DNA from: Litchfieldia alkalitelluris
Lineage (GTDB): Bacteria; Bacillota; Bacilli; Bacillales; Bacillaceae_L
NCBI RefSeq assembly: GCF_002019645.1
Contig: NZ_KV917374.1
Location: 3,732,696-3,796,695 of the forward strand
DNA: 64,000 bases
Direction of reading: 5' to 3'
Positions 1 through 64,000 of the stretch are shown in pieces. Both the position numbers and the translations under genes were made by a program. A model generated the notes under the pieces. The model was not told the origin of the DNA. It ran no database searches and worked only from the letters and a program-made list of their open reading frames with translations. The first letter of the stretch is position 1; the number at the start of each line of letters is the position of its first letter.

Positions 1-1589
1 AATCCTTGATCTAAGAAAAGTTTCTCAAGCGCAAGATATGAAGCCCAACACTTACCTGCCATATATATATTGTTACGTGCTTGCCCTAACGAAACATCAA
101 GGCTATCATAAGTCGTAATTTCCGCTCCACCCATACAGCGAGTAGAGTCTAAGCCCATGATTCCATTTCTTTCTTCCGCAACTGGATGATCACGATTTAA
201 CATACTTTCGAAGCATTGTTCAAAAATAGTTAGATTCGCTTTCAACCATTCTTCATCTTTAGTTTGTTCATAATAAACAGCACCACATAATATCCAGTTT
301 ACAAGTTGTTCATGTGTCATATGTGAGAAACAACCATCTAATCCGTATAATTCATATGAAGAATACTCTGGTCTTGAGATCGTATTTGCAACACCCATAT
401 CATGTGTAAAGCTAAGTCCACCTGGATATACCTTGTCATCATTTGGAAAACGCACACCATCTTGGTAGCTAAATCGCTTGACGAACATGTCTAACTCATT
501 TTTGACAGTCCAAGGATTCATCTTTAATTCAAAGAACAGTTGATCGACAGTTAAATCGAACGTGTTCATCATTCGATATTCACCCTCATTAACTACCCAG
601 AATGGCTCTCCATCATTGTCTAGCAACTGAGTGCACCCATAATAGCTTCGAATAGAATGAGCTAATTGGAATTTTTGATCATCTGATAAATGGTCTGCTT
701 GTGAAACAAGGTTATTAGCATTCATTGCACGCTCGGCAATTTGTTCAAAATGATTTAAAGCGTACTGTGAAACAGCTTCGATATCTTTAAAGAAACGAGT
801 ATAATAATAACTTGTATCTAATCCCGCCGTAACAAGTCCACCTCGATAAAAGCTTATTGCAAATTTGTAAGTCTTTACCTCACCAGCTGGAACATCCATA
901 ATTATTGCTCCAATAGGTCCGAGGCCAAATGTCCAATTTTCTTCAAATGGAGTTGTTAAAATATTCTCCAAGCTAAAATGTAGAGCAGATTTAACATCTG
1001 AATCCGCCGAGGTCAAAGATGTTAGTCGCCCTTGCCCTATTCCTGCAATCCCATCAAGAGTATCATCCATTCTTCTCATCGAACTATAAACATCACTGCC
1101 TTCATACCCAAAGAAAGCCCTACGTGATTTTTCACCATTAGAGTTATCAATCGTAAGCTCAGCAAGTACTGCAGGTACTATAGTCATTTTTAAATCTTCT
1201 TCTGATGCATTCGCTGGATCTGGAACAGATTGAGCTTGAGAATAAACTCTAAAGGTTAAGTCTCCTGCTTTCCAAGTATCCGTTCCAAGTTGGAAATCAC
1301 GTTGAATTTTTTCATTAGCAAATGGGAAAATAATTTTTGGTTTATCTTGATCCGGATCTGGATTTTCAATATCATATCGTTTACTTTCATCTTCACTATA
1401 ATCAAAAAACGGAAGTGCTTCATAGATGCCTTCTTGGTCAGAAGATTCAACACCAATAAAAACATTTTTCTTTGGTGATCGACCAAGTTCCAAGTCTAGT
1501 CCACCACCACTACCTGGAAATCCAAGAGTAAAACTTGAAAACGAACCTATTGGTGAATGATGTGCATTAAAAAAGATATTTTTCGGCAT
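1..1589 (-). CDS. GH52 beta-xylosidase (3' end outside window)
   Basis: Partial gene: 529 residues are visible of a family that is usually about 705. The protein opens MPKNIFFNAHHSPIGSF and matches the GH52 beta-xylosidase pattern throughout (DESKRYDIENPDP, WTFGLGPIGA, VNEGEYRMMNTFDL, SFTHDMGVANT). Counting from the ATG at 1589, the glutamate of VNEGEYRM is residue 335 and the aspartate of TTYDSLD is residue 495. These are exactly the nucleophile and acid/base positions known in the Geobacillus stearothermophilus enzyme. The start has a GGGGA ribosome site. No signal peptide is visible, so it probably cleaves imported xylo-oligosaccharides to xylose in the cytoplasm. A XylR-type operator and cre lie upstream, and the neighbouring ABC importer fits substrate uptake. 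Confidence 0.95.
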   Translation of the reverse strand, partial: MPKNIFFNAHHSPIGSFSSFTLGFPGSGGGLDLELGRSPKKNVFIGVESSDQEGIYEALPFFDYSEDESKRYDIENPDPDQDKPKIIFPFANEKIQRDFQLGTDTWKAGDLTFRVYSQAQSVPDPANASEEDLKMTIVPAVLAELTIDNSNGEKSRRAFFGYEGSDVYSSMRRMDDTLDGIAGIGQGRLTSLTSADSDVKSALHFSLENILTTPFEENWTFGLGPIGAIIMDVPAGEVKTYKFAISFYRGGLVTAGLDTSYYYTRFFKDIEAVSQYALNHFEQIAERAMNANNLVSQADHLSDDQKFQLAHSIRSYYGCTQLLDNDGEPFWVVNEGEYRMMNTFDLTVDQLFFELKMNPWTVKNELDMFVKRFSYQDGVRFPNDDKVYPGGLSFTHDMGVANTISRPEYSSYELYGLDGCFSHMTHEQLVNWILCGAVYYEQTKDEEWLKANLTIFEQCFESMLNRDHPVAEERNGIMGLDSTRCMGGAEITTYDSLDVSLGQARNNIYMAGKCWASYLALEKLFLDQG

Positions 1590-1660
1590 TTTATCCCCAA
1601 CTTTCTTGATAATTATTAAAGATCATAGATAACTAATAATCTAGTTTGTATTCCAATAAA

Positions 1661-1687
1661 CTTAGTTTATCACACAAACAAACTAAG
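1661..1687 (-). promoter_or_regulatory. XylR-type operator (xylO)
   Basis: A 27-bp near-palindrome with arms CTTAGTTTAT and ACAAACTAAG. This is the TTAGTTTGTT/AATAAACTAA pattern of the Bacillus xylose-repressor operator. It begins at the end of the predicted -10 box of the xylosidase promoter, the usual position for XylR repression. A weaker related inverted pair (CTAGTTTGTA and ATAAACTTAG, 1641-1665) abuts it downstream and could be a second, imperfect operator. The XylR gene itself is not in the window. Confidence 0.8.
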
Positions 1688-1713
1688 TTATATATTTTTT
1701 TAAGCGTTTTCAA
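1687..1713 (-). promoter_or_regulatory. Probable sigma-A promoter of the xylosidase gene
   Basis: On the minus strand, TTGAAA (1708-1713) is followed after 15 bp by TATAAC (1687-1692). The spacer is short, but the position between the cre and the XylR operator makes it the likely promoter. Confidence 0.5.
1699..1712 (-). promoter_or_regulatory. cre-like site (CcpA)
   Basis: The minus strand reads TGAAAACGCTTAAA, close to the TGWAARCGYTWNCW catabolite-responsive consensus (one clear mismatch). It overlaps the predicted -35 box, consistent with glucose repression of the xylosidase. Confidence 0.55.
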
Positions 1714-1760
1714 TAATTTGTTTTTGTATATAAAAATAGACAATGAAGTATTCTTGTAAT

Positions 1761-1815
1761 GTAATTGAACATACCACTAAATAAAACTGCTATCTACTGG
1801 TATGTTCAGAATTAC
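1761..1815. repeat. Long inverted repeat between ABC operon and xylosidase promoter
   Basis: GTAATT-GAACATACCA (1761-1776) is mirrored by TGGTATGTTC-GAATTAC (1798-1815), giving a stem of 11 perfect pairs extended to about 16 with a small bulge and a loop of about 21 nt. No T-run follows on either strand, so it is not a classical intrinsic terminator. It may protect the 3' end of the permease mRNA or act as a binding site. Confidence 0.5.
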
Positions 1816-1842
1816 AACTATGAAAATATAATTTAAATTCTA

Positions 1843-2733
1843 TTAACCTTTAACAGATCCTGCTGCAATTCCTTCTACAATTCGATTACTTAAGAAGAAG
1901 AACGCAATCAAGATAGGTATGATACTAATCATTAACGTTGCACCAATTGCACCCCAATCGGTTGCATATTGTCCGATAAAGTTTTGAATACCAACGGTTA
2001 ACGTTTTATACTTATCCGAGCTAATAAACGTATTTACAAAAACAAACTCATTCCAGTTGTAAATCATATTAATGATTACAGTTGTCGAAATAACTGGAGT
2101 TGTCATTGGTAATGTAATTTGGAAGAAGATACGGTGTATTGAACAACCGTCCATTACTGCAGCTTCTTCAACTTCGCGAGGTAAGGTGTGATAGAAACCT
2201 AATAAAATCATAATCGTTAATGGTAAATTAAATGCTGTATACGTCAAAATGATTGCCAATGGGTGATCAATCAAATTCAAACCTAAGAAAAACTGGAACA
2301 ATGGGATTAATGTTGAGTGAACTGGAATCATAATTCCAATCATAAACAACCCAAGAACTAACTTACTTAACTTCCATTGCATACGTGTGATTGCAAAAGT
2401 AACAAAGCTTGCCAATAAAACGGTTAATACAACTGCAACTACTGTGACCAAAACACTATTGAAGAAGTATAAATCAATATTGCCTTGATTCCATACGGTT
2501 GTATAGTTTTCCCATTTAGGGCTTTCTGGCAATGCAAATGGTGAATTACTAAATATCTCAGCATCTCCTTTTAAAGAGAAGAAAAGCAACCAGATAAGTG
2601 GATAAATTTGTAATACCGCAATGATGCCTAAAATGATATATAATACCGTTTTTCCTAGACGGCTAAAAAGTGTGTGTTTTTCTTTTTGAATGGGTAGATT
2701 TTTATTCAATTGTTGATTTGTTTTAAATTCCAT
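1843..2733 (-). CDS. ABC sugar transporter permease (MalG/AraQ type)
   Basis: A 296-residue inner-membrane permease of the carbohydrate uptake CUT1 family. It has a hydrophilic N terminus, about six hydrophobic segments and the EAA cytoplasmic loop that contacts the ATPase (EEAAVMDGCSIHRIFFQITLP, around residue 190). It ends in a typical GSVKG tail. It lies 15 bp downstream of the other permease in a binding protein-permease-permease operon. No ATPase gene is present, as is common where a shared MsmX-type ATPase energises several importers. By its place next to a GH52 xylosidase and a YesMN-type system it probably imports xylo-oligosaccharides (XynG-like), which is inference from context. Confidence 0.9.
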   Translation of the reverse strand: MEFKTNQQLNKNLPIQKEKHTLFSRLGKTVLYIILGIIAVLQIYPLIWLLFFSLKGDAEIFSNSPFALPESPKWENYTTVWNQGNIDLYFFNSVLVTVVAVVLTVLLASFVTFAITRMQWKLSKLVLGLFMIGIMIPVHSTLIPLFQFFLGLNLIDHPLAIILTYTAFNLPLTIMILLGFYHTLPREVEEAAVMDGCSIHRIFFQITLPMTTPVISTTVIINMIYNWNEFVFVNTFISSDKYKTLTVGIQNFIGQYATDWGAIGATLMISIIPILIAFFFLSNRIVEGIAAGSVKG

Positions 2734-2748
2734 CTTTAGCTCGCCTCC

Positions 2749-3627
2749 TTAGTATTGAAGTTCTTCTTTCGTTGCGGTTAACTTACGAATTAGCCAAGTA
2801 ATAACTAAACATATAATTAATAAGAAGAAACCAATTGAACTACCATATCCGAAATCATAGGTTCCAAATGCTTTTTGGTACATGTATGAAGCCATAACTT
2901 CACTTGAACCGTTTGGTCCTCCACCTGTCATTACGTAAATTAAATCAAAGTACTTTAATGACCCTACGATCGCTAGTACAATCGTCACTTTAATTACACC
3001 TGCAATTAATGGTACTTTTATTTTCCAAGCAATTTGCAGTGGATTAGCTCCATCGATTTTAGCTGCTTCAACTAATGAATCCGGAATGTTCTTTAATGCA
3101 GCATAATAGATTAAGATATAAAACCCTGCATATTGCCAAATAATCGGTACAAACAGAGCTTGTAATACAAGATTCGGTTCTGCAAGCCATGCAGGAGGGT
3201 TATCAACACCAAACGTCATTAGCAAACTGTTCACAAGTCCATTTGAAGGATGGTATACTTTTAACCAAAGCTGAGCAATGGCAACAGAGGATAACAGCAT
3301 TGGAATTAGATAGATTTTTCTTAAGAGATTTGCTCCCTTAATTTTACTTGCGAGGATAAGAGAGATAATTAGATATCCTATTAAACTTACCGTAGAGAAA
3401 ATAGCTAGAAGAAATGAATGATAGGCACTATCCCAAAACATAGCGTCTTTCATTAACTTAGTGTAATTTTCCAACCCAATAAAAGTCATTTCACCAATTC
3501 CATCCCACTTCATTAAGCCGTAATAGCCTGTCATAAGGATTGGGACATATATTAATGCGATAAGAACTAAAAGTGCTGGAAGTACATATAATGCGATAAC
3601 TGTCTTGTTGGACATAACTTTATTCAT
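2749..3627 (-). CDS. ABC sugar transporter permease (MalF/UgpA type)
   Basis: A 292-residue CUT1 permease with six predicted membrane segments and an EAA loop (VEAAKIDGANPLQIAWKIKVPL, around residue 190). It pairs with the downstream permease to form the transmembrane channel. Its start is separated from the binding-protein gene by 163 bp containing a hairpin and a cre-like site, so it is probably transcribed by read-through at a lower level than the binding protein. Likely substrate is a plant-derived oligosaccharide, most plausibly xylo-oligosaccharide (XynF-like). Confidence 0.9.
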   Translation of the reverse strand: MNKVMSNKTVIALYVLPALLVLIALIYVPILMTGYYGLMKWDGIGEMTFIGLENYTKLMKDAMFWDSAYHSFLLAIFSTVSLIGYLIISLILASKIKGANLLRKIYLIPMLLSSVAIAQLWLKVYHPSNGLVNSLLMTFGVDNPPAWLAEPNLVLQALFVPIIWQYAGFYILIYYAALKNIPDSLVEAAKIDGANPLQIAWKIKVPLIAGVIKVTIVLAIVGSLKYFDLIYVMTGGGPNGSSEVMASYMYQKAFGTYDFGYGSSIGFFLLIICLVITWLIRKLTATKEELQY

Positions 3628-3691
3628 AACGTTGTTTCAGTCCCTTCTTAACGATGAAATTTCTTTTCACCACAACCATATATTTTTTATT

Positions 3692-3730
3692 GAAAAAGAC
3701 ATACCAGAAAACTACAGATATGTCTTTTTC
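3692..3730 (-). terminator. Intercistronic hairpin between binding protein and permeases
   Basis: A perfect 12-bp stem, GAAAAAGACATA with TATGTCTTTTTC, and a 15-nt loop. On the minus strand the stem ends in CTTTTTC, so it can act as a partial terminator or 3'-end stabiliser. That would make the binding protein more abundant than the permeases, a common arrangement in ABC operons. Confidence 0.6.
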
Positions 3731-3762
3731 ACGTTAATTGATATTTAATTACACTCTTTTTC

Positions 3763-3776
3763 TAAAAGCGTTTACT
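3763..3776 (-). promoter_or_regulatory. cre-like site
   Basis: The minus strand reads AGTAAACGCTTTTA, about two mismatches from TGWAARCGYTWNCW. It lies just after the binding-protein stop codon and could act as a roadblock. Weak alone; supported by two other cre-like sites in the same cluster. Confidence 0.35.
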
Positions 3777-3790
3777 AAACTAGCCTTTAA

Positions 3791-5095
3791 TTATTCCTCG
3801 CTAGCAAGTGCTTCTTCATGCTTTTTCGCAAACTCTTCAGGAGTAATTTGACCACCAAATAGTGATTGAATCATATTTAAGTGTTCATTTGCAACACCGG
3901 CACTCATTTGTACGTCTGCGTATAGAGTAATATTGCTTGCATTTGCTAATTCATTTAATACATCAATATACATTTGTGGAAGATCTACAGATTCTGTATC
4001 AACCTTTGTTGCTGGGATAACACCTGCATCTGTTACAGAACGTTCTCCCCATTTCTCAACAAAGAATGAGACAAATTTCTTTGCTTCTTCTTTCACTTCT
4101 GAATCCTCAGCTACGAATAATCCAACACCTGGTCCACCTACGAAACTATTAATATCTCCTTTTCCACCTTCTACAGTTGGAAACTTGAAGAATCCGATAG
4201 AATCTCTAAATTCTTGTGGAACATCTTCATTTGTTGTATAGTTTGGTAACTCCCATGAACCCATAAGATACATAGCAGCTTGATTGTTCATGAATGGACC
4301 CTTTGCTTCATCATTTGATAAACCATTAAATCCTTTAACGAACGCATTCATATCAGCTAATGTTTGAATCTCTTGGGCAGCTTGAATTAATGCTGGATCT
4401 TCAAATGTTCCAGTACGATTAATTGCATTTGTTAATGTTTCTGGCCCACCGATACGATCTGCAAGATACATATACCACATAGAACCAGTCCAACGGTCTT
4501 TATTACCAACAGTAATTGGTGTAACACCATTATCAGCAAGCGTTTTCACTACATTCTTAAATTCTTCATAAGTTTGCGGTACTTCTAAGTTGTGTTCAGC
4601 AAAAATAGTCTTATTATAATAAATTGGAGCGATATTTAACTCTAAAGGCAGTCCATAAGTTTTTTCATCAACTGCGAACGCTTCAGTTGTGCCACTAATG
4701 AAATTTTCACCTTTTATATCATCTAATTCTGCAAACATGTTACCATTTGCATAGGGCTCAAGGAAACCAGCTGCCCATGTTAACCCAACATCAGGAAGTT
4801 CATTTGAAGCAGCTAATACTTTAAGCTTCTCTTTGTATTGTTCAACAGATAAGATATCTAATTGAACTTTCACTCCTGGATTTGTTTCTTCAAATTCTGC
4901 TACGATGTCTTGAACAATTCCATGATGTTGTTTAGCACTACCTTCAGGCCATAAATGCATGAACTTTATTGTCGTTTGATCAGAAGATGAATCACCTTCA
5001 TTTCCATTACTTGAATCAGAACCAGAGCATCCTGAAAGAATTAAAGATACTACTAACATGCTCATAAGCAAAAGTGTAATCGCTTTCCTTTTCAT
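3791..5095 (-). CDS. Extracellular sugar-binding lipoprotein of ABC importer
   Basis: A 434-residue substrate-binding protein of the CUT1 family. It has a lipoprotein signal peptide with lipobox LILSGC (Cys about residue 23), so it is anchored on the outer face of the membrane. The mature part has the usual family landmarks (TTIKFMHLWPEG near the N terminus, DVGLTWAAGF, PLELNIAPIYYNK, the ALASEE tail). It is the first gene of the transport operon, downstream of the two-component pair and separated from it by a terminator, with a cre-like site in its promoter region. In Geobacillus the equivalent XynE binds short xylo-oligosaccharides; that substrate is inferred from the adjacent GH52 gene, not from the sequence. 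Confidence 0.9.
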   Translation of the reverse strand: MKRKAITLLLMSMLVVSLILSGCSGSDSSNGNEGDSSSDQTTIKFMHLWPEGSAKQHHGIVQDIVAEFEETNPGVKVQLDILSVEQYKEKLKVLAASNELPDVGLTWAAGFLEPYANGNMFAELDDIKGENFISGTTEAFAVDEKTYGLPLELNIAPIYYNKTIFAEHNLEVPQTYEEFKNVVKTLADNGVTPITVGNKDRWTGSMWYMYLADRIGGPETLTNAINRTGTFEDPALIQAAQEIQTLADMNAFVKGFNGLSNDEAKGPFMNNQAAMYLMGSWELPNYTTNEDVPQEFRDSIGFFKFPTVEGGKGDINSFVGGPGVGLFVAEDSEVKEEAKKFVSFFVEKWGERSVTDAGVIPATKVDTESVDLPQMYIDVLNELANASNITLYADVQMSAGVANEHLNMIQSLFGGQITPEEFAKKHEEALASEE

Positions 5096-5141
5096 TACTT
5101 GTTTCCCCCTTTATATAATTGCTACAGTTATTATTTTAGCA

Positions 5142-5155
5142 GTTAAACGCTTTCA
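5142..5155 (-). promoter_or_regulatory. cre-like site upstream of binding-protein gene
   Basis: The plus strand reads GTTAAACGCTTTCA (minus strand TGAAAGCGTTTAAC), near-consensus for CcpA binding. It lies about 50 bp upstream of the start codon in the probable promoter. Confidence 0.55.
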
Positions 5156-5195
5156 AAAAAGGTACCTATCATTGGGCAAAATACTCTTATTTTTA

Positions 5196-5227
5196 GAAAA
5201 AGCCCTTTTCCGGAGAAAAAGGCTTTC
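5196..5227 (-). terminator. Rho-independent terminator after response-regulator gene
   Basis: Stem GAAAGCC-TTTTTCTCC paired with GGAAAAG-GGCTTTTTC on the minus strand, followed by TAAAAAT. It lies 9 bp after the stop codon of the regulator and separates regulatory from transport genes. Confidence 0.75.
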
Positions 5228-5235
5228 AAATTGCT

Positions 5236-6018
5236 CTATTTTTCTTCAAGTGCAAGTTTTCTATATTTACTAGGAGTAAGGCCTTCATGTTCTTTAAATA
5301 ACTTAATAAAATACTTAGAAGTTCCATAACCAGCTTCTTCAGCAATTTCGTTAACTGTCTTTTTTGTATTAATTAGTAACTGTTTCGCAAGCTGAAGACG
5401 GCTTCGAGTTACATATTCGCTGAAGTTCATATTCACTTGATCTTTGAATAAAACACTTAAATAACTTGGATTTAAATGAACATGTTTTGCCACATCATTT
5501 AAGGTCAATGGATGACTCAAATGGTCATCAACATATTTAATTGCCTTTGTTATTGGAGACTCTTCTTTTTGATCATCAAGTTTGATATCTACTAACTTTG
5601 AATCAACCACCTTTTGAATCATCCCAATTCTCTCTCGATTAGCCTCATATTCTAGTGCCTCTTCTACAACCTCAATCAACTTTAATTTGTTAACTGGTTT
5701 TAACAAGTAATTATGAACACCTAGCCTTATTGCTTCCTGTGCATAGGAAAACTCCGAATAAGCAGAAATAACGATCACAACCGGAACTTGTTTTTGTTTT
5801 TTTAATGTATCCAACATTTCTAAACCTGTCATTTCGGGCATACTAATATCAGTTAAAAGCAAATGAACCTTTTGCTTACTTATAATCTCAAGTGATTCGG
5901 AACTACTTTCTGCACTTATAATTTCATAGTTCCCCTTCGACCAGGTTTCCAGGGCTTTTTTGAGACCTTGTCTTGTTCTGGGTTCATCATCAACAATTAA
6001 AATTGTTTTTTGAATCAT
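5236..6018 (-). CDS. Response regulator, YesN/AraC type
   Basis: A 260-residue regulator. The N-terminal receiver domain has the acidic pocket VDDEPR, the phosphoacceptor Asp in LLLTDISMPEMTG (about residue 57) and the conserved Lys of YLLKPVNK. The C-terminal about 100 residues form an AraC-type double helix-turn-helix (LTLNDVAKHVHLNPSYLSVLFK, then IAEEAGYGTSKYFIKLFKEHEG). It overlaps the kinase gene by four bases (ATGA), so the two are translationally coupled. It presumably activates the adjacent sugar importer when the kinase senses extracellular oligosaccharide, as XynC does in Geobacillus; the assignment is by family and position. Confidence 0.92.
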   Translation of the reverse strand: MIQKTILIVDDEPRTRQGLKKALETWSKGNYEIISAESSSESLEIISKQKVHLLLTDISMPEMTGLEMLDTLKKQKQVPVVIVISAYSEFSYAQEAIRLGVHNYLLKPVNKLKLIEVVEEALEYEANRERIGMIQKVVDSKLVDIKLDDQKEESPITKAIKYVDDHLSHPLTLNDVAKHVHLNPSYLSVLFKDQVNMNFSEYVTRSRLQLAKQLLINTKKTVNEIAEEAGYGTSKYFIKLFKEHEGLTPSKYRKLALEEK

Positions 6019-7760
6019 AATGACCGTATACCTCCTGTTAAGGGGATTTCAAATTCAAAACATGTCCCCTTATTCACTTCACTCGTGATAGAAATACCTT
6101 TATATGTTGAATCCTGGTAATATAGCTGCAACCTCTTATTTACATTAGCAATTGCTACACCATTTCCTTTCAATGATGAGACTTCGCCTGTTTCTACTTG
6201 TCTTAAGATTCGTTCTATCGTCTCTTTGTCCATTCCTATACCATCATCAATGACCTTAATTACTAGGTGATTATCATTCTCTGCTGGTTGTAAGACTACT
6301 TTTACAGTACCTGGGCCTGTTTTATTTCCAATCCCATGTGAGATCGCATTTTCAACTAATGGTTGGATAAGCAACTTTGGAATTTGTAGGTATTCAAATT
6401 CCTTTGATACCTCTATACTATAGCTAAAGCGGTCCCCAAATCTAATTTTCATAATTCGCATATATCTTTCTATATGCTCTAAAGCCTGTTTTACAGTAAC
6501 CCATTCGTTCTTTTCTTGATTGCTTATTGTATAGCGAAATAACTCACTCATACTGATAACGATTTCAGCTAATTCGTCTTCCTCTTTTTCCTCTAATGAC
6601 CAGTATAGTGCATCAAGAGTATTGAATAAAAAATGTGGATTTATTTGTGCTTGTAACGCTTTTAATTCTGTCCTGCTTCGAATTAGTTCTTTCTCGTAGA
6701 CTACTTGAATTAAATGGTTCGTATTGTCTACTAATTGGTTATACGATTGGTTTAAATGCTTAATCTCTATTGTAGATGCAGTTTCTGGATTTTTTCGTAA
6801 TTCCCCACGTTTAGCATTTAACATTGTTTTGGTTAATTGATTAATTGGCCTTGTAATCATGGTTGATAATATATAGGAAAAGAAAATAAATATAAGAATC
6901 CCAATCACACCAGAAAGAATAATCGTTGACCGTACTACAGATATTCCACCCATCAAGGTTTCAACAGGGGTTAATATTGTTAAGGTCCAATTAGTTGTAA
7001 CTGACTCCTCTTTCGTTAAGATATACTCTTTTTCTCCTATATGAATATTGCTCTCATGTTCACTTAATAATTGAGAAATATCGCCTTGATAATTAGAGGT
7101 AATCGGTTGTTGATATTGATCGACTAAAATCATGAATTCGTCCATTCGACCATGATCCACAAAATCAAAGTAGTTTGCATTTATTTGAACTACTAGGTAG
7201 CCACCAGATGAAAACCACCTATCTATTAGACTCACTCTTCGAATTGCTAGAAAAAAACCTGGTTCTTTTGGGTCCTCTCCGATCCATACAAGCTTTCCCT
7301 TAGCCTCATTCGCAGCTCTTATCCACTCAATCTCAAGACGACTATATAAAGAGATCTCATCAAGAGGAAGGATCTTCTGATAATCAGAAGTATATAATTC
7401 AAAATTTGATATCCCATTCGAGTAAGCTTGAAAAGAATTAGCAATTTGCATAAGATTCTGCTTTTGTCCATAACTTATCGGCATTCCACTATTATAGTTT
7501 AATAGTTGCTGTTGAACGGTTGGATTTGTGACTACTTGATTCGAAAGCATGTCAATTTGCTTATATAGTGAATCTACTCTTCCCGTTGCTTGAACTGCAG
7601 TTTGACGTATTTGCTTTTGTGCGTTGTTTTTTAACAAATCAGATACTTGATTAAAAATGACAACACCAACAAAAAACAACACAATCATCATTACTAGTAA
7701 AAATACGATTAAGATTTGGTTTCTTAATGTATTATATTTTTTCAGTTCCCATTTTTTCAT
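6015..7760 (-). CDS. Sensor histidine kinase, YesM type
   Basis: A 581-residue membrane sensor. Transmembrane segment 1 is near residues 15-37, followed by an extracellular region of about 240 residues, segment 2 near 275-297 and a HAMP domain. The His_kinase domain has INPHFLFNTLDALYWS (phospho-His about residue 375), and the HATPase has the N box NAISHG and G box DDGIGM. The start ATG follows GGGTGG. It is co-transcribed with the YesN-type regulator. This family senses carbohydrates directly or through a binding protein and controls neighbouring sugar transport genes; here the neighbours point to xylo-oligosaccharides. Confidence 0.92.
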   Translation of the reverse strand: MKKWELKKYNTLRNQILIVFLLVMMIVLFFVGVVIFNQVSDLLKNNAQKQIRQTAVQATGRVDSLYKQIDMLSNQVVTNPTVQQQLLNYNSGMPISYGQKQNLMQIANSFQAYSNGISNFELYTSDYQKILPLDEISLYSRLEIEWIRAANEAKGKLVWIGEDPKEPGFFLAIRRVSLIDRWFSSGGYLVVQINANYFDFVDHGRMDEFMILVDQYQQPITSNYQGDISQLLSEHESNIHIGEKEYILTKEESVTTNWTLTILTPVETLMGGISVVRSTIILSGVIGILIFIFFSYILSTMITRPINQLTKTMLNAKRGELRKNPETASTIEIKHLNQSYNQLVDNTNHLIQVVYEKELIRSRTELKALQAQINPHFLFNTLDALYWSLEEKEEDELAEIVISMSELFRYTISNQEKNEWVTVKQALEHIERYMRIMKIRFGDRFSYSIEVSKEFEYLQIPKLLIQPLVENAISHGIGNKTGPGTVKVVLQPAENDNHLVIKVIDDGIGMDKETIERILRQVETGEVSSLKGNGVAIANVNKRLQLYYQDSTYKGISITSEVNKGTCFEFEIPLTGGIRSL

Positions 7761-7843
7761 TCATACCACCCTTATATAAAAAATGCTATGGAAAGCGGTT
7801 TAGATATAACTTTACCATAAAAAAATTGCTTGAACAGTAATTT

Positions 7844-7857
7844 TTTAAGCGGTTTCA
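7844..7857. promoter_or_regulatory. cre-like site in kinase/peptidase divergent region
   Basis: TTTAAGCGGTTTCA matches TGWAANCGNTNWCA at 13 of 14 positions. A second AAGCGGTTTA core lies at 7794-7803 but matches less well. The site lies between the divergent kinase and M42 peptidase genes, 87 bp upstream of the kinase start. Confidence 0.5.
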
Positions 7858-7916
7858 TATGAATGCCCTCTACTTTCTATTAAACTAGATGTCTTTCACC
7901 CCTTTAGTAAAAATTG

Positions 7917-7922
7917 TATAAT
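7917..7922 (+). promoter_or_regulatory. -10 box of M42 peptidase promoter
   Basis: A perfect TATAAT 43 bp before the preferred TTG start. The -35 region 17 bp upstream (TTTCAC) is poor. Confidence 0.45.
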
Positions 7923-7964
7923 AAGTAAGAACACTAAAAGTGAAAGTTGAAAGGAGATAAATCA

Positions 7965-9014
7965 TTGTCTTATCCTAATTCACAAGAAACGATCAACCTG
8001 ATAAAAGAATTAGTATCAATACCGAGTCCTTCCGGTAATACAAATGAAGTAATAACCTTTGTGGAGAAATTTTTAGCAGAATATAATATTGAAACAAAAC
8101 GCAACCGTAAAGGTGGGCTTATTGCAACTATTCCTGGAAATGATGATACTAACCATCGTATGCTTACTGCACACGTTGATACCTTAGGAGCAATTGTAAA
8201 AGAAGTAAAGCCAAGTGGAAGATTGAAGCTTGATTTGATCGGTGGGTTTAAGTATAACTCCATTGAAGGTGAATATTGTCAAATACAAACTTCCTCCGGA
8301 AAAACTTATACAGGAACGATTTTAATGCATCAGACAACAGTTCATGTTTATAAAAATGCAGGAACAGCTGAGCGAAATCAAGAGAATATGGAAGTCAGAA
8401 TTGATGAAAAAGTACATACTGCCGCAGAAGTACGTAAGCTTGGTATTGAAGTAGGGGATTTTGTGTCATTTGATCCAAGAGTGCAGCTACTACCAAACGG
8501 TTATATTAAGTCTCGCCACTTAGATGATAAAGCAAGTGTAGGGATTCTTCTTCAATTAATTAAGCAGATAACAGTTGAGGGCATTGACCTACCATATACA
8601 ACACACTTCCTTATTTCGAATAATGAAGAAATCGGTTATGGTGGGAATTCCAATATCACACCTGAAACAGTGGAATATCTTGCAGTGGATATGGGGGCTA
8701 TGGGTGATGGACAGTCTACAGATGAATATACGGTGTCCATTTGTGTGAAGGATGCTAGTGGCCCTTACCATTATGAATTGAGAAAGAACTTAGTTCGGCT
8801 TGCAGAAGAAAACCAAATCGGTTATAAGCTTGATATTTATCCTTATTATGGTTCAGATGCATCAGCAGCAATTCGTTCGGGCCATGACATTATCCATGGT
8901 TTAATCGGTCCTGGTATTGATTCATCTCATGCATTTGAACGTACACATATTTCTTCTATTGAAAATACAACCAAGTTGATTTATCACTATCTTCAATCAA
9001 AAATGCTGTTATAG
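7965..9014 (+). CDS. M42 family metallopeptidase
   Basis: About 349 residues, similar in layout to Bacillus YhfE/YsdC. It is a dinuclear-metal aminopeptidase of the M42 (TET aminopeptidase/glucanase) family. Visible ligand motifs are AHVDTLG (His, Asp), SRHLDDKA (Asp), NNEEIGYGG (catalytic Glu and metal Glu), AVDMGA (Asp) and the late His of DSSHAFERTH. I chose the TTG at 7965 because AAGGAG lies 8 bp before it; the in-frame TTG at 7947 lies upstream of that ribosome site. It probably trims cytoplasmic peptides, and proximity to the xylan genes looks incidental. A shared bidirectional terminator follows. Confidence 0.88.
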   Translation: MSYPNSQETINLIKELVSIPSPSGNTNEVITFVEKFLAEYNIETKRNRKGGLIATIPGNDDTNHRMLTAHVDTLGAIVKEVKPSGRLKLDLIGGFKYNSIEGEYCQIQTSSGKTYTGTILMHQTTVHVYKNAGTAERNQENMEVRIDEKVHTAAEVRKLGIEVGDFVSFDPRVQLLPNGYIKSRHLDDKASVGILLQLIKQITVEGIDLPYTTHFLISNNEEIGYGGNSNITPETVEYLAVDMGAMGDGQSTDEYTVSICVKDASGPYHYELRKNLVRLAEENQIGYKLDIYPYYGSDASAAIRSGHDIIHGLIGPGIDSSHAFERTHISSIENTTKLIYHYLQSKMLL

Positions 9015-9051
9015 TGGGAAATTCTTTTAAAAATCCCCTATAATTATACGT

Positions 9052-9087
9052 AAAAAGCTTGTGGCGATATAACCACAAGCTTTTTTT
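9052..9087. terminator. Bidirectional terminator
   Basis: Stem AAAAAGCTTGTGG (9052-9064) with CCACAAGCTTTTTTT, loop of 8 nt. It has T-runs in both directions and separates the convergent M42 peptidase and GH13 genes. Confidence 0.9.
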
Positions 9088-9092
9088 ATTGA

Positions 9093-12000
9093 TTAGACTC
9101 TAGCATTTCTTCTTTTTAGTAGAAAGATAGATAAACCTATTGCTAATAAAGCTGCACCCATTAATAAAAGATTATAGACTGGTGTTGCGGTGTTTGGTAA
9201 TTTTCCGCCTGTTTTTGGTGTATCAACCACATCTGAATCTGATGGTTTTTCACCTTCAGCTTTATCACCATTTCCACCAGGTTTTTGATCATTTTTAGGT
9301 TCTTCTCCGTTTACTGGACCTTCACCAGTTCCTGGCTCATCCCCTTCTCCTGGCTGTTCCCCATCGATAGGGTCATCACTTACAGCAGCAAGGATAAACG
9401 TACCACCAGTTTCTCTTGATGGAACAGTAACAGTTACTTCCTGATTGTCAGAAACTACATATTCTACACCGTTATAAATATCATTTACAACCGTTCCTGT
9501 AGGATAATCAACTGTAAAGGTCGACGTGTTTTGTGCTTCTTCAATATTAAGACCAACATACACCGATTGTTCATCATACTCACGCTCAATAACTAGGTAT
9601 TGCTCTTCATTACTTCCTCCAACAGTAGAACTTTCACCTTTAGAGAAAATGTCAGAATAATCCTTTCGAATATTTAAGAGCTTCTGATAATGGTTATGAA
9701 GTGCTACCATCGTTTCATCGCCATTCTCAAATTTCTCCCATGGCATATCTTCACGATTTTCATTAAACTCGCCTGCATCCATATCTCCTGCATGATCGCC
9801 TGATTGACCTAGTTCCTCACCATAATAAATAACAGGTTGACCTTTTGAAGTAATCTGTAAGGCAGCCGCTACCATTAGCTTAGAGATATCCCCACCAGCG
9901 CGCTCTGTTAGGAAACCATTTTCATCATGACTACTTAAAAATTGCCCAAGTGTTGCGGAGCTTGTTATTTTGCTATTTCGATATTCTAGATTTGCTGCAA
10001 CTTCTTCAAGATTTCCATTAATAAAGCTTTCAGCTTGATATTTGAAATCAAAATCTAATAGAGAATCCATTTGACCACTATTTAGATATCCACCTGTATT
10101 ATCTACAGTTGCACCATAATATTCGCCAATCATTTTGAAGTCGGGTTTTACCTTTGTTAATTCATTTTTAAATTCTTTCCAAGTTGTTGTTTCAACATGC
10201 TTTATTGTATCAACACGGAAATAATCGATGGTATCACCACGGTCTGTCTTAGCCTTAGTTAACCAATCTGTTTGCCATTTGATAATTTGATCTCTTACTT
10301 CTTTGTCTTCAGTAAGCAAATCTGGTAATCCAGCTAACTCACCTTCAATAACATCCAATCCACCATCTCGGAGCATTCCTTCAAATCTTGCACGATCTTC
10401 GTCAGTCGGATATAGTGGGATATTCAAATCTGTAGAATCAGTCTCCTTTAAACCATATCCAGTATGATTTAAAACAACATCTACCATTATTTTAATTCCT
10501 TTATCGTGGGCTTTATCGATTAGTTCCTTGAATGTTTCAAGATCACCAAGATGTTCATCAAGACTAGTGAAGTCATCTGCCCAATAACCATGATAACCAA
10601 ATTGATTTCCATCTTTGTCATGACGTAAATCCCATTCAATATTATCAACAATCGGAGTAATCCAAATCGTATTAATCCCAAGATCTTCAAGATAATCTAA
10701 TCGATTGATAATACCTTGGAAATCTCCACCATGATACGTTTCTGGATGTGTTGTGTCATAATTTGCGCCATTTGGATCATCGTTTGTAAGATCTCCATTT
10801 TCAAAACGGTCTGTTAGCATGAAATAAATACGTGCTTCATCCCAATCAAAGTCTAATTCTCCTACAGTTTGTCTTGCATTTACTTGGATTTCTAATGTTT
10901 CTGAATGCTTGTTTCCGTAGATATCCACAGCTGTAAGTGTTAATTGCTTTGTTCCTGCTGTTACAGAGTCATTAACAGCTAGTGTTTGAGACATTAATTC
11001 AGGATCAATGCTAATTTTTTCTTGAACACCTACTGATGATGCATCAATATAGAGCTCATCTACTAAATCTGATTGATCAATCTCTACAGATAAAACAGTG
11101 TTTTCATTATAATTCAATGATTCTTTAGATAAAGTTGTCTTAATATCTAATTTAGGCTTAAAGTACTCTACAATTGATAATCCTTCATCATTTGTATTAT
11201 AAGGATCGGCTACCTCAGAAGTTTCAGCGTTTACGGTAACTAGGAATGTGTAAGTATGAATTCCTTCCTCTACATTCTCAAGTGTATAAATAAAATACTC
11301 GTTATCACTATTATACTCCATCTCATATTCATGACCATTTACCTTTACTTTAACAGAATCAAGACTATTCATTTCATTTTGTTCAAATAATTCTTGATCT
11401 CTATAATAGAAAGTTACATTCCCGTCTTCTATCTTAGGTCCATTAACTGAAGGAATCACACGGATTGCTTCTTCTCCTTCATAAACATGTACTTTTGTTA
11501 ACATTTGAGTAAGGTCAGTAGTAATGTAACGATCTTGTCCATATGGGTCTTTTACTGCCCAATCAGTACCTTTTCTTAAAACGAACCCCACACTTGAAGT
11601 ATTCTTTCCGATCTCAAATGTAGTAACTGCACCTTGTTCAGTGATTTCTTGAAAATCTTTTTGTCCATCTGTCATTCCAGTTTGCCATGTCCAGATGTTC
11701 CAATCATCATAATCGTTGTTTTTTCTTTCATAAACAAATTGGACTTTTCGTTTTTCTGGCTGCGGACCAATTAAAGCCTCAATTGCTGCCTCTTCACTTG
11801 TAAATACTGTGTCCATTCCTTCAATCAACCAAACCTCAGTCGCTTTGCTATTATCTGGTAGAGTTATAGTATATTCATTATCCTGGGTTTCCCAATTACC
11901 CTTCCTTGGGATGATTGTTATTGCGCTACCCGGGAAATGATGGACACCTTTTGCAAACTTAATGTCAGTACCATTAACAGTTTGGAATTCATATCCAGCA

Positions 12001-12719
12001 GATTCATATCCTCCGTTAAAAATCCACATATCCCAGTTTTCTAAGTTGTTATCAAGTCTATGATAATTTATTGTATATTCATTTAACTTTTCACTTACAG
12101 TTAATTGCTTAATAGTTTTATAGTTATCTTGTTCAGCAATGATATTAAAAGTCGTGCCCACCGGGACAGAAGGTGCCACCGTCAAAGTGTTTTCGCTTAC
12201 AATTTCAATATTACTTGTAGTACTATCTACACTCCATCTGACATTCTCTGACTCATCTGTCAGTGTACCATCATTGTTAACACGCTTAGCTTTAAGATTT
12301 ATCTCACTTCCAGCTTCAATAAGCGAAGAATTTTCTTCAAGATTTAATCCAGGAACAATAAGAGCACTGTTATCACCAGATAGTTGTGTATTAAGTGGAT
12401 CTACAATCCATTGATCTTCATTTACTATAAACTTATATTCATACGTATTAGGAACTAGAGTCTTAGTAGTAACTGACCATATTCCTCCATTATTTTTCAT
12501 TTCCAAAGCATTGTTTTGCCAATCTGTGAAACTTCCTGCAACACGTACTCTTTCTGCATCAGTATCTACATAAGAAAATGTAACTGATCCATTTTCATTC
12601 AGTACAGGGCTTACAAGTTCGTCATTTGCCTCAATGACAGGTATGTAGTTAGTTAATAAGCTAACTAGTAGGATAAAAACTAAACCAATCGACGACCACT
12701 TATTGAAACCTTTACTCAT
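9093..12719 (-). CDS. Cell-wall-anchored GH13 amylase/pullulanase, multidomain
   Basis: 1208 residues, secreted and sortase-anchored. In order: a signal peptide (to about residue 32); a CBM48-like domain (about 38-125; VRVAGSFTDWQNNALEM); a Big-like segment; two CBM41 starch/pullulan-binding modules (about 210-315 and 325-435; DMWIFNGG, NIWTWQTG); two further beta modules; and a GH13 barrel (about 625-1040). The barrel has DVVLNHTG (region I, about 746), the nucleophile Asp in DYFRVDTIKH (about 830), the acid Glu in MIGEYYG (about 863) and the stabiliser Asp in SSHDENGF (about 927). A Pro/Gly/Glu-rich wall spacer leads to LPNTA (about 1174), a hydrophobic helix and the KRRNARV tail. It should degrade alpha-glucans at the cell surface; exact specificity (amylase or pullulanase) cannot be fixed. 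LacI-type operators lie upstream. Confidence 0.92.
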   Translation of the reverse strand: MSKGFNKWSSIGLVFILLVSLLTNYIPVIEANDELVSPVLNENGSVTFSYVDTDAERVRVAGSFTDWQNNALEMKNNGGIWSVTTKTLVPNTYEYKFIVNEDQWIVDPLNTQLSGDNSALIVPGLNLEENSSLIEAGSEINLKAKRVNNDGTLTDESENVRWSVDSTTSNIEIVSENTLTVAPSVPVGTTFNIIAEQDNYKTIKQLTVSEKLNEYTINYHRLDNNLENWDMWIFNGGYESAGYEFQTVNGTDIKFAKGVHHFPGSAITIIPRKGNWETQDNEYTITLPDNSKATEVWLIEGMDTVFTSEEAAIEALIGPQPEKRKVQFVYERKNNDYDDWNIWTWQTGMTDGQKDFQEITEQGAVTTFEIGKNTSSVGFVLRKGTDWAVKDPYGQDRYITTDLTQMLTKVHVYEGEEAIRVIPSVNGPKIEDGNVTFYYRDQELFEQNEMNSLDSVKVKVNGHEYEMEYNSDNEYFIYTLENVEEGIHTYTFLVTVNAETSEVADPYNTNDEGLSIVEYFKPKLDIKTTLSKESLNYNENTVLSVEIDQSDLVDELYIDASSVGVQEKISIDPELMSQTLAVNDSVTAGTKQLTLTAVDIYGNKHSETLEIQVNARQTVGELDFDWDEARIYFMLTDRFENGDLTNDDPNGANYDTTHPETYHGGDFQGIINRLDYLEDLGINTIWITPIVDNIEWDLRHDKDGNQFGYHGYWADDFTSLDEHLGDLETFKELIDKAHDKGIKIMVDVVLNHTGYGLKETDSTDLNIPLYPTDEDRARFEGMLRDGGLDVIEGELAGLPDLLTEDKEVRDQIIKWQTDWLTKAKTDRGDTIDYFRVDTIKHVETTTWKEFKNELTKVKPDFKMIGEYYGATVDNTGGYLNSGQMDSLLDFDFKYQAESFINGNLEEVAANLEYRNSKITSSATLGQFLSSHDENGFLTERAGGDISKLMVAAALQITSKGQPVIYYGEELGQSGDHAGDMDAGEFNENREDMPWEKFENGDETMVALHNHYQKLLNIRKDYSDIFSKGESSTVGGSNEEQYLVIEREYDEQSVYVGLNIEEAQNTSTFTVDYPTGTVVNDIYNGVEYVVSDNQEVTVTVPSRETGGTFILAAVSDDPIDGEQPGEGDEPGTGEGPVNGEEPKNDQKPGGNGDKAEGEKPSDSDVVDTPKTGGKLPNTATPVYNLLLMGAALLAIGLSIFLLKRRNARV

Positions 12720-12751
12720 ATTCTTTTTCCCCTTTCACCTTGTTTGGATTG

Positions 12752-12765
12752 AGCAACCGTTTGCA
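12752..12765. promoter_or_regulatory. LacI-family operator (cre or MalR-like)
   Basis: AGCAACCGTTTGCA contains the symmetric core GCAA-N-CG-N-TTGC typical of LacI-family sites. It lies 33 bp upstream of the GH13 start codon. It may bind CcpA or a maltose repressor; the sequence cannot decide. Confidence 0.45.
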
Positions 12766-12828
12766 TTAAAATAAAAAAATATCCCTCCCGAACAATCTAA
12801 GAATCTATTCGACAATGCATTTTTTGTA

Positions 12829-12842
12829 CGCAAACGCTTTCT
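12829..12842. promoter_or_regulatory. cre-like site upstream of GH13 gene
   Basis: CGCAAACGCTTTCT on the plus strand (minus strand AGAAAGCGTTTGCG), two mismatches from the cre consensus. It lies about 110 bp upstream of the start. With the 12752 site it suggests catabolite or maltose control of starch degradation. Confidence 0.45.
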
Positions 12843-12984
12843 TGCAAATTAAATATATCATATCACTTTATCTATATCAATAAATGATAAATAATTTTAT
12901 AAAACGTTCTAAGTGATTCATAGAATTTTTGATTAGACCACTTATAGCAACTTCACTTAATAAAAGGTCCTAAATAATCAAAAG

Positions 12985-13005
12985 GACTATCCAAAAAGGA
13001 TAGTC
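12985..13005 (-). terminator. Terminator of the DppA-like gene
   Basis: Perfect 8-bp stem GACTATCC/GGATAGTC with a 5-nt loop, followed on the minus strand by CTTTTGATT, 16 bp after the stop codon. Confidence 0.65.
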
Positions 13006-13020
13006 TCTTCAAATATTTTT

Positions 13021-13869
13021 TTATGCATTTACATTTCCCAAAACACCATTGGTTGCTGTTATAGCAATGATTACACAGCCCCACATTAATTTATATGCAG
13101 TTACAATATCATCACAGGTGAAGCGTATTGTCTTTGGATCTATTAAGTTTACCATAGGAATCGTTGTTGTCATAAGAGCTTGGTTAGACCCTTTAAACTG
13201 AATTTCAAAGGTAGCAGGTCCATCGACATTTAGTGGTTCAAAACTACTAATTCTTTTCACGGCTGCCTCTGCTTTTTCACGTATAATTTGTTGTGCTCTT
13301 ACTGGATGAATTAATTCTGAAGCAAATCGATCTATACCTCGTTTTACTACGGCACCTTCTACATTTGGTAAAGTTTCTTGTACTTCCGCGACATAAGCAT
13401 CGTCACCTGAAATCATAATGGCAGGAACATGATAGTATCCAGAAACCATTGCATTCATTTCTGTTTCCCCAACAACCTTACCATTAATTTTCAGTTCATT
13501 GACACATATACCAGCCAATGAATGCGATATGATTGTGCGCTCAGAGCCACCTTCTCGTCCGTGATGACCTATAAACATGATTCCATCAAATGAATCATCC
13601 AAACCTTCTAATTGACACATTACTCGATTGCTTCCTTGTACAAGAGTAGCTCTTGAATCTAATTCCTCTATAAAGATATTTGACATATTTCCATGCCCGT
13701 CTGCAACTACTACTCCAGTTGCACCACCATTGAAGGCTCCTTCAATGGCAGCATTCACATCCTGTGTCATCAATTTACGAAAGCGTTGATACTCACTTGG
13801 TGTTTTTAATTGTTGATTTGTTGATACCCCTGAAACACCTTCTATATCTGCAGAAATAAAGATTTTCAT
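13021..13869 (-). CDS. dppA: M55 D-aminopeptidase, DppA-like
   Basis: 282 residues, the length of the M55 family. Metal ligands are visible: SADIEGVSG (Asp8, Glu10), ADGHGN (His about 60), IGHHGREGG (His about 104) and GETEMN (Glu about 133). This zinc-dependent decameric enzyme releases N-terminal D-amino acids such as D-Ala from peptides and may recycle peptidoglycan peptides. In Bacillus subtilis dppA heads the dipeptide-permease operon, but here it stands alone with its own terminator and no dpp transporter genes beside it. The name dppA marks family membership, not proven orthology. Confidence 0.88.
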   Translation of the reverse strand: MKIFISADIEGVSGVSTNQQLKTPSEYQRFRKLMTQDVNAAIEGAFNGGATGVVVADGHGNMSNIFIEELDSRATLVQGSNRVMCQLEGLDDSFDGIMFIGHHGREGGSERTIISHSLAGICVNELKINGKVVGETEMNAMVSGYYHVPAIMISGDDAYVAEVQETLPNVEGAVVKRGIDRFASELIHPVRAQQIIREKAEAAVKRISSFEPLNVDGPATFEIQFKGSNQALMTTTIPMVNLIDPKTIRFTCDDIVTAYKLMWGCVIIAITATNGVLGNVNA

Positions 13870-13956
13870 TTTTTCTTCCCCTTTTATGTAGTGGATTTAT
13901 TGTACCCTCACTACTACTATAGGATTAAACATCAAATCTATCAATACATTTTGGTT

Positions 13957-14194
13957 CGGCAGGGGGACGATCAGGAAGCTATTATTTATCGTAAGAACCT
14001 AGCTTTGTCTCACGTGAATTTAAAAAACATCACAAAAAGAAACTGCTATTGTTTTTGATTGTACTGATTGGATTTCATCTCATTCCAAGTACTCAAATAA
14101 ACAACACCTATTCCCTTCTAGGAAATGGATGTTTACCTTTGAACTACCATTTCAAAAAAGACATTTAAATGTTTTAAATCTAGAAGAGTTATGA
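13957..14194 (+). pseudogene. Possible gene remnant in 319-bp gap
   Basis: The gap 13870-14188 has no intact gene. Two short plus-strand reading frames run in succession: one around 13957-14060 (GDDQEAIIYRKNLALSHVNL) and a shifted one to 14194 (ETAIVFDCTDWISSHSKYS..., ending LNVLNLEEL). Both have protein-like composition and would join by one frameshift. I do not recognise the family, no ribosome site is seen, and the end overlaps the next gene by a few bases. It may be chance. Confidence 0.25.
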
Positions 14195-14626
14195 AAATTG
14201 TTCTGTATTTCCCTTGTCTTTTCGATTTTTTAATGTATCCTGGATAATTTCAATATGAACCGCAGCCCACGCTCTTTCTCTAAAATGAAGAATAACACTT
14301 GTTGATAAAGTAAATAGATAAATGAAACTAAATAAGATCCATAGAACACTTCCTTCTTTGAATAACAATTCTTGTAATTGTTTTGAGAAAAGAAAGAAAA
14401 ACCAGGGTACAGAAGTTACAAAAATCGGAATAATACCTGATCCATTTTTTTCCTTAATCATCCTGTAATAAATTGTTTTTAATGTATCACTATCAATTTC
14501 CCTGTAAAAGTTCTGGAATTCTTGAATCTCAGTTAACGGTTTGATATCTCTAAGTTTTTTATTATTTAATTTATTTTCTCTTATCTTTAGATACAGCTTA
14601 TGCGCGTCTCCTCGAAATGAAATCAT
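14189..14626 (-). CDS. Hypothetical membrane protein, 145 aa
   Basis: Not recognised. The N-terminal half is basic and hydrophilic (MISFRGDAHKLYLKIRENKLNNKK). Two hydrophobic segments follow near residues 68-86 and 92-112 (IIPIFVTSVPWFFFLF; VLWILFSFIYLFTLSTSVI), and the tail is charged. Topology suggests a two-pass membrane protein with both ends inside. It has its own upstream region and lies after the spermidine-synthase operon but is separated from it by a terminator. Confidence 0.6.
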   Translation of the reverse strand: MISFRGDAHKLYLKIRENKLNNKKLRDIKPLTEIQEFQNFYREIDSDTLKTIYYRMIKEKNGSGIIPIFVTSVPWFFFLFSKQLQELLFKEGSVLWILFSFIYLFTLSTSVILHFRERAWAAVHIEIIQDTLKNRKDKGNTEQFS

Positions 14627-14757
14627 AATTTCCGTCTCCCATTTTAGGTCATATGAAGAGACTTAACAATTATTATAAATAATATACAATTTAGCAGAAA
14701 TTAGTGTTGATAAAAGCTGAAGATGTTTGCTATTTGGCCTATTATAAAAAATAAAAA

Positions 14758-14784
14758 GAACAACAATCCGATTGATTGCTGTTC
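14758..14784 (-). terminator. Terminator of the PspA/spermidine-synthase operon
   Basis: Minus strand GAACAGCAATC-aatcg-GATTGTTGTTC followed by TTTTTATTTTTTAT, 8 bp after the synthase stop codon. Confidence 0.9.
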
Positions 14785-14792
14785 GCCATAGT

Positions 14793-16328
14793 CTAATAAT
14801 GCTGCCATGCTTTTGTGTACTTTTCAATTAAGATCGGATTTATTAGTGTATTTATTTCTAAGTTTGTTCCATTGTCATTTTCCAAATCAATATCCTTACC
14901 AAAATAAGTCATTGCTTGCACTAAATCATTTGTAATGAATCTAGTATCTGCTTTTATCTTAACGTCCTCTATATTGAAATCCTCTCGTTTTGCCAAAATA
15001 AATCCCCAATCACCAAAGCTTGGTATATCTACATGGAGGTTTTCAGTTTTAAGGCCGGTAGCTTTAACTGTTTTATCAATACTCCAATAAACTTCTGTTG
15101 CAAAGGTAGGACTTGTTGCTTGCACCATAACCGTGCCACCAGGGGCCAAATGATTGCGAACTAATTGATAAAACTCTAGGGTATATAATTTATTTAAGGA
15201 TTCATTATTAGGGTCTGGTAAATCTATTAAAATCACATTATAAATACTACTGTTTTCCTTTAAAAAATTAAAAGCATCTTTAGTTTCTATCATTACATGG
15301 TCAGTATTAAATGCATGATTATTTAGTTTCACAATATCGTGATGTGTTTTCGAAAGCTCAATCATACGGGGATCCAAATCTACAACCGTAATTGATTCAA
15401 TATTGTCATATTTTTTTAATTCTCTAATGGCAAGTCCATCTCCACCACCTAAGATTAAGACCTTTGATGGCTTATCAGTCAATGAAACTGCAGGATGTAC
15501 AAGTGTTTCATGGTAACGATATTCATCAGTTGAACTGAATTGTAGCTGTCCATCTAAAAATAGACGTAAATCACCCTGTTCTTTTGTTAAAACGATCTTT
15601 TGATAGTTTGTTTGCTCTGAATATACAATTGGGTCTCTGTATAATTTTTGTTCAAACTTAAAGGCCATTTCTTCACCAAAAAAAACACCAGCTAATATTA
15701 CTGTAAAGATTACTCCCCCTAAAACTCCATGAATTTTCCAGTTTTTAATATCATTTTTAAACTGAACCAATAGCCATATCGCTACACAAATGTTGATAAG
15801 CGCTACGACAAATGCTGTCTTAACTAACCCAAATTGTGGCCGCAGAATATATACAAAGAGCATACCTCCAATTAATCCCCCTGCATAATCGGAAAATAAC
15901 ACCCTTGCAGCACTTCGGTTTAGTGTCTCTCCTATCTCATTTGCTTTACGAATAAGTATGGGTAATTCTACTCCAGTTAAGGTTCCTACAATTAATGTAA
16001 TTGAATATAAAAAGAAGGCATCAGTACCTGCACTTAAATAGGCTGTTACACCAAAAAGGATAAATGTGGAGAATCCACCAATTATAGCGATAAGATATTC
16101 AATCCAAACAAACGAAAGGATTAAATTACGTGTTACTTTTTCGCTGATTACAGCCCCTATACCCATTCCCGTTAGAAAGAGAGAGATGGTTAAAGTATAT
16201 TGCTTTACACCATCTCCCAATATGTATGAACCTGCAGCTCCAAATAAAACTTCAAAAATAATTCCACAAATAGAAACAATTCCTGAAGCCCAATAGATTG
16301 CACTTGTTTTTTTCAAGTTGTCTTGCAT
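14793..16328 (-). CDS. Membrane-bound spermidine synthase-like protein
   Basis: 511 residues from the preferred ATG at 16328, which has AAAGGGG 9 bp upstream; the in-frame ATG at 16349 has no ribosome site. The N-terminal half (about residues 10-205) holds seven or so membrane segments. The C-terminal half is a Rossmann aminopropyltransferase domain: LILGGGDGLAIREL (SAM-type glycine loop), VVDLDPRMIEL (acidic residue for the ribose), VILIDLPDPNNESLNKLYTLEFY (catalytic Asp and gate region). It should transfer an aminopropyl group from decarboxylated AdoMet to putrescine or another amine at the membrane. It is the last gene of the DUF4178-PspA-DUF4247-DUF350 operon, which points to a role in envelope stress rather than bulk polyamine supply. 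No AdoMet decarboxylase lies nearby. Confidence 0.88.
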   Translation of the reverse strand: MQDNLKKTSAIYWASGIVSICGIIFEVLFGAAGSYILGDGVKQYTLTISLFLTGMGIGAVISEKVTRNLILSFVWIEYLIAIIGGFSTFILFGVTAYLSAGTDAFFLYSITLIVGTLTGVELPILIRKANEIGETLNRSAARVLFSDYAGGLIGGMLFVYILRPQFGLVKTAFVVALINICVAIWLLVQFKNDIKNWKIHGVLGGVIFTVILAGVFFGEEMAFKFEQKLYRDPIVYSEQTNYQKIVLTKEQGDLRLFLDGQLQFSSTDEYRYHETLVHPAVSLTDKPSKVLILGGGDGLAIRELKKYDNIESITVVDLDPRMIELSKTHHDIVKLNNHAFNTDHVMIETKDAFNFLKENSSIYNVILIDLPDPNNESLNKLYTLEFYQLVRNHLAPGGTVMVQATSPTFATEVYWSIDKTVKATGLKTENLHVDIPSFGDWGFILAKREDFNIEDVKIKADTRFITNDLVQAMTYFGKDIDLENDNGTNLEINTLINPILIEKYTKAWQHY

Positions 16329-16353
16329 GTTCCCGGACCCCTTTTGCATGTGA

Positions 16354-16749
16354 TCAAGTAATTGAAGCCCCGATTACGAATGCCATTCCAACAGAAACAC
16401 CGAAACTGATAATTCCTACTGCAATATTGCCTTTTAGAAGTTGCTCCTCAACCGAGAACTTCCTAGTAGCAAACTCAAAAACTAAATAAGTAGCCATTTG
16501 CAAGACAATACCTACGATCCCCCAAATGAGTGTATCAAGAATTTGAGAGCTATGATAAATGGAAAAAGACAGGATTATACAAATTCCAATTATTTTCCCA
16601 ATGATGGACAAGGCAACCGCTTGATTTCCATTTTTGATTTCTTCCCAATCACTGTATTTCTTTGTTAATGCTTCAAAAATAACCAACCCTATAATTACAA
16701 TGATGATTCCAATGACAAAATATAAAATAGTTAATAAAAATGGTTCCAT
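16354..16749 (-). CDS. DUF350 family membrane protein
   Basis: 131 residues, almost all hydrophobic: four predicted membrane segments (about 5-27, 47-65, 72-92, 107-129) with short charged loops (TKKYSDWEEIKNGNQAVA and ATRKFSVEEQLLKGNIAVG). The two halves resemble each other, each with a loop ending GN-AVA/AVG, the internal duplication expected of DUF350. GAGAGGAG precedes the ATG. Function unknown; comparative genomics repeatedly places DUF350 beside spermidine synthase and PspA genes, as here, so a membrane partner of the synthase is likely. Confidence 0.85.
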   Translation of the reverse strand: MEPFLLTILYFVIGIIIVIIGLVIFEALTKKYSDWEEIKNGNQAVALSIIGKIIGICIILSFSIYHSSQILDTLIWGIVGIVLQMATYLVFEFATRKFSVEEQLLKGNIAVGIISFGVSVGMAFVIGASIT

Positions 16750-16763
16750 TATCTTACTCCTCT

Positions 16764-17348
16764 CTATTTACCTGCGCCTGGTCCACCACCACGGACAGTT
16801 GAGCTTCCCCCACGTACGGTTGGAGTCTTATTAATTCCCTTATATCCACCTGAACTCCCATAACCACCGTAGCAATAATCTGGATTTTGTTTACATTGTA
16901 CTTGACGTTTTTTCCCCCAATCATCAACATCGAGTACATCATCTAAAACCCATAGTAAAAATAGACCGTTAAAGAAACTAGGGGAATAGTTGTTTCTTAC
17001 AAAATCATGATTAGCCACTTCAATATTTGAATTTAAAGAATTATCTTTATCCTCTGTTATGATAACAAATAATTCATCATAAATAAGAACCTGTTTTCCA
17101 TCCTTTACTTCACTAATTTCGTTAGGCTGCTCAAATGATACGATATTGTCTGAGACATTTTCAATTGTTTGGTTTTCTGCGAGATAAATCTCTGAAAAGT
17201 TAGCAGTATCTGTGGCATCGTTAACTGTATCATAAAGGGTATACTCATTATAAATATAATCAGCCACTCCTTCTCTTGAAAGACCATTTGAACACGCGAC
17301 TAAAAGAAATGTTAGTAAAAGTCCAAAAGCTAAAAGTAGTTTCTTCAT
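16764..17348 (-). CDS. DUF4247 family lipoprotein
   Basis: About 194 residues. The signal peptide MKKLLLAFGLLLTFLLVAC ends in a lipobox (LVAC), so the mature protein is lipid-anchored outside. The ATG at 17348 with AGGTGG just upstream is preferred over the TTG at 17366. The C terminus is Gly/Ser/Arg-rich (GGYGSSGGYKGINK, then two TVRGG repeats), with a Cys pair in CKQNPDYCYGG. It is encoded between PspA and DUF350. Function unknown; the extracytoplasmic lipoprotein of this envelope module could be the surface sensor or scaffold (inference). Confidence 0.82.
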   Translation of the reverse strand: MKKLLLAFGLLLTFLLVACSNGLSREGVADYIYNEYTLYDTVNDATDTANFSEIYLAENQTIENVSDNIVSFEQPNEISEVKDGKQVLIYDELFVIITEDKDNSLNSNIEVANHDFVRNNYSPSFFNGLFLLWVLDDVLDVDDWGKKRQVQCKQNPDYCYGGYGSSGGYKGINKTPTVRGGSSTVRGGGPGAGK

Positions 17349-17374
17349 ATTTCCACCTGCTTTCAATCAAAGCT

Positions 17375-17444
17375 AAGAGACTGACTTTATTCCAGCATAA
17401 CTTATTGATGAATCATTTATACTAGAAAAGTGCATCAGTCTCTT
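17375..17444. repeat. Intercistronic inverted repeat between pspA and DUF4247 gene
   Basis: AAGAGACTGA (17375-17384) and TCAGTCTCTT (17435-17444) pair perfectly across a 50-nt loop. The T-run lies on the plus-strand side, where no gene reads through, so on the operon mRNA it is a stem without a terminator tail. It may set relative expression of pspA and downstream genes. Confidence 0.5.
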
Positions 17445-17456
17445 TTTTTGATTTAA

Positions 17457-18128
17457 CTATTCACGACCTAGCTTTTTCTTTAATGCAGCTAGCTCATCAT
17501 CGACCCCATTACTTTTATCCAATGCGTCGAATTCGCTATCTAGACTTCGGTTAGATGAACGTAAATCTTCACTCGTTTCAGCCTCAGCCTCATATCTGAG
17601 TACCTTTTCTTCCATCCGATCGAATCCTTGGCGAGATTGGTCATTTCCGATATTTGACATGGCACGGTTCATTTTTGTTCTTGTTTGAGCAGATTGAGCT
17701 CTTGCCTTTAATGTGTCCTTTTTAAGTTTCATTTCATTATATTCACTTTTCATTTCTTCAAGCTTTGCTCTTAGTGTATCGGCATCTTGTTTAGCTTGTA
17801 GGTAGGAACTTTTTAACGTATCTGCAGTACTTTGATGTCCTTTTTTATCTTCTAATGCTCTCCTTGCCAAATCTTCATTTCCCGCTTCTAATGCCTTTAA
17901 AGCTTGTTCTTCACGTTTCACAACCATCTTCTCTGCATCTTCAACTTTTCTGAGAAGCAATTTTTCATTAGCAATTTGCTTAGCTACAGCAGTTTCGGCA
18001 TCACGAATATCAGCTTCCATTTCACGCATAAATTGGTCCAACATTTTTACTGGATCTTCTGCTTTATCAAGCATTGCATTTAACTCTGAATTTACAACTG
18101 TTTTTACTCTTTTGAAAAATGAGAACAT
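17457..18128 (-). CDS. pspA: PspA/IM30 family protein
   Basis: 223 residues, the normal length for PspA/Vipp1/IM30 (ESCRT-III-like membrane-remodelling proteins). It has the N-terminal amphipathic helix MFSFFKRVKTVVNSELNAML, then DPVKMLDQFMREMEADI and long heptad coiled coils rich in Lys/Glu/Ala (about residues 30-190). The ATG follows GGAGGGGAAG. It binds stressed membranes from the cytoplasmic side. In Bacillus subtilis the PspA gene ydjF heads a sigma-W-dependent operon; here the operon also begins with a sigma-W-type promoter, upstream of the DUF4178 gene. The operon partners differ from those of ydjF. Confidence 0.93.
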   Translation of the reverse strand: MFSFFKRVKTVVNSELNAMLDKAEDPVKMLDQFMREMEADIRDAETAVAKQIANEKLLLRKVEDAEKMVVKREEQALKALEAGNEDLARRALEDKKGHQSTADTLKSSYLQAKQDADTLRAKLEEMKSEYNEMKLKKDTLKARAQSAQTRTKMNRAMSNIGNDQSRQGFDRMEEKVLRYEAEAETSEDLRSSNRSLDSEFDALDKSNGVDDELAALKKKLGRE

Positions 18129-18152
18129 CCTTCTTCCCCTCCAATTTTCATT

Positions 18153-18659
18153 TTAGCTACCAGCAATTATTTTTATTTCATATTCCTCAATATCATACCC
18201 TGCACTAGCCTCGATTTCAGAACCCCATACTTCTACAGATAAATATTGTTCTTCGTCTTCATCACAATAATCATAATACATACATTTTATATTATTCACA
18301 TTACTACCTCGGCCTTCACCACGAACATTTGCAGAACCCGATTCATCAAGAAAGTATTTGACATTATTGTAAGTGATTTCTTTTGGTATCGGTTCACTTA
18401 GCTTTAATTTTACTTTTTCATAAATTCCAACATGAAGTTCATCATCCATTTCAACACTTAACCAAATGGTTTTGTTTGGTCCCTGAAGTTGGTATGCTTT
18501 CCATTCAAATCCGTGGTCCTGATAAATTAATTTACCTACAACCTCATAATCCTCAAGGTCATATGTGACTATATCAGCCACTTCAATTGATAAGACACTT
18601 CGACTTTTAACTTCCTTTATCTGTTCTTTTTTTCCAAACAGCTTTTTTAAAAGACTCAT
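18153..18659 (-). CDS. DUF4178 domain protein
   Basis: 168 residues from the ATG at 18659, which is placed by GAGGAGGTG 6 bp upstream; a longer frame to 18686 would bury that site. The N terminus is basic (MSLLKKLFGKK) and the body is beta-rich with the DUF4178 signatures ADIVTYDLEDYEVVGKL, DHGFEWKAYQL, WLSVEMDDE and YLSVEVWGSEIE. No signal peptide or membrane segment, so probably cytoplasmic. It is the first gene of the operon and lies 24 bp upstream of pspA. Function unknown, but association with PspA and polyamine-type enzymes is a recurrent gene-neighbourhood theme. Confidence 0.85.
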   Translation of the reverse strand: MSLLKKLFGKKEQIKEVKSRSVLSIEVADIVTYDLEDYEVVGKLIYQDHGFEWKAYQLQGPNKTIWLSVEMDDELHVGIYEKVKLKLSEPIPKEITYNNVKYFLDESGSANVRGEGRGSNVNNIKCMYYDYCDEDEEQYLSVEVWGSEIEASAGYDIEEYEIKIIAGS

Positions 18660-18700
18660 TTCCAACACCTCCTCAGTCGGAGTCATTTCATACGTATATG

Positions 18701-18727
18701 TACGAATTGTTTATTGATATGGTTTCA
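18701..18727 (-). promoter_or_regulatory. Sigma-W-type ECF promoter of the PspA operon
   Basis: The minus strand has TGAAAC (18722-18727) and CGTA (18701-18704) separated by 17 bp. This is the TGAAAC/CGTA signature of sigma-W promoters, whose usual spacing is 16-17. It lies about 42 bp upstream of the DUF4178 start. It predicts induction by cell-envelope stress. Confidence 0.75.
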
Positions 18728-18800
18728 CTTTTCTATAAATTTTTCCTTCTTAATTATAGTAAAGTATGAATATGATTGCTATTAACAGGCATTATTTCAT

Positions 18801-18827
18801 AAAAAATGCTCCTGCGTGAACAGGAAC
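18801..18827 (-). terminator. Terminator of the MBL hydrolase gene
   Basis: Minus strand GTTCCTG-ttcacg-CAGGAGC followed by ATTTTTT, 12 bp after the stop codon; one G-T pair in the stem. Confidence 0.8.
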
Positions 18828-18838
18828 AATTGAAAAAA

Positions 18839-19693
18839 TCAATTTAATTTATCTTTATCTACATACTTTCCGTAATCTGGAATCGCTAACGAGTTAAATT
18901 CACTAGACAGTCTTTCTAGACCTTCCTTTAATTCTTTTCCTGCCATAGGAACCCCATGCCCGGTTACAGCAACACTAGGGTCTAACTGTTGAAGTGTTCT
19001 TACTGACTTCCATGCCGCTTCCCAATCCGTCGTTAAGTACCTTGGCGGTCCATTCAACTCTTTTTCTTGAGTTAATACTTTATACAGGTGATCTTGTCTT
19101 ACGGTAACAAACGCATCTCCTACGATTAATGAACGGTCCTCTTCCCTAAAAAAAGACACGTGGCCTGGGCTATGTCCGGGTGTGTGAATCCAGCGCCATC
19201 CCATCATCTCAGGAACGTTACCATCGGATGGAAGTGCTTGTACATGATCACTTAGGTTGATTGGCTCATTGGGAAACATCGGTGACATTTTCGCCACCAT
19301 TCCGCCTTCAACGGTCGGGTCAGGGGCAGGATAACTTTTTTCTCCCGTAAGATATGGAAGCTCTAATTCATGTGCATAAACAGGCACGTTCCATTCATTA
19401 ATAAGTTCAATAATCCCACCAACATGATCAAAGTGCCCATGTGTAAGCACAATTGCTTTTGGACGACTACCTTCGCCAAAGCGCTCCTTCACAATTGACA
19501 AAATCTCGTCTGATGATTCAGGCATTCCTGCATCTATAAGAATAAAATGTTCAGGGCTGCCAACCAAACAAATATTCACAACTTGAATTGTATGACAATA
19601 AATATCTTCTCCCACTTGCTGACCAAGGCCACTTGCTACTGATGTTACTGGTATAAATCTTTCATCCTTACTATACTGCATTTCATTTTCCAC
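18839..19693 (-). CDS. MBL-fold metallo-hydrolase
   Basis: 284 residues of the metallo-beta-lactamase superfamily. It shows the metal motif HGHFDHVGG (HxHxDH), a later His in HTPGHSPGHVSFF, the bridging Asp in IVGDAF and a final His in VTGHGVP. Close to glyoxalase II-like/YqjP-type hydrolases, cytoplasmic. The annotated start is a GTG (MENEMQY), with AAAGGA 11 bp upstream; an ATG four codons in is also possible. Substrate unknown. It is monocistronic, with its own terminator, and separate from the PspA operon downstream of the sigma-W promoter. Confidence 0.85.
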   Translation of the reverse strand: MENEMQYSKDERFIPVTSVASGLGQQVGEDIYCHTIQVVNICLVGSPEHFILIDAGMPESSDEILSIVKERFGEGSRPKAIVLTHGHFDHVGGIIELINEWNVPVYAHELELPYLTGEKSYPAPDPTVEGGMVAKMSPMFPNEPINLSDHVQALPSDGNVPEMMGWRWIHTPGHSPGHVSFFREEDRSLIVGDAFVTVRQDHLYKVLTQEKELNGPPRYLTTDWEAAWKSVRTLQQLDPSVAVTGHGVPMAGKELKEGLERLSSEFNSLAIPDYGKYVDKDKLN

Positions 19694-19869
19694 AAGTTAT
19701 CATTCCTTTATGAACGAATAGTTTCAACTATATTCTGTTCCTTAAAGGTTTTAATATGTAAAACAGTTCCCTTAATTTAACTGCTTTTATTATTTTTCTG
19801 TGAGGAAGATTAATATCGTTGGAATTTTCATGTTACTTTTCAACAATCAACTTTAGGGAGGAAATAACA

Positions 19870-20502
19870 ATGAAATTAGCAGCCCATGAATTGCAGGACT
19901 TACATGAATTAACCTTGAGTTGTGTGAATTCAATTACTAATATGTCATATATGCTTCAACATGTCCAAGACCCTGAGCTTAAGAGTATTATGGAAAGGCA
20001 TTACCCATTTCACATCAGGGATTACAATATGAAAGTTGAATTCCTAAATCAAACAGAGGGTGCAAAAAAGGAGCTGCCATTATTTCAGGAGCAGCGTCAG
20101 TTGAATAATTATACTGAATCACCTGTATTACAGTATATTCCTGTTCAACCACGTACGATTGTTCAGGATATGAATGACCGAGAAATGGGTACTGCTTATC
20201 TTTTAACCCTAAAGCGTGCTGGCCGTGAATATGCATACTCTGCAATGGAAGCAGCAAATCCTGAGTTACGCTCCTTCCTTCAAACAGCCTTTATGATGAG
20301 TTGTAGTCATGCATATGACATGTGGCAATATATGGTTAAAAAAGGGTATTACCCGCTTGAGCAGGCTGATCAAACACTCGTTAGTAAAATGGGTGCTACT
20401 TATCAACTTGTACCAGAGGATCAACCAATCATTCAGCAGGCTTTAAACAAATATCAAGGGCAAAATCCAATTAATGGCCAAAGTGATCAAATGTATCAAT
20501 AA
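19870..20502 (+). CDS. CotF-like spore coat protein
   Basis: 210 residues. The ATG at 19870 is chosen because GGGAGGAA lies directly upstream; a longer frame from 19819 would start before it. The C-terminal part carries the coat F domain (GTAYLLTLKRAGREYAYS, AFMMSCSHAYDMWQYMVKKGYY). The N terminus has another four-helix ferritin-like stretch (HELQDLHELTLSCVNSITNM). Expected in the mother-cell-made spore coat. It is transcribed alone on the plus strand, ending at a bidirectional terminator. It supports an endospore-forming host. Confidence 0.88.
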   Translation: MKLAAHELQDLHELTLSCVNSITNMSYMLQHVQDPELKSIMERHYPFHIRDYNMKVEFLNQTEGAKKELPLFQEQRQLNNYTESPVLQYIPVQPRTIVQDMNDREMGTAYLLTLKRAGREYAYSAMEAANPELRSFLQTAFMMSCSHAYDMWQYMVKKGYYPLEQADQTLVSKMGATYQLVPEDQPIIQQALNKYQGQNPINGQSDQMYQ

Positions 20503-20580
20503 TAATATTGGAACCAAAACAGGTATCAACCTATATATCTCAACAGTCAGTGAGCAAGTTGCACTAGTATCAAATTAATA

Positions 20581-20618
20581 AAAAACAGCCTAGGAATGAA
20601 GAGACCTAGTGCTGTTTT
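20581..20618. terminator. Bidirectional terminator
   Basis: AAAAACAGC-CTAGG paired with CCTAG-GCTGTTTT, loop of 10 nt and a one-base bulge, between the convergent coat-protein and S9-peptidase genes. Confidence 0.85.
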
Positions 20619-20623
20619 CATGA

Positions 20624-22408
20624 TCAGATATATCTTTCTAAAAATGTTACCATTGTTTTATAAACTTTAATTGCGTTTTCTGTTTTTGAAAAACCGTGTC
20701 CCTCGTCCTCTAAGACAAGATACTCAATGTCCTGTCCACGCTTTTCCATCGCCTCAACAATGACATCTGATTCGATTTTTACAACACGAGGATCGTTTTT
20801 CCCTTGTATCACAAGCATTGGTTTCGTCATTTGATCAATATATGTCATCGGAGAATCCTCAATTAGCTTTTCACGGTCTTCTTCAACATCACCAATTAGT
20901 TCTCGGTCTGCTGCTTTCCAATGTTCAGGTGCTGTCTCAATTGTTGTGAACAAATTGCTAGGTCCAAAAATATCAACAAATGCTTTAAAACGTTCTGGGT
21001 GTCTACCATGAAGTAATAGAGTCATATATCCTCCATAGCTTCCACCGACGCAAAACCATTTATCAAAAGTGGACTTACCTTCTTTATTTAACCAATCCAT
21101 ACCAGCAATAATATCAAGTCTTGGTCCACCACCCCAATCCTTATTCACTAATTTCATGAAGGTTTCTCCATACCCTGTACTCCCTCTAAAGTTAGGTGAG
21201 AAGACTCGATACCCTTGGCTACATAAATATTGAAATAAGGGGCTGAAATTTTTTCGAATAGCATGCTGAGGTCCGCCATGTGGCCAAAGAATCGTATGCC
21301 CATTATCGTTTTCTTGCTGTGGTTGATAAAATAACGCTTCAATTTCTAATCCATCAAAACTCTTATATGTAAGTACTTCTGGTTCTGTTAATTCATCACT
21401 ATTCACACCGATAATCTTATGTTCTGTTAATTGTCTCCATGCTACAAAGTCTGTTGTACAGTATACATTAGCAGCTAGCTTAGCTGAACGTCCTAGTAAA
21501 AATAGCGTACCTTTTTTTCCGACAACTAGTTTATCAATGATATCAATCGGCGTGTCTAATTTGATGGTTTCATTAGAACTAAGGTTCATCTCATACAAAT
21601 GATCCTCCACTCCTCTTTGTGCGACAAAGTAAGCTTTTTGTTGAAGTTTATCAATTGTTAGATCTGAGAGTTCATGGCCTTCAACTTCAACAAGCTTTTT
21701 AAATGCTCCAGTACTAATATGAAAACTAGCTATATAACTAAATTCACTTTCATAATTGGTAATGAAGATGATATTATCATTGTCAATGTATTCAGCTTGA
21801 TTGACTCTGTGAGCATGTTCTTTTGATGGTGTTAAGAGAATTTCTTCACCATTGACTAATACATATCCAAACTCACTTGTATTTCCAACTGCTCTTGAAA
21901 AGGTGAAGGTTGCTTCATCAGGACTTACTGAAAATAGATCACAGGGACCACCTTCACCACGAATAAGTACTGTCTTCTGATTTGTTTCTAAATTTAGCTT
22001 TCCTACATTTAAAAAATTCGGATTATCTACACTGGTTGTGTAATATAGATCCTTTCCTGACTGAGAAAGATCTCCAAAATAGAATTTCTCACCTTCCTGT
22101 TTTAATAATGGTGTCGCTTCTCCACCACTTCCAGGAATAGCATAGACATGATAGTCCTCATCCCCATTTGTATCAAAACCTGTTAAAAGATATTGACCTT
22201 GTGAGGCATATTTTACAAAGGAACTCATCTGGTTCATGGTCGTCATTTGATAAGGATAGCCTTTGTCCAATTTCAATGCCCAGATATTATAAAAACCATT
22301 TAAATTCGTTGTAAATGTAATTTCATTTTCAGATGGGTGTACATCAAAATCCAAAATATTTAATGTTCTAAAATAGCTCTCTATCGTTGGTGCTTTAAGA
22401 TGTAACAA
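20624..22408 (-). CDS. S9 family (prolyl oligopeptidase-like) peptidase
   Basis: 594 residues: an N-terminal beta-propeller (about 15-340) and a C-terminal alpha/beta-hydrolase domain. The catalytic triad is visible as Ser in GGSYGGYM (about 457), Asp in QGKNDPRV (about 540) and His in EDEGHGFS (about 571). The oxyanion loop is WPHGGPQHA. The start is a TTG with GGGGAG 8 bp upstream. No signal peptide, so it is likely a cytoplasmic acylaminoacyl- or dipeptidyl-peptidase. It stands alone, followed by the coat gene terminator. Confidence 0.9.
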   Translation of the reverse strand: MLHLKAPTIESYFRTLNILDFDVHPSENEITFTTNLNGFYNIWALKLDKGYPYQMTTMNQMSSFVKYASQGQYLLTGFDTNGDEDYHVYAIPGSGGEATPLLKQEGEKFYFGDLSQSGKDLYYTTSVDNPNFLNVGKLNLETNQKTVLIRGEGGPCDLFSVSPDEATFTFSRAVGNTSEFGYVLVNGEEILLTPSKEHAHRVNQAEYIDNDNIIFITNYESEFSYIASFHISTGAFKKLVEVEGHELSDLTIDKLQQKAYFVAQRGVEDHLYEMNLSSNETIKLDTPIDIIDKLVVGKKGTLFLLGRSAKLAANVYCTTDFVAWRQLTEHKIIGVNSDELTEPEVLTYKSFDGLEIEALFYQPQQENDNGHTILWPHGGPQHAIRKNFSPLFQYLCSQGYRVFSPNFRGSTGYGETFMKLVNKDWGGGPRLDIIAGMDWLNKEGKSTFDKWFCVGGSYGGYMTLLLHGRHPERFKAFVDIFGPSNLFTTIETAPEHWKAADRELIGDVEEDREKLIEDSPMTYIDQMTKPMLVIQGKNDPRVVKIESDVIVEAMEKRGQDIEYLVLEDEGHGFSKTENAIKVYKTMVTFLERYI

Positions 22409-22479
22409 CAGAAAATCTCCCCTTTTTATAAAACTATTTATATATTTTACTATAATTTCACAAAATTAAAAATAAAAAA

Positions 22480-22505
22480 CGGAAGAGAGTACGACTCCCT
22501 TTCCG
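22480..22505 (-). terminator. Terminator of mnmH
   Basis: Minus strand CGGAAAGGGAGT-cgt-ACTCTCTTCCG followed by TTTTTTATTTTT, 7 bp after the stop codon; one mismatch in the stem. Confidence 0.9.
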
Positions 22506-22512
22506 CTATGTG

Positions 22513-23556
22513 TTAGTGTTTAATCATCTGAGTTTGAAGAGCCTCTTCCACGAGGTCTGATGCTTCGGAAATGGTTTCTGCTTTTATAGTAACAATGTTA
22601 TCTTGCGAATAGTTTTTACTCATATGCAGATATCTTGGATCATAATAGTGCTCTAGTAATAATTGAATCGCTGTGTCAAACGAGCTTTCATGTAGATTAT
22701 TTTCAATCTGATTAGCTATTGGTGTATGAATTCGATTTTTAATACGTGAAAAAGCTTCAATATACTGCTCTTGATGCTCATGAGGACGATAGTCTTCTAA
22801 TATATGTTTAACGCGCACGTCAACCGGTAAATCAATAAAAAGCTGTGTAGCTGTTTCCTTTTGCTTTAACAGGATCTCAGGTAATACAACTTTTCCTACT
22901 CTTTTACTCTCAGCCTCAAACACGACAAATGGTGAACCTTGCAATCTTTCTACTTCCTGTAAAAATAATGAGTCAAACATTTTTTGGTTATACGGTACAA
23001 GTCCTATTTGACCAAAAATAGATCCACGGTGATTTGCCATGCCTTCGATGTCCAAAACCGGGTATCCTTTTGCATATAAGCTCCTTAAAATAGCTGTTTT
23101 ACCCGTCCCAGTCCATCCATTGAGCACATAAGTCTTTGTAGGTAACTTTATATCTTTAAGTGATTCAACGACCCACTTTCGATAAGCGTTGTAGCCTCCT
23201 GACAATCTGTAGACTTTTATCCCCATTAAATCAATGACGGTTGCAGAGGTTTTGCTTCTCATTCCTCCACGCCAACAAAACACAATTTTTTCCCCACTTA
23301 TTCTCTGGAACTCTTTTATAAATGTTGGAAGCTTTTTAGAAAAGAGTTCAAGTCCACGGTCTTTTGCAGCTTCAACGCTTTTCTGTTTATAAATAGTCCC
23401 TATTTCAGCTCTTTCCTCGTTAGTGAAAATAGGAATATTGATGCTACCAGGAATCGTAGTATCATTAAACTCCGCTTGGGAACGAACATCTATTAAGACT
23501 ACTTCTTTCTTTTTGTGCAAATCAATCATCTCTTGTATTTCAATATCCTTAAACAC
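22513..23556 (-). CDS. mnmH: tRNA 2-selenouridine synthase (MnmH/SelU)
   Basis: 347 residues from a GTG at 23556, fixed by AGGAGG 7 bp upstream; an upstream TTG at 23574 would precede the site. The N-terminal rhodanese domain (LIDVRSQAEF at the front) has the catalytic Cys in VFCWRGGMRS (about residue 92). The C-terminal P-loop domain begins GWTGTGKTAIL (about 148-155). The enzyme replaces sulfur by selenium in 2-thiouridine at tRNA position 34, via a geranylated intermediate, using selenophosphate from SelD. It therefore implies the cell makes selenophosphate, which matters for the TGA-containing genes at 27.1 and 29.4 kb. selD is not in the window. Confidence 0.93.
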   Translation of the reverse strand: MFKDIEIQEMIDLHKKKEVVLIDVRSQAEFNDTTIPGSINIPIFTNEERAEIGTIYKQKSVEAAKDRGLELFSKKLPTFIKEFQRISGEKIVFCWRGGMRSKTSATVIDLMGIKVYRLSGGYNAYRKWVVESLKDIKLPTKTYVLNGWTGTGKTAILRSLYAKGYPVLDIEGMANHRGSIFGQIGLVPYNQKMFDSLFLQEVERLQGSPFVVFEAESKRVGKVVLPEILLKQKETATQLFIDLPVDVRVKHILEDYRPHEHQEQYIEAFSRIKNRIHTPIANQIENNLHESSFDTAIQLLLEHYYDPRYLHMSKNYSQDNIVTIKAETISEASDLVEEALQTQMIKH

Positions 23557-23696
23557 GTTTCTTCCTCCTGTCAACTTAAGGACACACTATCATTTTAGGA
23601 CCTTGATTTATTATATAACAAAACTTAACAAAGAGGTTACATATTATAAGTGAGTATAGATAGATAATATAGATAGCTGTTTCAATCACTTTTTCA

Positions 23697-23725
23697 TTGA
23701 CATAAAAAAATTTTTTCTGTATTTT
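23697..23725 (+). promoter_or_regulatory. Sigma-A promoter of the acetate transporter gene
   Basis: Perfect TTGACA (23697-23702), 17-bp spacer, TATTTT (23720-23725), 32 bp before the start codon. Confidence 0.7.
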
Positions 23726-23757
23726 ATTTAAGTATGTTTTTTTTATAGGAGGAAATA

Positions 23758-24375
23758 ATGGAAAATCAGAATACACAACATGTTAAAATTACAACTGCAG
23801 ACCCTTCAGCTCTCGGCCTATTTGGTTTAGCTATGGTCACCTTTGTCGCTTCATCTCAGAAACTAGGTTTAACAGAAGGGCTCTCCTTTGTTATCCCATG
23901 GGCATTCTTTTTAGGCGGAATTGCACAGCTTTTTGCTTGTGTGCAAGATGCTAAGCATAATAATACATTCGGAACAACCGCATTTGGGGCATTTGGACTG
24001 TTCTGGTTTGGTGTGGGCATGTCTTGGTTAATCCAATTAGGAGCATTTGGTGAGCATTTAGCAGCAGATGTCGATCCGCGGCAATTAGGGGTAGCCTTTC
24101 TTGGTTATCTAATTTTTAGTATCTACATGACAATTGGTGCAATGGAGACGAATAAGGTGCTTTTCATTATCTTTGTCTTTATTGATTTCTTATTTATAGG
24201 TCTATCACTTAGCTCATTTGGAATTATGCGTGAAGGAATGCATATGTTAGCAGCAGTTTCCGAATTAATTATTGCATTACTATCCTTTTATGGATCTGCA
24301 GCAAATGTTCTAAATAATCATTTTGGACGAGTTACATTACCTGTTGGGAAACCTTTTGGTATTTTTAAGAAATAG
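23758..24375 (+). CDS. satP: Acetate uptake transporter (GPR1/FUN34/YaaH family)
   Basis: 205 residues with six membrane segments. The N-terminal signature is DPSALGLFGLAMVTF, a variant of the family NPAPLGL motif. Other landmarks are IPWAFFLGGIAQLFAC and the FGTTAFGAFGLFW stretch. It is an acetate/succinate-proton symporter in SatP and relatives. AGGAGG precedes the ATG and a strong promoter lies upstream. Transcribed alone and closed by a terminator. The specific substrate is inferred from family. Confidence 0.88.
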   Translation: MENQNTQHVKITTADPSALGLFGLAMVTFVASSQKLGLTEGLSFVIPWAFFLGGIAQLFACVQDAKHNNTFGTTAFGAFGLFWFGVGMSWLIQLGAFGEHLAADVDPRQLGVAFLGYLIFSIYMTIGAMETNKVLFIIFVFIDFLFIGLSLSSFGIMREGMHMLAAVSELIIALLSFYGSAANVLNNHFGRVTLPVGKPFGIFKK

Positions 24376-24387
24376 GTTACTTTATAT

Positions 24388-24424
24388 AAACTCCTATGTC
24401 TAAATAATTTAGCATAGGAGTTTT
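24388..24424. terminator. Bidirectional terminator
   Basis: AAACTCCTATG (24388-24398) with CATAGGAGTTTT and a 14-nt partly self-complementary loop, between convergent acetate transporter and GNAT genes. Confidence 0.85.
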
Positions 24425-24431
24425 ATTATTA

Positions 24432-24938
24432 TTAATAATCAACATTCTCATTTGTGAGGTAGAAATACATTAGACCATTAACTAGTTCTTCTTTTCTTTT
24501 AAAGCCTAATTTCTCCAATAATTTGATAGATTTTTCATTGTTAGGAACCACCGTAGCCTCAATTAATTGTAAGTTCATTTGTTTAAATCCAAATTGGATA
24601 ACTGGGTAAATTGCCTCTGTCATGTATCCATTGCCCCAAAAAGACTCTGATAAATCGAATCCTATCTCAGCCTTAGCAATACTGTTACTATCCCAACAGT
24701 GATAACCGCAAGTTCCGATGAGCGTATCTTCGATTTTATCAAAAATTCCCCATCTACAACCTGAATCATCAAGATGAAATTGGATGATTTCTTCAGCTTC
24801 TAGTAACCCGCTACATGGAGATATATCCATAAATTTTGTAACAGCCTCTTCTGCAAAATGCTTAAATACCGCCTCTCTATCATTTATCTTTAGTTCTCTT
24901 AAATAAAGCCTCTCCGTATCGATGATTGGAAACTTCAT
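24432..24938 (-). CDS. GNAT acetyltransferase, RimJ/RimL type
   Basis: 168 residues. Begins ...FPIIDTERLYLREL, typical of ribosomal-protein N-acetyltransferase relatives, and carries the acetyl-CoA loop (SFWGNGYMTEAIYPVIQFGF) and VVPNNEKSIKLLEKLGF. The ATG at 24938 is preferred because GGAGG abuts the earlier ATG at 24944. Substrate unknown. Monocistronic. Confidence 0.85.
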   Translation of the reverse strand: MKFPIIDTERLYLRELKINDREAVFKHFAEEAVTKFMDISPCSGLLEAEEIIQFHLDDSGCRWGIFDKIEDTLIGTCGYHCWDSNSIAKAEIGFDLSESFWGNGYMTEAIYPVIQFGFKQMNLQLIEATVVPNNEKSIKLLEKLGFKRKEELVNGLMYFYLTNENVDY

Positions 24939-25060
24939 TACCATCCTCCACTTTTTTTATTTCAGTCTATTTTTGTAACTTTGTTCTTTTGAAAGGTCTT
25001 TTATCACTTAGGAGTAAACATTTCATACACCACGGTACGAATTTCATTAGCATTGCGGTC

Positions 25061-25275
25061 TACCCTGAAAATAACCTAGGTTGTGTAGTTCCATGTGCTG
25101 CGATCCACTTGCTTTCCGCGGGGTGGTCCGTGAGCCTCCCTCGTCGCTTTTGGCTCCTGTGGGGTCTCACGAGACCACTAGATCCCGCAGGAGTCAAGTG
25201 GCTCTCCGCTCATTCCACACTGTGTGTAAAAACTTTTCATCCTCCATGGTGCAAATACTCATTCACATGGACGTC
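25061..25275 (+). repeat. Interspersed GC-rich repeat, copy A
   Basis: Copy of a repeat also at 37033-37226, 51041-51268 and, inverted, 61525-61737. It starts at TACCCTGAAAA. The core is CCACTTGCTTTCCGCGGGG ... CACGAGACCACT ... TCAAGTGGCTCTCCGC, in which CCACTTG and CAAGTGG pair as outer arms. It ends with a hairpin around CCATGGTGCAAATA/CACATGG. The left flank 25021-25060 looks like a decayed right-end hairpin of a further copy. It encodes no protein; short frames inside are chance. The stretch 25276-25376 holds nothing I recognise. Confidence 0.85.
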
Positions 25276-25376
25276 TCTTTTTTTTCTAACCCATAACCAG
25301 TTTCCTAAAAAAGCAAATAGGTCATTTAGCAACAATCTTTCAGAAAAGAGCCTAATTTAATAAAGTTTTTACAATT

Positions 25377-25541
25377 CTAACTTTTATTTTTCGTGTATTG
25401 ATCGTAAGACATTTGTCCAAGATAGTTATTAGATCCACTCCAAAATTGCCCTGTCACACCATGATCTAACATCTTAGAAATAGTTAGTAGCAACAAGAAG
25501 CATTAAGACATCAAAGAAAACTTATACATGTTATCACCCAT
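25377..25541 (-). pseudogene. Small membrane peptide gene with in-frame TAA
   Basis: 55 codons in one frame starting ATG at 25541 with AGGTGAT upstream: MGDNMYKFSLMS, then TAA at 25503-25505, then CFLLLLTISKMLDHGVTG... to a C terminus YDQYTKNKS and TAG at 25377. Read through, it makes a peptide with one hydrophobic helix and a polar tail. Not recognised. The single nonsense codon and the conserved-looking flanks suggest a recently broken small gene, or a sequencing error. Confidence 0.4.
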
Positions 25542-25588
25542 GATTATCACCTCAGACATAACATAAGGACCTTTTTGGAGGAGATTTC

Positions 25589-25619
25589 AATGGATGCCTT
25601 TATTTAAGGCATCCATTTT
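25589..25619. terminator. Hairpin, terminator-like
   Basis: AATGGATGCC paired with GGCATCCATT, loop tttattta, followed on the plus strand by TTC. Isolated; no clear plus-strand gene ends here. Confidence 0.4.
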
Positions 25620-25666
25620 CATTTCCCACAACAGTGAAGTATAGCCTAATAAGATCGGCTTACATT

Positions 25667-25872
25667 CCTTTTCTAGAAATATTACCTGATTATCAAAAAA
25701 TAAAGGAATAGGCAAAGAGTTAATTCTAAGAATGTTAGCTCAACTTGAAGACATTTATATGGTAGATTTGATGTGTGATGCTAATCTACAAGATTACTAT
25801 AAAAAAATTAGGATGATTAAAGCGAGTCGGATGATTTTTAGAAATTATAAGAAACAATCAGGGTATAGATAA
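25667..25872 (+). pseudogene. GNAT acetyltransferase fragment, frameshifted
   Basis: PFLEILPDYQK in one frame, then after a one-base shift GIGKELILRMLAQLEDI... and ...YYKKIRMIKASRMIFRNYKK to TAA at 25870. Together these form motif A (PDYQ-x-GIGKEL) and the C-terminal half of a GNAT N-acetyltransferase. The N-terminal half is missing. A terminator hairpin still follows, so this is the decayed 3' end of a real gene. Confidence 0.7.
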
Positions 25873-25892
25873 AACGCTCATCTGAGCGTTTT
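25871..25892 (+). terminator. Terminator of the GNAT remnant
   Basis: AAAACGCTCA-tc-TGAGCGTTTT, 10-bp perfect stem, overlapping the remnant's stop codon. Confidence 0.75.
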
Positions 25893-25981
25893 ATCGTAAT
25901 TATTGATTATTATTATTGGAAAGGGATAAATCTTACATTCTTCTACACTTTTTAAGTAATACACTTTGGCTTAGTCAAACT

Positions 25982-26395
25982 TTAAATATTGTACTTTGCT
26001 TTAAAAGAAGGACTCAACTCACTCCACACATCAAATTGGTTTCCATCTAGATCCCAAAACACAAAGTTTCTACCAGAATGCCCTCTGTTTTCTATAACAC
26101 CAACTTTTAGTTGTTTATCCTTAAAGTCCTTATAAAGTGCCTCTAAGCTATGTAGTCCATCAACTTCGAAAGTAATTGAGAAGCACTCTTCACCTTTATC
26201 ATCAATAAAATTAGCTGTCTCTTTCTCTTTTGCCTTTACCAAAAAGAAGCTTTGATTCGCTAAATTAATGATTGATTTATCTTGATCACGATAAGTTAAT
26301 TCTGCTCCAAGATTCTCTATATACCATTTAGATGATGTTTCTACGTTTTTCACCGGAATATAGGTAGTGCCAACTCTTTGTAGCTTAACGCCCAT
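25982..26395 (-). CDS. VOC (glyoxalase/bleomycin-resistance) family protein
   Basis: 137 residues, one vicinal-oxygen-chelate module pair: GTTYIPVKNVETSSKWYIENLG at the N terminus and the C-terminal FVFWDLDGNQFDVWSE, where the terminal acidic residue is a usual metal ligand. Cytoplasmic, substrate unknown. The gene is intact within a stretch of otherwise damaged genes. AAAAAGGGGAGAAT precedes the ATG. Confidence 0.85.
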   Translation of the reverse strand: MGVKLQRVGTTYIPVKNVETSSKWYIENLGAELTYRDQDKSIINLANQSFFLVKAKEKETANFIDDKGEECFSITFEVDGLHSLEALYKDFKDKQLKVGVIENRGHSGRNFVFWDLDGNQFDVWSELSPSFKAKYNI

Positions 26396-26426
26396 CTTGA
26401 GATTCTCCCCTTTTTAAAGTTAAATA

Positions 26427-26570
26427 TTACTCTCTATAAAATTGAATGATTGTTCCCTTTCCATTTTCTACCTCAACCTCTGCAAAAGCACCATTAATAA
26501 AAGTAATTTGTGGTGGAACATACCGAAGGAACTCTCTAAATATTATTGGTGGGGCAACGATCGAAGTCAT
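26427..26570 (-). CDS. Hypothetical 47-residue open frame, doubtful
   Basis: Reads MTSIVAPPIIFREFLRYVPP... to ...KGTIIQFYRE. Composition is protein-like, but there is no ribosome site and the frame stays open upstream of the ATG. It may be the 3' end of a lost gene. Not recognised. Confidence 0.25.
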   Translation of the reverse strand: MTSIVAPPIIFREFLRYVPPQITFINGAFAEVEVENGKGTIIQFYRE

Positions 26571-26622
26571 AAAAAAATATATCCAAGAACAAGGAGAGTA
26601 AGACCTTAGCGCCTAACCCCCA

Positions 26623-27110
26623 CTAAATCACAGATTTTGAAGGGGAATGCGGCGCTAATGTTTGTTCAAAATCAATTTTCTTTGTTTCTAACCACTCAAT
26701 AGCTTTCATCACCAATGGTGAAGCCGCTTCTTTTTTTATCACTGTTATATCCAACCAATGAGCACCTAATGAGTCTTGTCCGTCAAACTTTTCAGGAATA
26801 ATGTTCCTCCCCCCTGTATTTCCACCTCATAAAATACCGCAATATGATGAACATGGGAGAAGTCTCTCCAACTCCATGGTAAAACAAAATCAGCAACTCC
26901 AAGTTGTCTAATTATATTCACCTTATATCCTGTTTCTTCTAATACCTCTCTTTTTAGTGCCTCAGATAGACTTTCTTTTTCCTCAAGGTTCCCCCCGGGA
27001 AGATCATAACGATTAATATATGGTCCGGCATTTTTCTTTATGACTAATAATCTATTATTTTGTTCGCAAATACCATAAACCCCAAAAGCTCGATGAAAAT
27101 TACCATCCAT
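26623..27110 (-). pseudogene. Nudix hydrolase, frameshifted in a G-run
   Basis: The Nudix box is intact: GGNLEEKESLSEALKREVLEE, with the Glu residues that bind Mg. The first frame ends EIQGGGTLFLKSLTDKTH, but one base shifted at the run GGGGGGAGG (about 26810) the protein continues NIIPEKFDGQDSLGAHWL... to ...HSPSKSVI and TAG at 26623, a plausible C-terminal domain. The gene is therefore a full-length Nudix (about 162 residues) with a one-base indel in a homopolymer: mutation, phase variation or sequencing error. The ATG at 27110 follows GGAGGG; an upstream ATG at 27125 overlaps the stop of the HesB-like gene (TAATG), so the two are probably coupled. Confidence 0.75.
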
Positions 27111-27124
27111 TATTTTTCCCTCCA

Positions 27125-27403
27125 TTAACTATCACAAAGATTATTCTTATCTTTTAGTCCTAACCTCCCATTTTCGTAGATAATCTCTAATCGATGGAGT
27201 TTTGTAGCAACATCTTCCCTATAATAAATGTTTAAGCCTTTTATTTCCTTCACACAATCTCCGTGTTTTAACTCATCCAGAGTTAATTTAAACTTCGATA
27301 ATCCTCAGTTACTTTTTTCATTGTATCCAATTCTAACACCTGTTTTATTACGTTTCTCCATAAGGTGTTTTAAAAAATCACTAGCACTGTTGGAAATTAT
27401 CAC
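27125..27403 (-). CDS. IscA/HesB-like protein with in-frame TGA at the Cys site (candidate selenoprotein)
   Basis: 93 codons from a GTG at 27403 (AAGGGGTGAG about 10 bp upstream) to TAA at 27125. The frame is interrupted once, by TGA at codon 33 (27305-27307). The protein reads GVRIGYNEKSN-[TGA]-GLSKFKLTLDE..., then EIKGLNIYYREDV and ...LEIIYENGRLGL, ending NNLCDS. This has the layout of A-type iron-sulfur carriers, where RIGV-x-GG-C-SG-x-LGLALDE has Cys at exactly the TGA position, 11 residues before the conserved Glu. HesB-like proteins are one of the known bacterial selenoprotein families. A 7-bp hairpin lies 18 nt after the TGA. Alternative: a nonsense mutation in a decaying region. Confidence 0.6.
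27268..27286 (-). other. Candidate bacterial SECIS hairpin
   Basis: On the mRNA strand TTAACTC-TGGAT-GAGTTAA: a perfect 7-bp stem and a 5-nt loop with G in its second position. The loop begins 25 nt after the in-frame TGA, within the spacing known for bacterial SECIS elements. It lies inside the coding sequence. The stem is A/T-rich and short, so this is suggestive only. Confidence 0.4.
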
Positions 27404-27446
27404 TAACCGCTCACCCCTTATCCCTTTATTTTTAGTTTATATTATA

Positions 27447-28079
27447 TTAGAAAGAGAATGTTTTCCCTGATGCTGAAGGCTGAAAATCCACCTTCACCTT
27501 CGGCTGGTACTTCCGCATTGCTTTCGTAGACATTAACTCTTTTAAATAATATTCGTCTTTGTAATTTTTTCTCTTTAATAACTCTAATAATTGGAAGATA
27601 TCGTCCAGCGCTCTGTGTGATTGACTTGTTGAAATTTGATGACATTTCAGAAGAGTTAATAGTTTTTTATTCGGAAATCCATAGTCTTTCCACTTTATAT
27701 TTCTCATTGAACAGTACCATTTCTTCTCGTTAATTTCAGGATACATTCTAAAAAGAAAGCTTCGATCAAAAGAAGCATTATGCGCGATAATAAAATCAGT
27801 TCTATGAAAAGCTTCCCGTATGATTAAATCGTCGAATTCCTTCCCTTCAACATCCGTAAAAGGTATACCATGTACTCGGTAAGCGACATCATAATTTGCT
27901 CTAGCTGAGGAACTTAGTGGCTCCCTAAGGTATGTATGTTCTTCAAGTACTTCTATCACTTGCCCTGTCTGATGATCATATGAGAACAAAAGGATAGCAA
28001 TTTCAACCATTTCATCAAAATCAGGACTTAAACCTGTTGTCTCGGTATCTACCAAGCATCCAATTCGATAATTATTCAT
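27447..28079 (-). CDS. 3'-5' exonuclease, DnaQ/DEDDh family
   Basis: 210 residues. Exo I is VDTETTGLSPD (Asp, Glu), Exo II is IIAHNASFDRSFL and Exo III is SHRALDDIFQL (His and Asp of DEDDh). The length is that of a stand-alone exonuclease-domain protein, with a C-terminal basic/aromatic tail. It should remove 3' nucleotides from DNA or RNA. It lies directly upstream of the HesB-like and Nudix genes on the same strand (44 bp), so the three may be co-transcribed. Confidence 0.9.
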   Translation of the reverse strand: MNNYRIGCLVDTETTGLSPDFDEMVEIAILLFSYDHQTGQVIEVLEEHTYLREPLSSSARANYDVAYRVHGIPFTDVEGKEFDDLIIREAFHRTDFIIAHNASFDRSFLFRMYPEINEKKWYCSMRNIKWKDYGFPNKKLLTLLKCHQISTSQSHRALDDIFQLLELLKRKNYKDEYYLKELMSTKAMRKYQPKVKVDFQPSASGKTFSF

Positions 28080-28195
28080 TGTTACTCCCCTTACTTTTCT
28101 ATTGTTATAGTTAAATTATCTCATTCGAATAGTATACCTTTCTAATAATTAATACTGGAAATTTAAGAAAACATATAAATTCCAACGTGGTTTTG

Positions 28196-28353
28196 GTGTC
28201 TAGCTCCAGGTACCATCGGCTCTATGCTCTAAATCAGTCTCAGGCGGATGAGCGAAAAGCGCCTTGTTAACTGAATTCAAAGAATTCGTTTTTAGTCAGA
28301 ACTGTGTCTTGTTTATCCTTCTCGCCGATAGGCTGGAGTCGCAGCGCTTTTCT
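28196..28353. repeat. Degenerate interspersed repeat (TGTCTAGCTCCAG type)
   Basis: Begins GTGTCTAGCTCCAG and ends GGCTGGAGTCGCAGCGC. The outer arms CTCCAG...ATCGGC (28204-28220) and GCCGAT...CTGGAG (28324-28338) are complementary, so the whole 135-bp block can fold back. I recall similar starts and ends from repeats common in Bacillus intergenic DNA. No gene lies in 28080-28382. Confidence 0.55.
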
Positions 28354-28362
28354 GAAAACGTT

Positions 28363-28394
28363 AAAAAAGGTTCTTGATAAATTCATAGAACCTT
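28363..28394 (-). terminator. Terminator of msrAB overlapping its stop codon
   Basis: Minus strand AAGGTTCT...AGAACCTTTTTTAA: an 8-bp stem with the TGA stop in its loop and a T-run after it. Confidence 0.75.
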
Positions 28395-29342
28395 ACGATT
28401 GAACAAGCTAAGAAATTGAGGATAACCTTCTTTTACTAACTCTTCTTTAGCTATAAACCTTAACGCAGCAGAATTAATGCAATACCTCAACCCACCCTGA
28501 TCGACAGGTCCGTCTGGAAACACATGTCCGAGATGTGAGTCTGATTTCACACTTCTCACTTCTGTTCTAACCATATGATGTGTAACATCCATTTCTTCCT
28601 TAACAGAAGATTCGATTGCTTTCGTAAAACTAGGCCACCCACAGCCTGCATCATACTGATCAGTTGAGCTAAATAGTGGTTCCCCAGAAATTATGTCCAC
28701 ATAAATCCCATCTTTTGTATTATTCCAATATTCATTTTGATAAGGAGGCTCGGTTTGATTAAGTTGAGTCACACCATATTGAAGCGGTGTTAATTGATTC
28801 ATTAACATTTCTTCTTGCTCAACACTTCTCCAGATCTTTTTTAACGACTCGTCTCGTCCAGATTTCAGACGATGAAGTTTATAGCGAAAAACATTTTTAA
28901 TATAAAACTGTTGATGAAATTCATCAGCCTTATAGAAAGAAGACGCAGGGAGTATTTTAGTAACTAATGGCTTTAAGAAATGCTCACTCACTTCTAGCTC
29001 AACCATATATTCTTCGACAATTTGCTTTTGATAGGGGGAATGATAAAAGATAGCCGATTGAAAGCATTGTCCACGGTCATTAAATTGACCTTCCTCATCT
29101 GTAGGATCGATTTGGTGAAAAAAAATCTCTACGAGTTCTCTGTAGTAAATAATGGTTGAATCAAACCTAATTTGAGCAGCTTGAAAATGTCCTGTTTCCC
29201 CTGAACACACTTTCTTAAATGATGGGTTAACTTCTTTCCCACCCGTATAACCTAGTATTACCTCACTTACACCTTTTACTTTTTCAAAGGGTTCGATCAT
29301 ATACCAAAAACAACCACCTGCAAATGTTGCAGTTTCTAGCAT
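28383..29342 (-). CDS. msrAB: Bifunctional methionine sulfoxide reductase MsrA-MsrB
   Basis: 319 residues. The N-terminal MsrA domain (about 1-165) has the catalytic Cys in [16 protein letters not shown]. The C-terminal MsrB domain (about 180-310) has [16 protein letters not shown] and the catalytic-site [11 protein letters not shown]. In MsrB the usual zinc CxxC pairs appear absent, with only AGCGWPSF. It reduces both S- and R-epimers of methionine sulfoxide in proteins. It lies 24 bp downstream of a second, disrupted msrA, so the two are probably one transcript and this intact fusion may cover its loss. Confidence 0.92.
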
Positions 29343-29366
29343 TTCGACACCTCCCTACTGCCTTTG

Positions 29367-30005
29367 TTACCATTTAATAGACTTGATTATGTCAATCATT
29401 CTAAGCCTTAGGATGTCATTAATTTCCCATTCCTTTAGTTCATCTTTGATATTTGTTAGTGAACCATATCCTTTTACAAACCCATTAAGACGGGCTACTA
29501 AAGTGGAATTAATAAATTCATCATTGGTGGGATAAAGAATTTTTAGCTTTTCGATTGCATCAGGATACCTTTTCAAATAATACTTTTGGTGATAATCCTC
29601 AGCCAACGTAAACTCTTGATATGGAGAAATCTCTGTTTGAATTTGTTGTTTCGTTCTTTCTTCAATCAAATTTTTCGCTTCCTCAATTTCTGCCTTTTGC
29701 TGTTGGTTATGAAATAAAATCAGTGATTAATATTGACGACCTTTGTAAGCAGCTCGATTAGGGTTATGATTATTCCAAAAGAAGTTTACAAGTTCTCTAT
29801 AGGTAAGAACAACTGGATTAAAATCGATTTCTAGTGTCTCTGTATGGTCTCCCATTTTACGATAGGTTGGATGGGGAGTTGATCCCCCTGAATATCCTAC
29901 ACGAGTCCTTAACACACCAGGTATATGCCCAAACTGAGCATCAGGGCCCCAAAATCATCCTAACCCGAAGGTGGCGGTTTCAATGTTAAAATTGTGATTC
30001 TCCAT
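29367..30005 (-). pseudogene. msrA: Second MsrA with TGA at catalytic Cys and a later TAA
   Basis: 213 codons in one frame from ATG 30005 (AGGAGGT upstream) to TAA 29367. It reads TATFGLG-[TGA]-FWGPDAQFG, with the TGA (codon 17, 29955-29957) exactly at the catalytic Cys of GCFWG. It continues VGYSGGSTPHPTY, GDHTETLEI and YKGRQY, then TAA (codon 93, 29727-29729), then SLILFHNQQQ and the long C-terminal region EDYHQKYYLKRYP. MsrA selenoproteins are known, with Sec at this very position, so TGA could be selenocysteine. The TAA is an ordinary nonsense codon (one change from TTA Leu), so the copy as it stands cannot make full-length protein unless the base is a sequencing error. Confidence 0.7.
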
Positions 30006-30041
30006 TTGATATACCTCCTTCCAATCTATATGCCTTATTAT

Positions 30042-30980
30042 TTATTGTACCTCTTGAGTTATACCTATTCCATCTTTAAACCATTGAGGTTCAGTGTACT
30101 CGAAATAACGATGGTCTTCTAACACCATGTATAAACGATTTAGCATTTCATCTAACAGTTCTGGAGTATAATCCTTTGACCAAACTACACAAGCAAAAAT
30201 GCTCATTGCAACATAAATAGAGTAAAGTCTCCAAAAATTTTCAGGAATTTCACCCTCATAATAGCCATTAATTTGACCAATTGAAAAAGGAATACTTATT
30301 TCTCTACTAAATAATGCAACTTTAACAAAATCAAAAATAGGATCACCCCAATCAAAACGATTAAAATCAATGACCCCTGCATAATTTTCGTCAATAACAA
30401 TTATATTGCCAACATGAAAATCATCATGCTGAAAGCAATTAGGTCTACCCATTAAGTAGTGTTTATTTTCTTCAATAAAATGTATGATTTTTTCATCATT
30501 TCTTAATTTAATCCCACATGTTTTATACGCTTCTAAATATCTATTATACTTTTTATAGATATGCTCGCTCCATTCTAGTATTAAAGATGGTGCTGGATAT
30601 GTATTCATCTTAGCTAAATCTCTTCCAGCTTCTAACCCAATTTTGTACTGAATCTCTGCACTATATTCAGGTAACTTGTCTCTTGCATCTTCTCCTTCGA
30701 TATAAGAGAGAATATAATAACATATACCTAAGTCTTTTATTTTACCTATTTCATATGTTTTTGGTGAACGGACACGGAGTTTTTCAATGTCTTTCATTAT
30801 CTCGAATTCTAGTTTCTTCCTCTCAAAATGTTCTAGGTCAGCTGTTCGGAATAAATATTTTATTCCATTTTGGTCAGAAACTATGTATTTATGATCTGGT
30901 GAAAATCCTTTAGTTAGTCGTTTAATGTGATTGGCGGTCTTAAAGAAAGAAACGTTATTTTTAAGTGTTTCAAGATCCAT
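30042..30980 (-). CDS. Aminoglycoside-phosphotransferase-like kinase
   Basis: 312 residues of the APH/choline-kinase fold. The catalytic loop is FQHDDFHVGNIIV (Asp and the metal-binding Asn) and the second metal Asp lies in GVIDFNRFDWGDP (DFD-like). The N-terminal lobe has the lysine region KYLFRTADLEHFERKKLEFEIM. It phosphorylates an unknown small molecule; relatives include antibiotic kinases and metabolic kinases, so resistance is not implied. TTTTGAAAAGGAGG-like pairing lies before the ATG (AGGAGGTTTTCTAT). Single gene. Confidence 0.87.
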   Translation of the reverse strand: MDLETLKNNVSFFKTANHIKRLTKGFSPDHKYIVSDQNGIKYLFRTADLEHFERKKLEFEIMKDIEKLRVRSPKTYEIGKIKDLGICYYILSYIEGEDARDKLPEYSAEIQYKIGLEAGRDLAKMNTYPAPSLILEWSEHIYKKYNRYLEAYKTCGIKLRNDEKIIHFIEENKHYLMGRPNCFQHDDFHVGNIIVIDENYAGVIDFNRFDWGDPIFDFVKVALFSREISIPFSIGQINGYYEGEIPENFWRLYSIYVAMSIFACVVWSKDYTPELLDEMLNRLYMVLEDHRYFEYTEPQWFKDGIGITQEVQ

Positions 30981-31193
30981 ATAGAAAACCTCCTTTTGAA
31001 GAAAATGAAATTACTAGTAAAATAATCTTAACCAATGGATATATATATTAAAAGGAAAATTTTAGCTAAAATATAAAAAACCCCTATTTAATACTTAACA
31101 GGTTCCTTTGCGGGGGAGAAGATGGGATCTAACAAAGAAATTGCAAAGGTAAATGCATATGGTTTAACAACCCGATTAACACCAGAAATAGCA
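30981..31193. other. Intergenic gap, nothing firm
   Basis: A-rich sequence without a convincing gene. A plus-strand frame starting ATG at 31122 with GGGGGAG before it (MGSNKEIAKVNAYGLTTRL...) runs into the strong terminator at 31194 and through repeat sequence, so I do not accept it as it stands. Its first about 25 codons look protein-like and may be a remnant. Confidence 0.3.
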
Positions 31194-31223
31194 AAAAGCT
31201 CGGTACATGTACCGAGCTTTTTT
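31194..31223 (+). terminator. Strong intrinsic terminator
   Basis: AAAAGCTCGGTACA-TGTACCGAGCTTTTTT, near-perfect 12-14 bp stem plus T-run. It implies a transcript from the left, but no accepted plus-strand gene precedes it. Confidence 0.75.
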
Positions 31224-31269
31224 ACTTATAACATAACATCCGTTCGGATTCTTAATTCATGGTCCCACC

Positions 31270-31513
31270 CGGCCATAAACAGCGGAAACCCTCAGCTTCA
31301 GATGAAGGAATGCGCTGATAAAATAAGGGGAGAAACTTCCCTAAATAAGGACATGGGACTGAAAATAGGTAAAATAGAGGTAAAATTTCCCGCTATTTAC
31401 AAAAAAACGTGAAAATAGGGTGATTGTGGTCTTCTTAAGGGGAAAAATTCCCCTTAATTACCCTTTTCCAAGCCATATTCTGCAGTTTAAAGGAAAAATA
31501 TCCCCTTATTTTA
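31270..31513. repeat. Array of GGAAA/TTTCC palindromes, locus 1
   Basis: Units centred near 31334 (AGGGGAGAAACTTCCCT), 31384 (GAGGTAAAATTTCCCGC), 31446 (AGGGGAAAAATTCCCCTT) and 31498 (AAAGGAAAAATATCCCCTT), with a possible earlier one near 31285. Spacings are about 50, 62 and 52 bp. A second array with almost the same spacing lies at 46762-46943. The DNA between 31224 and 31681 holds no gene. Confidence 0.6.
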
Positions 31514-31681
31514 AGGATCTTTGATCACTTGATTAATGATAAAACTTCCTATATTTATATATATTTTTCAGGCAATTTAGCAAAGAAAATTGGACACTGA
31601 ATATTAATTAATATGTGCCGGAAATACTAAAAGCGAGCTAGTTCTAAGGTTAAATCCCATTAAATCAAGACTTGAATATAA

Positions 31682-31720
31682 ATGAAAAGACCAAATAGCT
31701 ATGCTATTTGGTCTTTTCAT
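31682..31720. terminator. Perfect 18-bp palindrome, bidirectional terminator-like
   Basis: ATGAAAAGACCAAATAGC (31682-31699), loop tat, then the exact complement ending TTTTCAT. Very stable hairpin 70 bp beyond the globin stop codon. Confidence 0.75.
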
Positions 31721-31790
31721 TTGCTGATCGTATTGTTTCCCCCATCAACGGAACCCGTTATATAATACTAGGGGTTTTTGAATCATCAAT

Positions 31791-32156
31791 TTACTTATAA
31801 AGTATATCGTCTTTAAGTGTAGCAACCTTAGCAATTACTTGGTTAATATCAGCCTCACTCACACCAAAATGCGCTAAAGCATCATGAAGATGTGTGGCAA
31901 TTGCTTGGAAATGCTCAGGTTGAATATTCATTCCTGTGTGTGCTTTTGCCATGGATGTACCGGTATACTGGTTTGGTCCACCTAATGCAAAGCTTATAAA
32001 TTTCGTTTGGTGACGACGTTGTTTTTCCATATCTGTATTAACAAAGAATTGATTTACTGTTGGGTCCTTCAAAACTAACTCAGAGTAGAAATAATCAACA
32101 ACCTTACTGATCGCTTCTTCCCCACCTAGTTTTTCATACGATGTTTCTTCTGACAT
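31791..32156 (-). CDS. glbN: Group 1 truncated haemoglobin
   Basis: 121 residues, the usual size of trHbN. It starts TSYEKLGGEEAISKVVDYFY, has the B10/CD region FVNTDMEKQRRHQTKF, the glycine motif GGPNQYTG and the proximal His in PEHFQAIATHLHDAL. The family binds O2/NO and detoxifies NO. AAGGAG lies before the ATG. Upstream is a Fnr-type box placed for activation, suggesting induction when oxygen is low. Confidence 0.93.
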   Translation of the reverse strand: MSEETSYEKLGGEEAISKVVDYFYSELVLKDPTVNQFFVNTDMEKQRRHQTKFISFALGGPNQYTGTSMAKAHTGMNIQPEHFQAIATHLHDALAHFGVSEADINQVIAKVATLKDDILYK

Positions 32157-32189
32157 ATGTATTCACTCCTTATTTTAAATGTAGGTAAG

Positions 32190-32222
32190 TATTAACTTAA
32201 CAACATTTACACTAAGTTAATA
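32190..32222 (-). promoter_or_regulatory. Inverted repeat at globin transcription start
   Basis: Perfect 10-bp arms TATTAACTTA and TAAGTTAATA, 13 bp apart, lying around and just after the predicted start of transcription. Could be an operator (a nitrosative-stress regulator is plausible) or a 5' leader hairpin. Confidence 0.45.
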
Positions 32223-32227
32223 AAATT

Positions 32228-32270
32228 AATATATCAAAACAGCTCTCAAAAAGATGTGATGTACATCACT
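32228..32270 (-). promoter_or_regulatory. Fnr-activated promoter of the globin gene
   Basis: TGTGA-TGTACA-TCACT (32255-32270) is one base from the TGTGA-N6-TCACA Fnr/CRP box. A -10 hexamer TATATT (32228-32233) follows on the minus strand. With a start near 32221, the box is centred at about -41.5, the class II activation position. Confidence 0.65.
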
Positions 32271-32291
32271 ATTTAACGTTTTATCTACTAT

Positions 32292-33662
32292 TTATCTAAT
32301 TAGACGCTTGATTTTTTTCAAGGCATCTTTGGTATTTGGATAACGATAAGGCAAATCAAATAAAGTTGTTTGCTTTAATATACTTTTTTCATGAGAAAAC
32401 ACATCAAAGCTTCCTTTTCCATGATAAGCTCCAATCCCACTCTCACCTACACCACCAAATGGTAAATACGGTGAGCTAAGATGGTACACTGTATCATTGA
32501 TACAACCACCACCAAATGAAATTTTGTCCAATATAAATTGTTGTATTTCATCTGATTCTGAAAATACGTAAAGAGCAAGTGGTTTTGGACGTTGATTTAT
32601 TTCTTTAATCATGTTGTTTACGTCTGAATACGTTAATATCGGTAAAATAGGACCAAATATCTCATCCTTCATGACCTCATCTTCCCAATTTATATCCTCC
32701 AATATCGTCGGCTCAATTGTTAAAAGACGTTGATCATATTGTCCACCATAACTTAGTTTACCATCTGAAAGAAACGAAATTAATCGATTAAAATGTCTGG
32801 GACTTACAATTCTAGTGTATTCTCCTCTTTCAAATATATTTTCCCCGAAGATATCGTCAATAGCATTTATTAATAAGCTTAGAAATTCTTCCTTCACTTT
32901 TTCATGAACATATAAATAATCAGGGGCAACACAGGTTTGTCCTGCATTCATAAACTTACCCCATGCGATCCTTTTGGCTGCTATTTTTAAATTTGAATCT
33001 TTATGTACAATGCAAGGACTCTTACCACCTAATTCCAAAGTAACAGGTGTAAGATGCTTTGCTGCTGCTTCCATAATTATTTTCCCAACTGGAACACTAC
33101 CTGTAAAGAAGATATAATCAAATTTTTCCCTTAATAAAGCTTGACTTGCCTCCACTCCCCCTTGAATAACCGATATGTATTCTTTCGGAAAAGAGTCAGA
33201 AATTAGTTTTCCGAGAAGTTTTGAAGTTTGCGGCGTGAGCTCCGATGGTTTGAGGATCGCACAGTTTCCTGCAGCTATCGCTCCAATTAATGGTGCAATA
33301 GCTAACTGAAAAGGATAATTCCAAGGGGCAATGATTAAAACAACTCCATAAGGTTCTGGATAAATATAGCTTTTTGAACCAAATTGGGCCAAAGAAGATT
33401 TAATCCTTCGTGGTTGAGCCCATTTTTTAAGGTGTTTCATTGTAAAACGAATTTCTTCCAACAAAATCCCAATTTCTGTTACATAAGCATCAAAGTTTGA
33501 TTTATTTAAATCCTCTTTTAATGCACTCATTAGGGCTTTCTCATTACTAATAATCAGATGCTTTAGGGTTTTTAGAGCTTTCATGCGGAACTGTACACTT
33601 TTAGTTGCTCCTTGGGAGAAATAGTCCTGTTGTTTCCTTTTTAACTCCTGGATGTGATCCAT
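32292..33662 (-). CDS. Aldehyde dehydrogenase, YwdH type
   Basis: 456 residues from the ATG at 33662, preceded by GGTGG at 8 bp; upstream TTG/GTG starts overlap that site. NAD(P)-dependent class 3 aldehyde dehydrogenase: NYPFQLAIAPLIGA, the GSVPVGK cofactor loop, ELGGKSPC (Glu) and NAGQTCVAPDY (catalytic Cys), FGPILPI and the short C terminus. The conserved SSPYLPFGGVGESGIGAYHG is present. No signal; a hydrophobic C-terminal anchor is not obvious. It oxidises medium/long aliphatic aldehydes in relatives. It lies upstream of the globin gene but with a separate promoter between. Confidence 0.9.
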   Translation of the reverse strand: MDHIQELKRKQQDYFSQGATKSVQFRMKALKTLKHLIISNEKALMSALKEDLNKSNFDAYVTEIGILLEEIRFTMKHLKKWAQPRRIKSSLAQFGSKSYIYPEPYGVVLIIAPWNYPFQLAIAPLIGAIAAGNCAILKPSELTPQTSKLLGKLISDSFPKEYISVIQGGVEASQALLREKFDYIFFTGSVPVGKIIMEAAAKHLTPVTLELGGKSPCIVHKDSNLKIAAKRIAWGKFMNAGQTCVAPDYLYVHEKVKEEFLSLLINAIDDIFGENIFERGEYTRIVSPRHFNRLISFLSDGKLSYGGQYDQRLLTIEPTILEDINWEDEVMKDEIFGPILPILTYSDVNNMIKEINQRPKPLALYVFSESDEIQQFILDKISFGGGCINDTVYHLSSPYLPFGGVGESGIGAYHGKGSFDVFSHEKSILKQTTLFDLPYRYPNTKDALKKIKRLIR

Positions 33663-33801
33663 TTCATGCACCACCAATCATCTTCAATTTTCCCCTTAGT
33701 TTAACAATACAAGTTGTTAAATGCTAATACTTATTCCGCTCTGGGATTTTTGCTTTCTGTGCCAACGATATCCCCGAGTGGTCGGAGAGATAGAAACTTA
33801 G

Positions 33802-34898
33802 CTATTTTACCCCAAATAAAAACCTACACCATTTTAATCTTAAAACAATAAAATGACTGATTAAAATAGTTAAAGTAGCTGAAAAAACAACAAGTATACT
33901 ATACTTTCCAATTACATGTATGTGAGAATTCCTAAGTAAATAAGCAATTGCAACGATGATAGGCTGGTGTAAAATGTAAAACGGCATTAGTAACTTACTG
34001 GCAATCGCTAGTCCTTCTGTTTGATGGTTTAAGTGAACAAAGCCTATATACATAAGTGAAAGTAACAAATACCAACAGCACAACGCTTTTAATAGACCAA
34101 AATAAATGTATTCATTTGTAGAAAATAAAGGATATCCGAAATAATAATACCAAACTAAAAAACCAATAATGGTTATAGCAGATAAAAACAAAAAGGTCTT
34201 TCCATATTCCCTTATTCCATCCTGAACCTCTTTTTTTGTAAACAAAGTAAATCCATAAATGAACAGAGTTAAATAGATCAATAAATTCCATCCACCAAAA
34301 TCAGTAAGACAAATTGAAGAAGGATCTAGCAATATTGTAAAAGTAGGATTGGAATTGCATAAAGATGAAGCTTTAGCAAACTAACTTTTTTTGATGATAG
34401 GTTAAGTACTTTTAACCTTTTAAATAACGGTATGGTTATTAATGAAAAAATGAATAAGATTAATACGTACCACAAGTGTAGTCCCATCCAAGCAAAGTTA
34501 CCGTTAATCCCATAAAACCCACTAAAATAACTTGGAAGAAAATCAATAAATGTTCCCTCAAATTCACCATGCGTGAAACGTTCAATGTAAACTTGATGAG
34601 GTGATAAAATCAAAGCGCCAAAAGCTAATGGAATAAACAACCTAGCAAATCTTTCTTGTACATATTTACCTATTGATCTTTTTCCAAAAGAATAGTAAAC
34701 CGCAAATCCAGAGATTAAGAAAAATAAAGGCATGATCCATAACCCAAATAAGTAACTATAAAGATCAAAAAAAATTGTGACTTCTGGATTTTTCACATGC
34801 CATCCCCATGTATTAAAAAACATTGCACAATGAAATAATAAAACACCCATCATTGCTATTACGCGTAACCTATCCATCCCATATTGTCGTTCTACCAA
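33802..34898 (-). pseudogene. Acyltransferase 3 family membrane protein, frameshifted
   Basis: Two frames together make about 365 residues. The first, from ATG 34898, is RLRVIAMMGVLLFHCAMFF, the family's first membrane helix with His, through seven helices to ...IPILLLQYC-stop. The second resumes one base shifted as ILLDPSSICLTDFGGWN and continues to the final helix at 33802. One inserted or deleted base near 34330 (TTTTACAATATTGC) accounts for both. The family O-acylates surface polysaccharide, peptidoglycan or glucans. Either disrupted or a sequencing error. Confidence 0.8.
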
Positions 34899-34936
34899 AT
34901 GAATCAGTCCACCATTCCCTGTATGTTAAATGTAAA

Positions 34937-35509
34937 TTAAAGATCACTACTAAAAGATTGGGAGTTTTTCAGATTAATCTTTTTCCTCCGGAACAACACT
35001 AAGGCACTAATCACATAAATGAATGATGCCAAATAAAAGATACTACCAATGGTTATAAAATCCACTAGATATCCAGTTAAAATGATGGCGATGGCAGCTC
35101 CGACAGAAGTCCATAAATGATAGGTTCCAATTTCCTGCCCTGCACTCTTTTTTTCAACTGATCGCGCCAAAGAAGTTTTCTCCGTATTCTTCTGGACAGC
35201 ACCCAAAAATCCCATGAGCACTTGTAACATATAAATCTGCCAAACTTCCGTAACAATTGGGAAAAACAATAATAAACATGCCATGGACCAGCAATAGATT
35301 TGAAGTAAGGTTTGATCTCCCAGTTTATCAGAAAATCGACCAATCAATGGATAAGATAGTGCAGCAGTTAATGCAAAAAGCCCATACGCCCACCCAAACT
35401 GTGAGTAACTATCTCCTACATTTCTTAGTAACAGCACATAGAATGGAAAAATCATAGAACTCGCCATCATGATTAATCCTTGTGAAAGCATAAAACGTCT
35501 AAATGTCAT
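34937..35509 (-). CDS. Half-size MFS transporter (190 aa)
   Basis: 190 residues with six membrane segments, half the size of a standard 12-helix MFS protein. The motif-A-like loop GRFSDKLGDQ lies between helices 2 and 3. The start overlaps the stop of the FAD-oxidase gene (ATGA), so they are translationally coupled. It may be an ancestral-type half transporter working as a dimer, or a truncated gene; sequence after the stop at 34937 does not continue the fold. Substrate unknown. Confidence 0.75.
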   Translation of the reverse strand: MTFRRFMLSQGLIMMASSMIFPFYVLLLRNVGDSYSQFGWAYGLFALTAALSYPLIGRFSDKLGDQTLLQIYCWSMACLLLFFPIVTEVWQIYMLQVLMGFLGAVQKNTEKTSLARSVEKKSAGQEIGTYHLWTSVGAAIAIILTGYLVDFITIGSIFYLASFIYVISALVLFRRKKINLKNSQSFSSDL

Positions 35510-36936
35510 TGTTTATACTCCTCATAAAATAAATTCATAAATAATTGATTAGGGTCATATTGCTTTTTTAATTGAAAGAACTCATTGATTCTTGGATAGG
35601 CTTCCTTCAATTGTTCATCTGTTGGGTATGGATAATAAGGCAAATAATAACTACCTCCATGTTTCAAGGTAACATCAATCATTTTCCGAATTACCTCCCC
35701 CGTTTTATGAATTTCTTGTTCTGATTTGCCTTGATTTATTAATAAGACTAAAGCAAACATGTCATCTTTTGCATACGACAATACTGCATGTTCATTCTGT
35801 TCTACATACCTTAGTGTAATATTTATTAAATTGAAGTCTTCATTTTTTAATACTTCTCTAAGGTCATCGATATATGCTGCGAAATGCTCAACCGGTACAA
35901 AGTATTCCTGAAGTGTTTCGGTTTTCTTACTATGCTCGTATTCCATGAACGTACTTTGAGATCTCATCACATTGTTACGCGTTTCAAGTGAACCATTTAG
36001 CCTCTCCATATACATCTGTTGGGTATCCCAAAAGACGTTCTTACCCCAATCACTATACCTAGATAGGCCTAACAAAAATTTAGGAAGAGCAATAACGTCA
36101 TCTCCTTTTAACTCACTATATTCGGGTGATTGAGACTGATTTTCTGCTAAAAGGTAATCTGTAACATACATTTCTCGTAAAAATGTGTCAGGGGCAACAG
36201 ATATTCTTCCGAGATGCATTTTAACAACATGACTATCAGCTATTTCATTATAAAAATAATCCGTGTACTCTTTATAATCAATTGTTTTAGTTCTAATCTC
36301 ATAAAGTTCATCATCGGTTAGCTCTAAGGTAATATCTAAGATTACACCAAATAAGCCATATCCTCCAACAACTAGGGAAAACAATTCAGGATGTTCGTTC
36401 TTACTAATTGTTACAATTGATCCGTCTGCTTTCATTAGTCTCATGGATTGAATTGTATCTATAAGAGAACCATTTCTGATATCACGCCCATGAGCATTTA
36501 CACTAATTGATCCTCCTACTGTAAAAATATTTTGAGATTGCATTACCTTAATTGCCAACCCATAGGGATTTATTTTTTCTTGGATATCTCCCCATGTAAC
36601 GCCACTTTGAACAGTAATCGTTTTTTCTTTAGGGTTAAAATTGAGGATTTTGTTATACCCCCTCATATCTAACATGATTCCATTCGGGTAATATGTATGT
36701 CCCCCTTGACTGTGCTGCATACCAGCAATTGAAATTTTATCGCCATTAAGATTTGCATCCGTAATGATCGCTTGGAGATTTGTTGCTGGTGTACTTGGTT
36801 TTATTTCTTTAATGCGTGTAGGTAGTAGCTTAGCTGCGTCAGTTACAACTGGATTTGAAGTTTGAGTTTGATAGGTTTGTAGCGAAAAACCGAATAATAT
36901 CAGATAGAAAATTAGAATACTAGCTAACCATTTCAT
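35506..36936 (-). CDS. FAD-binding oxidoreductase, YitY-like
   Basis: 476 residues. N-terminal hydrophobic anchor (WLASILIFYLILFGFSL), then a PCMH FAD-binding domain: AGMQHSQGGHTYYPNG, VTVQSGVTWGDIQ, the glycine-rich VGGSISVNAHGRDIRNGS. The C-terminal part ends FFQLKKQYDPNQLFMNLFYEEY, typical of berberine-bridge/gulonolactone-oxidase relatives. Probably outside the membrane and oxidising a sugar acid or lactone. Operon partner of the half-size MFS transporter. Confidence 0.85.
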   Translation of the reverse strand: MKWLASILIFYLILFGFSLQTYQTQTSNPVVTDAAKLLPTRIKEIKPSTPATNLQAIITDANLNGDKISIAGMQHSQGGHTYYPNGIMLDMRGYNKILNFNPKEKTITVQSGVTWGDIQEKINPYGLAIKVMQSQNIFTVGGSISVNAHGRDIRNGSLIDTIQSMRLMKADGSIVTISKNEHPELFSLVVGGYGLFGVILDITLELTDDELYEIRTKTIDYKEYTDYFYNEIADSHVVKMHLGRISVAPDTFLREMYVTDYLLAENQSQSPEYSELKGDDVIALPKFLLGLSRYSDWGKNVFWDTQQMYMERLNGSLETRNNVMRSQSTFMEYEHSKKTETLQEYFVPVEHFAAYIDDLREVLKNEDFNLINITLRYVEQNEHAVLSYAKDDMFALVLLINQGKSEQEIHKTGEVIRKMIDVTLKHGGSYYLPYYPYPTDEQLKEAYPRINEFFQLKKQYDPNQLFMNLFYEEYKQ

Positions 36937-37032
36937 ATATTTTCACCTTTACGTTTTATTGGTTGAAATCACCATTTACTTCCATGATAGCGATATCAAT
37001 AACTAATGTAAAATACTATTTTACTTAAAAGG

Positions 37033-37226
37033 TCTACCTTGAAAATACTTAGTTAGTGGAGTTCCATGTGCTGCGATCCACTTGCTTTCCGCGGGGTGGT
37101 CCGTGAGCCTCCTCGTCGCCAGGGGGCTCCTGTGGGGTCTCACGAGACCACTAGATCCCGCAGGAGTCAAGTGGCTCTCCGCACATTCCACACTTAAGGA
37201 CTCTACTTTCATCGCCCTATTCAAAA
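37033..37226 (+). repeat. Interspersed GC-rich repeat, copy B
   Basis: Same family as copy A: TCTACCTTGAAAATAC at the left, the CCACTTG...CAAGTGG core, and TTCCACACTTAAGGAC at the right. The right-end hairpin is decayed. Open frames here are chance. Confidence 0.85.
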
Positions 37227-37265
37227 AAAGTTACCGAGCTTTTGTCGATAACTTTTTCCATTGCA

Positions 37266-38123
37266 CTAAATTTCTAGTTTTATGTTATTTCCTGAAGGAT
37301 CTGTTACCATAAAGGATGTTCCCTCATTAGTCACGTTGTATCCTAATTGTTTTACCCTTTGTACTATTTCCGAACGAACAACTACATTTGGTAACTGGAC
37401 GGTAAATGAGCTTAATCCGACACTGTTTTCTGAAGCCGGTGGCGCTCCCTTGCCATTCCATATATTTATTCCAATATGATGATGATACCCTCCTGTAGAA
37501 AGAAATAATGCAGAGTCGCCATAGATTTGATTTACTACGTTAAAGCCTAGCCCTTTTGTATAAAATTCTTTTGAGTTTTGTAATTCTGATACATGAAGGT
37601 GAATATGTCCCATAATTGTACCTTCTGATAGGCCTGACCATTTCGTCTCTTGACTTAGAGAGAGTAAATTTTCGGCATCTAACCGAATGGTGTCCATAAC
37701 CACATCTTCGCCAGACCATTCCCAAGAAGTTGAAGGACGGTCAACATAAATTTCGATGCCATTTCCATCAGGGTCGGCTAAATAGAGGGCTTCACTAACA
37801 AGATGATCTGATGCCCCTTGAAGTGGATAACGATTTTCAAGTAGATGCCTTAATACCATCGCCAATGATACTCTATCTGGTAAGAGGATCGCAAAATGAT
37901 ATAGTCCAGTTCTTCTTTGTTCTTTGGGTACCACAGTTTCTGGCTGTTCGATGGTTAATATCGGGGTATTGCTGTTTTTTACAGTTAAAATCACTTGATG
38001 ACTTGATTGTTCAAGCACTTGAAATCCAATCATTTCTTGATAAAACTTTAGAGACTTCTCTATGTTCTCAACTTTAATAGCTACAGCTTTAAAATATGAG
38101 TTAGGATATTCGTGAAAATTCAT
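37266..38123 (-). CDS. catE: Ring-cleavage dioxygenase CatE-like, two VOC domains
   Basis: 285 residues from the ATG at 38123 (TGGAGGT upstream), exactly the length of Bacillus subtilis CatE (YfiE). Two tandem VOC modules: the first begins FKAVAIKVENIEKSLKFYQE, the second GHIHLHVSELQNSKEFYTK. Likely Fe ligands are the His in GHIHLHV, the His in YHHHIGIN and the terminal Glu in NIKLEI. It should open catechol extradiol-fashion to 2-hydroxymuconic semialdehyde. The partner CatD is not adjacent. Monocistronic. Confidence 0.85.
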   Translation of the reverse strand: MNFHEYPNSYFKAVAIKVENIEKSLKFYQEMIGFQVLEQSSHQVILTVKNSNTPILTIEQPETVVPKEQRRTGLYHFAILLPDRVSLAMVLRHLLENRYPLQGASDHLVSEALYLADPDGNGIEIYVDRPSTSWEWSGEDVVMDTIRLDAENLLSLSQETKWSGLSEGTIMGHIHLHVSELQNSKEFYTKGLGFNVVNQIYGDSALFLSTGGYHHHIGINIWNGKGAPPASENSVGLSSFTVQLPNVVVRSEIVQRVKQLGYNVTNEGTSFMVTDPSGNNIKLEI

Positions 38124-38270
38124 TTTAACCTCCAATAAGTATATCTACTTCAACAAATTATAGCCTTCTGTTTTTAATAAACAAAATAACAATTGCATAG
38201 TAAATAGCGGGCACCTATTCAAAATATGCAACTCAAAAACAATTCATTATACAGCACTAATTAAGTAATA

Positions 38271-38919
38271 TCACTTGCTTGGTTGACTACCTTGTAACTC
38301 GATATTAACAAGCCATGATATAATTGTAGTACTGTCTCTCACATTCTTACTCTCGATTTCTTTCAACAAACTCCTTACACCTTCCTCATTTGCAGCCAAT
38401 TTAAATGCTTTAAATATCTCAATTGGATTAATAAAATTGGTGTTAGGACATTCTAAAAGGCCGTCAGTCGTTAGCAATATATGATTACTACCCTGCCTAA
38501 GTTCTTTTGTGCCTGTACTGAAACAGGGGACATCTAAATCAAAGGTATTAACTCTTCCAATCCATTCATAAAAGCTTCGGTGATTTTGTTGATATTCATT
38601 TAGGTCTGAAAGTTCTGGGTGGTTTAGATAAAGGATACAGTCACCTACTGAAAACCACCAAAGATATTTTTCTTTTCTTACTACACATAAAAAGGCTGTT
38701 TCTCCTCGTATGGTCTTACAAGCTTCTTTGAATGGATCACCTTCAAAAATGGTTAAGAGCATTTGATGAAGGCGATTTAATGCTTCTTTAGGTGAATTTC
38801 TTTAGGTGAATTACTAAGGAACCTTTTTATTTCGGCTTTGTGAGTTTCTAGAGTAGATATTATTAATTCTGCACTTTCAGCTGTTTGATGTGCATCTAAA
38901 AGTACTACGAACTCATATT
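38271..38919 (-). pseudogene. PP2C-type phosphatase, 3' part, split by IS insertion
   Basis: The 3' half of a PP2C-family serine/threonine phosphatase. After the IS junction the frame reads YEFVVLLDAHQTAESAELII and RFLSNSPKE, shifts because of a 14-bp tandem duplication, then resumes ALNRLHQMLLTIFEGDPF..., LLTTDGLLECPN (metal Asp) and ends at 38271. Its 5' part lies at 41232-41409. Both the insertion and the duplication inactivate it. The 5' neighbour is a HIT hydrolase under T-box control. Confidence 0.85.
38784..38811. repeat. 14-bp tandem duplication causing frameshift in PP2C gene
   Basis: TTCTTTAGGTGAAT occurs twice back to back. Removing one copy restores the phosphatase frame (SPKEALNRLH). 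Confidence 0.9.
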
Positions 38920-39159
38920 CTGATAACTCCCACCCCTGAAGGAGTGGGGTTCTAAAATACTAATACACTTCTTAATGGCACCCTTATCTTCCTTGCAGAA
39001 AGAGTTTCTGCCAAAACACTGGTGTGTGTTCTTTTAGAACATTAACGGACGTATTGCGTATAGCAAGGCACTTCGCCAAGTCAGCCTAAAGGGACCTCTT
39101 GTGTGCTTACCGTTCCGACTTCTCTCTTGGACGTTATCACGACCAATCAGGTTTGTATT
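38920..39159 (-). ncRNA. Candidate omega RNA / right end of the IS element
   Basis: The 240 bp between the tnpB stop and the right end is non-coding, rich in short inverted repeats (for example CTTCGCCAAG and the terminal CCCACCCC-TGAA-GGAGTGGGG hairpin). In TnpB systems the guide RNA scaffold comes from exactly this place and the guide from the flanking DNA past the right end (here beginning AATATGAGTTC). Position-based; no expression evidence. Confidence 0.4.
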
Positions 39160-40644
39160 TTATGCGACAAACCAACGCAATGTTTTACTTGATGATTTTT
39201 TTAATTGTGCAACCTCACGGTTATGCAACTTAACAAAGTTATCCCATTGTGCATTGCATAAATCTACATCAACGGAATTGAGGGTTTCGTTTGTATTACC
39301 TATTAAAAAAGCACTATATAAATCACGTTGAATGCTAATTTCACCAAAATGATTCCAACGCTCTGAAAGTTGTTTTTTATTGTATTCATTCGTTCTATGA
39401 TTGAACTGGCTTGCTTTTGTAGCATATGTATCTATTTTTTTAATAGTTCGTCCCTGATACCCGAGTTTCCGGTCAATGATTGCGAGTAGCATAGCAGGAG
39501 CTCGGTTCGCAATGGATTTACCAAATCGTTTTTTATGATTTATTTTGCCGTTTTTCTTATTTCTTGTAGTGTTTTTCGCTCGTCTTTGTAGGGACTGAAA
39601 CCGCATGGTTTCTACTCGAATGTCAGAACCGAGATGTAGAATATCATTTGCTAATATTTCATGTGCTAATTTTCGTTTAATAGTGGTTTTTCGAAATAAT
39701 TCTTTTCGTTTTTGACGCAATTTTTTATATTGATTAGAATAGGTCCAGGTTAATCTACCTTTCCTAATAGTCCCGTTCTCGTGAAAATTGTTAGGGTTAA
39801 TTGACCGTTTAGAACGGTCCATTTTACGTTGGATACGACGAAGCTCTCTTTCTACGGTATTGCACTCTGGTGCAAGTTCATGAAGTTCTACCTTACTTTC
39901 ACTACTAATAGCTATAGTAGATGTTCCAATATCGATACCAACTCGTTTTGTTTCGTCATCAGCAACCTTTCGGTTGCTTTTTTTTGGAGGATACCCTTCT
40001 AAAATGAGTTGTGCATAGTATCGAACTTTACCACGAACTTCACGTTTTAGAATGCGTACATATTTTGTTTTATCCAATAAAGCTATGTGAGCATATTCAT
40101 CGTTAGCTTTCGGCGTAATAGGGGCACAAATCCAATTTTTTGGTTTAGGATTTTTCTTTGTTGGTTTATCTCCCCAAAGAATATTACCGTCCACGTATCG
40201 CAAACCAGTAGAATTGGATTTGTTTTCAACCGAAATATCATCACGAAATGACTTGAAATGCACTCTTTTAGCTTTTCCAAAATGCAGTTTCTCAACGGCT
40301 TCAAAAGCCCTAGTGGCAATTTTTTGTGCTTCTAAGCTACCAATGTTCTCTTTGAATTTTTGTTGAACAGACTTTACAAAATGATGCATTCCATATTCAG
40401 AAAAACCGAAGGTTAACCTTAATTCACTTAACTGCTTATCGCGAATTTTTGACTTGGGTTCATTGATTAGGATGCGATAGTTTTTGTTTGCCTTTACAGC
40501 TTTGTGTCTTTTAAGGGCTTCACCTAGACAAGAATTGTAGACTAACCTAGCAATCTTTAACTTTTTCTCTAAACGGTCCTGTTGCCAAATAGGTATACGC
40601 AAAGGGAACTCAATTGTATAGGTTGGTGTGCTCTTTCTTGTCAT
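39160..40644 (-). CDS. tnpB: TnpB, IS605 OrfB-type RNA-guided nuclease
   Basis: 494 residues, with basic N terminus, helical middle and RuvC-like domain. The RuvC Asp lies in RVGIDIGTSTIAI (about 237), the Glu in SDIRVETMRFQSL (about 347) and the last Asp in SIQRDLYSAFL (about 457). The cysteine pairs of the usual TnpB zinc finger are missing: the region reads TKASQFNHRTNEYNKKQLSERWNHFG, aligned but without CxxC. It is longer than the common 370-430 residues. It protects the element by cutting donor sites in an RNA-guided manner in characterised relatives. Whether this Cys-less form is active is unknown. Confidence 0.88.
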   Translation of the reverse strand: MTRKSTPTYTIEFPLRIPIWQQDRLEKKLKIARLVYNSCLGEALKRHKAVKANKNYRILINEPKSKIRDKQLSELRLTFGFSEYGMHHFVKSVQQKFKENIGSLEAQKIATRAFEAVEKLHFGKAKRVHFKSFRDDISVENKSNSTGLRYVDGNILWGDKPTKKNPKPKNWICAPITPKANDEYAHIALLDKTKYVRILKREVRGKVRYYAQLILEGYPPKKSNRKVADDETKRVGIDIGTSTIAISSESKVELHELAPECNTVERELRRIQRKMDRSKRSINPNNFHENGTIRKGRLTWTYSNQYKKLRQKRKELFRKTTIKRKLAHEILANDILHLGSDIRVETMRFQSLQRRAKNTTRNKKNGKINHKKRFGKSIANRAPAMLLAIIDRKLGYQGRTIKKIDTYATKASQFNHRTNEYNKKQLSERWNHFGEISIQRDLYSAFLIGNTNETLNSVDVDLCNAQWDNFVKLHNREVAQLKKSSSKTLRWFVA

Positions 40645-40660
40645 AGGATTCTACTCCTTA

Positions 40661-41059
40661 CTATTGTCGTTTTTTTTGATTTTCAACGTATTGTTTGATT
40701 GTTTCGCTCGATACGTTTCCTGCGGTAGATACAAAGTACGAACGTGTCCACAAGCTAGGCAAATGTTGAAGATGAGAGAATTCCTCTCTTAACTTTTTCG
40801 AAGTCACCCCTTTTATTTTAGCCATAATATCAGCAGGACTTAGTGTTGGTAGTGCGTTCAGGAACATGTGGGTATAGTCTTTATCACATTCTAATGCAAC
40901 AATGCCGATCTCCAGTTCAGTACAAACTTCTCGCACCAACTCTTTAAAACGTTCTTCTACAGTGTTTTGTAGGAATATTTTCCTTCTATATCTGGGACAA
41001 AATACAAAATGGTAGTTAATTAATGAAATAGTTGTGTTTGTTTTTCTATAATTATTCAT
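40661..41059 (-). CDS. tnpA: TnpA, IS200-type Y1 transposase
   Basis: 132 residues, typical size. NYHFVFCPRYRRKIF, KIKGVTSKKLREEF and the catalytic Tyr in TIKQYVENQKK are present. The HUH motif is altered: the usual D-H-x-H reads KDYTHMFLNALP, a His-to-Tyr change one base (CAT/TAT) from consensus. That would remove a metal ligand, so this copy may be unable to transpose by itself. Located 16 bp upstream of tnpB. Confidence 0.9.
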   Translation of the reverse strand: MNNYRKTNTTISLINYHFVFCPRYRRKIFLQNTVEERFKELVREVCTELEIGIVALECDKDYTHMFLNALPTLSPADIMAKIKGVTSKKLREEFSHLQHLPSLWTRSYFVSTAGNVSSETIKQYVENQKKRQ

Positions 41060-41231
41060 ACTATCATCGTATCAGTTTATTGTACATACTACAACAAGAA
41101 ACCCGAAAAAGAGAACTAATCTTTCAAATACTTGAAGCACCACAAACCTTCGGTTTACCAGTGGCACTCCGTATTCGACTTCACTTTCATCCCACGCCTG
41201 AAGGAGTGGGCTTTCCCGTTCAGGAAAGGCT

Positions 41232-41409
41232 GTAATGCATCACTTACCCAAACAATACATCCATCTTCATTTTTGTGTTGACCAGCAGAAGAATTACCAC
41301 CAAATCGCCCTATTACAGAATGTCCTACCTTTTGGATGTTGATTTTATCTATGAAGGTTTCTTGATTGCCTACCCAGCTATATTCTTCCTTTCGATCAAA
41401 CTCACTCAT
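41232..41409 (-). pseudogene. PP2C-type phosphatase, 5' part
   Basis: The first about 59 codons: MSEFDRKEEYSWVGNQETF..., GRFGGNSSAGQHKNEDGCIVWVSDAL, with the N-terminal acidic metal site of PP2C (NEDG), then the IS left end. Starts ATG 41409 within an ATGAGTGA overlap with the HIT gene stop, so translation was coupled. Continues in 38271-38919 once the IS is removed. Confidence 0.85.
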
Positions 41410-41869
41410 ATGGATTGTCCTCAAAGTATAATTTAATTCTTTTGCACAACTCTATTACTTCTAAATTGGGATCCATCCTTGCATTTGGAGATTCATAAAC
41501 TGCAAATGCAAGGATGGGTCCCCAGTATTGTTCAGGCGTGGACGGATAGCGTGGAACTATGTGCATATGTAAATGGGGAACAGAATTACCAGAGACAAGA
41601 GCATAGACATGTTCAGCCTTCTCAACGTCTTTGAGTGCTTTACTTAATCTAGCCATCATCACTCCTAATGACTTTGCTTCTTCAGGAATCATTTCTGCAA
41701 GAGTAGGTATATGTCTCTTTAAATCTATCATAATATGCCCTAAATAATTAGGTTTACTGTTATTATCAATATGACCAACATAAACATAGTCATCTTCAAA
41801 GATGGGCTCACCAGTTGTTGGTATACTCCCCTTATGTTTATTACAAATAAAACAAACTTCCCCCATCAT
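41402..41869 (-). CDS. HIT family nucleotide hydrolase
   Basis: 155 residues with the histidine triad HLHMHIVPRYP (HxHxHxx) near residue 100, preceded by YVGHIDNNSKPNYLGHIMIDLKRHI. A possible metal site CFICNKHKG lies near the N terminus. HIT enzymes cleave dinucleoside polyphosphates or aminoacyl/nucleoside phosphoramidates. The leader is a T-box riboswitch with the terminator about 32 bp before the start codon, so expression should rise when an uncharged tRNA (probably tRNA-Leu) accumulates. AAGGGGAA precedes the ATG. It overlaps the phosphatase gene by 8 bp. Confidence 0.9.
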   Translation of the reverse strand: MMGEVCFICNKHKGSIPTTGEPIFEDDYVYVGHIDNNSKPNYLGHIMIDLKRHIPTLAEMIPEEAKSLGVMMARLSKALKDVEKAEHVYALVSGNSVPHLHMHIVPRYPSTPEQYWGPILAFAVYESPNARMDPNLEVIELCKRIKLYFEDNPYE

Positions 41870-41900
41870 AATTCCCCTTTTCTATAGAATTTTTACAAAT

Positions 41901-42163
41901 AAAAAATCCTATCATCTCATAAAGAGACGACAGGATTAAACCCACGTGGTACCACTCTTTTTTAGTTTATCTAACAAACCTATTTAAACAAACCTACTCA
42001 AATACTTCTTTACGGGAGTAAACCGTTTAGACCTACATATCAGTCTAACCACTCATAGGCGAGTTGGGGAATTTATTGACCACCTTTTCAGCAAACGGCA
42101 GCTCTCTAAACAATAAAAGATTCCTTAATACTCCTAATCACCGTGTTTTAATATGGAAAAATT
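41901..42163 (-). promoter_or_regulatory. T-box riboswitch, leucine-type specifier
   Basis: On the minus strand the leader has Stem I with the AGTA motif of the specifier loop and AGAGAGCTG/GTTTGCTG distal motifs, a specifier-side CCAA-CTC-G-CCTA in which CTC (42061-42063) is the likely Leu codon, the T-box sequence AGAGTGGTACCACG (41945-41958) whose TGGT pairs with the tRNA 3' end, and a terminator AATCCTgTCgTCTC...GAGAtGAtAGGATTTTTT (41901-41937). It sits directly upstream of the HIT gene. Confidence 0.85.
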
Positions 42164-42169
42164 TTACTA

Positions 42170-42198
42170 ATTATACAATTTCCAAAACAATCAGTCAA
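42170..42198 (-). promoter_or_regulatory. Promoter of the T-box/HIT transcript
   Basis: TTGACT (42193-42198), 17-bp spacer, TATAAT (42170-42175) on the minus strand; near-consensus sigma-A. Confidence 0.85.
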
Positions 42199-42239
42199 TA
42201 TTATATTTATATAAGCTTGGCATTAAGAATATGTTGTCT

Positions 42240-42773
42240 TCATTTCTTTACTATGTAATGTAATTCTACAAATTGATTAAACGTTCTAGTACTTTTAAGA
42301 GAAAGATTTAAGCGATAATCATCTACTTTAAATAATGGGATTCCCTCGCCTATGATTGTTGGTGCAACTGTCAAAATCAGTTCATCGACTAAATTTTCTT
42401 TTAAAAACGTATGCAATAGGTCTCCACCACCAACTAGCCAGATATTTTTCCCCTCTTCTTTTTTTAAATTATCCGTAAAGTTAACAATGTCTTCATTAAT
42501 GAATTTAACATCGTTCGTATCGTTTAATGGTGATCTAGAAAACACATAGCATTCTTTATTTTGATATGGGAATTGACCCTTTTCATGTTTTAATATCCAG
42601 TCATATGTTCTTTTGCCCATTAAGATTGTGTCTATCGTTTCAAAAAATTCCGAATAACCATTGTCCCCTTCACCCTCGACTTTAAATAACCAATCTAAAG
42701 AGTCTTCTTTAGTTGCAATAAACCCATCCAAACTTTGAGCAATGAACAATACGATCTTCCGATTGTAGTTCAT
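42240..42773 (-). CDS. Dihydrofolate reductase-like (RibD C-terminal) family protein
   Basis: 177 residues: VLFIAQSLDGFIATKEDSLDWL at the N terminus, ILMGKRTYDWIL, the glycine loop IWLVGGGDLLHTFL and LTVAPTIIGEGIPLF. This is the YwjB/YyaP subgroup of the RibD_C/DHFR fold, an NADPH-dependent reductase of unknown substrate. GAAGAAGGTG precedes the ATG. Monocistronic. Confidence 0.87.
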   Translation of the reverse strand: MNYNRKIVLFIAQSLDGFIATKEDSLDWLFKVEGEGDNGYSEFFETIDTILMGKRTYDWILKHEKGQFPYQNKECYVFSRSPLNDTNDVKFINEDIVNFTDNLKKEEGKNIWLVGGGDLLHTFLKENLVDELILTVAPTIIGEGIPLFKVDDYRLNLSLKSTRTFNQFVELHYIVKK

Positions 42774-42848
42774 AGTACACCTTCTTCCTTATATATCTTA
42801 ATTCATTCGTTTTTGATAGTTCTAATACTGATATCTGGTTACAACTAT

Positions 42849-42890
42849 AAAAAACCTATCAATTTTATATCAATAATTGATAGGTTTTTT
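42849..42890. terminator. Strong terminator
   Basis: AAAAAACCTATCAATT paired with AATTGATAGGTTTTTT, 16-bp perfect stem, 10-nt loop. It lies after the amidohydrolase gene region on the plus side and between it and the reductase gene; works on either strand. Confidence 0.8.
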
Positions 42891-42957
42891 CCATACATAA
42901 TGTTGCAAATGTTGCAAGTGAAAACCCATTATGGTTTGACTCACTTCAACAAAAATA

Positions 42958-44394
42958 CTACATTCTAACAAGATTTGAAGAAGAATTTTGTGGTTTCTTT
43001 GCTGCTGGTGGTTGTACATAATCAGGAATTCCTGGCTTATATCGCTGTCCTTCAGTATTAATCATAAACTCATTTCTTGCCTGTTCTATAAAAGTGGGAT
43101 TCAATAGCAAGTCATATGCGGTTAAAGCCATTGTTTTCGCTGCAAAATGCATCCCCTTATAGCCAATGGATGAACCATAGGAGGCAGTCGCCTGCCAAGA
43201 ATGTGCTTGTACACCCACTGGTGCACATGTTGTCATTACTTGACCAGTTGGAACGATCCAACTTACATCACCCACGTCTGTTGATCCTCCCATTGTAGTT
43301 CCCCTTAGTTGAGGTAAATTATAGTATCCTGGAGGTAATAGTTCATCTGGTGTGTTTCCAAACAGCTTTCTTGATGATTCGACAATAGTAGAATCAACAG
43401 TGTCAACTAACTCTTGAGCAAACTCTTGTTCCCTCTCCGTAAAAAGAGGTGATCCTGTGATTTTCATATTCTCAAACATTAAATCATTTAATACATCATT
43501 TGGAAGAGTATCGTAAGCAAATGCTAATATTTCATGTTGGACTTGAGTCTCAGTCATTAATGCTGCGCCTTCAGCAATTTTATGTACACGTTGTAACATT
43601 GCTTCCACTTCACCCTTTGAAGATGCTCTTAAGTAATACCAAACACTGGCCTTATCAGGTACAATGTTTGGAGCGAGGCCTCCATTTGTTATTACGTAAT
43701 GGATTCTCGTTCCATCTAAAGTGTGTTCTCTTAAATAATTCGCACCAATATTCATTAATTCTACAGCATCTAAAGCACTTCTACCTGCATGAGGAGCTCC
43801 TGCTGCATGTGCAGTAATTCCACTAAAATGAAATTTGATTGAAACCATTGCTTGCATCTTCATATTAACCACAAAGTTCGCAGTCCCAGGATGCCAGGTT
43901 AATGCACAATCTAAATCATCGAAAACACCTGCACGTGCCATAAATGTTTTACCAGATAATACTTCCTCAGCAGGACATCCATAATAGCGGATCGTCCCTT
44001 GAATTCCCTCTTGCTCCATAATCTCCTTTAATGCGATCACTGCCTCAACGCCTGCAGTTCCAAGTAAATTATGTCCACACCCATGTCCTGGTCCACTCTG
44101 AATAATCTCTTCTCGAACTGCATTTACGGCTTGAGATAAACCAGGTAGTGCATCATATTCACCTAAAATTCCTATAATAGGGGAACCGATTCCATACTCT
44201 GCAATAAACGCCGTTGAAACTCCACCAACATCAGTTGTCACTTTAAAACCTACTTCTTTTAATGTGGCCATTTGTAATTGAGAAGCAAATGTTTCCTCAT
44301 ATGCAACCTGCGGATGGTCCCAAATTTGTTGAGCCATATCTGTAAATCTGAATTCGTGTCGTTGAATCCAATCTATTAAGTCTTGTTTACTCAT
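42958..44394 (-). CDS. abgB: M20 amidohydrolase, AbgB-like
   Basis: 478 residues of the M20D/AbgB type: GILGEYDALPGLSQ (Asp/Glu), GPGHGCGHNLLGT (metal His), GCPAEEVLSGKTFM (Glu-Glu), a dimerisation domain with FSGITAHAAGAPHAGRSAL and the C-terminal QVMTTCAPVGVQAHSWQ. AbgB with AbgA cleaves p-aminobenzoyl-glutamate; an AbgA partner is not here. The gene upstream on the same strand is a GltS-like symporter, but a 277-bp gap with a terminator separates them. Related M20D proteins hydrolyse other N-acyl amino acids, so specificity is open. Confidence 0.85.
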   Translation of the reverse strand: MSKQDLIDWIQRHEFRFTDMAQQIWDHPQVAYEETFASQLQMATLKEVGFKVTTDVGGVSTAFIAEYGIGSPIIGILGEYDALPGLSQAVNAVREEIIQSGPGHGCGHNLLGTAGVEAVIALKEIMEQEGIQGTIRYYGCPAEEVLSGKTFMARAGVFDDLDCALTWHPGTANFVVNMKMQAMVSIKFHFSGITAHAAGAPHAGRSALDAVELMNIGANYLREHTLDGTRIHYVITNGGLAPNIVPDKASVWYYLRASSKGEVEAMLQRVHKIAEGAALMTETQVQHEILAFAYDTLPNDVLNDLMFENMKITGSPLFTEREQEFAQELVDTVDSTIVESSRKLFGNTPDELLPPGYYNLPQLRGTTMGGSTDVGDVSWIVPTGQVMTTCAPVGVQAHSWQATASYGSSIGYKGMHFAAKTMALTAYDLLLNPTFIEQARNEFMINTEGQRYKPGIPDYVQPPAAKKPQNSSSNLVRM

Positions 44395-44631
44395 GAATGA
44401 TCACTCCTAATTCTATTATTCAATGAGAATTGATATTTTATCCTAAGAGATTACTAATAAATAGTTAATTGCTCTTATTATACACACATTCTGCTTAAAA
44501 TCGAGAGCATTTCTTGTCGATAGTTTAAAATATTCTTTAGATTCAGATTAAACAATTTCAATTCATTCCACAAGTTTTTGGTTAGTTTATCTAACATATA
44601 AAATGAATAAGTGACTTGAGATAAAGACCAG

Positions 44632-44664
44632 AAAAAAAAAGAGAGGGATCAAATCCATCTCTCT
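44632..44664 (-). terminator. Terminator of the GltS-like gene
   Basis: Minus strand AGAGAGAT-ggatttg-ATCCCTCTCT followed by TTTTTTTTTC, 7 bp after the stop codon. Confidence 0.85.
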
Positions 44665-44671
44665 ACGTTTA

Positions 44672-46081
44672 TTATTCTTTTTTTCCAAAATATAAAAATC
44701 CCACTAATAACCATATTACCATTAAAATAAATGATAAGATTAAAATCGGTAACGGTCCAAATTGATAGATTAAAGGAACTGAAGCAGCTGTAAATAACCC
44801 TCCACCTACAATCGGCTCAAATAATAATTGTTTATATCCAAATGCCTCAAATGCTTTCGTTTTATTTTTAGAGTCTGTAATTCTGATTAACATCAGTCCC
44901 GCTGCTGTCATTCCCATTGATTGACCAAAGTCCCCAATCCCTCTTTCAAACCAAAACCTAGGAATCATCTTTGGCGCTAAATAGACGAAAGCAAGTATAT
45001 TCCAGGCGATTCCTGCTACTGCTAATAGTAGAAACGGAATTAAATGAGTTCCGATGATAGAAATAGATAGTGTTGAGATTGCACTTACAATCAGGAAGTC
45101 AAGCGCAAACCCTTGAATACGTTTGATTAATTCCCGATCTATCAACTTATAATTATCAAAGCGATCTGCTAATTTTTGGAGAATAACACCACCGATCATC
45201 GCGAGTGGGAACAGTGGAATATGACTCATAATCTCTACTTCTGACCAATTTGCATATGTAATTTCTTCAATGTAAATCAAACCTTGTAAAAGACCATAGC
45301 CTAATAATATTGCAATCCCTATTAAAGCAAAATGGAAGGTTAACGGCTCAATTGATTCAGGGCTTGTCGTTAGTCTTCCTGCTACAGGTCGATCATCTTT
45401 ATCGTTAATCCCTTTTAAATTTTCCAAAGACATTTCAGATGGATTGTTAAGTGTATCAGTTTTTGACCTGCGAATTCCCCAATTTATTATAATGATACCA
45501 ATTACTACAGCTGATATGACACCAATGGTAGCCAATCCAATAGCAAGATCTTGTCCTTCAGAAAAGCCTAACTCCTCAAATGTAGAACCCAGCCCCGCAG
45601 CAGTACCATGGCCACCTTCAAAACTAATTTCAATCAAGGCTCCAGCCATAGGGTTCATCCCAAATAAAGGAGACAAAATCGTAATCGCTAATAAAATCCC
45701 TACCACATACTGTCCCCAAGCAACTGTTTGTCCAAACGATACTTGAGGACCTGCTGTTAACCATATATCTTTTATATTAGGTATCTTTTGACCTAAAAAA
45801 AGTGATGCAAAAATGATATTAATGAATATTGAAGGTAAAATACCCCAAAGCTCGATTATCTCATGTGGAAACAAACCGTTAGCAAAGACATGAGTCTCTT
45901 TCCATAATGAAATGATTTTCCCAAGGATTTCAGGACCAAGTAAAAGCCCTAGTAAACCACCAATAATTGAACTAGGAATAAAGTATTTTTGAAATATTGT
46001 GCTTTTGATACGAATTAATTTTCCAATTAATAATAAAATCCCTAAAATTATGAAACTTAATCCAATCATATTAACTGACAT
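44672..46081 (-). CDS. GltS-like sodium:dicarboxylate symporter
   Basis: 469 residues with about 11 membrane segments arranged as two similar halves. The GltS pore motif is EGGHGTAAGLGSTFEEL (about residue 150); the second-half counterpart is GDFGQSMGMTAAGLMLIRI. Sodium-driven glutamate or related dicarboxylate import is the family role. Downstream AbgB suggests its substrate might be an N-acyl glutamate, but that is speculative. Confidence 0.85.
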   Translation of the reverse strand: MSVNMIGLSFIILGILLLIGKLIRIKSTIFQKYFIPSSIIGGLLGLLLGPEILGKIISLWKETHVFANGLFPHEIIELWGILPSIFINIIFASLFLGQKIPNIKDIWLTAGPQVSFGQTVAWGQYVVGILLAITILSPLFGMNPMAGALIEISFEGGHGTAAGLGSTFEELGFSEGQDLAIGLATIGVISAVVIGIIIINWGIRRSKTDTLNNPSEMSLENLKGINDKDDRPVAGRLTTSPESIEPLTFHFALIGIAILLGYGLLQGLIYIEEITYANWSEVEIMSHIPLFPLAMIGGVILQKLADRFDNYKLIDRELIKRIQGFALDFLIVSAISTLSISIIGTHLIPFLLLAVAGIAWNILAFVYLAPKMIPRFWFERGIGDFGQSMGMTAAGLMLIRITDSKNKTKAFEAFGYKQLLFEPIVGGGLFTAASVPLIYQFGPLPILILSFILMVIWLLVGFLYFGKKE

Positions 46082-46317
46082 TTAAACACTCCTCAAGGAA
46101 ACAACATATAAAACTATTCCTTGTAATGAATGTTAATAAACATAATATAGTAATTATTGATCCATGATTAACTGTGAATTTGTAACAAGATATCACATAA
46201 AGAAATTTGTTAAAGAAAGTTCATATTTCATTCTAAAAAACAGTAAAAACTACTAATGAAAGGAACTACTTAATAGAAGCTCAAAATAAAGCAATTAAGT
46301 GGAAAGGAGTTCTAACA

Positions 46318-46521
46318 ATGAGATTATTACATGCTCCTCAAATCGTAACAATAACCTTTGCTATTATTGCTTTTTGTTTAGTTATGCTTTATTTGTATGA
46401 TCCACCAAAAGAACACCTACTCTTTCAGTCAGACTTTATACATGAAAAACTCATTAACGAAGTAGAGCACCCTTCAGACGAGCTTTTTAAATATTTCATG
46501 ACCAGTACATTAAAAGTTTAA
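46318..46521 (+). CDS. Small single-pass membrane protein, 67 aa
   Basis: AAAGGAG 8 bp before the ATG. One hydrophobic helix near residues 10-28 (ITFAIIAFCLVMLYLY), then a charged cytoplasmic or outer tail (PKEHLLFQSDFIHEKLINEV...). Not recognised. It stands alone on the plus strand with a terminator 80 bp downstream, which supports a real transcript. Confidence 0.55.
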   Translation: MRLLHAPQIVTITFAIIAFCLVMLYLYDPPKEHLLFQSDFIHEKLINEVEHPSDELFKYFMTSTLKV

Positions 46522-46600
46522 AGTTGTTCAATCAAGATTAAGGGTGAAGAGATACTAATAACATGTTCCGTTTCTATCATAAACCTTAAAAATATAAGTC

Positions 46601-46637
46601 GAGTGCCAATTTTCATTAGAAATTGACACTCATTTTT
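46601..46637 (+). terminator. Terminator of the small membrane-protein gene
   Basis: GAGTGCCAATTT paired with AAATTGACACTC (one mismatch), followed by ATTTTTT. Confidence 0.8.
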
Positions 46638-46761
46638 TATAGGTGTAAGCCCATTTGGGTGGATATTCATTGAAAAGTTGTATTTGGAAATGACCCCAAG
46701 GAGTACAATGGCTGTTGTATTCCCCTTAAATTGATATACATTTATCTTTTGGAAAACAATA

Positions 46762-46943
46762 ACTGGAAAAATTCCGGTTAAAACAGCTGAATTGCGCACG
46801 ATTCGGGTATATAAGCGGAGGGTTTCCGGTTACTTAAAGAAAAATTACCTAGTTGGACGTTTTATGATTCAATAGCCGGAATTTTTCCGTTTATAAAAGC
46901 TTTTTACAATGCTAGTTCCTAAATAATGGAAATTTCTCCGCTA
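46762..46943. repeat. Array of GGAAA/TTTCC palindromes, locus 2
   Basis: Units centred near 46770 (ACTGGAAAAATTCCGGTT), 46822 (AAGCGGAGGGTTTCCGGTT), 46882 (AGCCGGAATTTTTCCGTTT) and 46933 (AATGGAAATTTCTCCGCT). Spacings about 52, 60 and 51 bp match the array at 31.3 kb. The rest of the 46638-47059 gap has no gene; 46960-47040 contains GC-richer sequence that may be a decayed repeat. Confidence 0.6.
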
Positions 46944-47059
46944 ATTTTCTAAACCATACGTACTCCCGCTTCTCGGTCCTAAGGGCCGTGCCCATATGGT
47001 CGAGTAAGCCAGAATATTTAGGAGCGCTAGTTCAGCGAACACCCAAAAAAGGATATTAA

Positions 47060-47089
47060 AAATGACTCAGTAACTAAACTGAGCCATTT
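47060..47089. terminator. Terminator-like hairpin
   Basis: AAATGACTCAGT paired with ACTGAGCCATTT (one mismatch), followed by T-rich sequence on both sides; about 80 bp after the HPF gene stop. Confidence 0.6.
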
Positions 47090-47170
47090 ATTTTAAATTG
47101 CAAAAACAGTTACAAAAGTTTAAAACTAACGAAAAACGCTTTCGCAGGTAGTCGGGCGCTTTTCTTATGT

Positions 47171-47353
47171 TTATCCTACTTGATCAATCATTTCAGTTTG
47201 ATTCGGAGTAATTAAACCATACTCACCAACACTTCTTTTAAATACCGCTCTTAACTCGTTAGTGACATCATCGAAGAAATATAGATGTTTTAGATTAAAT
47301 AATTCCATTTGCAGGATTGCTTCTTCAGCATTCATAGGTTTATAAAATCTCAT
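47171..47353 (-). CDS. HPF C-terminal domain (second part of split hpf)
   Basis: 60 residues: RFYKPMNAEEAILQMELF... and AVFKRSVGEYGLITP. This matches the C-terminal dimerisation domain of long hibernation-promoting factor (KPM-x-x-EEA-x-LQM-x-L ... GLI-x-P). It overlaps the upstream frame by an ATGA junction. In normal long HPF these are one chain, so this is probably one gene with a frameshift near 47350; separate translation by coupling cannot be excluded. Confidence 0.7.
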   Translation of the reverse strand: MRFYKPMNAEEAILQMELFNLKHLYFFDDVTNELRAVFKRSVGEYGLITPNQTEMIDQVG

Positions 47354-47736
47354 TGGTAAGCCCTGATTATTTTTTTCTGAGGTTTTGTAGGTTTAGTTAA
47401 CTCATGTGTTTCTTTAGGTAAGTTAAGCTCTTGTCTAGGTTTCCGATTTATTTTTGTTTTATATTTTCGAAGTTGGCGTTTCATTTTTTCTTCAGCAATA
47501 TCAACTGATTGGTATAGATCATTAGAATGAGCTTCAGCTCTAATAAACGTTGCATTTAATGGTATGCTTATTTCTACACAATGCTTATTTTTCAAAATAA
47601 ACACATTTACATGTACGTTTGTGTCGATTGGTTCTTCGAAGAATTGTTCAATCCTTCCAATTTTTTCGTGAATATAAGCTTTAATTGAATCTGTTAGTTG
47701 AATGTTTTTACCATAGATGATCAAGTTCATTCTCAT
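47350..47736 (-). CDS. hpf: Ribosome hibernation factor HPF, N-terminal part
   Basis: 128 residues: the S30AE ribosome-binding domain (MNLIIYGKNIQLTDSIKAYIHEKIGRIEQFF; NVFILKNKHCVEISIPL) and a basic linker (KRQLRKYKTKINRKPRQEL) with repeated Thr-Lys-Pro. It stops at RAYQ just where the C-terminal domain should follow; the rest lies in the overlapping +1 frame downstream. Together 128 plus 60 equals the usual length of long HPF. It would bind the decoding centre and dimerise 70S ribosomes in stationary phase. A Fnr-type palindrome lies directly upstream. Confidence 0.85.
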   Translation of the reverse strand: MRMNLIIYGKNIQLTDSIKAYIHEKIGRIEQFFEEPIDTNVHVNVFILKNKHCVEISIPLNATFIRAEAHSNDLYQSVDIAEEKMKRQLRKYKTKINRKPRQELNLPKETHELTKPTKPQKKIIRAYQ

Positions 47737-47749
47737 TCATCTCCTGTCA

Positions 47750-47765
47750 TGTGATGTTTTTCACA
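47750..47765. promoter_or_regulatory. Perfect Fnr/CRP-type palindrome before hpf
   Basis: TGTGA-TGTTTT-TCACA, a perfect match to the Fnr consensus. It is centred only about 21 bp before the hpf start codon, just upstream of the AGGAG site, so it would sit in the 5' leader or overlap the promoter. Confidence 0.6.
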
Positions 47766-47952
47766 AAAAAAACAACTCTACAACTAACTTGCACGACACT
47801 GCTGAAGAAGTTACTGGCTCATTCTAATAACCTACTTTCAATTCCTTACATCCTTAGTATTCCACTTTAATGCCATTTTTCCACTACAAATATGACAAAA
47901 TTATGAAATCTAGTTTATTTGAATGGTTATGCAATTTTGGTAATATAACCTT

Positions 47953-48246
47953 TTAAAGATGTATTTTTTCAAAGTGTTCGACATTTGGAAAAGGAGCATA
48001 AAAATGATGGAGTTGCTTTTTCCATTCTTGATACTCTTCTGATTGTCTAAAGCCAACTGTATGATCTTCTAATGTTTCCCACTTCACCAACAATAAATAT
48101 TTCCCCTTAACTTCCATACACCGTTGTAATTCGTGAGATATGTGTCCTTGCATTGAAGCTAAGATTTTCGATGCTTCTCGAAATGCCTCCTCATATTCCT
48201 TTTCCATACCATTCTTGACTTGTAGCATAACCGCTTCTAATATCAT
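47953..48246 (-). CDS. Antibiotic biosynthesis monooxygenase (ABM) domain protein
   Basis: 97 residues from ATG 48246, with GGGGGA upstream; a longer frame from 48276 would start before that site. Single ferredoxin-like ABM domain: MILEAVMLQVKNGMEKEYEEAF, GHISHELQRC, YLLLVKWETLEDHTVGF, HHFY. Small dimeric oxygenases or heme-degradation-like proteins. Function unknown. Confidence 0.8.
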   Translation of the reverse strand: MILEAVMLQVKNGMEKEYEEAFREASKILASMQGHISHELQRCMEVKGKYLLLVKWETLEDHTVGFRQSEEYQEWKKQLHHFYAPFPNVEHFEKIHL

Positions 48247-48341
48247 TATATTTCCCCCTGATTTTAAATATCTCAATCTACAAATTTCTTAATGAAAAGC
48301 TAATTATTGTACAAGTAAGCTACCTGTTGTTTTATTATTAA

Positions 48342-48524
48342 TTAAAGACTTATGTTGAAAAATTTAAAACTCTGCCAAAAGGCAATTCCTAGAAAGAAAA
48401 CAGCCAGTATCAGGGTTAACCAAGAGTAAAAGTTCTTTTTGCTTCGTAATAGTTTAAATATAAAAAATATCAGAAAACATATCAATATCGCCATTCCCGC
48501 CATTACTAATAGCATAGTAATCAC
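48342..48524 (-). CDS. Small membrane protein, 60 aa
   Basis: GTG start at 48524 with GGGAGG 11 bp upstream. Two hydrophobic helices (about 3-24 and 34-52) separated by RSKKNFYS. Not recognised. It lies between MFS and ABM genes on the same strand; could be a small hydrophobic modulator. Confidence 0.5.
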   Translation of the reverse strand: MITMLLVMAGMAILICFLIFFIFKLLRSKKNFYSWLTLILAVFFLGIAFWQSFKFFNISL

Positions 48525-48549
48525 AACATAATCAACCTCCCATAGAAAA

Positions 48550-48575
48550 GCAGCGTTTCAGTTTAGAAACGCTGC
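48550..48575 (-). terminator. Terminator downstream of the MFS exporter
   Basis: Minus strand GCAGCGTTTC-taaact-GAAACGCTGC followed by TTTTCT; 10-bp perfect stem. Confidence 0.75.
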
Positions 48576-48727
48576 CCGTTATTCAATAGTGTCTAGTCAT
48601 TATATCTGATGTTTTCTTTAATTATATTTAGAAATGCTTTTATATTTTCGCTTAAGAGCATTTGTCCTATAATATCTTATAGTATTAAAGTGAAGTCACT
48701 CGAAATTGAATTCTTCTCACTAAAAAC

Positions 48728-49963
48728 TTACAGATTATGATTTTGGACAATTTGTTTTTTACCATTAACCTTTATAGAAGGATTTCGGACTAAGATATAA
48801 TAGGATAAAAATGCTAAAATACTTGATGAAAGGATAATTACTCCCATCGGAATAGCTGTATACTCTCCTGCTATTCCCACAAGTGGGGCTGTTAATGACC
48901 CAAGTAAAAATGGCAATACACCGAGCAATGCAGATGCACTTCCTGCCATATGCCCCTTTGATTCCATTGCCAATGAGAAAGCCGATGTGCCAATAATACT
49001 TATAGACGTTACTAAAAAGAAAATCGGTATGGCCACAGCTACTAACGGCGCTTTTACTAAAAGAGCAATAAGTAGTGAAATAGCAGCTGTATTTGATAAA
49101 AGTAAACCGAATTTCAAAAAGGTTTTTTCAGGGATTTGTTCAGAAAATCGACCAACGATTTGAGTTCCAATAATTAATCCCACACCATTTACACCAAATA
49201 AAAAGCTAAACACTTGAGGTGAAACACCATATATATTTTGATATACAAACGAAATGCCAGATACATAGGCAAAGATACCTGCAACAATAAAACCTTGTGT
49301 AAAGGCATAACCTGCGAATTCACGATCCTTCAATAAAGAGCCAAAATTATTTACTACATGTTTTAAATTGCTTGGAGTACGTTTTTCAGTAGGCAATGTT
49401 TCTTCAAGTTTCAATGCAACAGTTATTAGTAAAACCATACTAATACCAGACAAGAAGATGAAAACCATTTTCCATTTTGCAAAAGCGATGATAGCACCGC
49501 CCGTTATCGGTGCAACTATGGGACCAAGATTACCAACTAACATTAGCAACGCAAAAAACTTCGTCAAGTCTCTTCCACTATACATATCCCGAGCAATCGC
49601 TCTTGAAATGACGAGCCCACCTGCCGCTGCGAACCCTTGGATGAAACGAGACAAAATCAAAGTATAAATATTAGGTGCTATTGCACAAATTAAGGAAGAT
49701 AAGAAATATAAACTCAGAAAAATAAGTAATGGCTTACGGCGACCTTGAACATCACTTAATGGCCCAATAATTAATTGTCCCACGGCTAAACCTAACAAAC
49801 AAGATGTTAAACTCATTTGCACTAAAGACGCATTAGTATTAAATTCATTAACAATCGTTGGAAATGAAGGCAAATACGTATCTATCGTAAAAGGTCCTAA
49901 AATTGCAAGTGATCCCAACAGAAGAGCTAATTGGAAACGTTTCGTTTTTGATAATGTATTCAT
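48728..49963 (-). CDS. Bcr/CflA-type multidrug MFS exporter
   Basis: 411 residues, 12 membrane segments. The Bcr/CflA signature is ILGPFTIDTYLPSFPTI (helix 1), with motif A GPLSDVQGRRKPLL and motif C GNLGPIVAPITGGAI. Drug/proton antiport is the family role (bicyclomycin, chloramphenicol, sulfonamide relatives); substrates here are unknown. An imperfect palindrome lies just upstream. Confidence 0.9.
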   Translation of the reverse strand: MNTLSKTKRFQLALLLGSLAILGPFTIDTYLPSFPTIVNEFNTNASLVQMSLTSCLLGLAVGQLIIGPLSDVQGRRKPLLIFLSLYFLSSLICAIAPNIYTLILSRFIQGFAAAGGLVISRAIARDMYSGRDLTKFFALLMLVGNLGPIVAPITGGAIIAFAKWKMVFIFLSGISMVLLITVALKLEETLPTEKRTPSNLKHVVNNFGSLLKDREFAGYAFTQGFIVAGIFAYVSGISFVYQNIYGVSPQVFSFLFGVNGVGLIIGTQIVGRFSEQIPEKTFLKFGLLLSNTAAISLLIALLVKAPLVAVAIPIFFLVTSISIIGTSAFSLAMESKGHMAGSASALLGVLPFLLGSLTAPLVGIAGEYTAIPMGVIILSSSILAFLSYYILVRNPSIKVNGKKQIVQNHNL

Positions 49964-50010
49964 GGCATTCCTCTTTCTAACTAAAATTTATAATATCATA
50001 AACAATGCAC

Positions 50011-50032
50011 TTTAACATTGTATAACATTAAA
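50011..50032. promoter_or_regulatory. Imperfect palindrome upstream of the MFS gene
   Basis: TTTAACATTG-TATAACATTAAA with 16 of 22 symmetric positions, about 50-70 bp upstream of the start. It could be an operator for a TetR/MarR-type regulator; no regulator gene is adjacent. Confidence 0.3.
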
Positions 50033-50184
50033 GAGGTTTTTTCATTAATTCTGCAATACTTTAATTTGAGCCCAAGGTTTTCCCATTGAACTCAGAAAAA
50101 AGCAATATCTATTTATTGCGCATTATTTAGTCTACTACGTATTAAAGCAATAAATGACTACTAATAGGTTGTTAGTCAACGACT

Positions 50185-50415
50185 TCACAAAAACGAACAC
50201 TTTTCCTTCTTGAAAAAGTGCACCGTATGTTCATCAGCAAGTTGATTTTTTATAAATTCGGGATGCAATAATTCATGAACATCTTGATCATTGTAAGCCG
50301 CTTGAAAGTTTGTTAATGTACTTATCGGTGAAAGGTTGGGTGGCTTTTCTACAAAGAAGTGAGTCGTCACAATCACTATAATAATGATGAACGAACCAAT
50401 TATTAACTCCCTCAA
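50185..50415 (-). CDS. Small membrane-anchored protein, 76 aa
   Basis: A TTG at 50415 has AAAGGAG 9 bp before it; an ATG at 50424 directly abuts that site. N-terminal anchor LIIGSFIIIIVIVTTHFFV, then a soluble tail (NLSPISTLTNFQAAYNDQD...) of about 45 residues. Not recognised; could be a sporulation or stress-associated small protein. Confidence 0.45.
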   Translation of the reverse strand: MRELIIGSFIIIIVIVTTHFFVEKPPNLSPISTLTNFQAAYNDQDVHELLHPEFIKNQLADEHTVHFFKKEKCSFL

Positions 50416-50527
50416 CTTCACCATCTCCTTTATACATTCTTTTATATATGAGAAAAAAATTAAGCTGCCTCAAAAATAAATCTTTAAAACTACCGAGCAC
50501 CTATGGTTGAATAAGTTCCACTACAAT

Positions 50528-50917
50528 TTAATCTATAAACCGATTTCTGATCTCAGCCGATGGAAGCATACATTGGTCTTTCTTACCGAACCATTTGTAT
50601 CTATTTTTTGCGATAAAGTCATAAAAAGGATTCCTAAGAAAAGATGGTATTACTAATAATAACTGTATTATTTTCCAGCCACCCTCTAAATGTCCACATA
50701 TCTTTAATGCTGCAGTTGATTTTATAAATGCATGTTCTCCTTGAATAAAGACCATACTGTCAGTTTGGTTATCTATATTATGTTTTTTTAAGAGTTCCTG
50801 CCCAACGCTACTTTGGAGTGAAGCAAATGAAAAGTATCCCTTAGGATCTCTTTTAATAACAAATTGAACGCTACTATTACAAAAATTACATTGGCCATCG
50901 AATAGGATGACATTCAA
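50528..50917 (-). CDS. DCC-family thiol-disulfide oxidoreductase (YuxK-like)
   Basis: 129 residues starting MNVILFDGQCNFCNSSVQFVI: the DGxCxxC motif near the N terminus gives the family its name and is the redox-active pair. GYFSFASLQS and the RYKWFGKKDQCMLPS C terminus also match. Probably a small thioredoxin-like protein; substrate unknown. Monocistronic. Confidence 0.88.
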   Translation of the reverse strand: MNVILFDGQCNFCNSSVQFVIKRDPKGYFSFASLQSSVGQELLKKHNIDNQTDSMVFIQGEHAFIKSTAALKICGHLEGGWKIIQLLLVIPSFLRNPFYDFIAKNRYKWFGKKDQCMLPSAEIRNRFID

Positions 50918-51040
50918 ATTAGATCACTCCTTTGATTGTATATATTCATATATCTGCTCATCACTCGCTAGGTTCACTATAATCAATCCTTACATTAGGC
51001 CTGTTTCGTAGTACATAGTGAAAACAATTAATTAATGAGT

Positions 51041-51268
51041 TTACCCTGAAAATACCTAATGATGTAGAGTTCCATGAGCTGCGATCCACTTGCTTTCCGC
51101 GGGGTGGTCCGTGAGCCTCCTCGTCGCCAGCGGCGGGCTCCTGCGGGGTCTCACGAGACCACTGAATCCCGCAGGAGTCAGGTGGCTCTCCGCTCATTCC
51201 ACACTTAGTAAGTACACTATTTTCATTCTCCATGGTGCGAATATTATTCGCATGGAGGTTTACACTGA
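51041..51268 (+). repeat. Interspersed GC-rich repeat, copy C (best preserved)
   Basis: TTACCCTGAAAATACC at the left, the CCACTTG...CAGGTGG core with CCGCGGGGTGGTCC and CACGAGACCACTGAATCC, TTCCACACTTAG, then an intact right-end hairpin CTCCATGGTGCGAATA/TATTCGCATGGAG (51229-51257). 73 bp upstream of the helicase gene's stop codon. Confidence 0.88.
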
Positions 51269-51288
51269 TTGATAGTAAATGTTACATT

Positions 51289-54200
51289 TTAACAGTGCTG
51301 ATTTGATTTGAATGTTTGTATTTCATTCGCAAGTTTTTCTATTTTTTGCATTAGTTGAACCTTAAATTCAGGGTTGACCTCAATATCATATAATCCTTGC
51401 TCTTCATCTCGTAATAAAAATAACTTCATTCCATTTATTTGTTTACCTGTTTTCTGTTCATAAGCTAATTTATAAAGATAAAGCTGTGGTTTATAGTAAC
51501 TAATAAGATCTTCTAAATTATCGTTGATTCGATTGGTTTTTAGGTCTATTACATACAAGTCACCATCGATGTCTACGACTTTATCTATTTCTCCAATAAT
51601 AATGATATGTTCCATTTCTAATTCAAATCCCCATTCATTCTCTATGCTTGTTCCCAAATTTTTTGAGATGTAGGAATCAATAAGAGGATCCAATTGTGTT
51701 AAATAGTTTTCCTTGTCACGATCAACAAGTAAAAGAGCATTGTCATATGCTTCATTTCTTTGTAAGCCTTGGTCTAATAGTTCGCAAACCTTATGAACGA
51801 GAGTACCTAGTAATAATGGATCAATACCGTTTGCTCTCTTTGCCCACCATTTTGTCTCCTCTTGAGGAAGTTCTTCTTCCATTGGCTCGATTTTGAGGAT
51901 ATACCTATAATAATGCTCAGTCGGGTCTTGTAAATATGTTAAAATTTCTGATACCGAAAGATATATTGGAATCCGTCTTTCTACCTTTTTTGTAGGTCCT
52001 GAGTAAATTTCAAATTCTTGACCAACTGGATCTTGTTCCTCTATTTCATCTTTGATGGTAATCATCTCTAAAAGTTGTTGATTATTCATTAACCCCTCAT
52101 TTAACCAATTTGCCCAAGTATTGCTGGTGTCTTTCTCTTTTGTGGTTAAAATCAAGTAATCTCTTGCCCTTGTTAAGGCAACATATAGTAATCTTTTTGA
52201 CTCTTCTAATTCTTGATTTTTCACATCGGATGATAGCGATGAAAAATCGGGTGTTTCTATTTGTATTTCTTCAGAAAAAAATTCTTCTTTGTCTTCCCAT
52301 TTTAATCTAAGATACATACCCTCTTCTGGATCAAATCTAACTGAACTTTTGTCCGTTTGTAACGATTTAGATAAATTCGGGACGAAGACAACCGGAAACT
52401 CTAGCCCCTTTGAGCCATGGATCGTCATAATCGAAAGAGTTTCTCCTCCCACTCTTTCAACATCCGCATCACCTTCTCTATCTTTAGAGGCACTTTTTAA
52501 AATACTCAATTTAGTAAGCATTTCTTCTAATGAAGGTGTATTCATATCCACCAACTGATCAATGAGCTTTTCAACATTTCGAACCTGATGTAATCCATTT
52601 TTATTCATTAAGAATAAATACTTTAAGCCACTCTCTTCAAAGATCTGTTTAAGTTTTTCTTCTACTGAACCTGTTAGCATAAATGGAACAAACCGCTTAC
52701 ACATTTTAACAAACTTTTGCAAGCCCATTTTCACCTTAGAATTCAGCGTTGTTTCATCTAGAAATCCTTCCTCATAAAGAAAGTTTCCTAACTGATATGG
52801 ATCTTTGACTAAAGCATGAATATCCAAAAGATCTTCCACTGTCAAACCAATTAATGGACCTCGAAGCATCGCAATAATATGAAGTGGCTCAAATGGACGG
52901 TTAATCCAATTTAAAAGTGATGTCATTTCAACAATCTCGTTTCGGTCATAAAAACCGACCCCACTGTGGACTGAATAAGGAACTTGATACTTATTGAAGG
53001 CACGTTCAAGCCTGCTCAAGCTTGCCCTTGAGGGAATTAACACGGCAATATCTGACCATAAAACAGGTCTCCATTCTCTTGAATCTTTATCAAAAATTAA
53101 TGTTTTATTCTTCCACAGTTCTACTGCTCTTCTTGCGATCATCATATATTGATTACGATCTTCTGTTTCATCATGTTGCTCACTAACTTTAATATATTCA
53201 ACACGCTTATCCAACTCTGTTACGGAATTTCGATTCGGTATTAATGGTGTATACTCTGTTTTATAAATAGGTGTAGACTCGTTTAACTTATAGCCCATCA
53301 TATGATTTTGTTCAAAGAGTTGATTAATAAATTCGATGATACTGCCACACGTTCGATAATTAATATTCATATCAATAAACCGGGCGTTACTTTTCTCTTT
53401 TGATTCTTTAATCTTTTGGTTAATTAAACGGACATCAGCACCCCTAAACCGGTAGATTGATTGCTTGCCATCACCGACAATAAAAGTATATTCAGGCCTT
53501 ATTTTATCAAGCATGCTCAATTGAAGCTGATTTGTATCCTGAAATTCATCAATCATAAAATGCTTATATTTTTCCTGATAAAAGGTAGATAAATCTTTAT
53601 TAGTTAATAAACTCACTGATTTTTGTTGGAGATCCGAAAAATCTAATAAAGCTTGCTCTCTTTTTTTGAACTCATATTCTAAAGAAAATTCCTCAAGTAG
53701 CTGCCCAAACTCAAACGAAAAACTTTCAATAAAGATCAGATTTTCTCGAGAAGCGCATGAACAAAAATCTCTAACTTCTACCCACTGCTCCAACAATTCG
53801 TAAAATGGTTGGCATTGCTTTTTGATCGTCGCATGTGGAGCTTTCTTTATTTTTATAAGTGCTTTATAAACATCCTCAAAAAAGCCTATTTGATATTCAG
53901 GATAACAATCTACTACTTCTTTTAAATCACTGTACGGCTCAGTAGTTGTTTTAGTAAATTTACTACTATCATGATCTTCTGCATAAAAATTTACTATTTT
54001 TCCATACAGCTCTTCTATGCTTCCATTTCGTTTTAAAATCCATTGCTTTACCTTGTCTGAAGTAAGTAAATGAATTTTTTTATGATCATTGAACTCAAAT
54101 TCTCTCATCTTTTCATAAAGACTAACGACTGCATCCTTGATTTGGTACTCTTCCATTGCTTTGAATACATGTGGCCATTTTTGTTCGTCGACTGCTTGCT

Positions 54201-54648
54201 CAATCATTTGTGATAACACTTCATGTTTCAATAAAAATGATCCACTTTCATCCAATACTTTCATGTCAGGGAAAAGTTCTGCTTCAAATGAGTGTTCTGA
54301 GAGAATTCGCTGACAAAAACTATGAAAGGTTGATATAATTGCTCCTTCTAATAACTCCATTTGTTTTAGCCAGAAATTCTTTGAATCGTGATCCTCAGCT
54401 TGAAGCCTTTTATTTTCAAGGTTATGTCTAATGCGGTCTCGCATTTCTAGCGCCGCATCTTCTGTAAATGTAAGTGCTACAATTTCATCAACGGAAGCGC
54501 CAATGTTCTCACCTTTTAGTTTTTGTTCACACAAGTATATATATCTCTCAGTTAATACTTTTGTTTTTCCTGATCCAGCACCGGCTGAGATGACAATTAG
54601 CTTTTCTGTACCAAATATCGCTTGTTTTTGTTCAGTATTAAAATTCAT
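51289..54648 (-). CDS. AddA-like helicase-nuclease (UvrD superfamily)
   Basis: 1119 residues, about 110 shorter than canonical Bacillus AddA. Walker A AGAGSGKT (22-29), motif II MIDEFQDTNQ (about 375), GDGKQSIYRFRG, motif IV/V SIMTIHGSKGLEFP and LLYVALTRARDYL. The C-terminal RecB-like nuclease shows the ExIDxV...DLKT pattern (GEIDKVVDIDG, YVIDLKTNR). It unwinds DNA ends and cuts one strand. It overlaps the AddB-like gene by 11 bp. The pair looks like a divergent paralogue of AddAB; canonical addAB probably lies elsewhere. Confidence 0.88.
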   Translation of the reverse strand: MNFNTEQKQAIFGTEKLIVISAGAGSGKTKVLTERYIYLCEQKLKGENIGASVDEIVALTFTEDAALEMRDRIRHNLENKRLQAEDHDSKNFWLKQMELLEGAIISTFHSFCQRILSEHSFEAELFPDMKVLDESGSFLLKHEVLSQMIEQAVDEQKWPHVFKAMEEYQIKDAVVSLYEKMREFEFNDHKKIHLLTSDKVKQWILKRNGSIEELYGKIVNFYAEDHDSSKFTKTTTEPYSDLKEVVDCYPEYQIGFFEDVYKALIKIKKAPHATIKKQCQPFYELLEQWVEVRDFCSCASRENLIFIESFSFEFGQLLEEFSLEYEFKKREQALLDFSDLQQKSVSLLTNKDLSTFYQEKYKHFMIDEFQDTNQLQLSMLDKIRPEYTFIVGDGKQSIYRFRGADVRLINQKIKESKEKSNARFIDMNINYRTCGSIIEFINQLFEQNHMMGYKLNESTPIYKTEYTPLIPNRNSVTELDKRVEYIKVSEQHDETEDRNQYMMIARRAVELWKNKTLIFDKDSREWRPVLWSDIAVLIPSRASLSRLERAFNKYQVPYSVHSGVGFYDRNEIVEMTSLLNWINRPFEPLHIIAMLRGPLIGLTVEDLLDIHALVKDPYQLGNFLYEEGFLDETTLNSKVKMGLQKFVKMCKRFVPFMLTGSVEEKLKQIFEESGLKYLFLMNKNGLHQVRNVEKLIDQLVDMNTPSLEEMLTKLSILKSASKDREGDADVERVGGETLSIMTIHGSKGLEFPVVFVPNLSKSLQTDKSSVRFDPEEGMYLRLKWEDKEEFFSEEIQIETPDFSSLSSDVKNQELEESKRLLYVALTRARDYLILTTKEKDTSNTWANWLNEGLMNNQQLLEMITIKDEIEEQDPVGQEFEIYSGPTKKVERRIPIYLSVSEILTYLQDPTEHYYRYILKIEPMEEELPQEETKWWAKRANGIDPLLLGTLVHKVCELLDQGLQRNEAYDNALLLVDRDKENYLTQLDPLIDSYISKNLGTSIENEWGFELEMEHIIIIGEIDKVVDIDGDLYVIDLKTNRINDNLEDLISYYKPQLYLYKLAYEQKTGKQINGMKLFLLRDEEQGLYDIEVNPEFKVQLMQKIEKLANEIQTFKSNQHC

Positions 54649-57559
54649 GTGTTTCCCCCGCTTCGTCTAGCAACTCCGTACTAATCCGACAAGTTACTTT
54701 ATATAAGCAATATTTACAGGCGGTTTGTGATGCTGGCCTTACTGAGAAGTCGCTATGTACACCCTCCCAAAGTTGTTCTACTATTTCATCTAGCTTATAG
54801 TTTTGCTTTAATGTAACAGCATCTATTGATTCGATATGCGTTTGAAATCTTGGCTCAAATCTCACTTTTTGGTCTTTATCTTTCCACACTGTATTTTTTT
54901 TCCTAACATGTGGCTCCTTCATGGAAATATAGCCTCCGCCAATTGGTTGCAAAGGTTTTACACTACTACTATCTTTATACCTTCCATGTGCGAATTCTTT
55001 CTCGACAGCAATCATATACAAAGGAATTTGCAGGGTTAATCCTTTAGGAACTTCAGTGGTAAAATCCAATCGTTTTGGACTGGTTTTATAATCATAGATA
55101 ACAAAACCATGTTCATCGATATCGAGTCGATCAATTTTCCCTCTCAAAGTTAAGACGTCACCTGTTGCTAATGGGAAATTCAATTCCACTGATTCTTCCA
55201 ATCTAAAGATTCTCATACTCTTTAACTCAGGATTGGCCCAAAATCTTATTTTCTCAGCAGCAAGCCACTTTCGTAATTTATAATTCCAGTCTTCTTTCTC
55301 TCGATTGAGTTGCTTCTGAGGAACTTCAGGGTGTGATTGTTGAATAGAGAGCCATTCTTCTTCAAAGATTTCCTGAAGGATTCGATCTTCATCTCCTTCG
55401 AAAAAATGCTGAACACGTTCAAACTCAATATGACGAACATCTTTATAGAATCTCTCAATAATTTTATGAATCATAGTACCTAACAATCGATGGTCTAGTC
55501 TATTCTGCTCCTTTAAGGGTTCTGGTATCTTTAAAACGTGCTCCATGGCATATTTAAAAGAGCATTCAGCATATCGTTCAAGCTTAGTAATTGCTAACTC
55601 AAACTGTTTTAAAGCATCCTTCCATTTATCAGAGAGGGCTTCTTCACCTTTTTTCAATGTTTCCACATTGACTTTCAAATGCATTAAATGACCAGGAAGG
55701 TCTACCTGAAATCCTGCTCCTAAGTGATATACTAATTTCTCTTCGTACTCCTTTTCAGATTCAAACGAGTCTTTAGCCATTCTATTCATATAGCTATAAT
55801 CCCAGTTAACATGATTTATTGTTGAATCCAACATAAAGATAGATGGAAGGTCTGGTTGATGGTGATTCATTCCTTTAACATATGAAAACGACACCTTTTC
55901 AGAAACATAATCTAGCTGCTTTAGTAACGTTTCATCTTTTTTCATAAAATAGCTTGAGGTTGGTAATGGAAAGGGGAGTTCATATTCCTTCAAATACTCT
56001 TCCTGAAAATAGCCGCCAAGACTGATTTTTCTAGGAATGATCCCTTCATTTACCCCTAAGACAAAGAGAGATTTCCCTGAAAACAAAGAAGCATCCTGAA
56101 GAGGAAGAATAGTTATACCATCGCTTGGTCCTCTTTCTATGAAAAGTTCTTTTTTTCCAATCAACTTTAATAACCACTCGGAAAACCCTAATACTGAAAG
56201 CTCTAAATCCAGTAATCCCTTTCCTTCTATCTCCGTCTTTTGCGACTCAATCATCTCTTCAATCAGTAAAATCGTTCTAAATTCAATTGCTGCCTGGTAA
56301 TGGTTCTGAATCAGCGTTCTGTCCTTAAGTAATTCCTGATAATACGATTTTAGTGGCAAGGTTGCTAAAAATGTTTGAAGTTCAACGAGATATTCCCCTA
56401 TTTTACGATGTGAATATAATACTTCTTCAAAAGATTTCAGTTCACTAAACAGTTTGCTTACATTAGAAGCTTCTATTTCACCGTCTTTAAGAAATTTAAA
56501 CTTTATTTCACTAAACTCTTCATTACTAATAAAATAAAGCCCACTAAGTTGATCTAACAGAGGTACTTGATCCCATTTTGAAGCTTGTGCACCTTCTCTA
56601 GTTAGAAGCGTACGTAAAAATTGATAGAAATTCGTTTGATCAACCGAAAGCTTCTTCGGCTTTTTTACAGGGATATTTTTTAATTTTGAAATTCTTACTA
56701 GTTCTTCGAGATAATTGGCTTCATTACAGAGGATGATACCGTACTGATCATAACGCCCTTCCCCTTTTTCTAAAGTCACCTGATCTAATACACCATGAAT
56801 TTCTTCTTCTATCGACATTGCCGCAATGAGGCTTTTTGACAAAACCTTTTGAATTGATTTATCTTTTTCCATTCCACTCTGTAAAATAAAGCCAAGGTTC
56901 TCTAATGTATGAATTGTCTGTTGCGTTAAATTAGTGTCTAAGTCTGGCATATAGATGGTCATTGGTATTTGTTTTTCAATTAGGAATTTAATGAATACAT
57001 ACTGAAGAGGTGAGAAATCAACAAATCCATCAATCACTACGTGTGTACTTGGTAAGGTACTAGCATGTATAATGGATTGAAAAATTTGAGTTTCGGAATC
57101 AAACAAATGGTGTTTATTTATATATAGTTCTTCATAGTGAGTAAATAAATCTTTTAGAGGCAAAAGTGTTGTGGGTAGATCATTGATTGTAAGCCCCAGT
57201 CGTTTTAACTGTCCATATGTATCACTAAATGCCTTTGCTTTTAAACGTCTTTCATTATCACTCAATAAGATTGAATCATGATTTTGAAGAATTAGTTGTT
57301 GAAACAAAAGTACTCGTTCATCGTCTGTTATCGATTGGTAGTTTACATTGTTTTTAACTAACAAATGTGTCGCAAGATCATCAAAGGTTTGAAATGTAAT
57401 TCCAGGTTGTCTATTTCTTGCAGTTTGAAGCCACTTTTGTGAAGGGAGGATATAATGGATCTTATCATCTATATTTCGTTGAAAATCAAACCAGTATGTT
57501 AGTCGTTCTGAAGATGCTGTCTGGTGAATGGAAGATGTAATAATTTGATGAACATTCAT
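54638..57559 (-). CDS. AddB-like iron-sulfur nuclease subunit
   Basis: 973 residues, well short of the about 1160 of canonical AddB. The N terminus (MNVHQIITSSIHQTASSERL) has no Walker A GxxxxGKT, which AddB normally carries. The C-terminal nuclease is intact: GKIDRLDIDEHG and VIYDYKTSPK. The iron-sulfur cysteines are present as C666 (ERYAECSFKY) and C948-x2-C951-x5-C957 (ACKYCLYKVTC). It should pair with the AddA-like subunit at DNA ends, but without ATP binding in AddB. Chi-recognition residues cannot be judged. Confidence 0.85.
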   Translation of the reverse strand: MNVHQIITSSIHQTASSERLTYWFDFQRNIDDKIHYILPSQKWLQTARNRQPGITFQTFDDLATHLLVKNNVNYQSITDDERVLLFQQLILQNHDSILLSDNERRLKAKAFSDTYGQLKRLGLTINDLPTTLLPLKDLFTHYEELYINKHHLFDSETQIFQSIIHASTLPSTHVVIDGFVDFSPLQYVFIKFLIEKQIPMTIYMPDLDTNLTQQTIHTLENLGFILQSGMEKDKSIQKVLSKSLIAAMSIEEEIHGVLDQVTLEKGEGRYDQYGIILCNEANYLEELVRISKLKNIPVKKPKKLSVDQTNFYQFLRTLLTREGAQASKWDQVPLLDQLSGLYFISNEEFSEIKFKFLKDGEIEASNVSKLFSELKSFEEVLYSHRKIGEYLVELQTFLATLPLKSYYQELLKDRTLIQNHYQAAIEFRTILLIEEMIESQKTEIEGKGLLDLELSVLGFSEWLLKLIGKKELFIERGPSDGITILPLQDASLFSGKSLFVLGVNEGIIPRKISLGGYFQEEYLKEYELPFPLPTSSYFMKKDETLLKQLDYVSEKVSFSYVKGMNHHQPDLPSIFMLDSTINHVNWDYSYMNRMAKDSFESEKEYEEKLVYHLGAGFQVDLPGHLMHLKVNVETLKKGEEALSDKWKDALKQFELAITKLERYAECSFKYAMEHVLKIPEPLKEQNRLDHRLLGTMIHKIIERFYKDVRHIEFERVQHFFEGDEDRILQEIFEEEWLSIQQSHPEVPQKQLNREKEDWNYKLRKWLAAEKIRFWANPELKSMRIFRLEESVELNFPLATGDVLTLRGKIDRLDIDEHGFVIYDYKTSPKRLDFTTEVPKGLTLQIPLYMIAVEKEFAHGRYKDSSSVKPLQPIGGGYISMKEPHVRKKNTVWKDKDQKVRFEPRFQTHIESIDAVTLKQNYKLDEIVEQLWEGVHSDFSVRPASQTACKYCLYKVTCRISTELLDEAGETHEF

Positions 57560-57645
57560 GCTTTCACCTCTAGTCCTTTTTTCTTATGGTAGCATATTTT
57601 GTTGGGATTTGGATAATTCTTGCAGAGTTTCTTTTTTAAAAAAGT

Positions 57646-57757
57646 TCTACCCTGAAAAGAGAAAAGCGGAAGGCGCTCGTTCCACACTGTGGAATAAACA
57701 TTTTCATTCTCGCATAGTGCGAAATACTTTTCAGCATAAAATTCTACCCTGAAAATC
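57646..57757 (+). repeat. Deleted remnant of the GC-rich repeat
   Basis: TTCTACCCTGAAAA at the left, a GC-rich GAAAAGCGGAAGGCGCTCG replacing most of the core, then TTCCACACTGTGGA, TTTTCATTCTCGCATAGTGCGAAATA (a hairpin) and again TCTACCCTGAAAATCAG. The same motif at both ends suggests the element is bounded by direct repeats of TCTACCCTGAAAA. Confidence 0.7.
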
Positions 57758-57793
57758 AGTTTCAATACGTCTGGGCAACTTCCTCAAAGTAGG

Positions 57794-58170
57794 CCTATGA
57801 TTCAATTTCTCCTTGTTTTCGCGACGGGAACTAAATTATAGAAGCTTATGATTTACTTTCTCCTTGTTTTTGCCTCAGCAACTGAATCATAGAGAGCCTA
57901 TGATTCACTTTCTCCTTGTTTTTGCGACGGGAACTAAATCATAGAGAGCCTATGATTCACTTTCTCCTTGTTTTCCCCCCGCCAACTAAATCATAGAGAG
58001 CCTTTGATTTACTTTCTCCCTGTTTTCGCCTCATCAACTGAATCATAGAGAGCCTTTGATTTACTTTCTCCTTGTTTTTTCCTCAGCAACTGAATCATAG
58101 AGAGCCTATGATTCACTTTCTCCTTGTTTCCCCACCTGCCAACTGAATCATAGTGGGCCTATGATCATGT
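57794..58170. repeat. Tandem array, seven 52-bp units with junction hairpins
   Basis: Units start at about 57794, 57845, 57897, 57949, 58001, 58053 and 58105, with a partial eighth at 58158. Period 51-53. Each reads CCTATGATTCACTTTCTCC, TTGTTTTTGCGACGGGAAC, TAAATCATAGAG with small variation. At junctions TGAATCATAG-agagc-CTATGATTCA makes a 10-bp stem and 5-nt loop. Middle segments alternate between a GCGACGGGAAC and a GCCTCAGCAAC form. No gene lies in 57560-58303. Confidence 0.85.
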
Positions 58171-58266
58171 GGCTTTCAACGAGACAGTTCGAGAGCATCC
58201 TTTTCTAAGGTCCACAACCTTTTATTACCTTTGGGATCAACGTGTTTGGATTACAAAATAAAAAAA

Positions 58267-58290
58267 CAACCTTATGAACTCTTAAGGCTG
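58267..58290 (-). terminator. Terminator of the lipoprotein gene
   Basis: Minus strand CAGCCTTAAGAG-ttcat-AAGGTTGTTTTTTT; 14 bp after the stop codon. Confidence 0.75.
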
Positions 58291-58303
58291 TAGAGGCAAA
58301 GAA

Positions 58304-58768
58304 CTATTTTACTTCAAGAAGAAAGGTGTAGGAAACTTCATTGTTTCCCCAACGAGAAAGAATTTCATATACATATTGACCCTTTTCCACTGGTGCTTTC
58401 ATTTGATTGTTTTTTAAGATAATCTCTTGATCTCGTTCATCTTCATTCCAGAGATAAGCAATGAGTGTTGAATCCTTAATATCCGTCGTTATTTCAATGA
58501 TATCTCCGCTTCCAACAAGAATGGGAGATATAGTTTCAGCTATTTGGTTTGGACTTGCCGCATCTGTTGTCGTCACCTCAGTACTAAGACCAACTTTCCT
58601 CTCAATATGAAAACCACCCGTATGTAAGGTCTCTTTTTTCTCATTCGTTTCGATATACCCCTGTGGAATTTCAAAAGAAGATCCCTCAAGAGAACTCGAA
58701 TGGAACAAAGAGCAACCAGTAGATAAAATAATTAGTATGAAGGAAAATAAAAGTACATGAATTCTCAT
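58304..58768 (-). CDS. Lipoprotein of unknown function
   Basis: 154 residues with a lipoprotein signal peptide ending LSTGC (Cys about 19). The mature part is beta-rich with several Thr/Ser and Asp/Glu runs (TTDAASPNQIAETISPIL; GQYVYEILSRWGNNEVSYTFLLEV). The AGGAGG site precedes the ATG. Monocistronic, adjacent to the tandem repeat array. Not recognised beyond resemblance to small Bacillus surface lipoproteins. Confidence 0.75.
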   Translation of the reverse strand: MRIHVLLFSFILIILSTGCSLFHSSSLEGSSFEIPQGYIETNEKKETLHTGGFHIERKVGLSTEVTTTDAASPNQIAETISPILVGSGDIIEITTDIKDSTLIAYLWNEDERDQEIILKNNQMKAPVEKGQYVYEILSRWGNNEVSYTFLLEVK

Positions 58769-58999
58769 AATAAACGCCTCCTTTCTACTATAGACGTATA
58801 CAGCGTCAGTTGGTTACAGTTTTGGCTTAGTTATTTTAGTCAGGAAATTCAACTTAGTATAAGTCTATCTAAGTATTGAAATATCAATTTCTGTTTCTAT
58901 TCTAAATTGAACTACTTTATTATCCCTTAGCTTTTACAAGCTTACTTGCTAAGACCATCATCATGATAATCCAATTTTAAATAAAGTCTTGATCTTTGC

Positions 59000-59005
59000 T
59001 ATAAT
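59000..59005 (+). promoter_or_regulatory. -10 box of lytS
   Basis: Perfect TATAAT 32 bp before the lytS start codon; no good -35 at 17 bp, suggesting an activated or weak promoter. Confidence 0.4.
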
Positions 59006-59037
59006 TACATTATCACTTAAAATTAGGAGCGAACTGC

Positions 59038-60756
59038 ATGTTTGAACTAATGTTTACAATGCTTGAGCGATTAGGGATCATTGTATCAATCGCATTTATT
59101 TTAACTAGGCTGCGGTTTTTTAGGGATATGATTCAACAAGATGAAATCACAAGAAAACAACAATATAGTGCTATTATCTTTTTTGGATTTTTTGGAATTA
59201 TTGGAACCTACTCAGGATTAGCATTTAGTACAGATTCCCTTCAATTTGATCGGCTTACATATGATCTCACACAAGAGGAAGCATTAGCGAACTCACGGGT
59301 GATTGGTGTTGTTATTGGAGGATTACTTGGTGGCTACAAGGTAGGAATTGGAGCTGGGCTAATTGCTGGTATTCACCGTTTCTCACTTGGAGGCTTCACA
59401 GATTTAGCATGTGGTCTTTCAGCGATTGTCGCTGGACTTATTGCTGGATTTTTTCATAAAAAAAATAAACACGTCACCCTCTCTTCCGCTTTTCTCATCG
59501 GCGCCTTAACTGAAGCTGTTCAAATGCTTATTATTCTCTTTGTTGCTAAGCCATTTGATCAGGCTTTAACCTTAGTTGAGAATATTGGAATTCCAATGAT
59601 TATTGCCAACGGGATAGGCTCTGCACTATTTTTAATGATCATCCGCAACTTAGTGGGAGAAGAAGAAAAAGCTGGTGCTGTTCAAGCTCAAAAAGCATTA
59701 AGATTAGCTGAATTAACCCTCGCTTATTTAAGGAAAGGCTTAAATTCTGAATCGGCAAAAGAGACTTGTTCCATTATTTTTCGAGAGGTTGAAGCGAGCG
59801 CTGTTGCCATTACAAATAAAGAATTAATTTTAGCACATGTTGGATTAGCAGATGATCATCACAAGGAGCTCACTGATATACAAACAGATGTTACTAAAAA
59901 GGTGATCCAAAGTGGAGAACTTATTATCGCAGGACATAAAGAAATTCATTGTACTAGACCTAACTGTCCTTTAAAATCGGTGGTGATTGCACCATTGAAG
60001 CAACGCGGACAAACCATCGGTACATTAAAGTTTTATTTTAAATCAGAACGAGAGATAACAAATGTTGTGATTCAATTAATTAAGGGACTTAGTTCATTAC
60101 TTAGTAATCAGCTAGATATGGCTGAAGCGGACCGATCTTATCAGCTTGCAAAGGAAGCTGAGATTAAGGCGCTACAAGCACAAATTAGTCCACATTTTCT
60201 ATTTAACTCTTTAAATATTATTGTCTCTCTTATACGAATTGACCAAAACAAGGCAAGGCAGCTATTAATTGCGCTTTCGCATTTTTTAAGACAAAATTTA
60301 GCAGGGACGACTCAGCAGTGGACATCTCTTGAAAATGAATTAAGACATGTTAGAGCATATTTGTCGATTGAAGAGGCTCGGTTTGTTGATAAATTAGCTG
60401 TTTTTTATGATATTGATGATGATCTCTTAAAGGTTAGGATTCCCCCTCTCACATTACAACCAATTGTTGAAAATGCGGTGAAGCACGGAATAAAAGATAA
60501 AGAAAGTGACTGCAAAATTGTCATTTCAATTAAGAAAGATTCAGATAATACATTAGTGACAGTGCAAGACAATGGGAAAGGAATGGAAAAAGAGCAGTTG
60601 GATAAAATCGGACATACTTTCCTTCCATCTGAGAAAAGTACAGGAATTGGTCTCTACAATGTGAACCGGCGGTTGGTTATGATGATTGGAGAGAAATCTG
60701 GTTTGGTAATCGAAAGTCAACCTGAACAAGGAACAACTGTATCCTTCAGAATATAG
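59038..60756 (+). CDS. lytS: LytS-family sensor histidine kinase
   Basis: 572 residues. The 5TM-5TMR-LYT membrane domain occupies about 1-200 (GLAFSTDSLQFD; ANSRVIGVVIGGLLGGYKVGIG), followed by a GAF-like domain (about 215-355) and His_kinase with SPHFLFNSLN (phospho-His about 385). The HATPase N box is NAVKHG and G box DNGKGM. Relatives (LytS, BtsS, YpdA) sense extracellular pyruvate or membrane state. It lies 19 bp before lytT and upstream of cstA, the combination used for pyruvate uptake. Confidence 0.92.
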   Translation: MFELMFTMLERLGIIVSIAFILTRLRFFRDMIQQDEITRKQQYSAIIFFGFFGIIGTYSGLAFSTDSLQFDRLTYDLTQEEALANSRVIGVVIGGLLGGYKVGIGAGLIAGIHRFSLGGFTDLACGLSAIVAGLIAGFFHKKNKHVTLSSAFLIGALTEAVQMLIILFVAKPFDQALTLVENIGIPMIIANGIGSALFLMIIRNLVGEEEKAGAVQAQKALRLAELTLAYLRKGLNSESAKETCSIIFREVEASAVAITNKELILAHVGLADDHHKELTDIQTDVTKKVIQSGELIIAGHKEIHCTRPNCPLKSVVIAPLKQRGQTIGTLKFYFKSEREITNVVIQLIKGLSSLLSNQLDMAEADRSYQLAKEAEIKALQAQISPHFLFNSLNIIVSLIRIDQNKARQLLIALSHFLRQNLAGTTQQWTSLENELRHVRAYLSIEEARFVDKLAVFYDIDDDLLKVRIPPLTLQPIVENAVKHGIKDKESDCKIVISIKKDSDNTLVTVQDNGKGMEKEQLDKIGHTFLPSEKSTGIGLYNVNRRLVMMIGEKSGLVIESQPEQGTTVSFRI

Positions 60757-60775
60757 CGATAAAGGAGGAAGGCAA

Positions 60776-61510
60776 ATGAGTCAGTTAATTAGAGTGCTGA
60801 TTGTTGATGACGAAAGATATAGTCGACAAGAACTCTCTCATTTATTGAGCAATTATGAAAATATTGAGATTATTGGTGAGGCTGAAAATGGTGAACATGC
60901 GATTGTGAAATCAATTCAACTTCAACCAGATGTAGTTTTTTTAGACATTGAAATGCCAAAAATGAATGGGATGGAAACAGCCTCCTCCTTAAAGGAGCTA
61001 AAAAAGACACCTTTACTTGTTTTTGCAACAGCATACCCTAATTTTGCAGTCGAAGCATTTCGCTATGAAGCAGTCGATTATCTAGTAAAACCCTTCGATG
61101 AAACACGATTAGCTGAAACTGTTATAAGATTAAAAAAACTGTTAGAGCCTCAAACTAAAAATGAAATAACTCCTTCCATTAATAAGCTTGCTATTGAAGG
61201 TGATGAAGAAATAACGTATATAAACCCTAGTCAAATTATGTATTTGTACCGCGATGATCGTTTTACGAGAATTGTATTAGATGATCAGGAATTTACAACA
61301 AAGGTAGCATTAAAGGAATTTGAATCAAGATTAAAAGATTTTTCGTTTTTCAGAATCCATAAAAGTTATCTAGTAAACTTACAATACGTAGAACGGTTAA
61401 TTCCTTGGTTTAATGGGGCATATCATTTAGAAATTAAAGGTAAAAAAGAGCTTTTATCAGGAAGTCGTAATTATGTAAAAGCATTACGATCTCGTCTTGA
61501 ATTATCATGA
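60776..61510 (+). CDS. lytT: LytTR-family response regulator
   Basis: 244 residues. N-terminal receiver domain with VDDERYSR, phosphoacceptor Asp in VVFLDIEMPKMNG (about 57) and YLVKPFDE. C-terminal LytTR DNA-binding domain: SQIMYLYRDDRFTRIVL, FFRIHKSYLVNL, ELLSGSRNYVKALR. GGAGG precedes the ATG. It pairs with LytS and is expected to activate the cstA promoter; the LytTR sites upstream of cstA could not be picked out with confidence. Confidence 0.92.
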   Translation: MSQLIRVLIVDDERYSRQELSHLLSNYENIEIIGEAENGEHAIVKSIQLQPDVVFLDIEMPKMNGMETASSLKELKKTPLLVFATAYPNFAVEAFRYEAVDYLVKPFDETRLAETVIRLKKLLEPQTKNEITPSINKLAIEGDEEITYINPSQIMYLYRDDRFTRIVLDDQEFTTKVALKEFESRLKDFSFFRIHKSYLVNLQYVERLIPWFNGAYHLEIKGKKELLSGSRNYVKALRSRLELS

Positions 61511-61524
61511 CATGCATTCTACTG

Positions 61525-61737
61525 GTTAGACCTCCATGCGAATGAGTATTTGCACCATGAATGACATCCACCTAGTGTGGAATGAGCGGAGAGTCACTTG
61601 ACTCCTGCGGGATCTAGCGGTCACTTAGACCCCACAGGAGCCAAAAGCGACGAGGAGGCTCACGAACCGCCCCGCGGTATCCCGCAAGTGGATCGCAGAT
61701 CAAGGAACTCTCCAACCTAAGTTGTTTTCAGGGTAGA
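61525..61737 (-). repeat. Interspersed GC-rich repeat, copy D (inverted)
   Basis: The reverse complement of the family: a right-end hairpin first (GACCTCCATGCGAATGAGTA...GCACCATG), then TAGTGTGGAATGAGCGG, the core, and at the right TTTTCAGGGTAGAA (minus strand TTCTACCCTGAAAA). It sits between lytT and the cstA promoter. Confidence 0.85.
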
Positions 61738-61808
61738 ACTGCATGTTATCCTTTCATTTTTACATCTTTAGTACATAAATCAACATGTTAATCATCAAAA
61801 CCTCTTTT

Positions 61809-61822
61809 TGTTAACGTTTCCA
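61809..61822. promoter_or_regulatory. cre-like site 1 upstream of cstA
   Basis: TGTTAACGTTTCCA, two mismatches from TGWAANCGNTNWCA. Confidence 0.4.
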
Positions 61823-61835
61823 TTTATACTGTTAT

Positions 61836-61849
61836 TGTAAACGCATTCA
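61836..61849. promoter_or_regulatory. cre-like site 2 upstream of cstA
   Basis: TGTAAACGCATTCA matches the cre consensus at 13 of 14 positions and lies 18-31 bp before the start codon, a position that should repress cstA in glucose. Confidence 0.6.
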
Positions 61850-61866
61850 GGTAAAGGGGGATTTAC

Positions 61867-63309
61867 ATGTTTACATTTATCGGAGGAATTTTATTATTAA
61901 TCATCGGGTATTTCACATATGGAAGATTTGTAGAAAAAATGTTCGGACCAAAGCAAGAGCGCCAAACACCAGCTTTCACTCATAAAGATGGTGTTGATTA
62001 CTTACCAATGGGTGAAAAGAAGAATTCTTTAATCCAATTATTAAATATCGCAGGAGTTGGACCAATTTTCGGTCCAATTATGGGAGCTCTTTATGGACCC
62101 GTTGCTTTCATTTGGATTGTTATTGGATGTATTTTTGCTGGAGCAGTTCATGATTATTTAACTGGAATGATTTCCATCCGTAATCGTGGAGCACATCTGC
62201 CCGAACTTGCTGGTAAGTTTTTAGGTAAATTTATGAAGCATGTTGTTAACGGATTTGCAGTACTGTTGTTATTACTTGTTGGTACAGTATTTGTTACTGC
62301 TCCAGCTGGTCTTTTAAACAATTTATTGGGTGATTGGTCATCCATGGGGATGATTCTTGGAGCTATTTTCGTTTACTATATTTTAGCTACTCTTTTACCT
62401 GTAGATAAAATAATTGGACGTTTTTATCCAATCTTTGGAGCATTATTATTAATTTCTGCAATTGGTGTTGGGGGAGCATTAATTTTTACAGGTGCACCAA
62501 TTCCGGAGCTATCTTTAACAAATTTACACCCTGATAATGCTCCTATTTTTCCATTATTATTCTTAACCATTTCTTGTGGTGCTTTATCTGGATTCCATGC
62601 AACGCAGACACCAATTATTTCACGTACAACTCAAAATGAGAGTCAAGGTCGTAGAATTTTTTATGGAATGATGATCGCAGAAGGTATCATTGCAATGATT
62701 TGGGCAGCGGCAGCTATGAGTCTATTTGATGGTCCAGTTGGTCTTAACGAAATCCTTGCAACAGGTGGTACTGGTTTAGTAGTAAGTGAAGTATCGATCG
62801 CGATGCTTGGGGCTATTGGTGGAACACTTGCAGTACTTGGAGTTATCATTCTACCAATCACATCTGGTGACACAGCATTCCGTAGTGCTCGTATGATTAT
62901 CGCTGATTACCTTAACATTTCACAAAAGAAGATTGCTAGTCGTCTTTGGATCGCTCTTCCATTATTCGCTATTTCTTTTGCACTTACAAAAATTGATTTT
63001 ACATTATTATGGCGATATTTCTCTTGGGCAAACCAATCAACAGCTGTTATCGCACTATGGGTAGCTGCAATGTATTTATTCATCGCTAAGAAGAATTATT
63101 GGATTGCAGTGATTCCAGGTGTGTTCATGACAATGGCAACAACGACCTATATCTTAAATGCTCAGATTGGTTTTGGAATCAATTTAAATGTTTCATATAT
63201 TGTAGCAGCGTTTATTACAGCAGCCATTATTGCAATATTCTTTGTGGCAGCTATAAAAAATAGAAATGCAAATGTTCAATTAGATGAAGATATAACGAAG
63301 GTAGCATAA
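61867..63309 (+). CDS. cstA: CstA-family carbon-starvation/pyruvate transporter
   Basis: 480 residues of the short CstA type: repeated membrane helices, the N-terminal GVGPIFGPIMGALYGP stretch, then GAVHDYLTGMISIRNRG, SGFHATQTPIISRT and TSGDTAFRSARM. The long CstA of E. coli has about 700 residues. Relatives such as BtsT import pyruvate under a LytTR system. AAAGGGGG lies before the ATG. Together with lytST and two cre sites upstream it forms a starvation/pyruvate-uptake unit. Confidence 0.9.
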   Translation: MFTFIGGILLLIIGYFTYGRFVEKMFGPKQERQTPAFTHKDGVDYLPMGEKKNSLIQLLNIAGVGPIFGPIMGALYGPVAFIWIVIGCIFAGAVHDYLTGMISIRNRGAHLPELAGKFLGKFMKHVVNGFAVLLLLLVGTVFVTAPAGLLNNLLGDWSSMGMILGAIFVYYILATLLPVDKIIGRFYPIFGALLLISAIGVGGALIFTGAPIPELSLTNLHPDNAPIFPLLFLTISCGALSGFHATQTPIISRTTQNESQGRRIFYGMMIAEGIIAMIWAAAAMSLFDGPVGLNEILATGGTGLVVSEVSIAMLGAIGGTLAVLGVIILPITSGDTAFRSARMIIADYLNISQKKIASRLWIALPLFAISFALTKIDFTLLWRYFSWANQSTAVIALWVAAMYLFIAKKNYWIAVIPGVFMTMATTTYILNAQIGFGINLNVSYIVAAFITAAIIAIFFVAAIKNRNANVQLDEDITKVA

Positions 63310-63320
63310 TAGTCCTTGAA

Positions 63321-63349
63321 GGTGTCAGATTAGTATCTGACACCTTTTT
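63321..63349 (+). terminator. Terminator of cstA
   Basis: GGTGTCAGAT-tagt-ATCTGACACC plus TTTTT; 10-bp perfect stem. Confidence 0.9.
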
Positions 63350-63413
63350 ATATAGGGATATTCATAAGCATTTATTGGATAAGACTAAAAGTAATATGAG
63401 TGTATAAATTAAA

Positions 63414-63444
63414 AGCCGTGAAGGTTAACATGTCCTTCACGGCT
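63414..63444 (-). terminator. Terminator of the antiporter-like gene
   Basis: Minus strand AGCCGTGAAGG...CCTTCACGGCT followed by TTTAATTT; 11-bp perfect stem, 17 bp after the stop codon. Confidence 0.85.
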
Positions 63445-63460
63445 ACTAGCTTGTATAAAC

Positions 63461-64000
63461 TTAATAAAAATCATTTTTAAATAGAACTTCCCTTGGTAAT
63501 TCCGTCCCCGTCGTTCCTCTTAGATCAATTTCTCTATCTTCCGTTGGGTAATAAACAATAAATGTTTCCTGATTAATACTAGCAAGTTTGCCCGGAATTT
63601 CTTCAAGTTCTGGGTGCCAAGCAACAGTCCCTTTTCTCGCACTAACAAGAATAATTAGATCATCAGTAGCCTGTGGGCTTGGTTCGAGATAGAATGATTC
63701 CCACCCTTCTATTTCTTTCACCTTAGTAGGAGGGTTTGCTTTTATTTCTTTAAGATATTTTTTATATTTTTCACCTTTATCATCAATAACTAAACAAAGA
63801 AGCTGAGCTCCGAGATCATTCGCCATCAATTTCACTCTCATAATTGCCTCTTTAAACCCATAGGAATGATCGATTCCCTTTGGTAAAATCGCGATAACAC
63901 GTTTTGTCGTACTAATCGGATGGCCTAATTTCGCTATAAAAATGGATTGAGATGTTTGCTCAACAAGTTGGTCTAACACATTTCCGAATATCCTCTGCGG
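63461..64000 (-). CDS. C-terminal part of a cation:proton antiporter-like protein (5' end outside window)
   Basis: The frame is open to the window edge (upstream codons PQRIFGN before a GTG at 63979), so it is partial; 179 residues are visible. The visible part resembles a universal-stress-like cytoplasmic tail (TKRVIAILPKGIDHSYGFKEAI; DLGAQLLCLVIDD; DDLIILVSARKGTVAWHPELEEIPGKLASI). Similar tails follow Na+/H+ antiporter membrane domains. The transmembrane part is not visible, so the identification is tentative. Confidence 0.5.
   Translation of the reverse strand, partial: PQRIFGNVLDQLVEQTSQSIFIAKLGHPISTTKRVIAILPKGIDHSYGFKEAIMRVKLMANDLGAQLLCLVIDDKGEKYKKYLKEIKANPPTKVKEIEGWESFYLEPSPQATDDLIILVSARKGTVAWHPELEEIPGKLASINQETFIVYYPTEDREIDLRGTTGTELPREVLFKNDFY

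Follow-up and report, generated by a model that had tools for sequence, protein, structure and literature searches.

Genes and features of the locus

The window analysed here, a stretch of 64,000 nucleotides from the Litchfieldia alkalitelluris genome (C1:3732696-3796695 of a 5.43 Mb assembly in two contigs), carries on its minus strand a short frame that opens at 27403, closes at 27125 and is interrupted only once, by a TGA at codon 33 (Table 1). The first-pass annotation had described a GTG-to-TAA frame broken at that codon only, without stating the strand, and this description is correct, as is its placement of a glutamate 11 residues past the TGA; the plus strand of the same interval contains many stops.

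Table 1. Features in and around the TGA-containing frame, in window coordinates
Feature	Position	Strand	Basis and remarks
3'-5' exonuclease-like gene, upstream	27447..28079	-	same strand; 43 nt separate it from the GTG; top-scoring model falls short of its cut-off
Shine-Dalgarno-like AAGGGGTGA	27411..27419	-	ahead of the GTG start; candidate, read from the sequence
Putative gene for a Sec-containing HesB/IscA-fold protein	27125..27403	-	92 residues, GTG start, TAA stop; homologues, structure model, fold search
TGA codon 33, occupying the position of the first Fe-S Cys in A-type carriers	27305..27307	-	TGA in 21/21 clade members read
SECIS-type hairpin, TTAACTC-TGGAT-GAGTTAA	27268..27286	-	perfect 7-bp stem; loop UGGAU at 27275-27279, G at loop position 2
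Nudix-type gene, downstream, short frame	26766..27125	-	all models under their cut-offs
mnmH, tRNA 2-selenouridine synthase, another selenophosphate user	22513..23574	-	349 bits against a cut-off of 241

It is possible that the exonuclease-like gene is co-transcribed with the Sec gene; no such neighbour was seen beside the gene in four named relatives (Bacillus sp. PS06, Litchfieldia salsa, Cytobacillus sp. S13-E01 and Alkalihalobacillus deserti, all 63-72% identical and all with TGA). On the other side, the first ATG of the Nudix-type gene overlaps the TAA of the Sec gene by one base. The Nudix-type frame, when read by eye, seems to switch frame near a run of six Cs (26809-26814), possibly an assembly error in the homopolymer. 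The first-pass annotation had also pointed to mnmH at a distance of 4 kb: the gene is real and lies about 3.6 kb away, but its link to the Sec gene is weak, since the frame lists of the four named relatives (frames of at least 80 residues) showed no neighbour shared with this locus. No tandem repeats were found between 24000 and 34000 of the window.

Some 2 kb upstream, likewise on the minus strand, is a second candidate selenoprotein gene, for MsrA (29367-30005), with a TGA at 29957-29955 in the place of the catalytic cysteine (GLG-TGA-FWGPDA). It also contains an in-frame TAA at 29729-29727, and this copy therefore looks dead; a homologue in another genome (G015), 65% identical, keeps the TGA and then runs for 195 residues to the next stop.

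The TGA codon, its hairpin and the selenocysteine machinery

The clade of Bacilli to which the gene belongs in the tree described below was read in 21 distinct sequences (the gene itself and 20 homologues) from at least 14 genus labels, and every one of them has TGA at codon 33; neither TGC nor TGT was found at this codon in any of the 20 relatives. Sampling of whole genomes gave the same picture. Among 396 genomes of the order, 79 had a match of any kind and 16 had a close gene (at least 49 bits), always with TGA, the match in two of these 16 extending across the terminal TAA as well; the TGA position was verified in 14 of the 56 more distant TGA rows of this sample, the remainder being the tool's count of one TGA. 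In the class sample (368 genomes), six had a close gene with TGA, namely our genome, L. salsa and four more, two of which (G936 and G946) are 7-8% contaminated. Among 398 genomes of the phylum, the close gene was found in our genome only, and two distant matches (35-39 bits) also carry TGA. Plasmid records gave no match. Absences in these searches, that of a Cys form included, are incomplete, because in many genomes only part of the first-look candidates (often 13) are scored, and the searches missed a canonical copy in our own genome that was later found by pattern. A fifth match in the scan of named genomes, an Omnitrophota locus with Cys at the site (L031), was rejected as spurious: it is antisense to a 429-residue frame and contains one of the peptides that served as search patterns.

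The bacterial SECIS is a hairpin placed just after the UGA, with a G early in its apical loop. Both features are found here, and the hairpin given in the first-pass annotation stands exactly as described, beginning 18 nt past the TGA, with its loop beginning at 25 nt. The conserved loop G of the SECIS is named in the Figure 4 legend of PMC1794560. Within the first 17 clade members the loop is UGGAU in 12, UGGAC in four and UGGAA in one, always 25 nt after the TGA, and UGGA recurs at this fixed distance in all 21. All 17 of these members can make stem pairs 1-4; the fifth pair is present in 16 of them, the sixth in 14 and the seventh in nine. Pair 5 is the variable one (AU 11, GC 2, CG 1, UA 1, GU 1 and one mismatch), and four of its cells have changes on both sides, compared with 0.6 for shuffles. 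None of 500 shuffles attained the covariation score of 0.204, and partners slid along the sequence gave at most 0.107; the double changes are, however, limited to one pair, a count equalled by 251 of the 500 shuffles, and a slide of +1 has two such pairs. At the protein level, codon 12 after the TGA is Leu in 12 members, Ser in two, Tyr in two and Cys in one, and codon 7, which faces it, is Leu in 16 of 17 and Ile in the other; all 17 use ACT for the Thr, and 16 use CTG for the Leu that follows.

At least four consecutive pairs form at the hairpin position in 17/17 clade members and in 14/14 TGA genes of the canonical HesB-like type, against none of 18 homologues with no TGA (19 such loci were fetched and 18 used here, L083 being omitted, and L104, a later no-TGA match of the canonical Cys type, is in neither this control nor the tree). 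Four members found later have seven, six, five and three consecutive pairs. The last of these, L103, is predicted, like L102, to fold into seven pairs interrupted by a single bulged base that lies three pairs below the loop, an arrangement reminiscent of the bulged U in the Escherichia coli fdhF SECIS. Taken by itself, the folding energy of the hairpin does not stand out (z = -1.03, with 31 of 200 shuffles folding as well; z = -1.40, -1.15 and -0.38 for the hairpins of three relatives), and in these sequence comparisons it is conservation across genomes, not folding energy, that exceeds chance. When 27000-27600 was searched against Rfam, the two matches obtained fell below their gathering scores, and no family reached its gathering score at the hairpin.

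The four genes whose presence the first-pass annotation had proposed to check are all in the genome. Genome searches found selA (552 bits, cut-off 268), selB (364 bits, cut-off 242) and tRNA-Sec (57.8 bits against a gathering score of 47, with the other 19 matches of that search below it), the last also called by ARAGORN with anticodon tca, and the three are clustered at C1:3286150-3290345. The fourth, selD (L013), is found at C1:1164052-1164981 with 426 bits against a cut-off of 125. It has an in-frame TGA near its N-terminus (SKGG-TGA-GCKIGPED), so SelD is probably itself a selenoprotein in this genome and Sec decoding is probably needed by at least one further gene. A reassigned code in which TGA is tryptophan was not seriously considered: nearby frames of 594, 461 and 353 residues close normally under table 11, and the full sel system is present.

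The gene and its relatives were also compared with the distribution of selB, counted as present at a match of E up to 1e-70 and found in 178 of the 396 order genomes. It accompanies the close gene in 16 of 16 genomes (Fisher p = 1.9e-6 against the overall 178/396, uncorrected for shared descent) and a distant homologue with one TGA in 50 of 50, as against 2 of 22 for homologues with no TGA. A search of the same 396 whole genomes for the pattern TGAGG-N20-CTCTGGAYGAG returned 98 matches in 82 genomes, with one match seen (G186) for the reversed pattern as control, and 81 of the 82 genomes have selB. The exception is G386, whose canonical match lies at G386:C15:469161-469196 and in which selB is missing at E 1e-70; recent loss of selB, an assembly gap or a diverged selB are the alternatives that we propose.

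When the 98 matches are read in frame, 13 have the motif of the clade and 85 the canonical one; all of the latter read G-x-P-x-x-G-x-A/S-L-D-E (with H for P once, in G331), of which the first G and the L-D-E are already built into the search pattern, leaving only the residues between them as evidence. One of the canonical genes is the copy in our own genome (L096, C1:1493639-1493674, AGYG-TGA-GTPKIGLALDE, ending in GNCC), and a canonical TGA gene is likewise present in 14 of the 16 order-sample genomes that carry the clade gene.

Proposed role and competing explanations

The first-pass annotation had proposed Sec insertion in a Bacillaceae host, and this is supported by the shared TGA, the sel genes, the co-occurrence with selB, the hairpin and the protein-like constraint discussed below. 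Judged from sequence, codon 33 is most probably read as selenocysteine rather than being a lesion, and the gene is in all likelihood a functional selenoprotein gene whose product would adopt the IscA/HesB fold and carry Sec in the position of the first Fe-S cysteine. SelB and the Sec-tRNA(UCA) would read the UGA, the hairpin downstream would direct this recoding, and the predicted product would be a 92-residue protein in which Sec replaces the first of the Fe-S cysteines of A-type carriers. An AlphaFold2 model (17 sequences, with Sec entered as Cys) has a mean pLDDT of 87, falling to 73 in the block of residues 31-40 around the Sec, and is predicted to have the A-type fold: its best match is E. 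coli IscA (1s98, TM 0.80 on the query, E 4.4e-5), followed by other A-type proteins. Profile searches of the window protein were uninformative by comparison, with only a weak WW_1 match in Pfam (E 0.047, under cut-off) and only an allantoinase (E = 0.26) among PDB sequences.

What such a protein might do is a separate question. With one Sec, no conserved Cys and no C-terminal Cys pair, a single chain could presumably not make a three-Cys Fe-S site, and the lone selenolate would instead most likely serve redox or selenol-transfer chemistry, or provide the one ligand for a metal or cluster at the interface of a dimer. Among the 21 members, Lys or Arg is found three residues before the Sec in 16, just before it in 12, four after it in 13 and six after it in 19, and these basic residues would favour a reactive selenolate if they lie near the Sec in space. 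We consider a redox or transfer role for the single selenol more likely than Fe-S carriage. A fuller account, which we offer tentatively and at slightly less than even chances, is that a Sec-only family split from the A-type carriers, left Fe-S carriage behind and came to exploit one selenol, set in the IscA scaffold, for redox chemistry or for the transfer of selenium or sulphur.

The competing account of function, which likewise accepts Sec insertion, is that the protein works as an A-type Fe-S carrier within the Isc/Suf network, with Sec in place of Cys as a cluster ligand. The best structural matches (IscA, SufA and their relatives) and the position of Sec at a cluster cysteine are as this account would have them, but CC or CxC is present in the last 30 residues of none of the 21 clade members, whereas a terminal CC is found in 14/14 canonical TGA relatives, and the three-Cys pattern is present in a different A-type protein of the genome (L002); we regard it as rather unlikely.

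Far less probable is a nonsense mutation, by which this strain would hold a dead or dying HesB gene. Lesions do occur nearby, in the MsrA frame with its in-frame TAA and the short Nudix-type frame, yet a mutation in one strain sits poorly with a TGA common to 20/20 clade homologues, and it is this conservation on which we reject the reading. The part of the gene beyond the TGA also bears the mark of selection on protein: in codons 13-52 after the TGA, past the hairpin, pN is 0.17-0.44 and pS 0.69-0.97, mostly saturated (codons before the TGA: pN 0.20-0.30, pS 0.53-0.99), in comparisons with 10 of the 16 aligned relatives, and with pN well under pS this part is held as protein. Finally, the copy in our genome keeps all 12 residues that are invariant across the other 16 aligned members, and 25 of the 25 that are common to at least 14 of them.

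The idea that translation truly ends at the TGA as a programmed stop, yielding a peptide of 32 residues, and that the sequence beyond is conserved only as RNA, has a negligible chance of being right, for although the hairpin is conserved with compensatory changes, the codons beyond it are under protein-type constraint and the model of the whole frame (at the pLDDT given above) finds IscA as its best match.

If the gene is indeed a selenoprotein gene, as we favour, it adds to the likely selenoproteins of the Bacilli, where ordinary gene finding would halt at the TGA. It also offers a natural experiment within one genome, where a like fold and a like hairpin core would occur with and without a C-terminal Cys pair, and the form that keeps Sec alone narrows the possible purposes of that residue.

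Comparison with A-type carriers and HesB-like selenoproteins

A-type carriers have three cluster cysteines, one Cys followed by a CxC. Relative to IscA, SufA and ErpA (PF01521), the clade is alike in its predicted fold and in the place of the first Cys or Sec, but it retains only that first position, as Sec, and is without the two C-terminal cluster cysteines; the PF01521 model recognises just 4 of 17 members with E values of up to 1. A small PF01521 protein in the same genome (L003), which we take to be of the YneR type, resembles the gene product in its size and its PF01521 match; it differs in having neither TGA nor Cys and in lying on a long branch, and is not a close relative of the clade.

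HesB-like selenoproteins are an established family, included in the tables and in one figure legend of PMC1794560, a paper that also describes a Cys form with a remnant SECIS; they are listed in PMC9312934, and the motif UxGP is assigned to them in Table 1 of PMC13188914. Mutagenesis together with 75Se labelling served to identify the member from M. maripaludis, whose function PMC11097638 describes as not clear. In the open-access literature that we searched, outside which most subscription papers fall, we did not find a description of the UGxS clade or of its Bacillaceae members.

The assignment of our gene to the HesB-like selenoproteins in the first-pass annotation stands as regards the predicted fold and the position of Sec; membership of the canonical family does not follow. 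Three features separate the clade from the canonical HesB-like group. In the tree, 17 of 17 members fall on one side of a branch with support 99/99, recovered in 100% of 200 bootstrap trees; the tree has few columns and two paralogues from our genome on long branches, uses 15 of the 19 no-TGA loci (L060, L074, L078 and L083 omitted), and is drawn from the clade without its four later members from the class sample and without our canonical copy. The motif is UGxS in 21 of 21 clade members, so that UxGP is absent from the clade, against UGxP in 14 of 14 canonical members. The third feature, the missing C-terminal Cys pair described above, is defined by what is seen in the canonical members read and not by the family definition, and the two distant TGA matches from the phylum end in CCH and ACQR rather than CC. 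Model scores do not sharpen the division. The gene product scores 21.7 bits on NF038090 (cut-off 85) and 18.7 on TIGR01911 (cut-off 66.35), our canonical copy 39.0 and 45.9, and this copy together with five canonical-type relatives 30-57 bits on both models; one of the five is a Cys form, and several are cut short at the C-terminus, which lowers their scores. Canonical members are thus also under the cut-offs, which makes the NCBIfam score a weak test that yields no clean divide.

Overall, the clade shares with the HesB-like selenoproteins (TIGR01911 HesB_rel_seleno; NF038090 IscA_HesB_Se) a fold of the IscA type, a Sec in place of the first cluster Cys, an equally spaced CUC-UGGAY-GAG hairpin and co-occurrence with selB, and it differs from them in its UGxS motif, its lack of the C-terminal Cys pair and its own well-supported branch. 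It is a variant that stands beside the known family, Sec-only as sampled, and is not novel as a kind.
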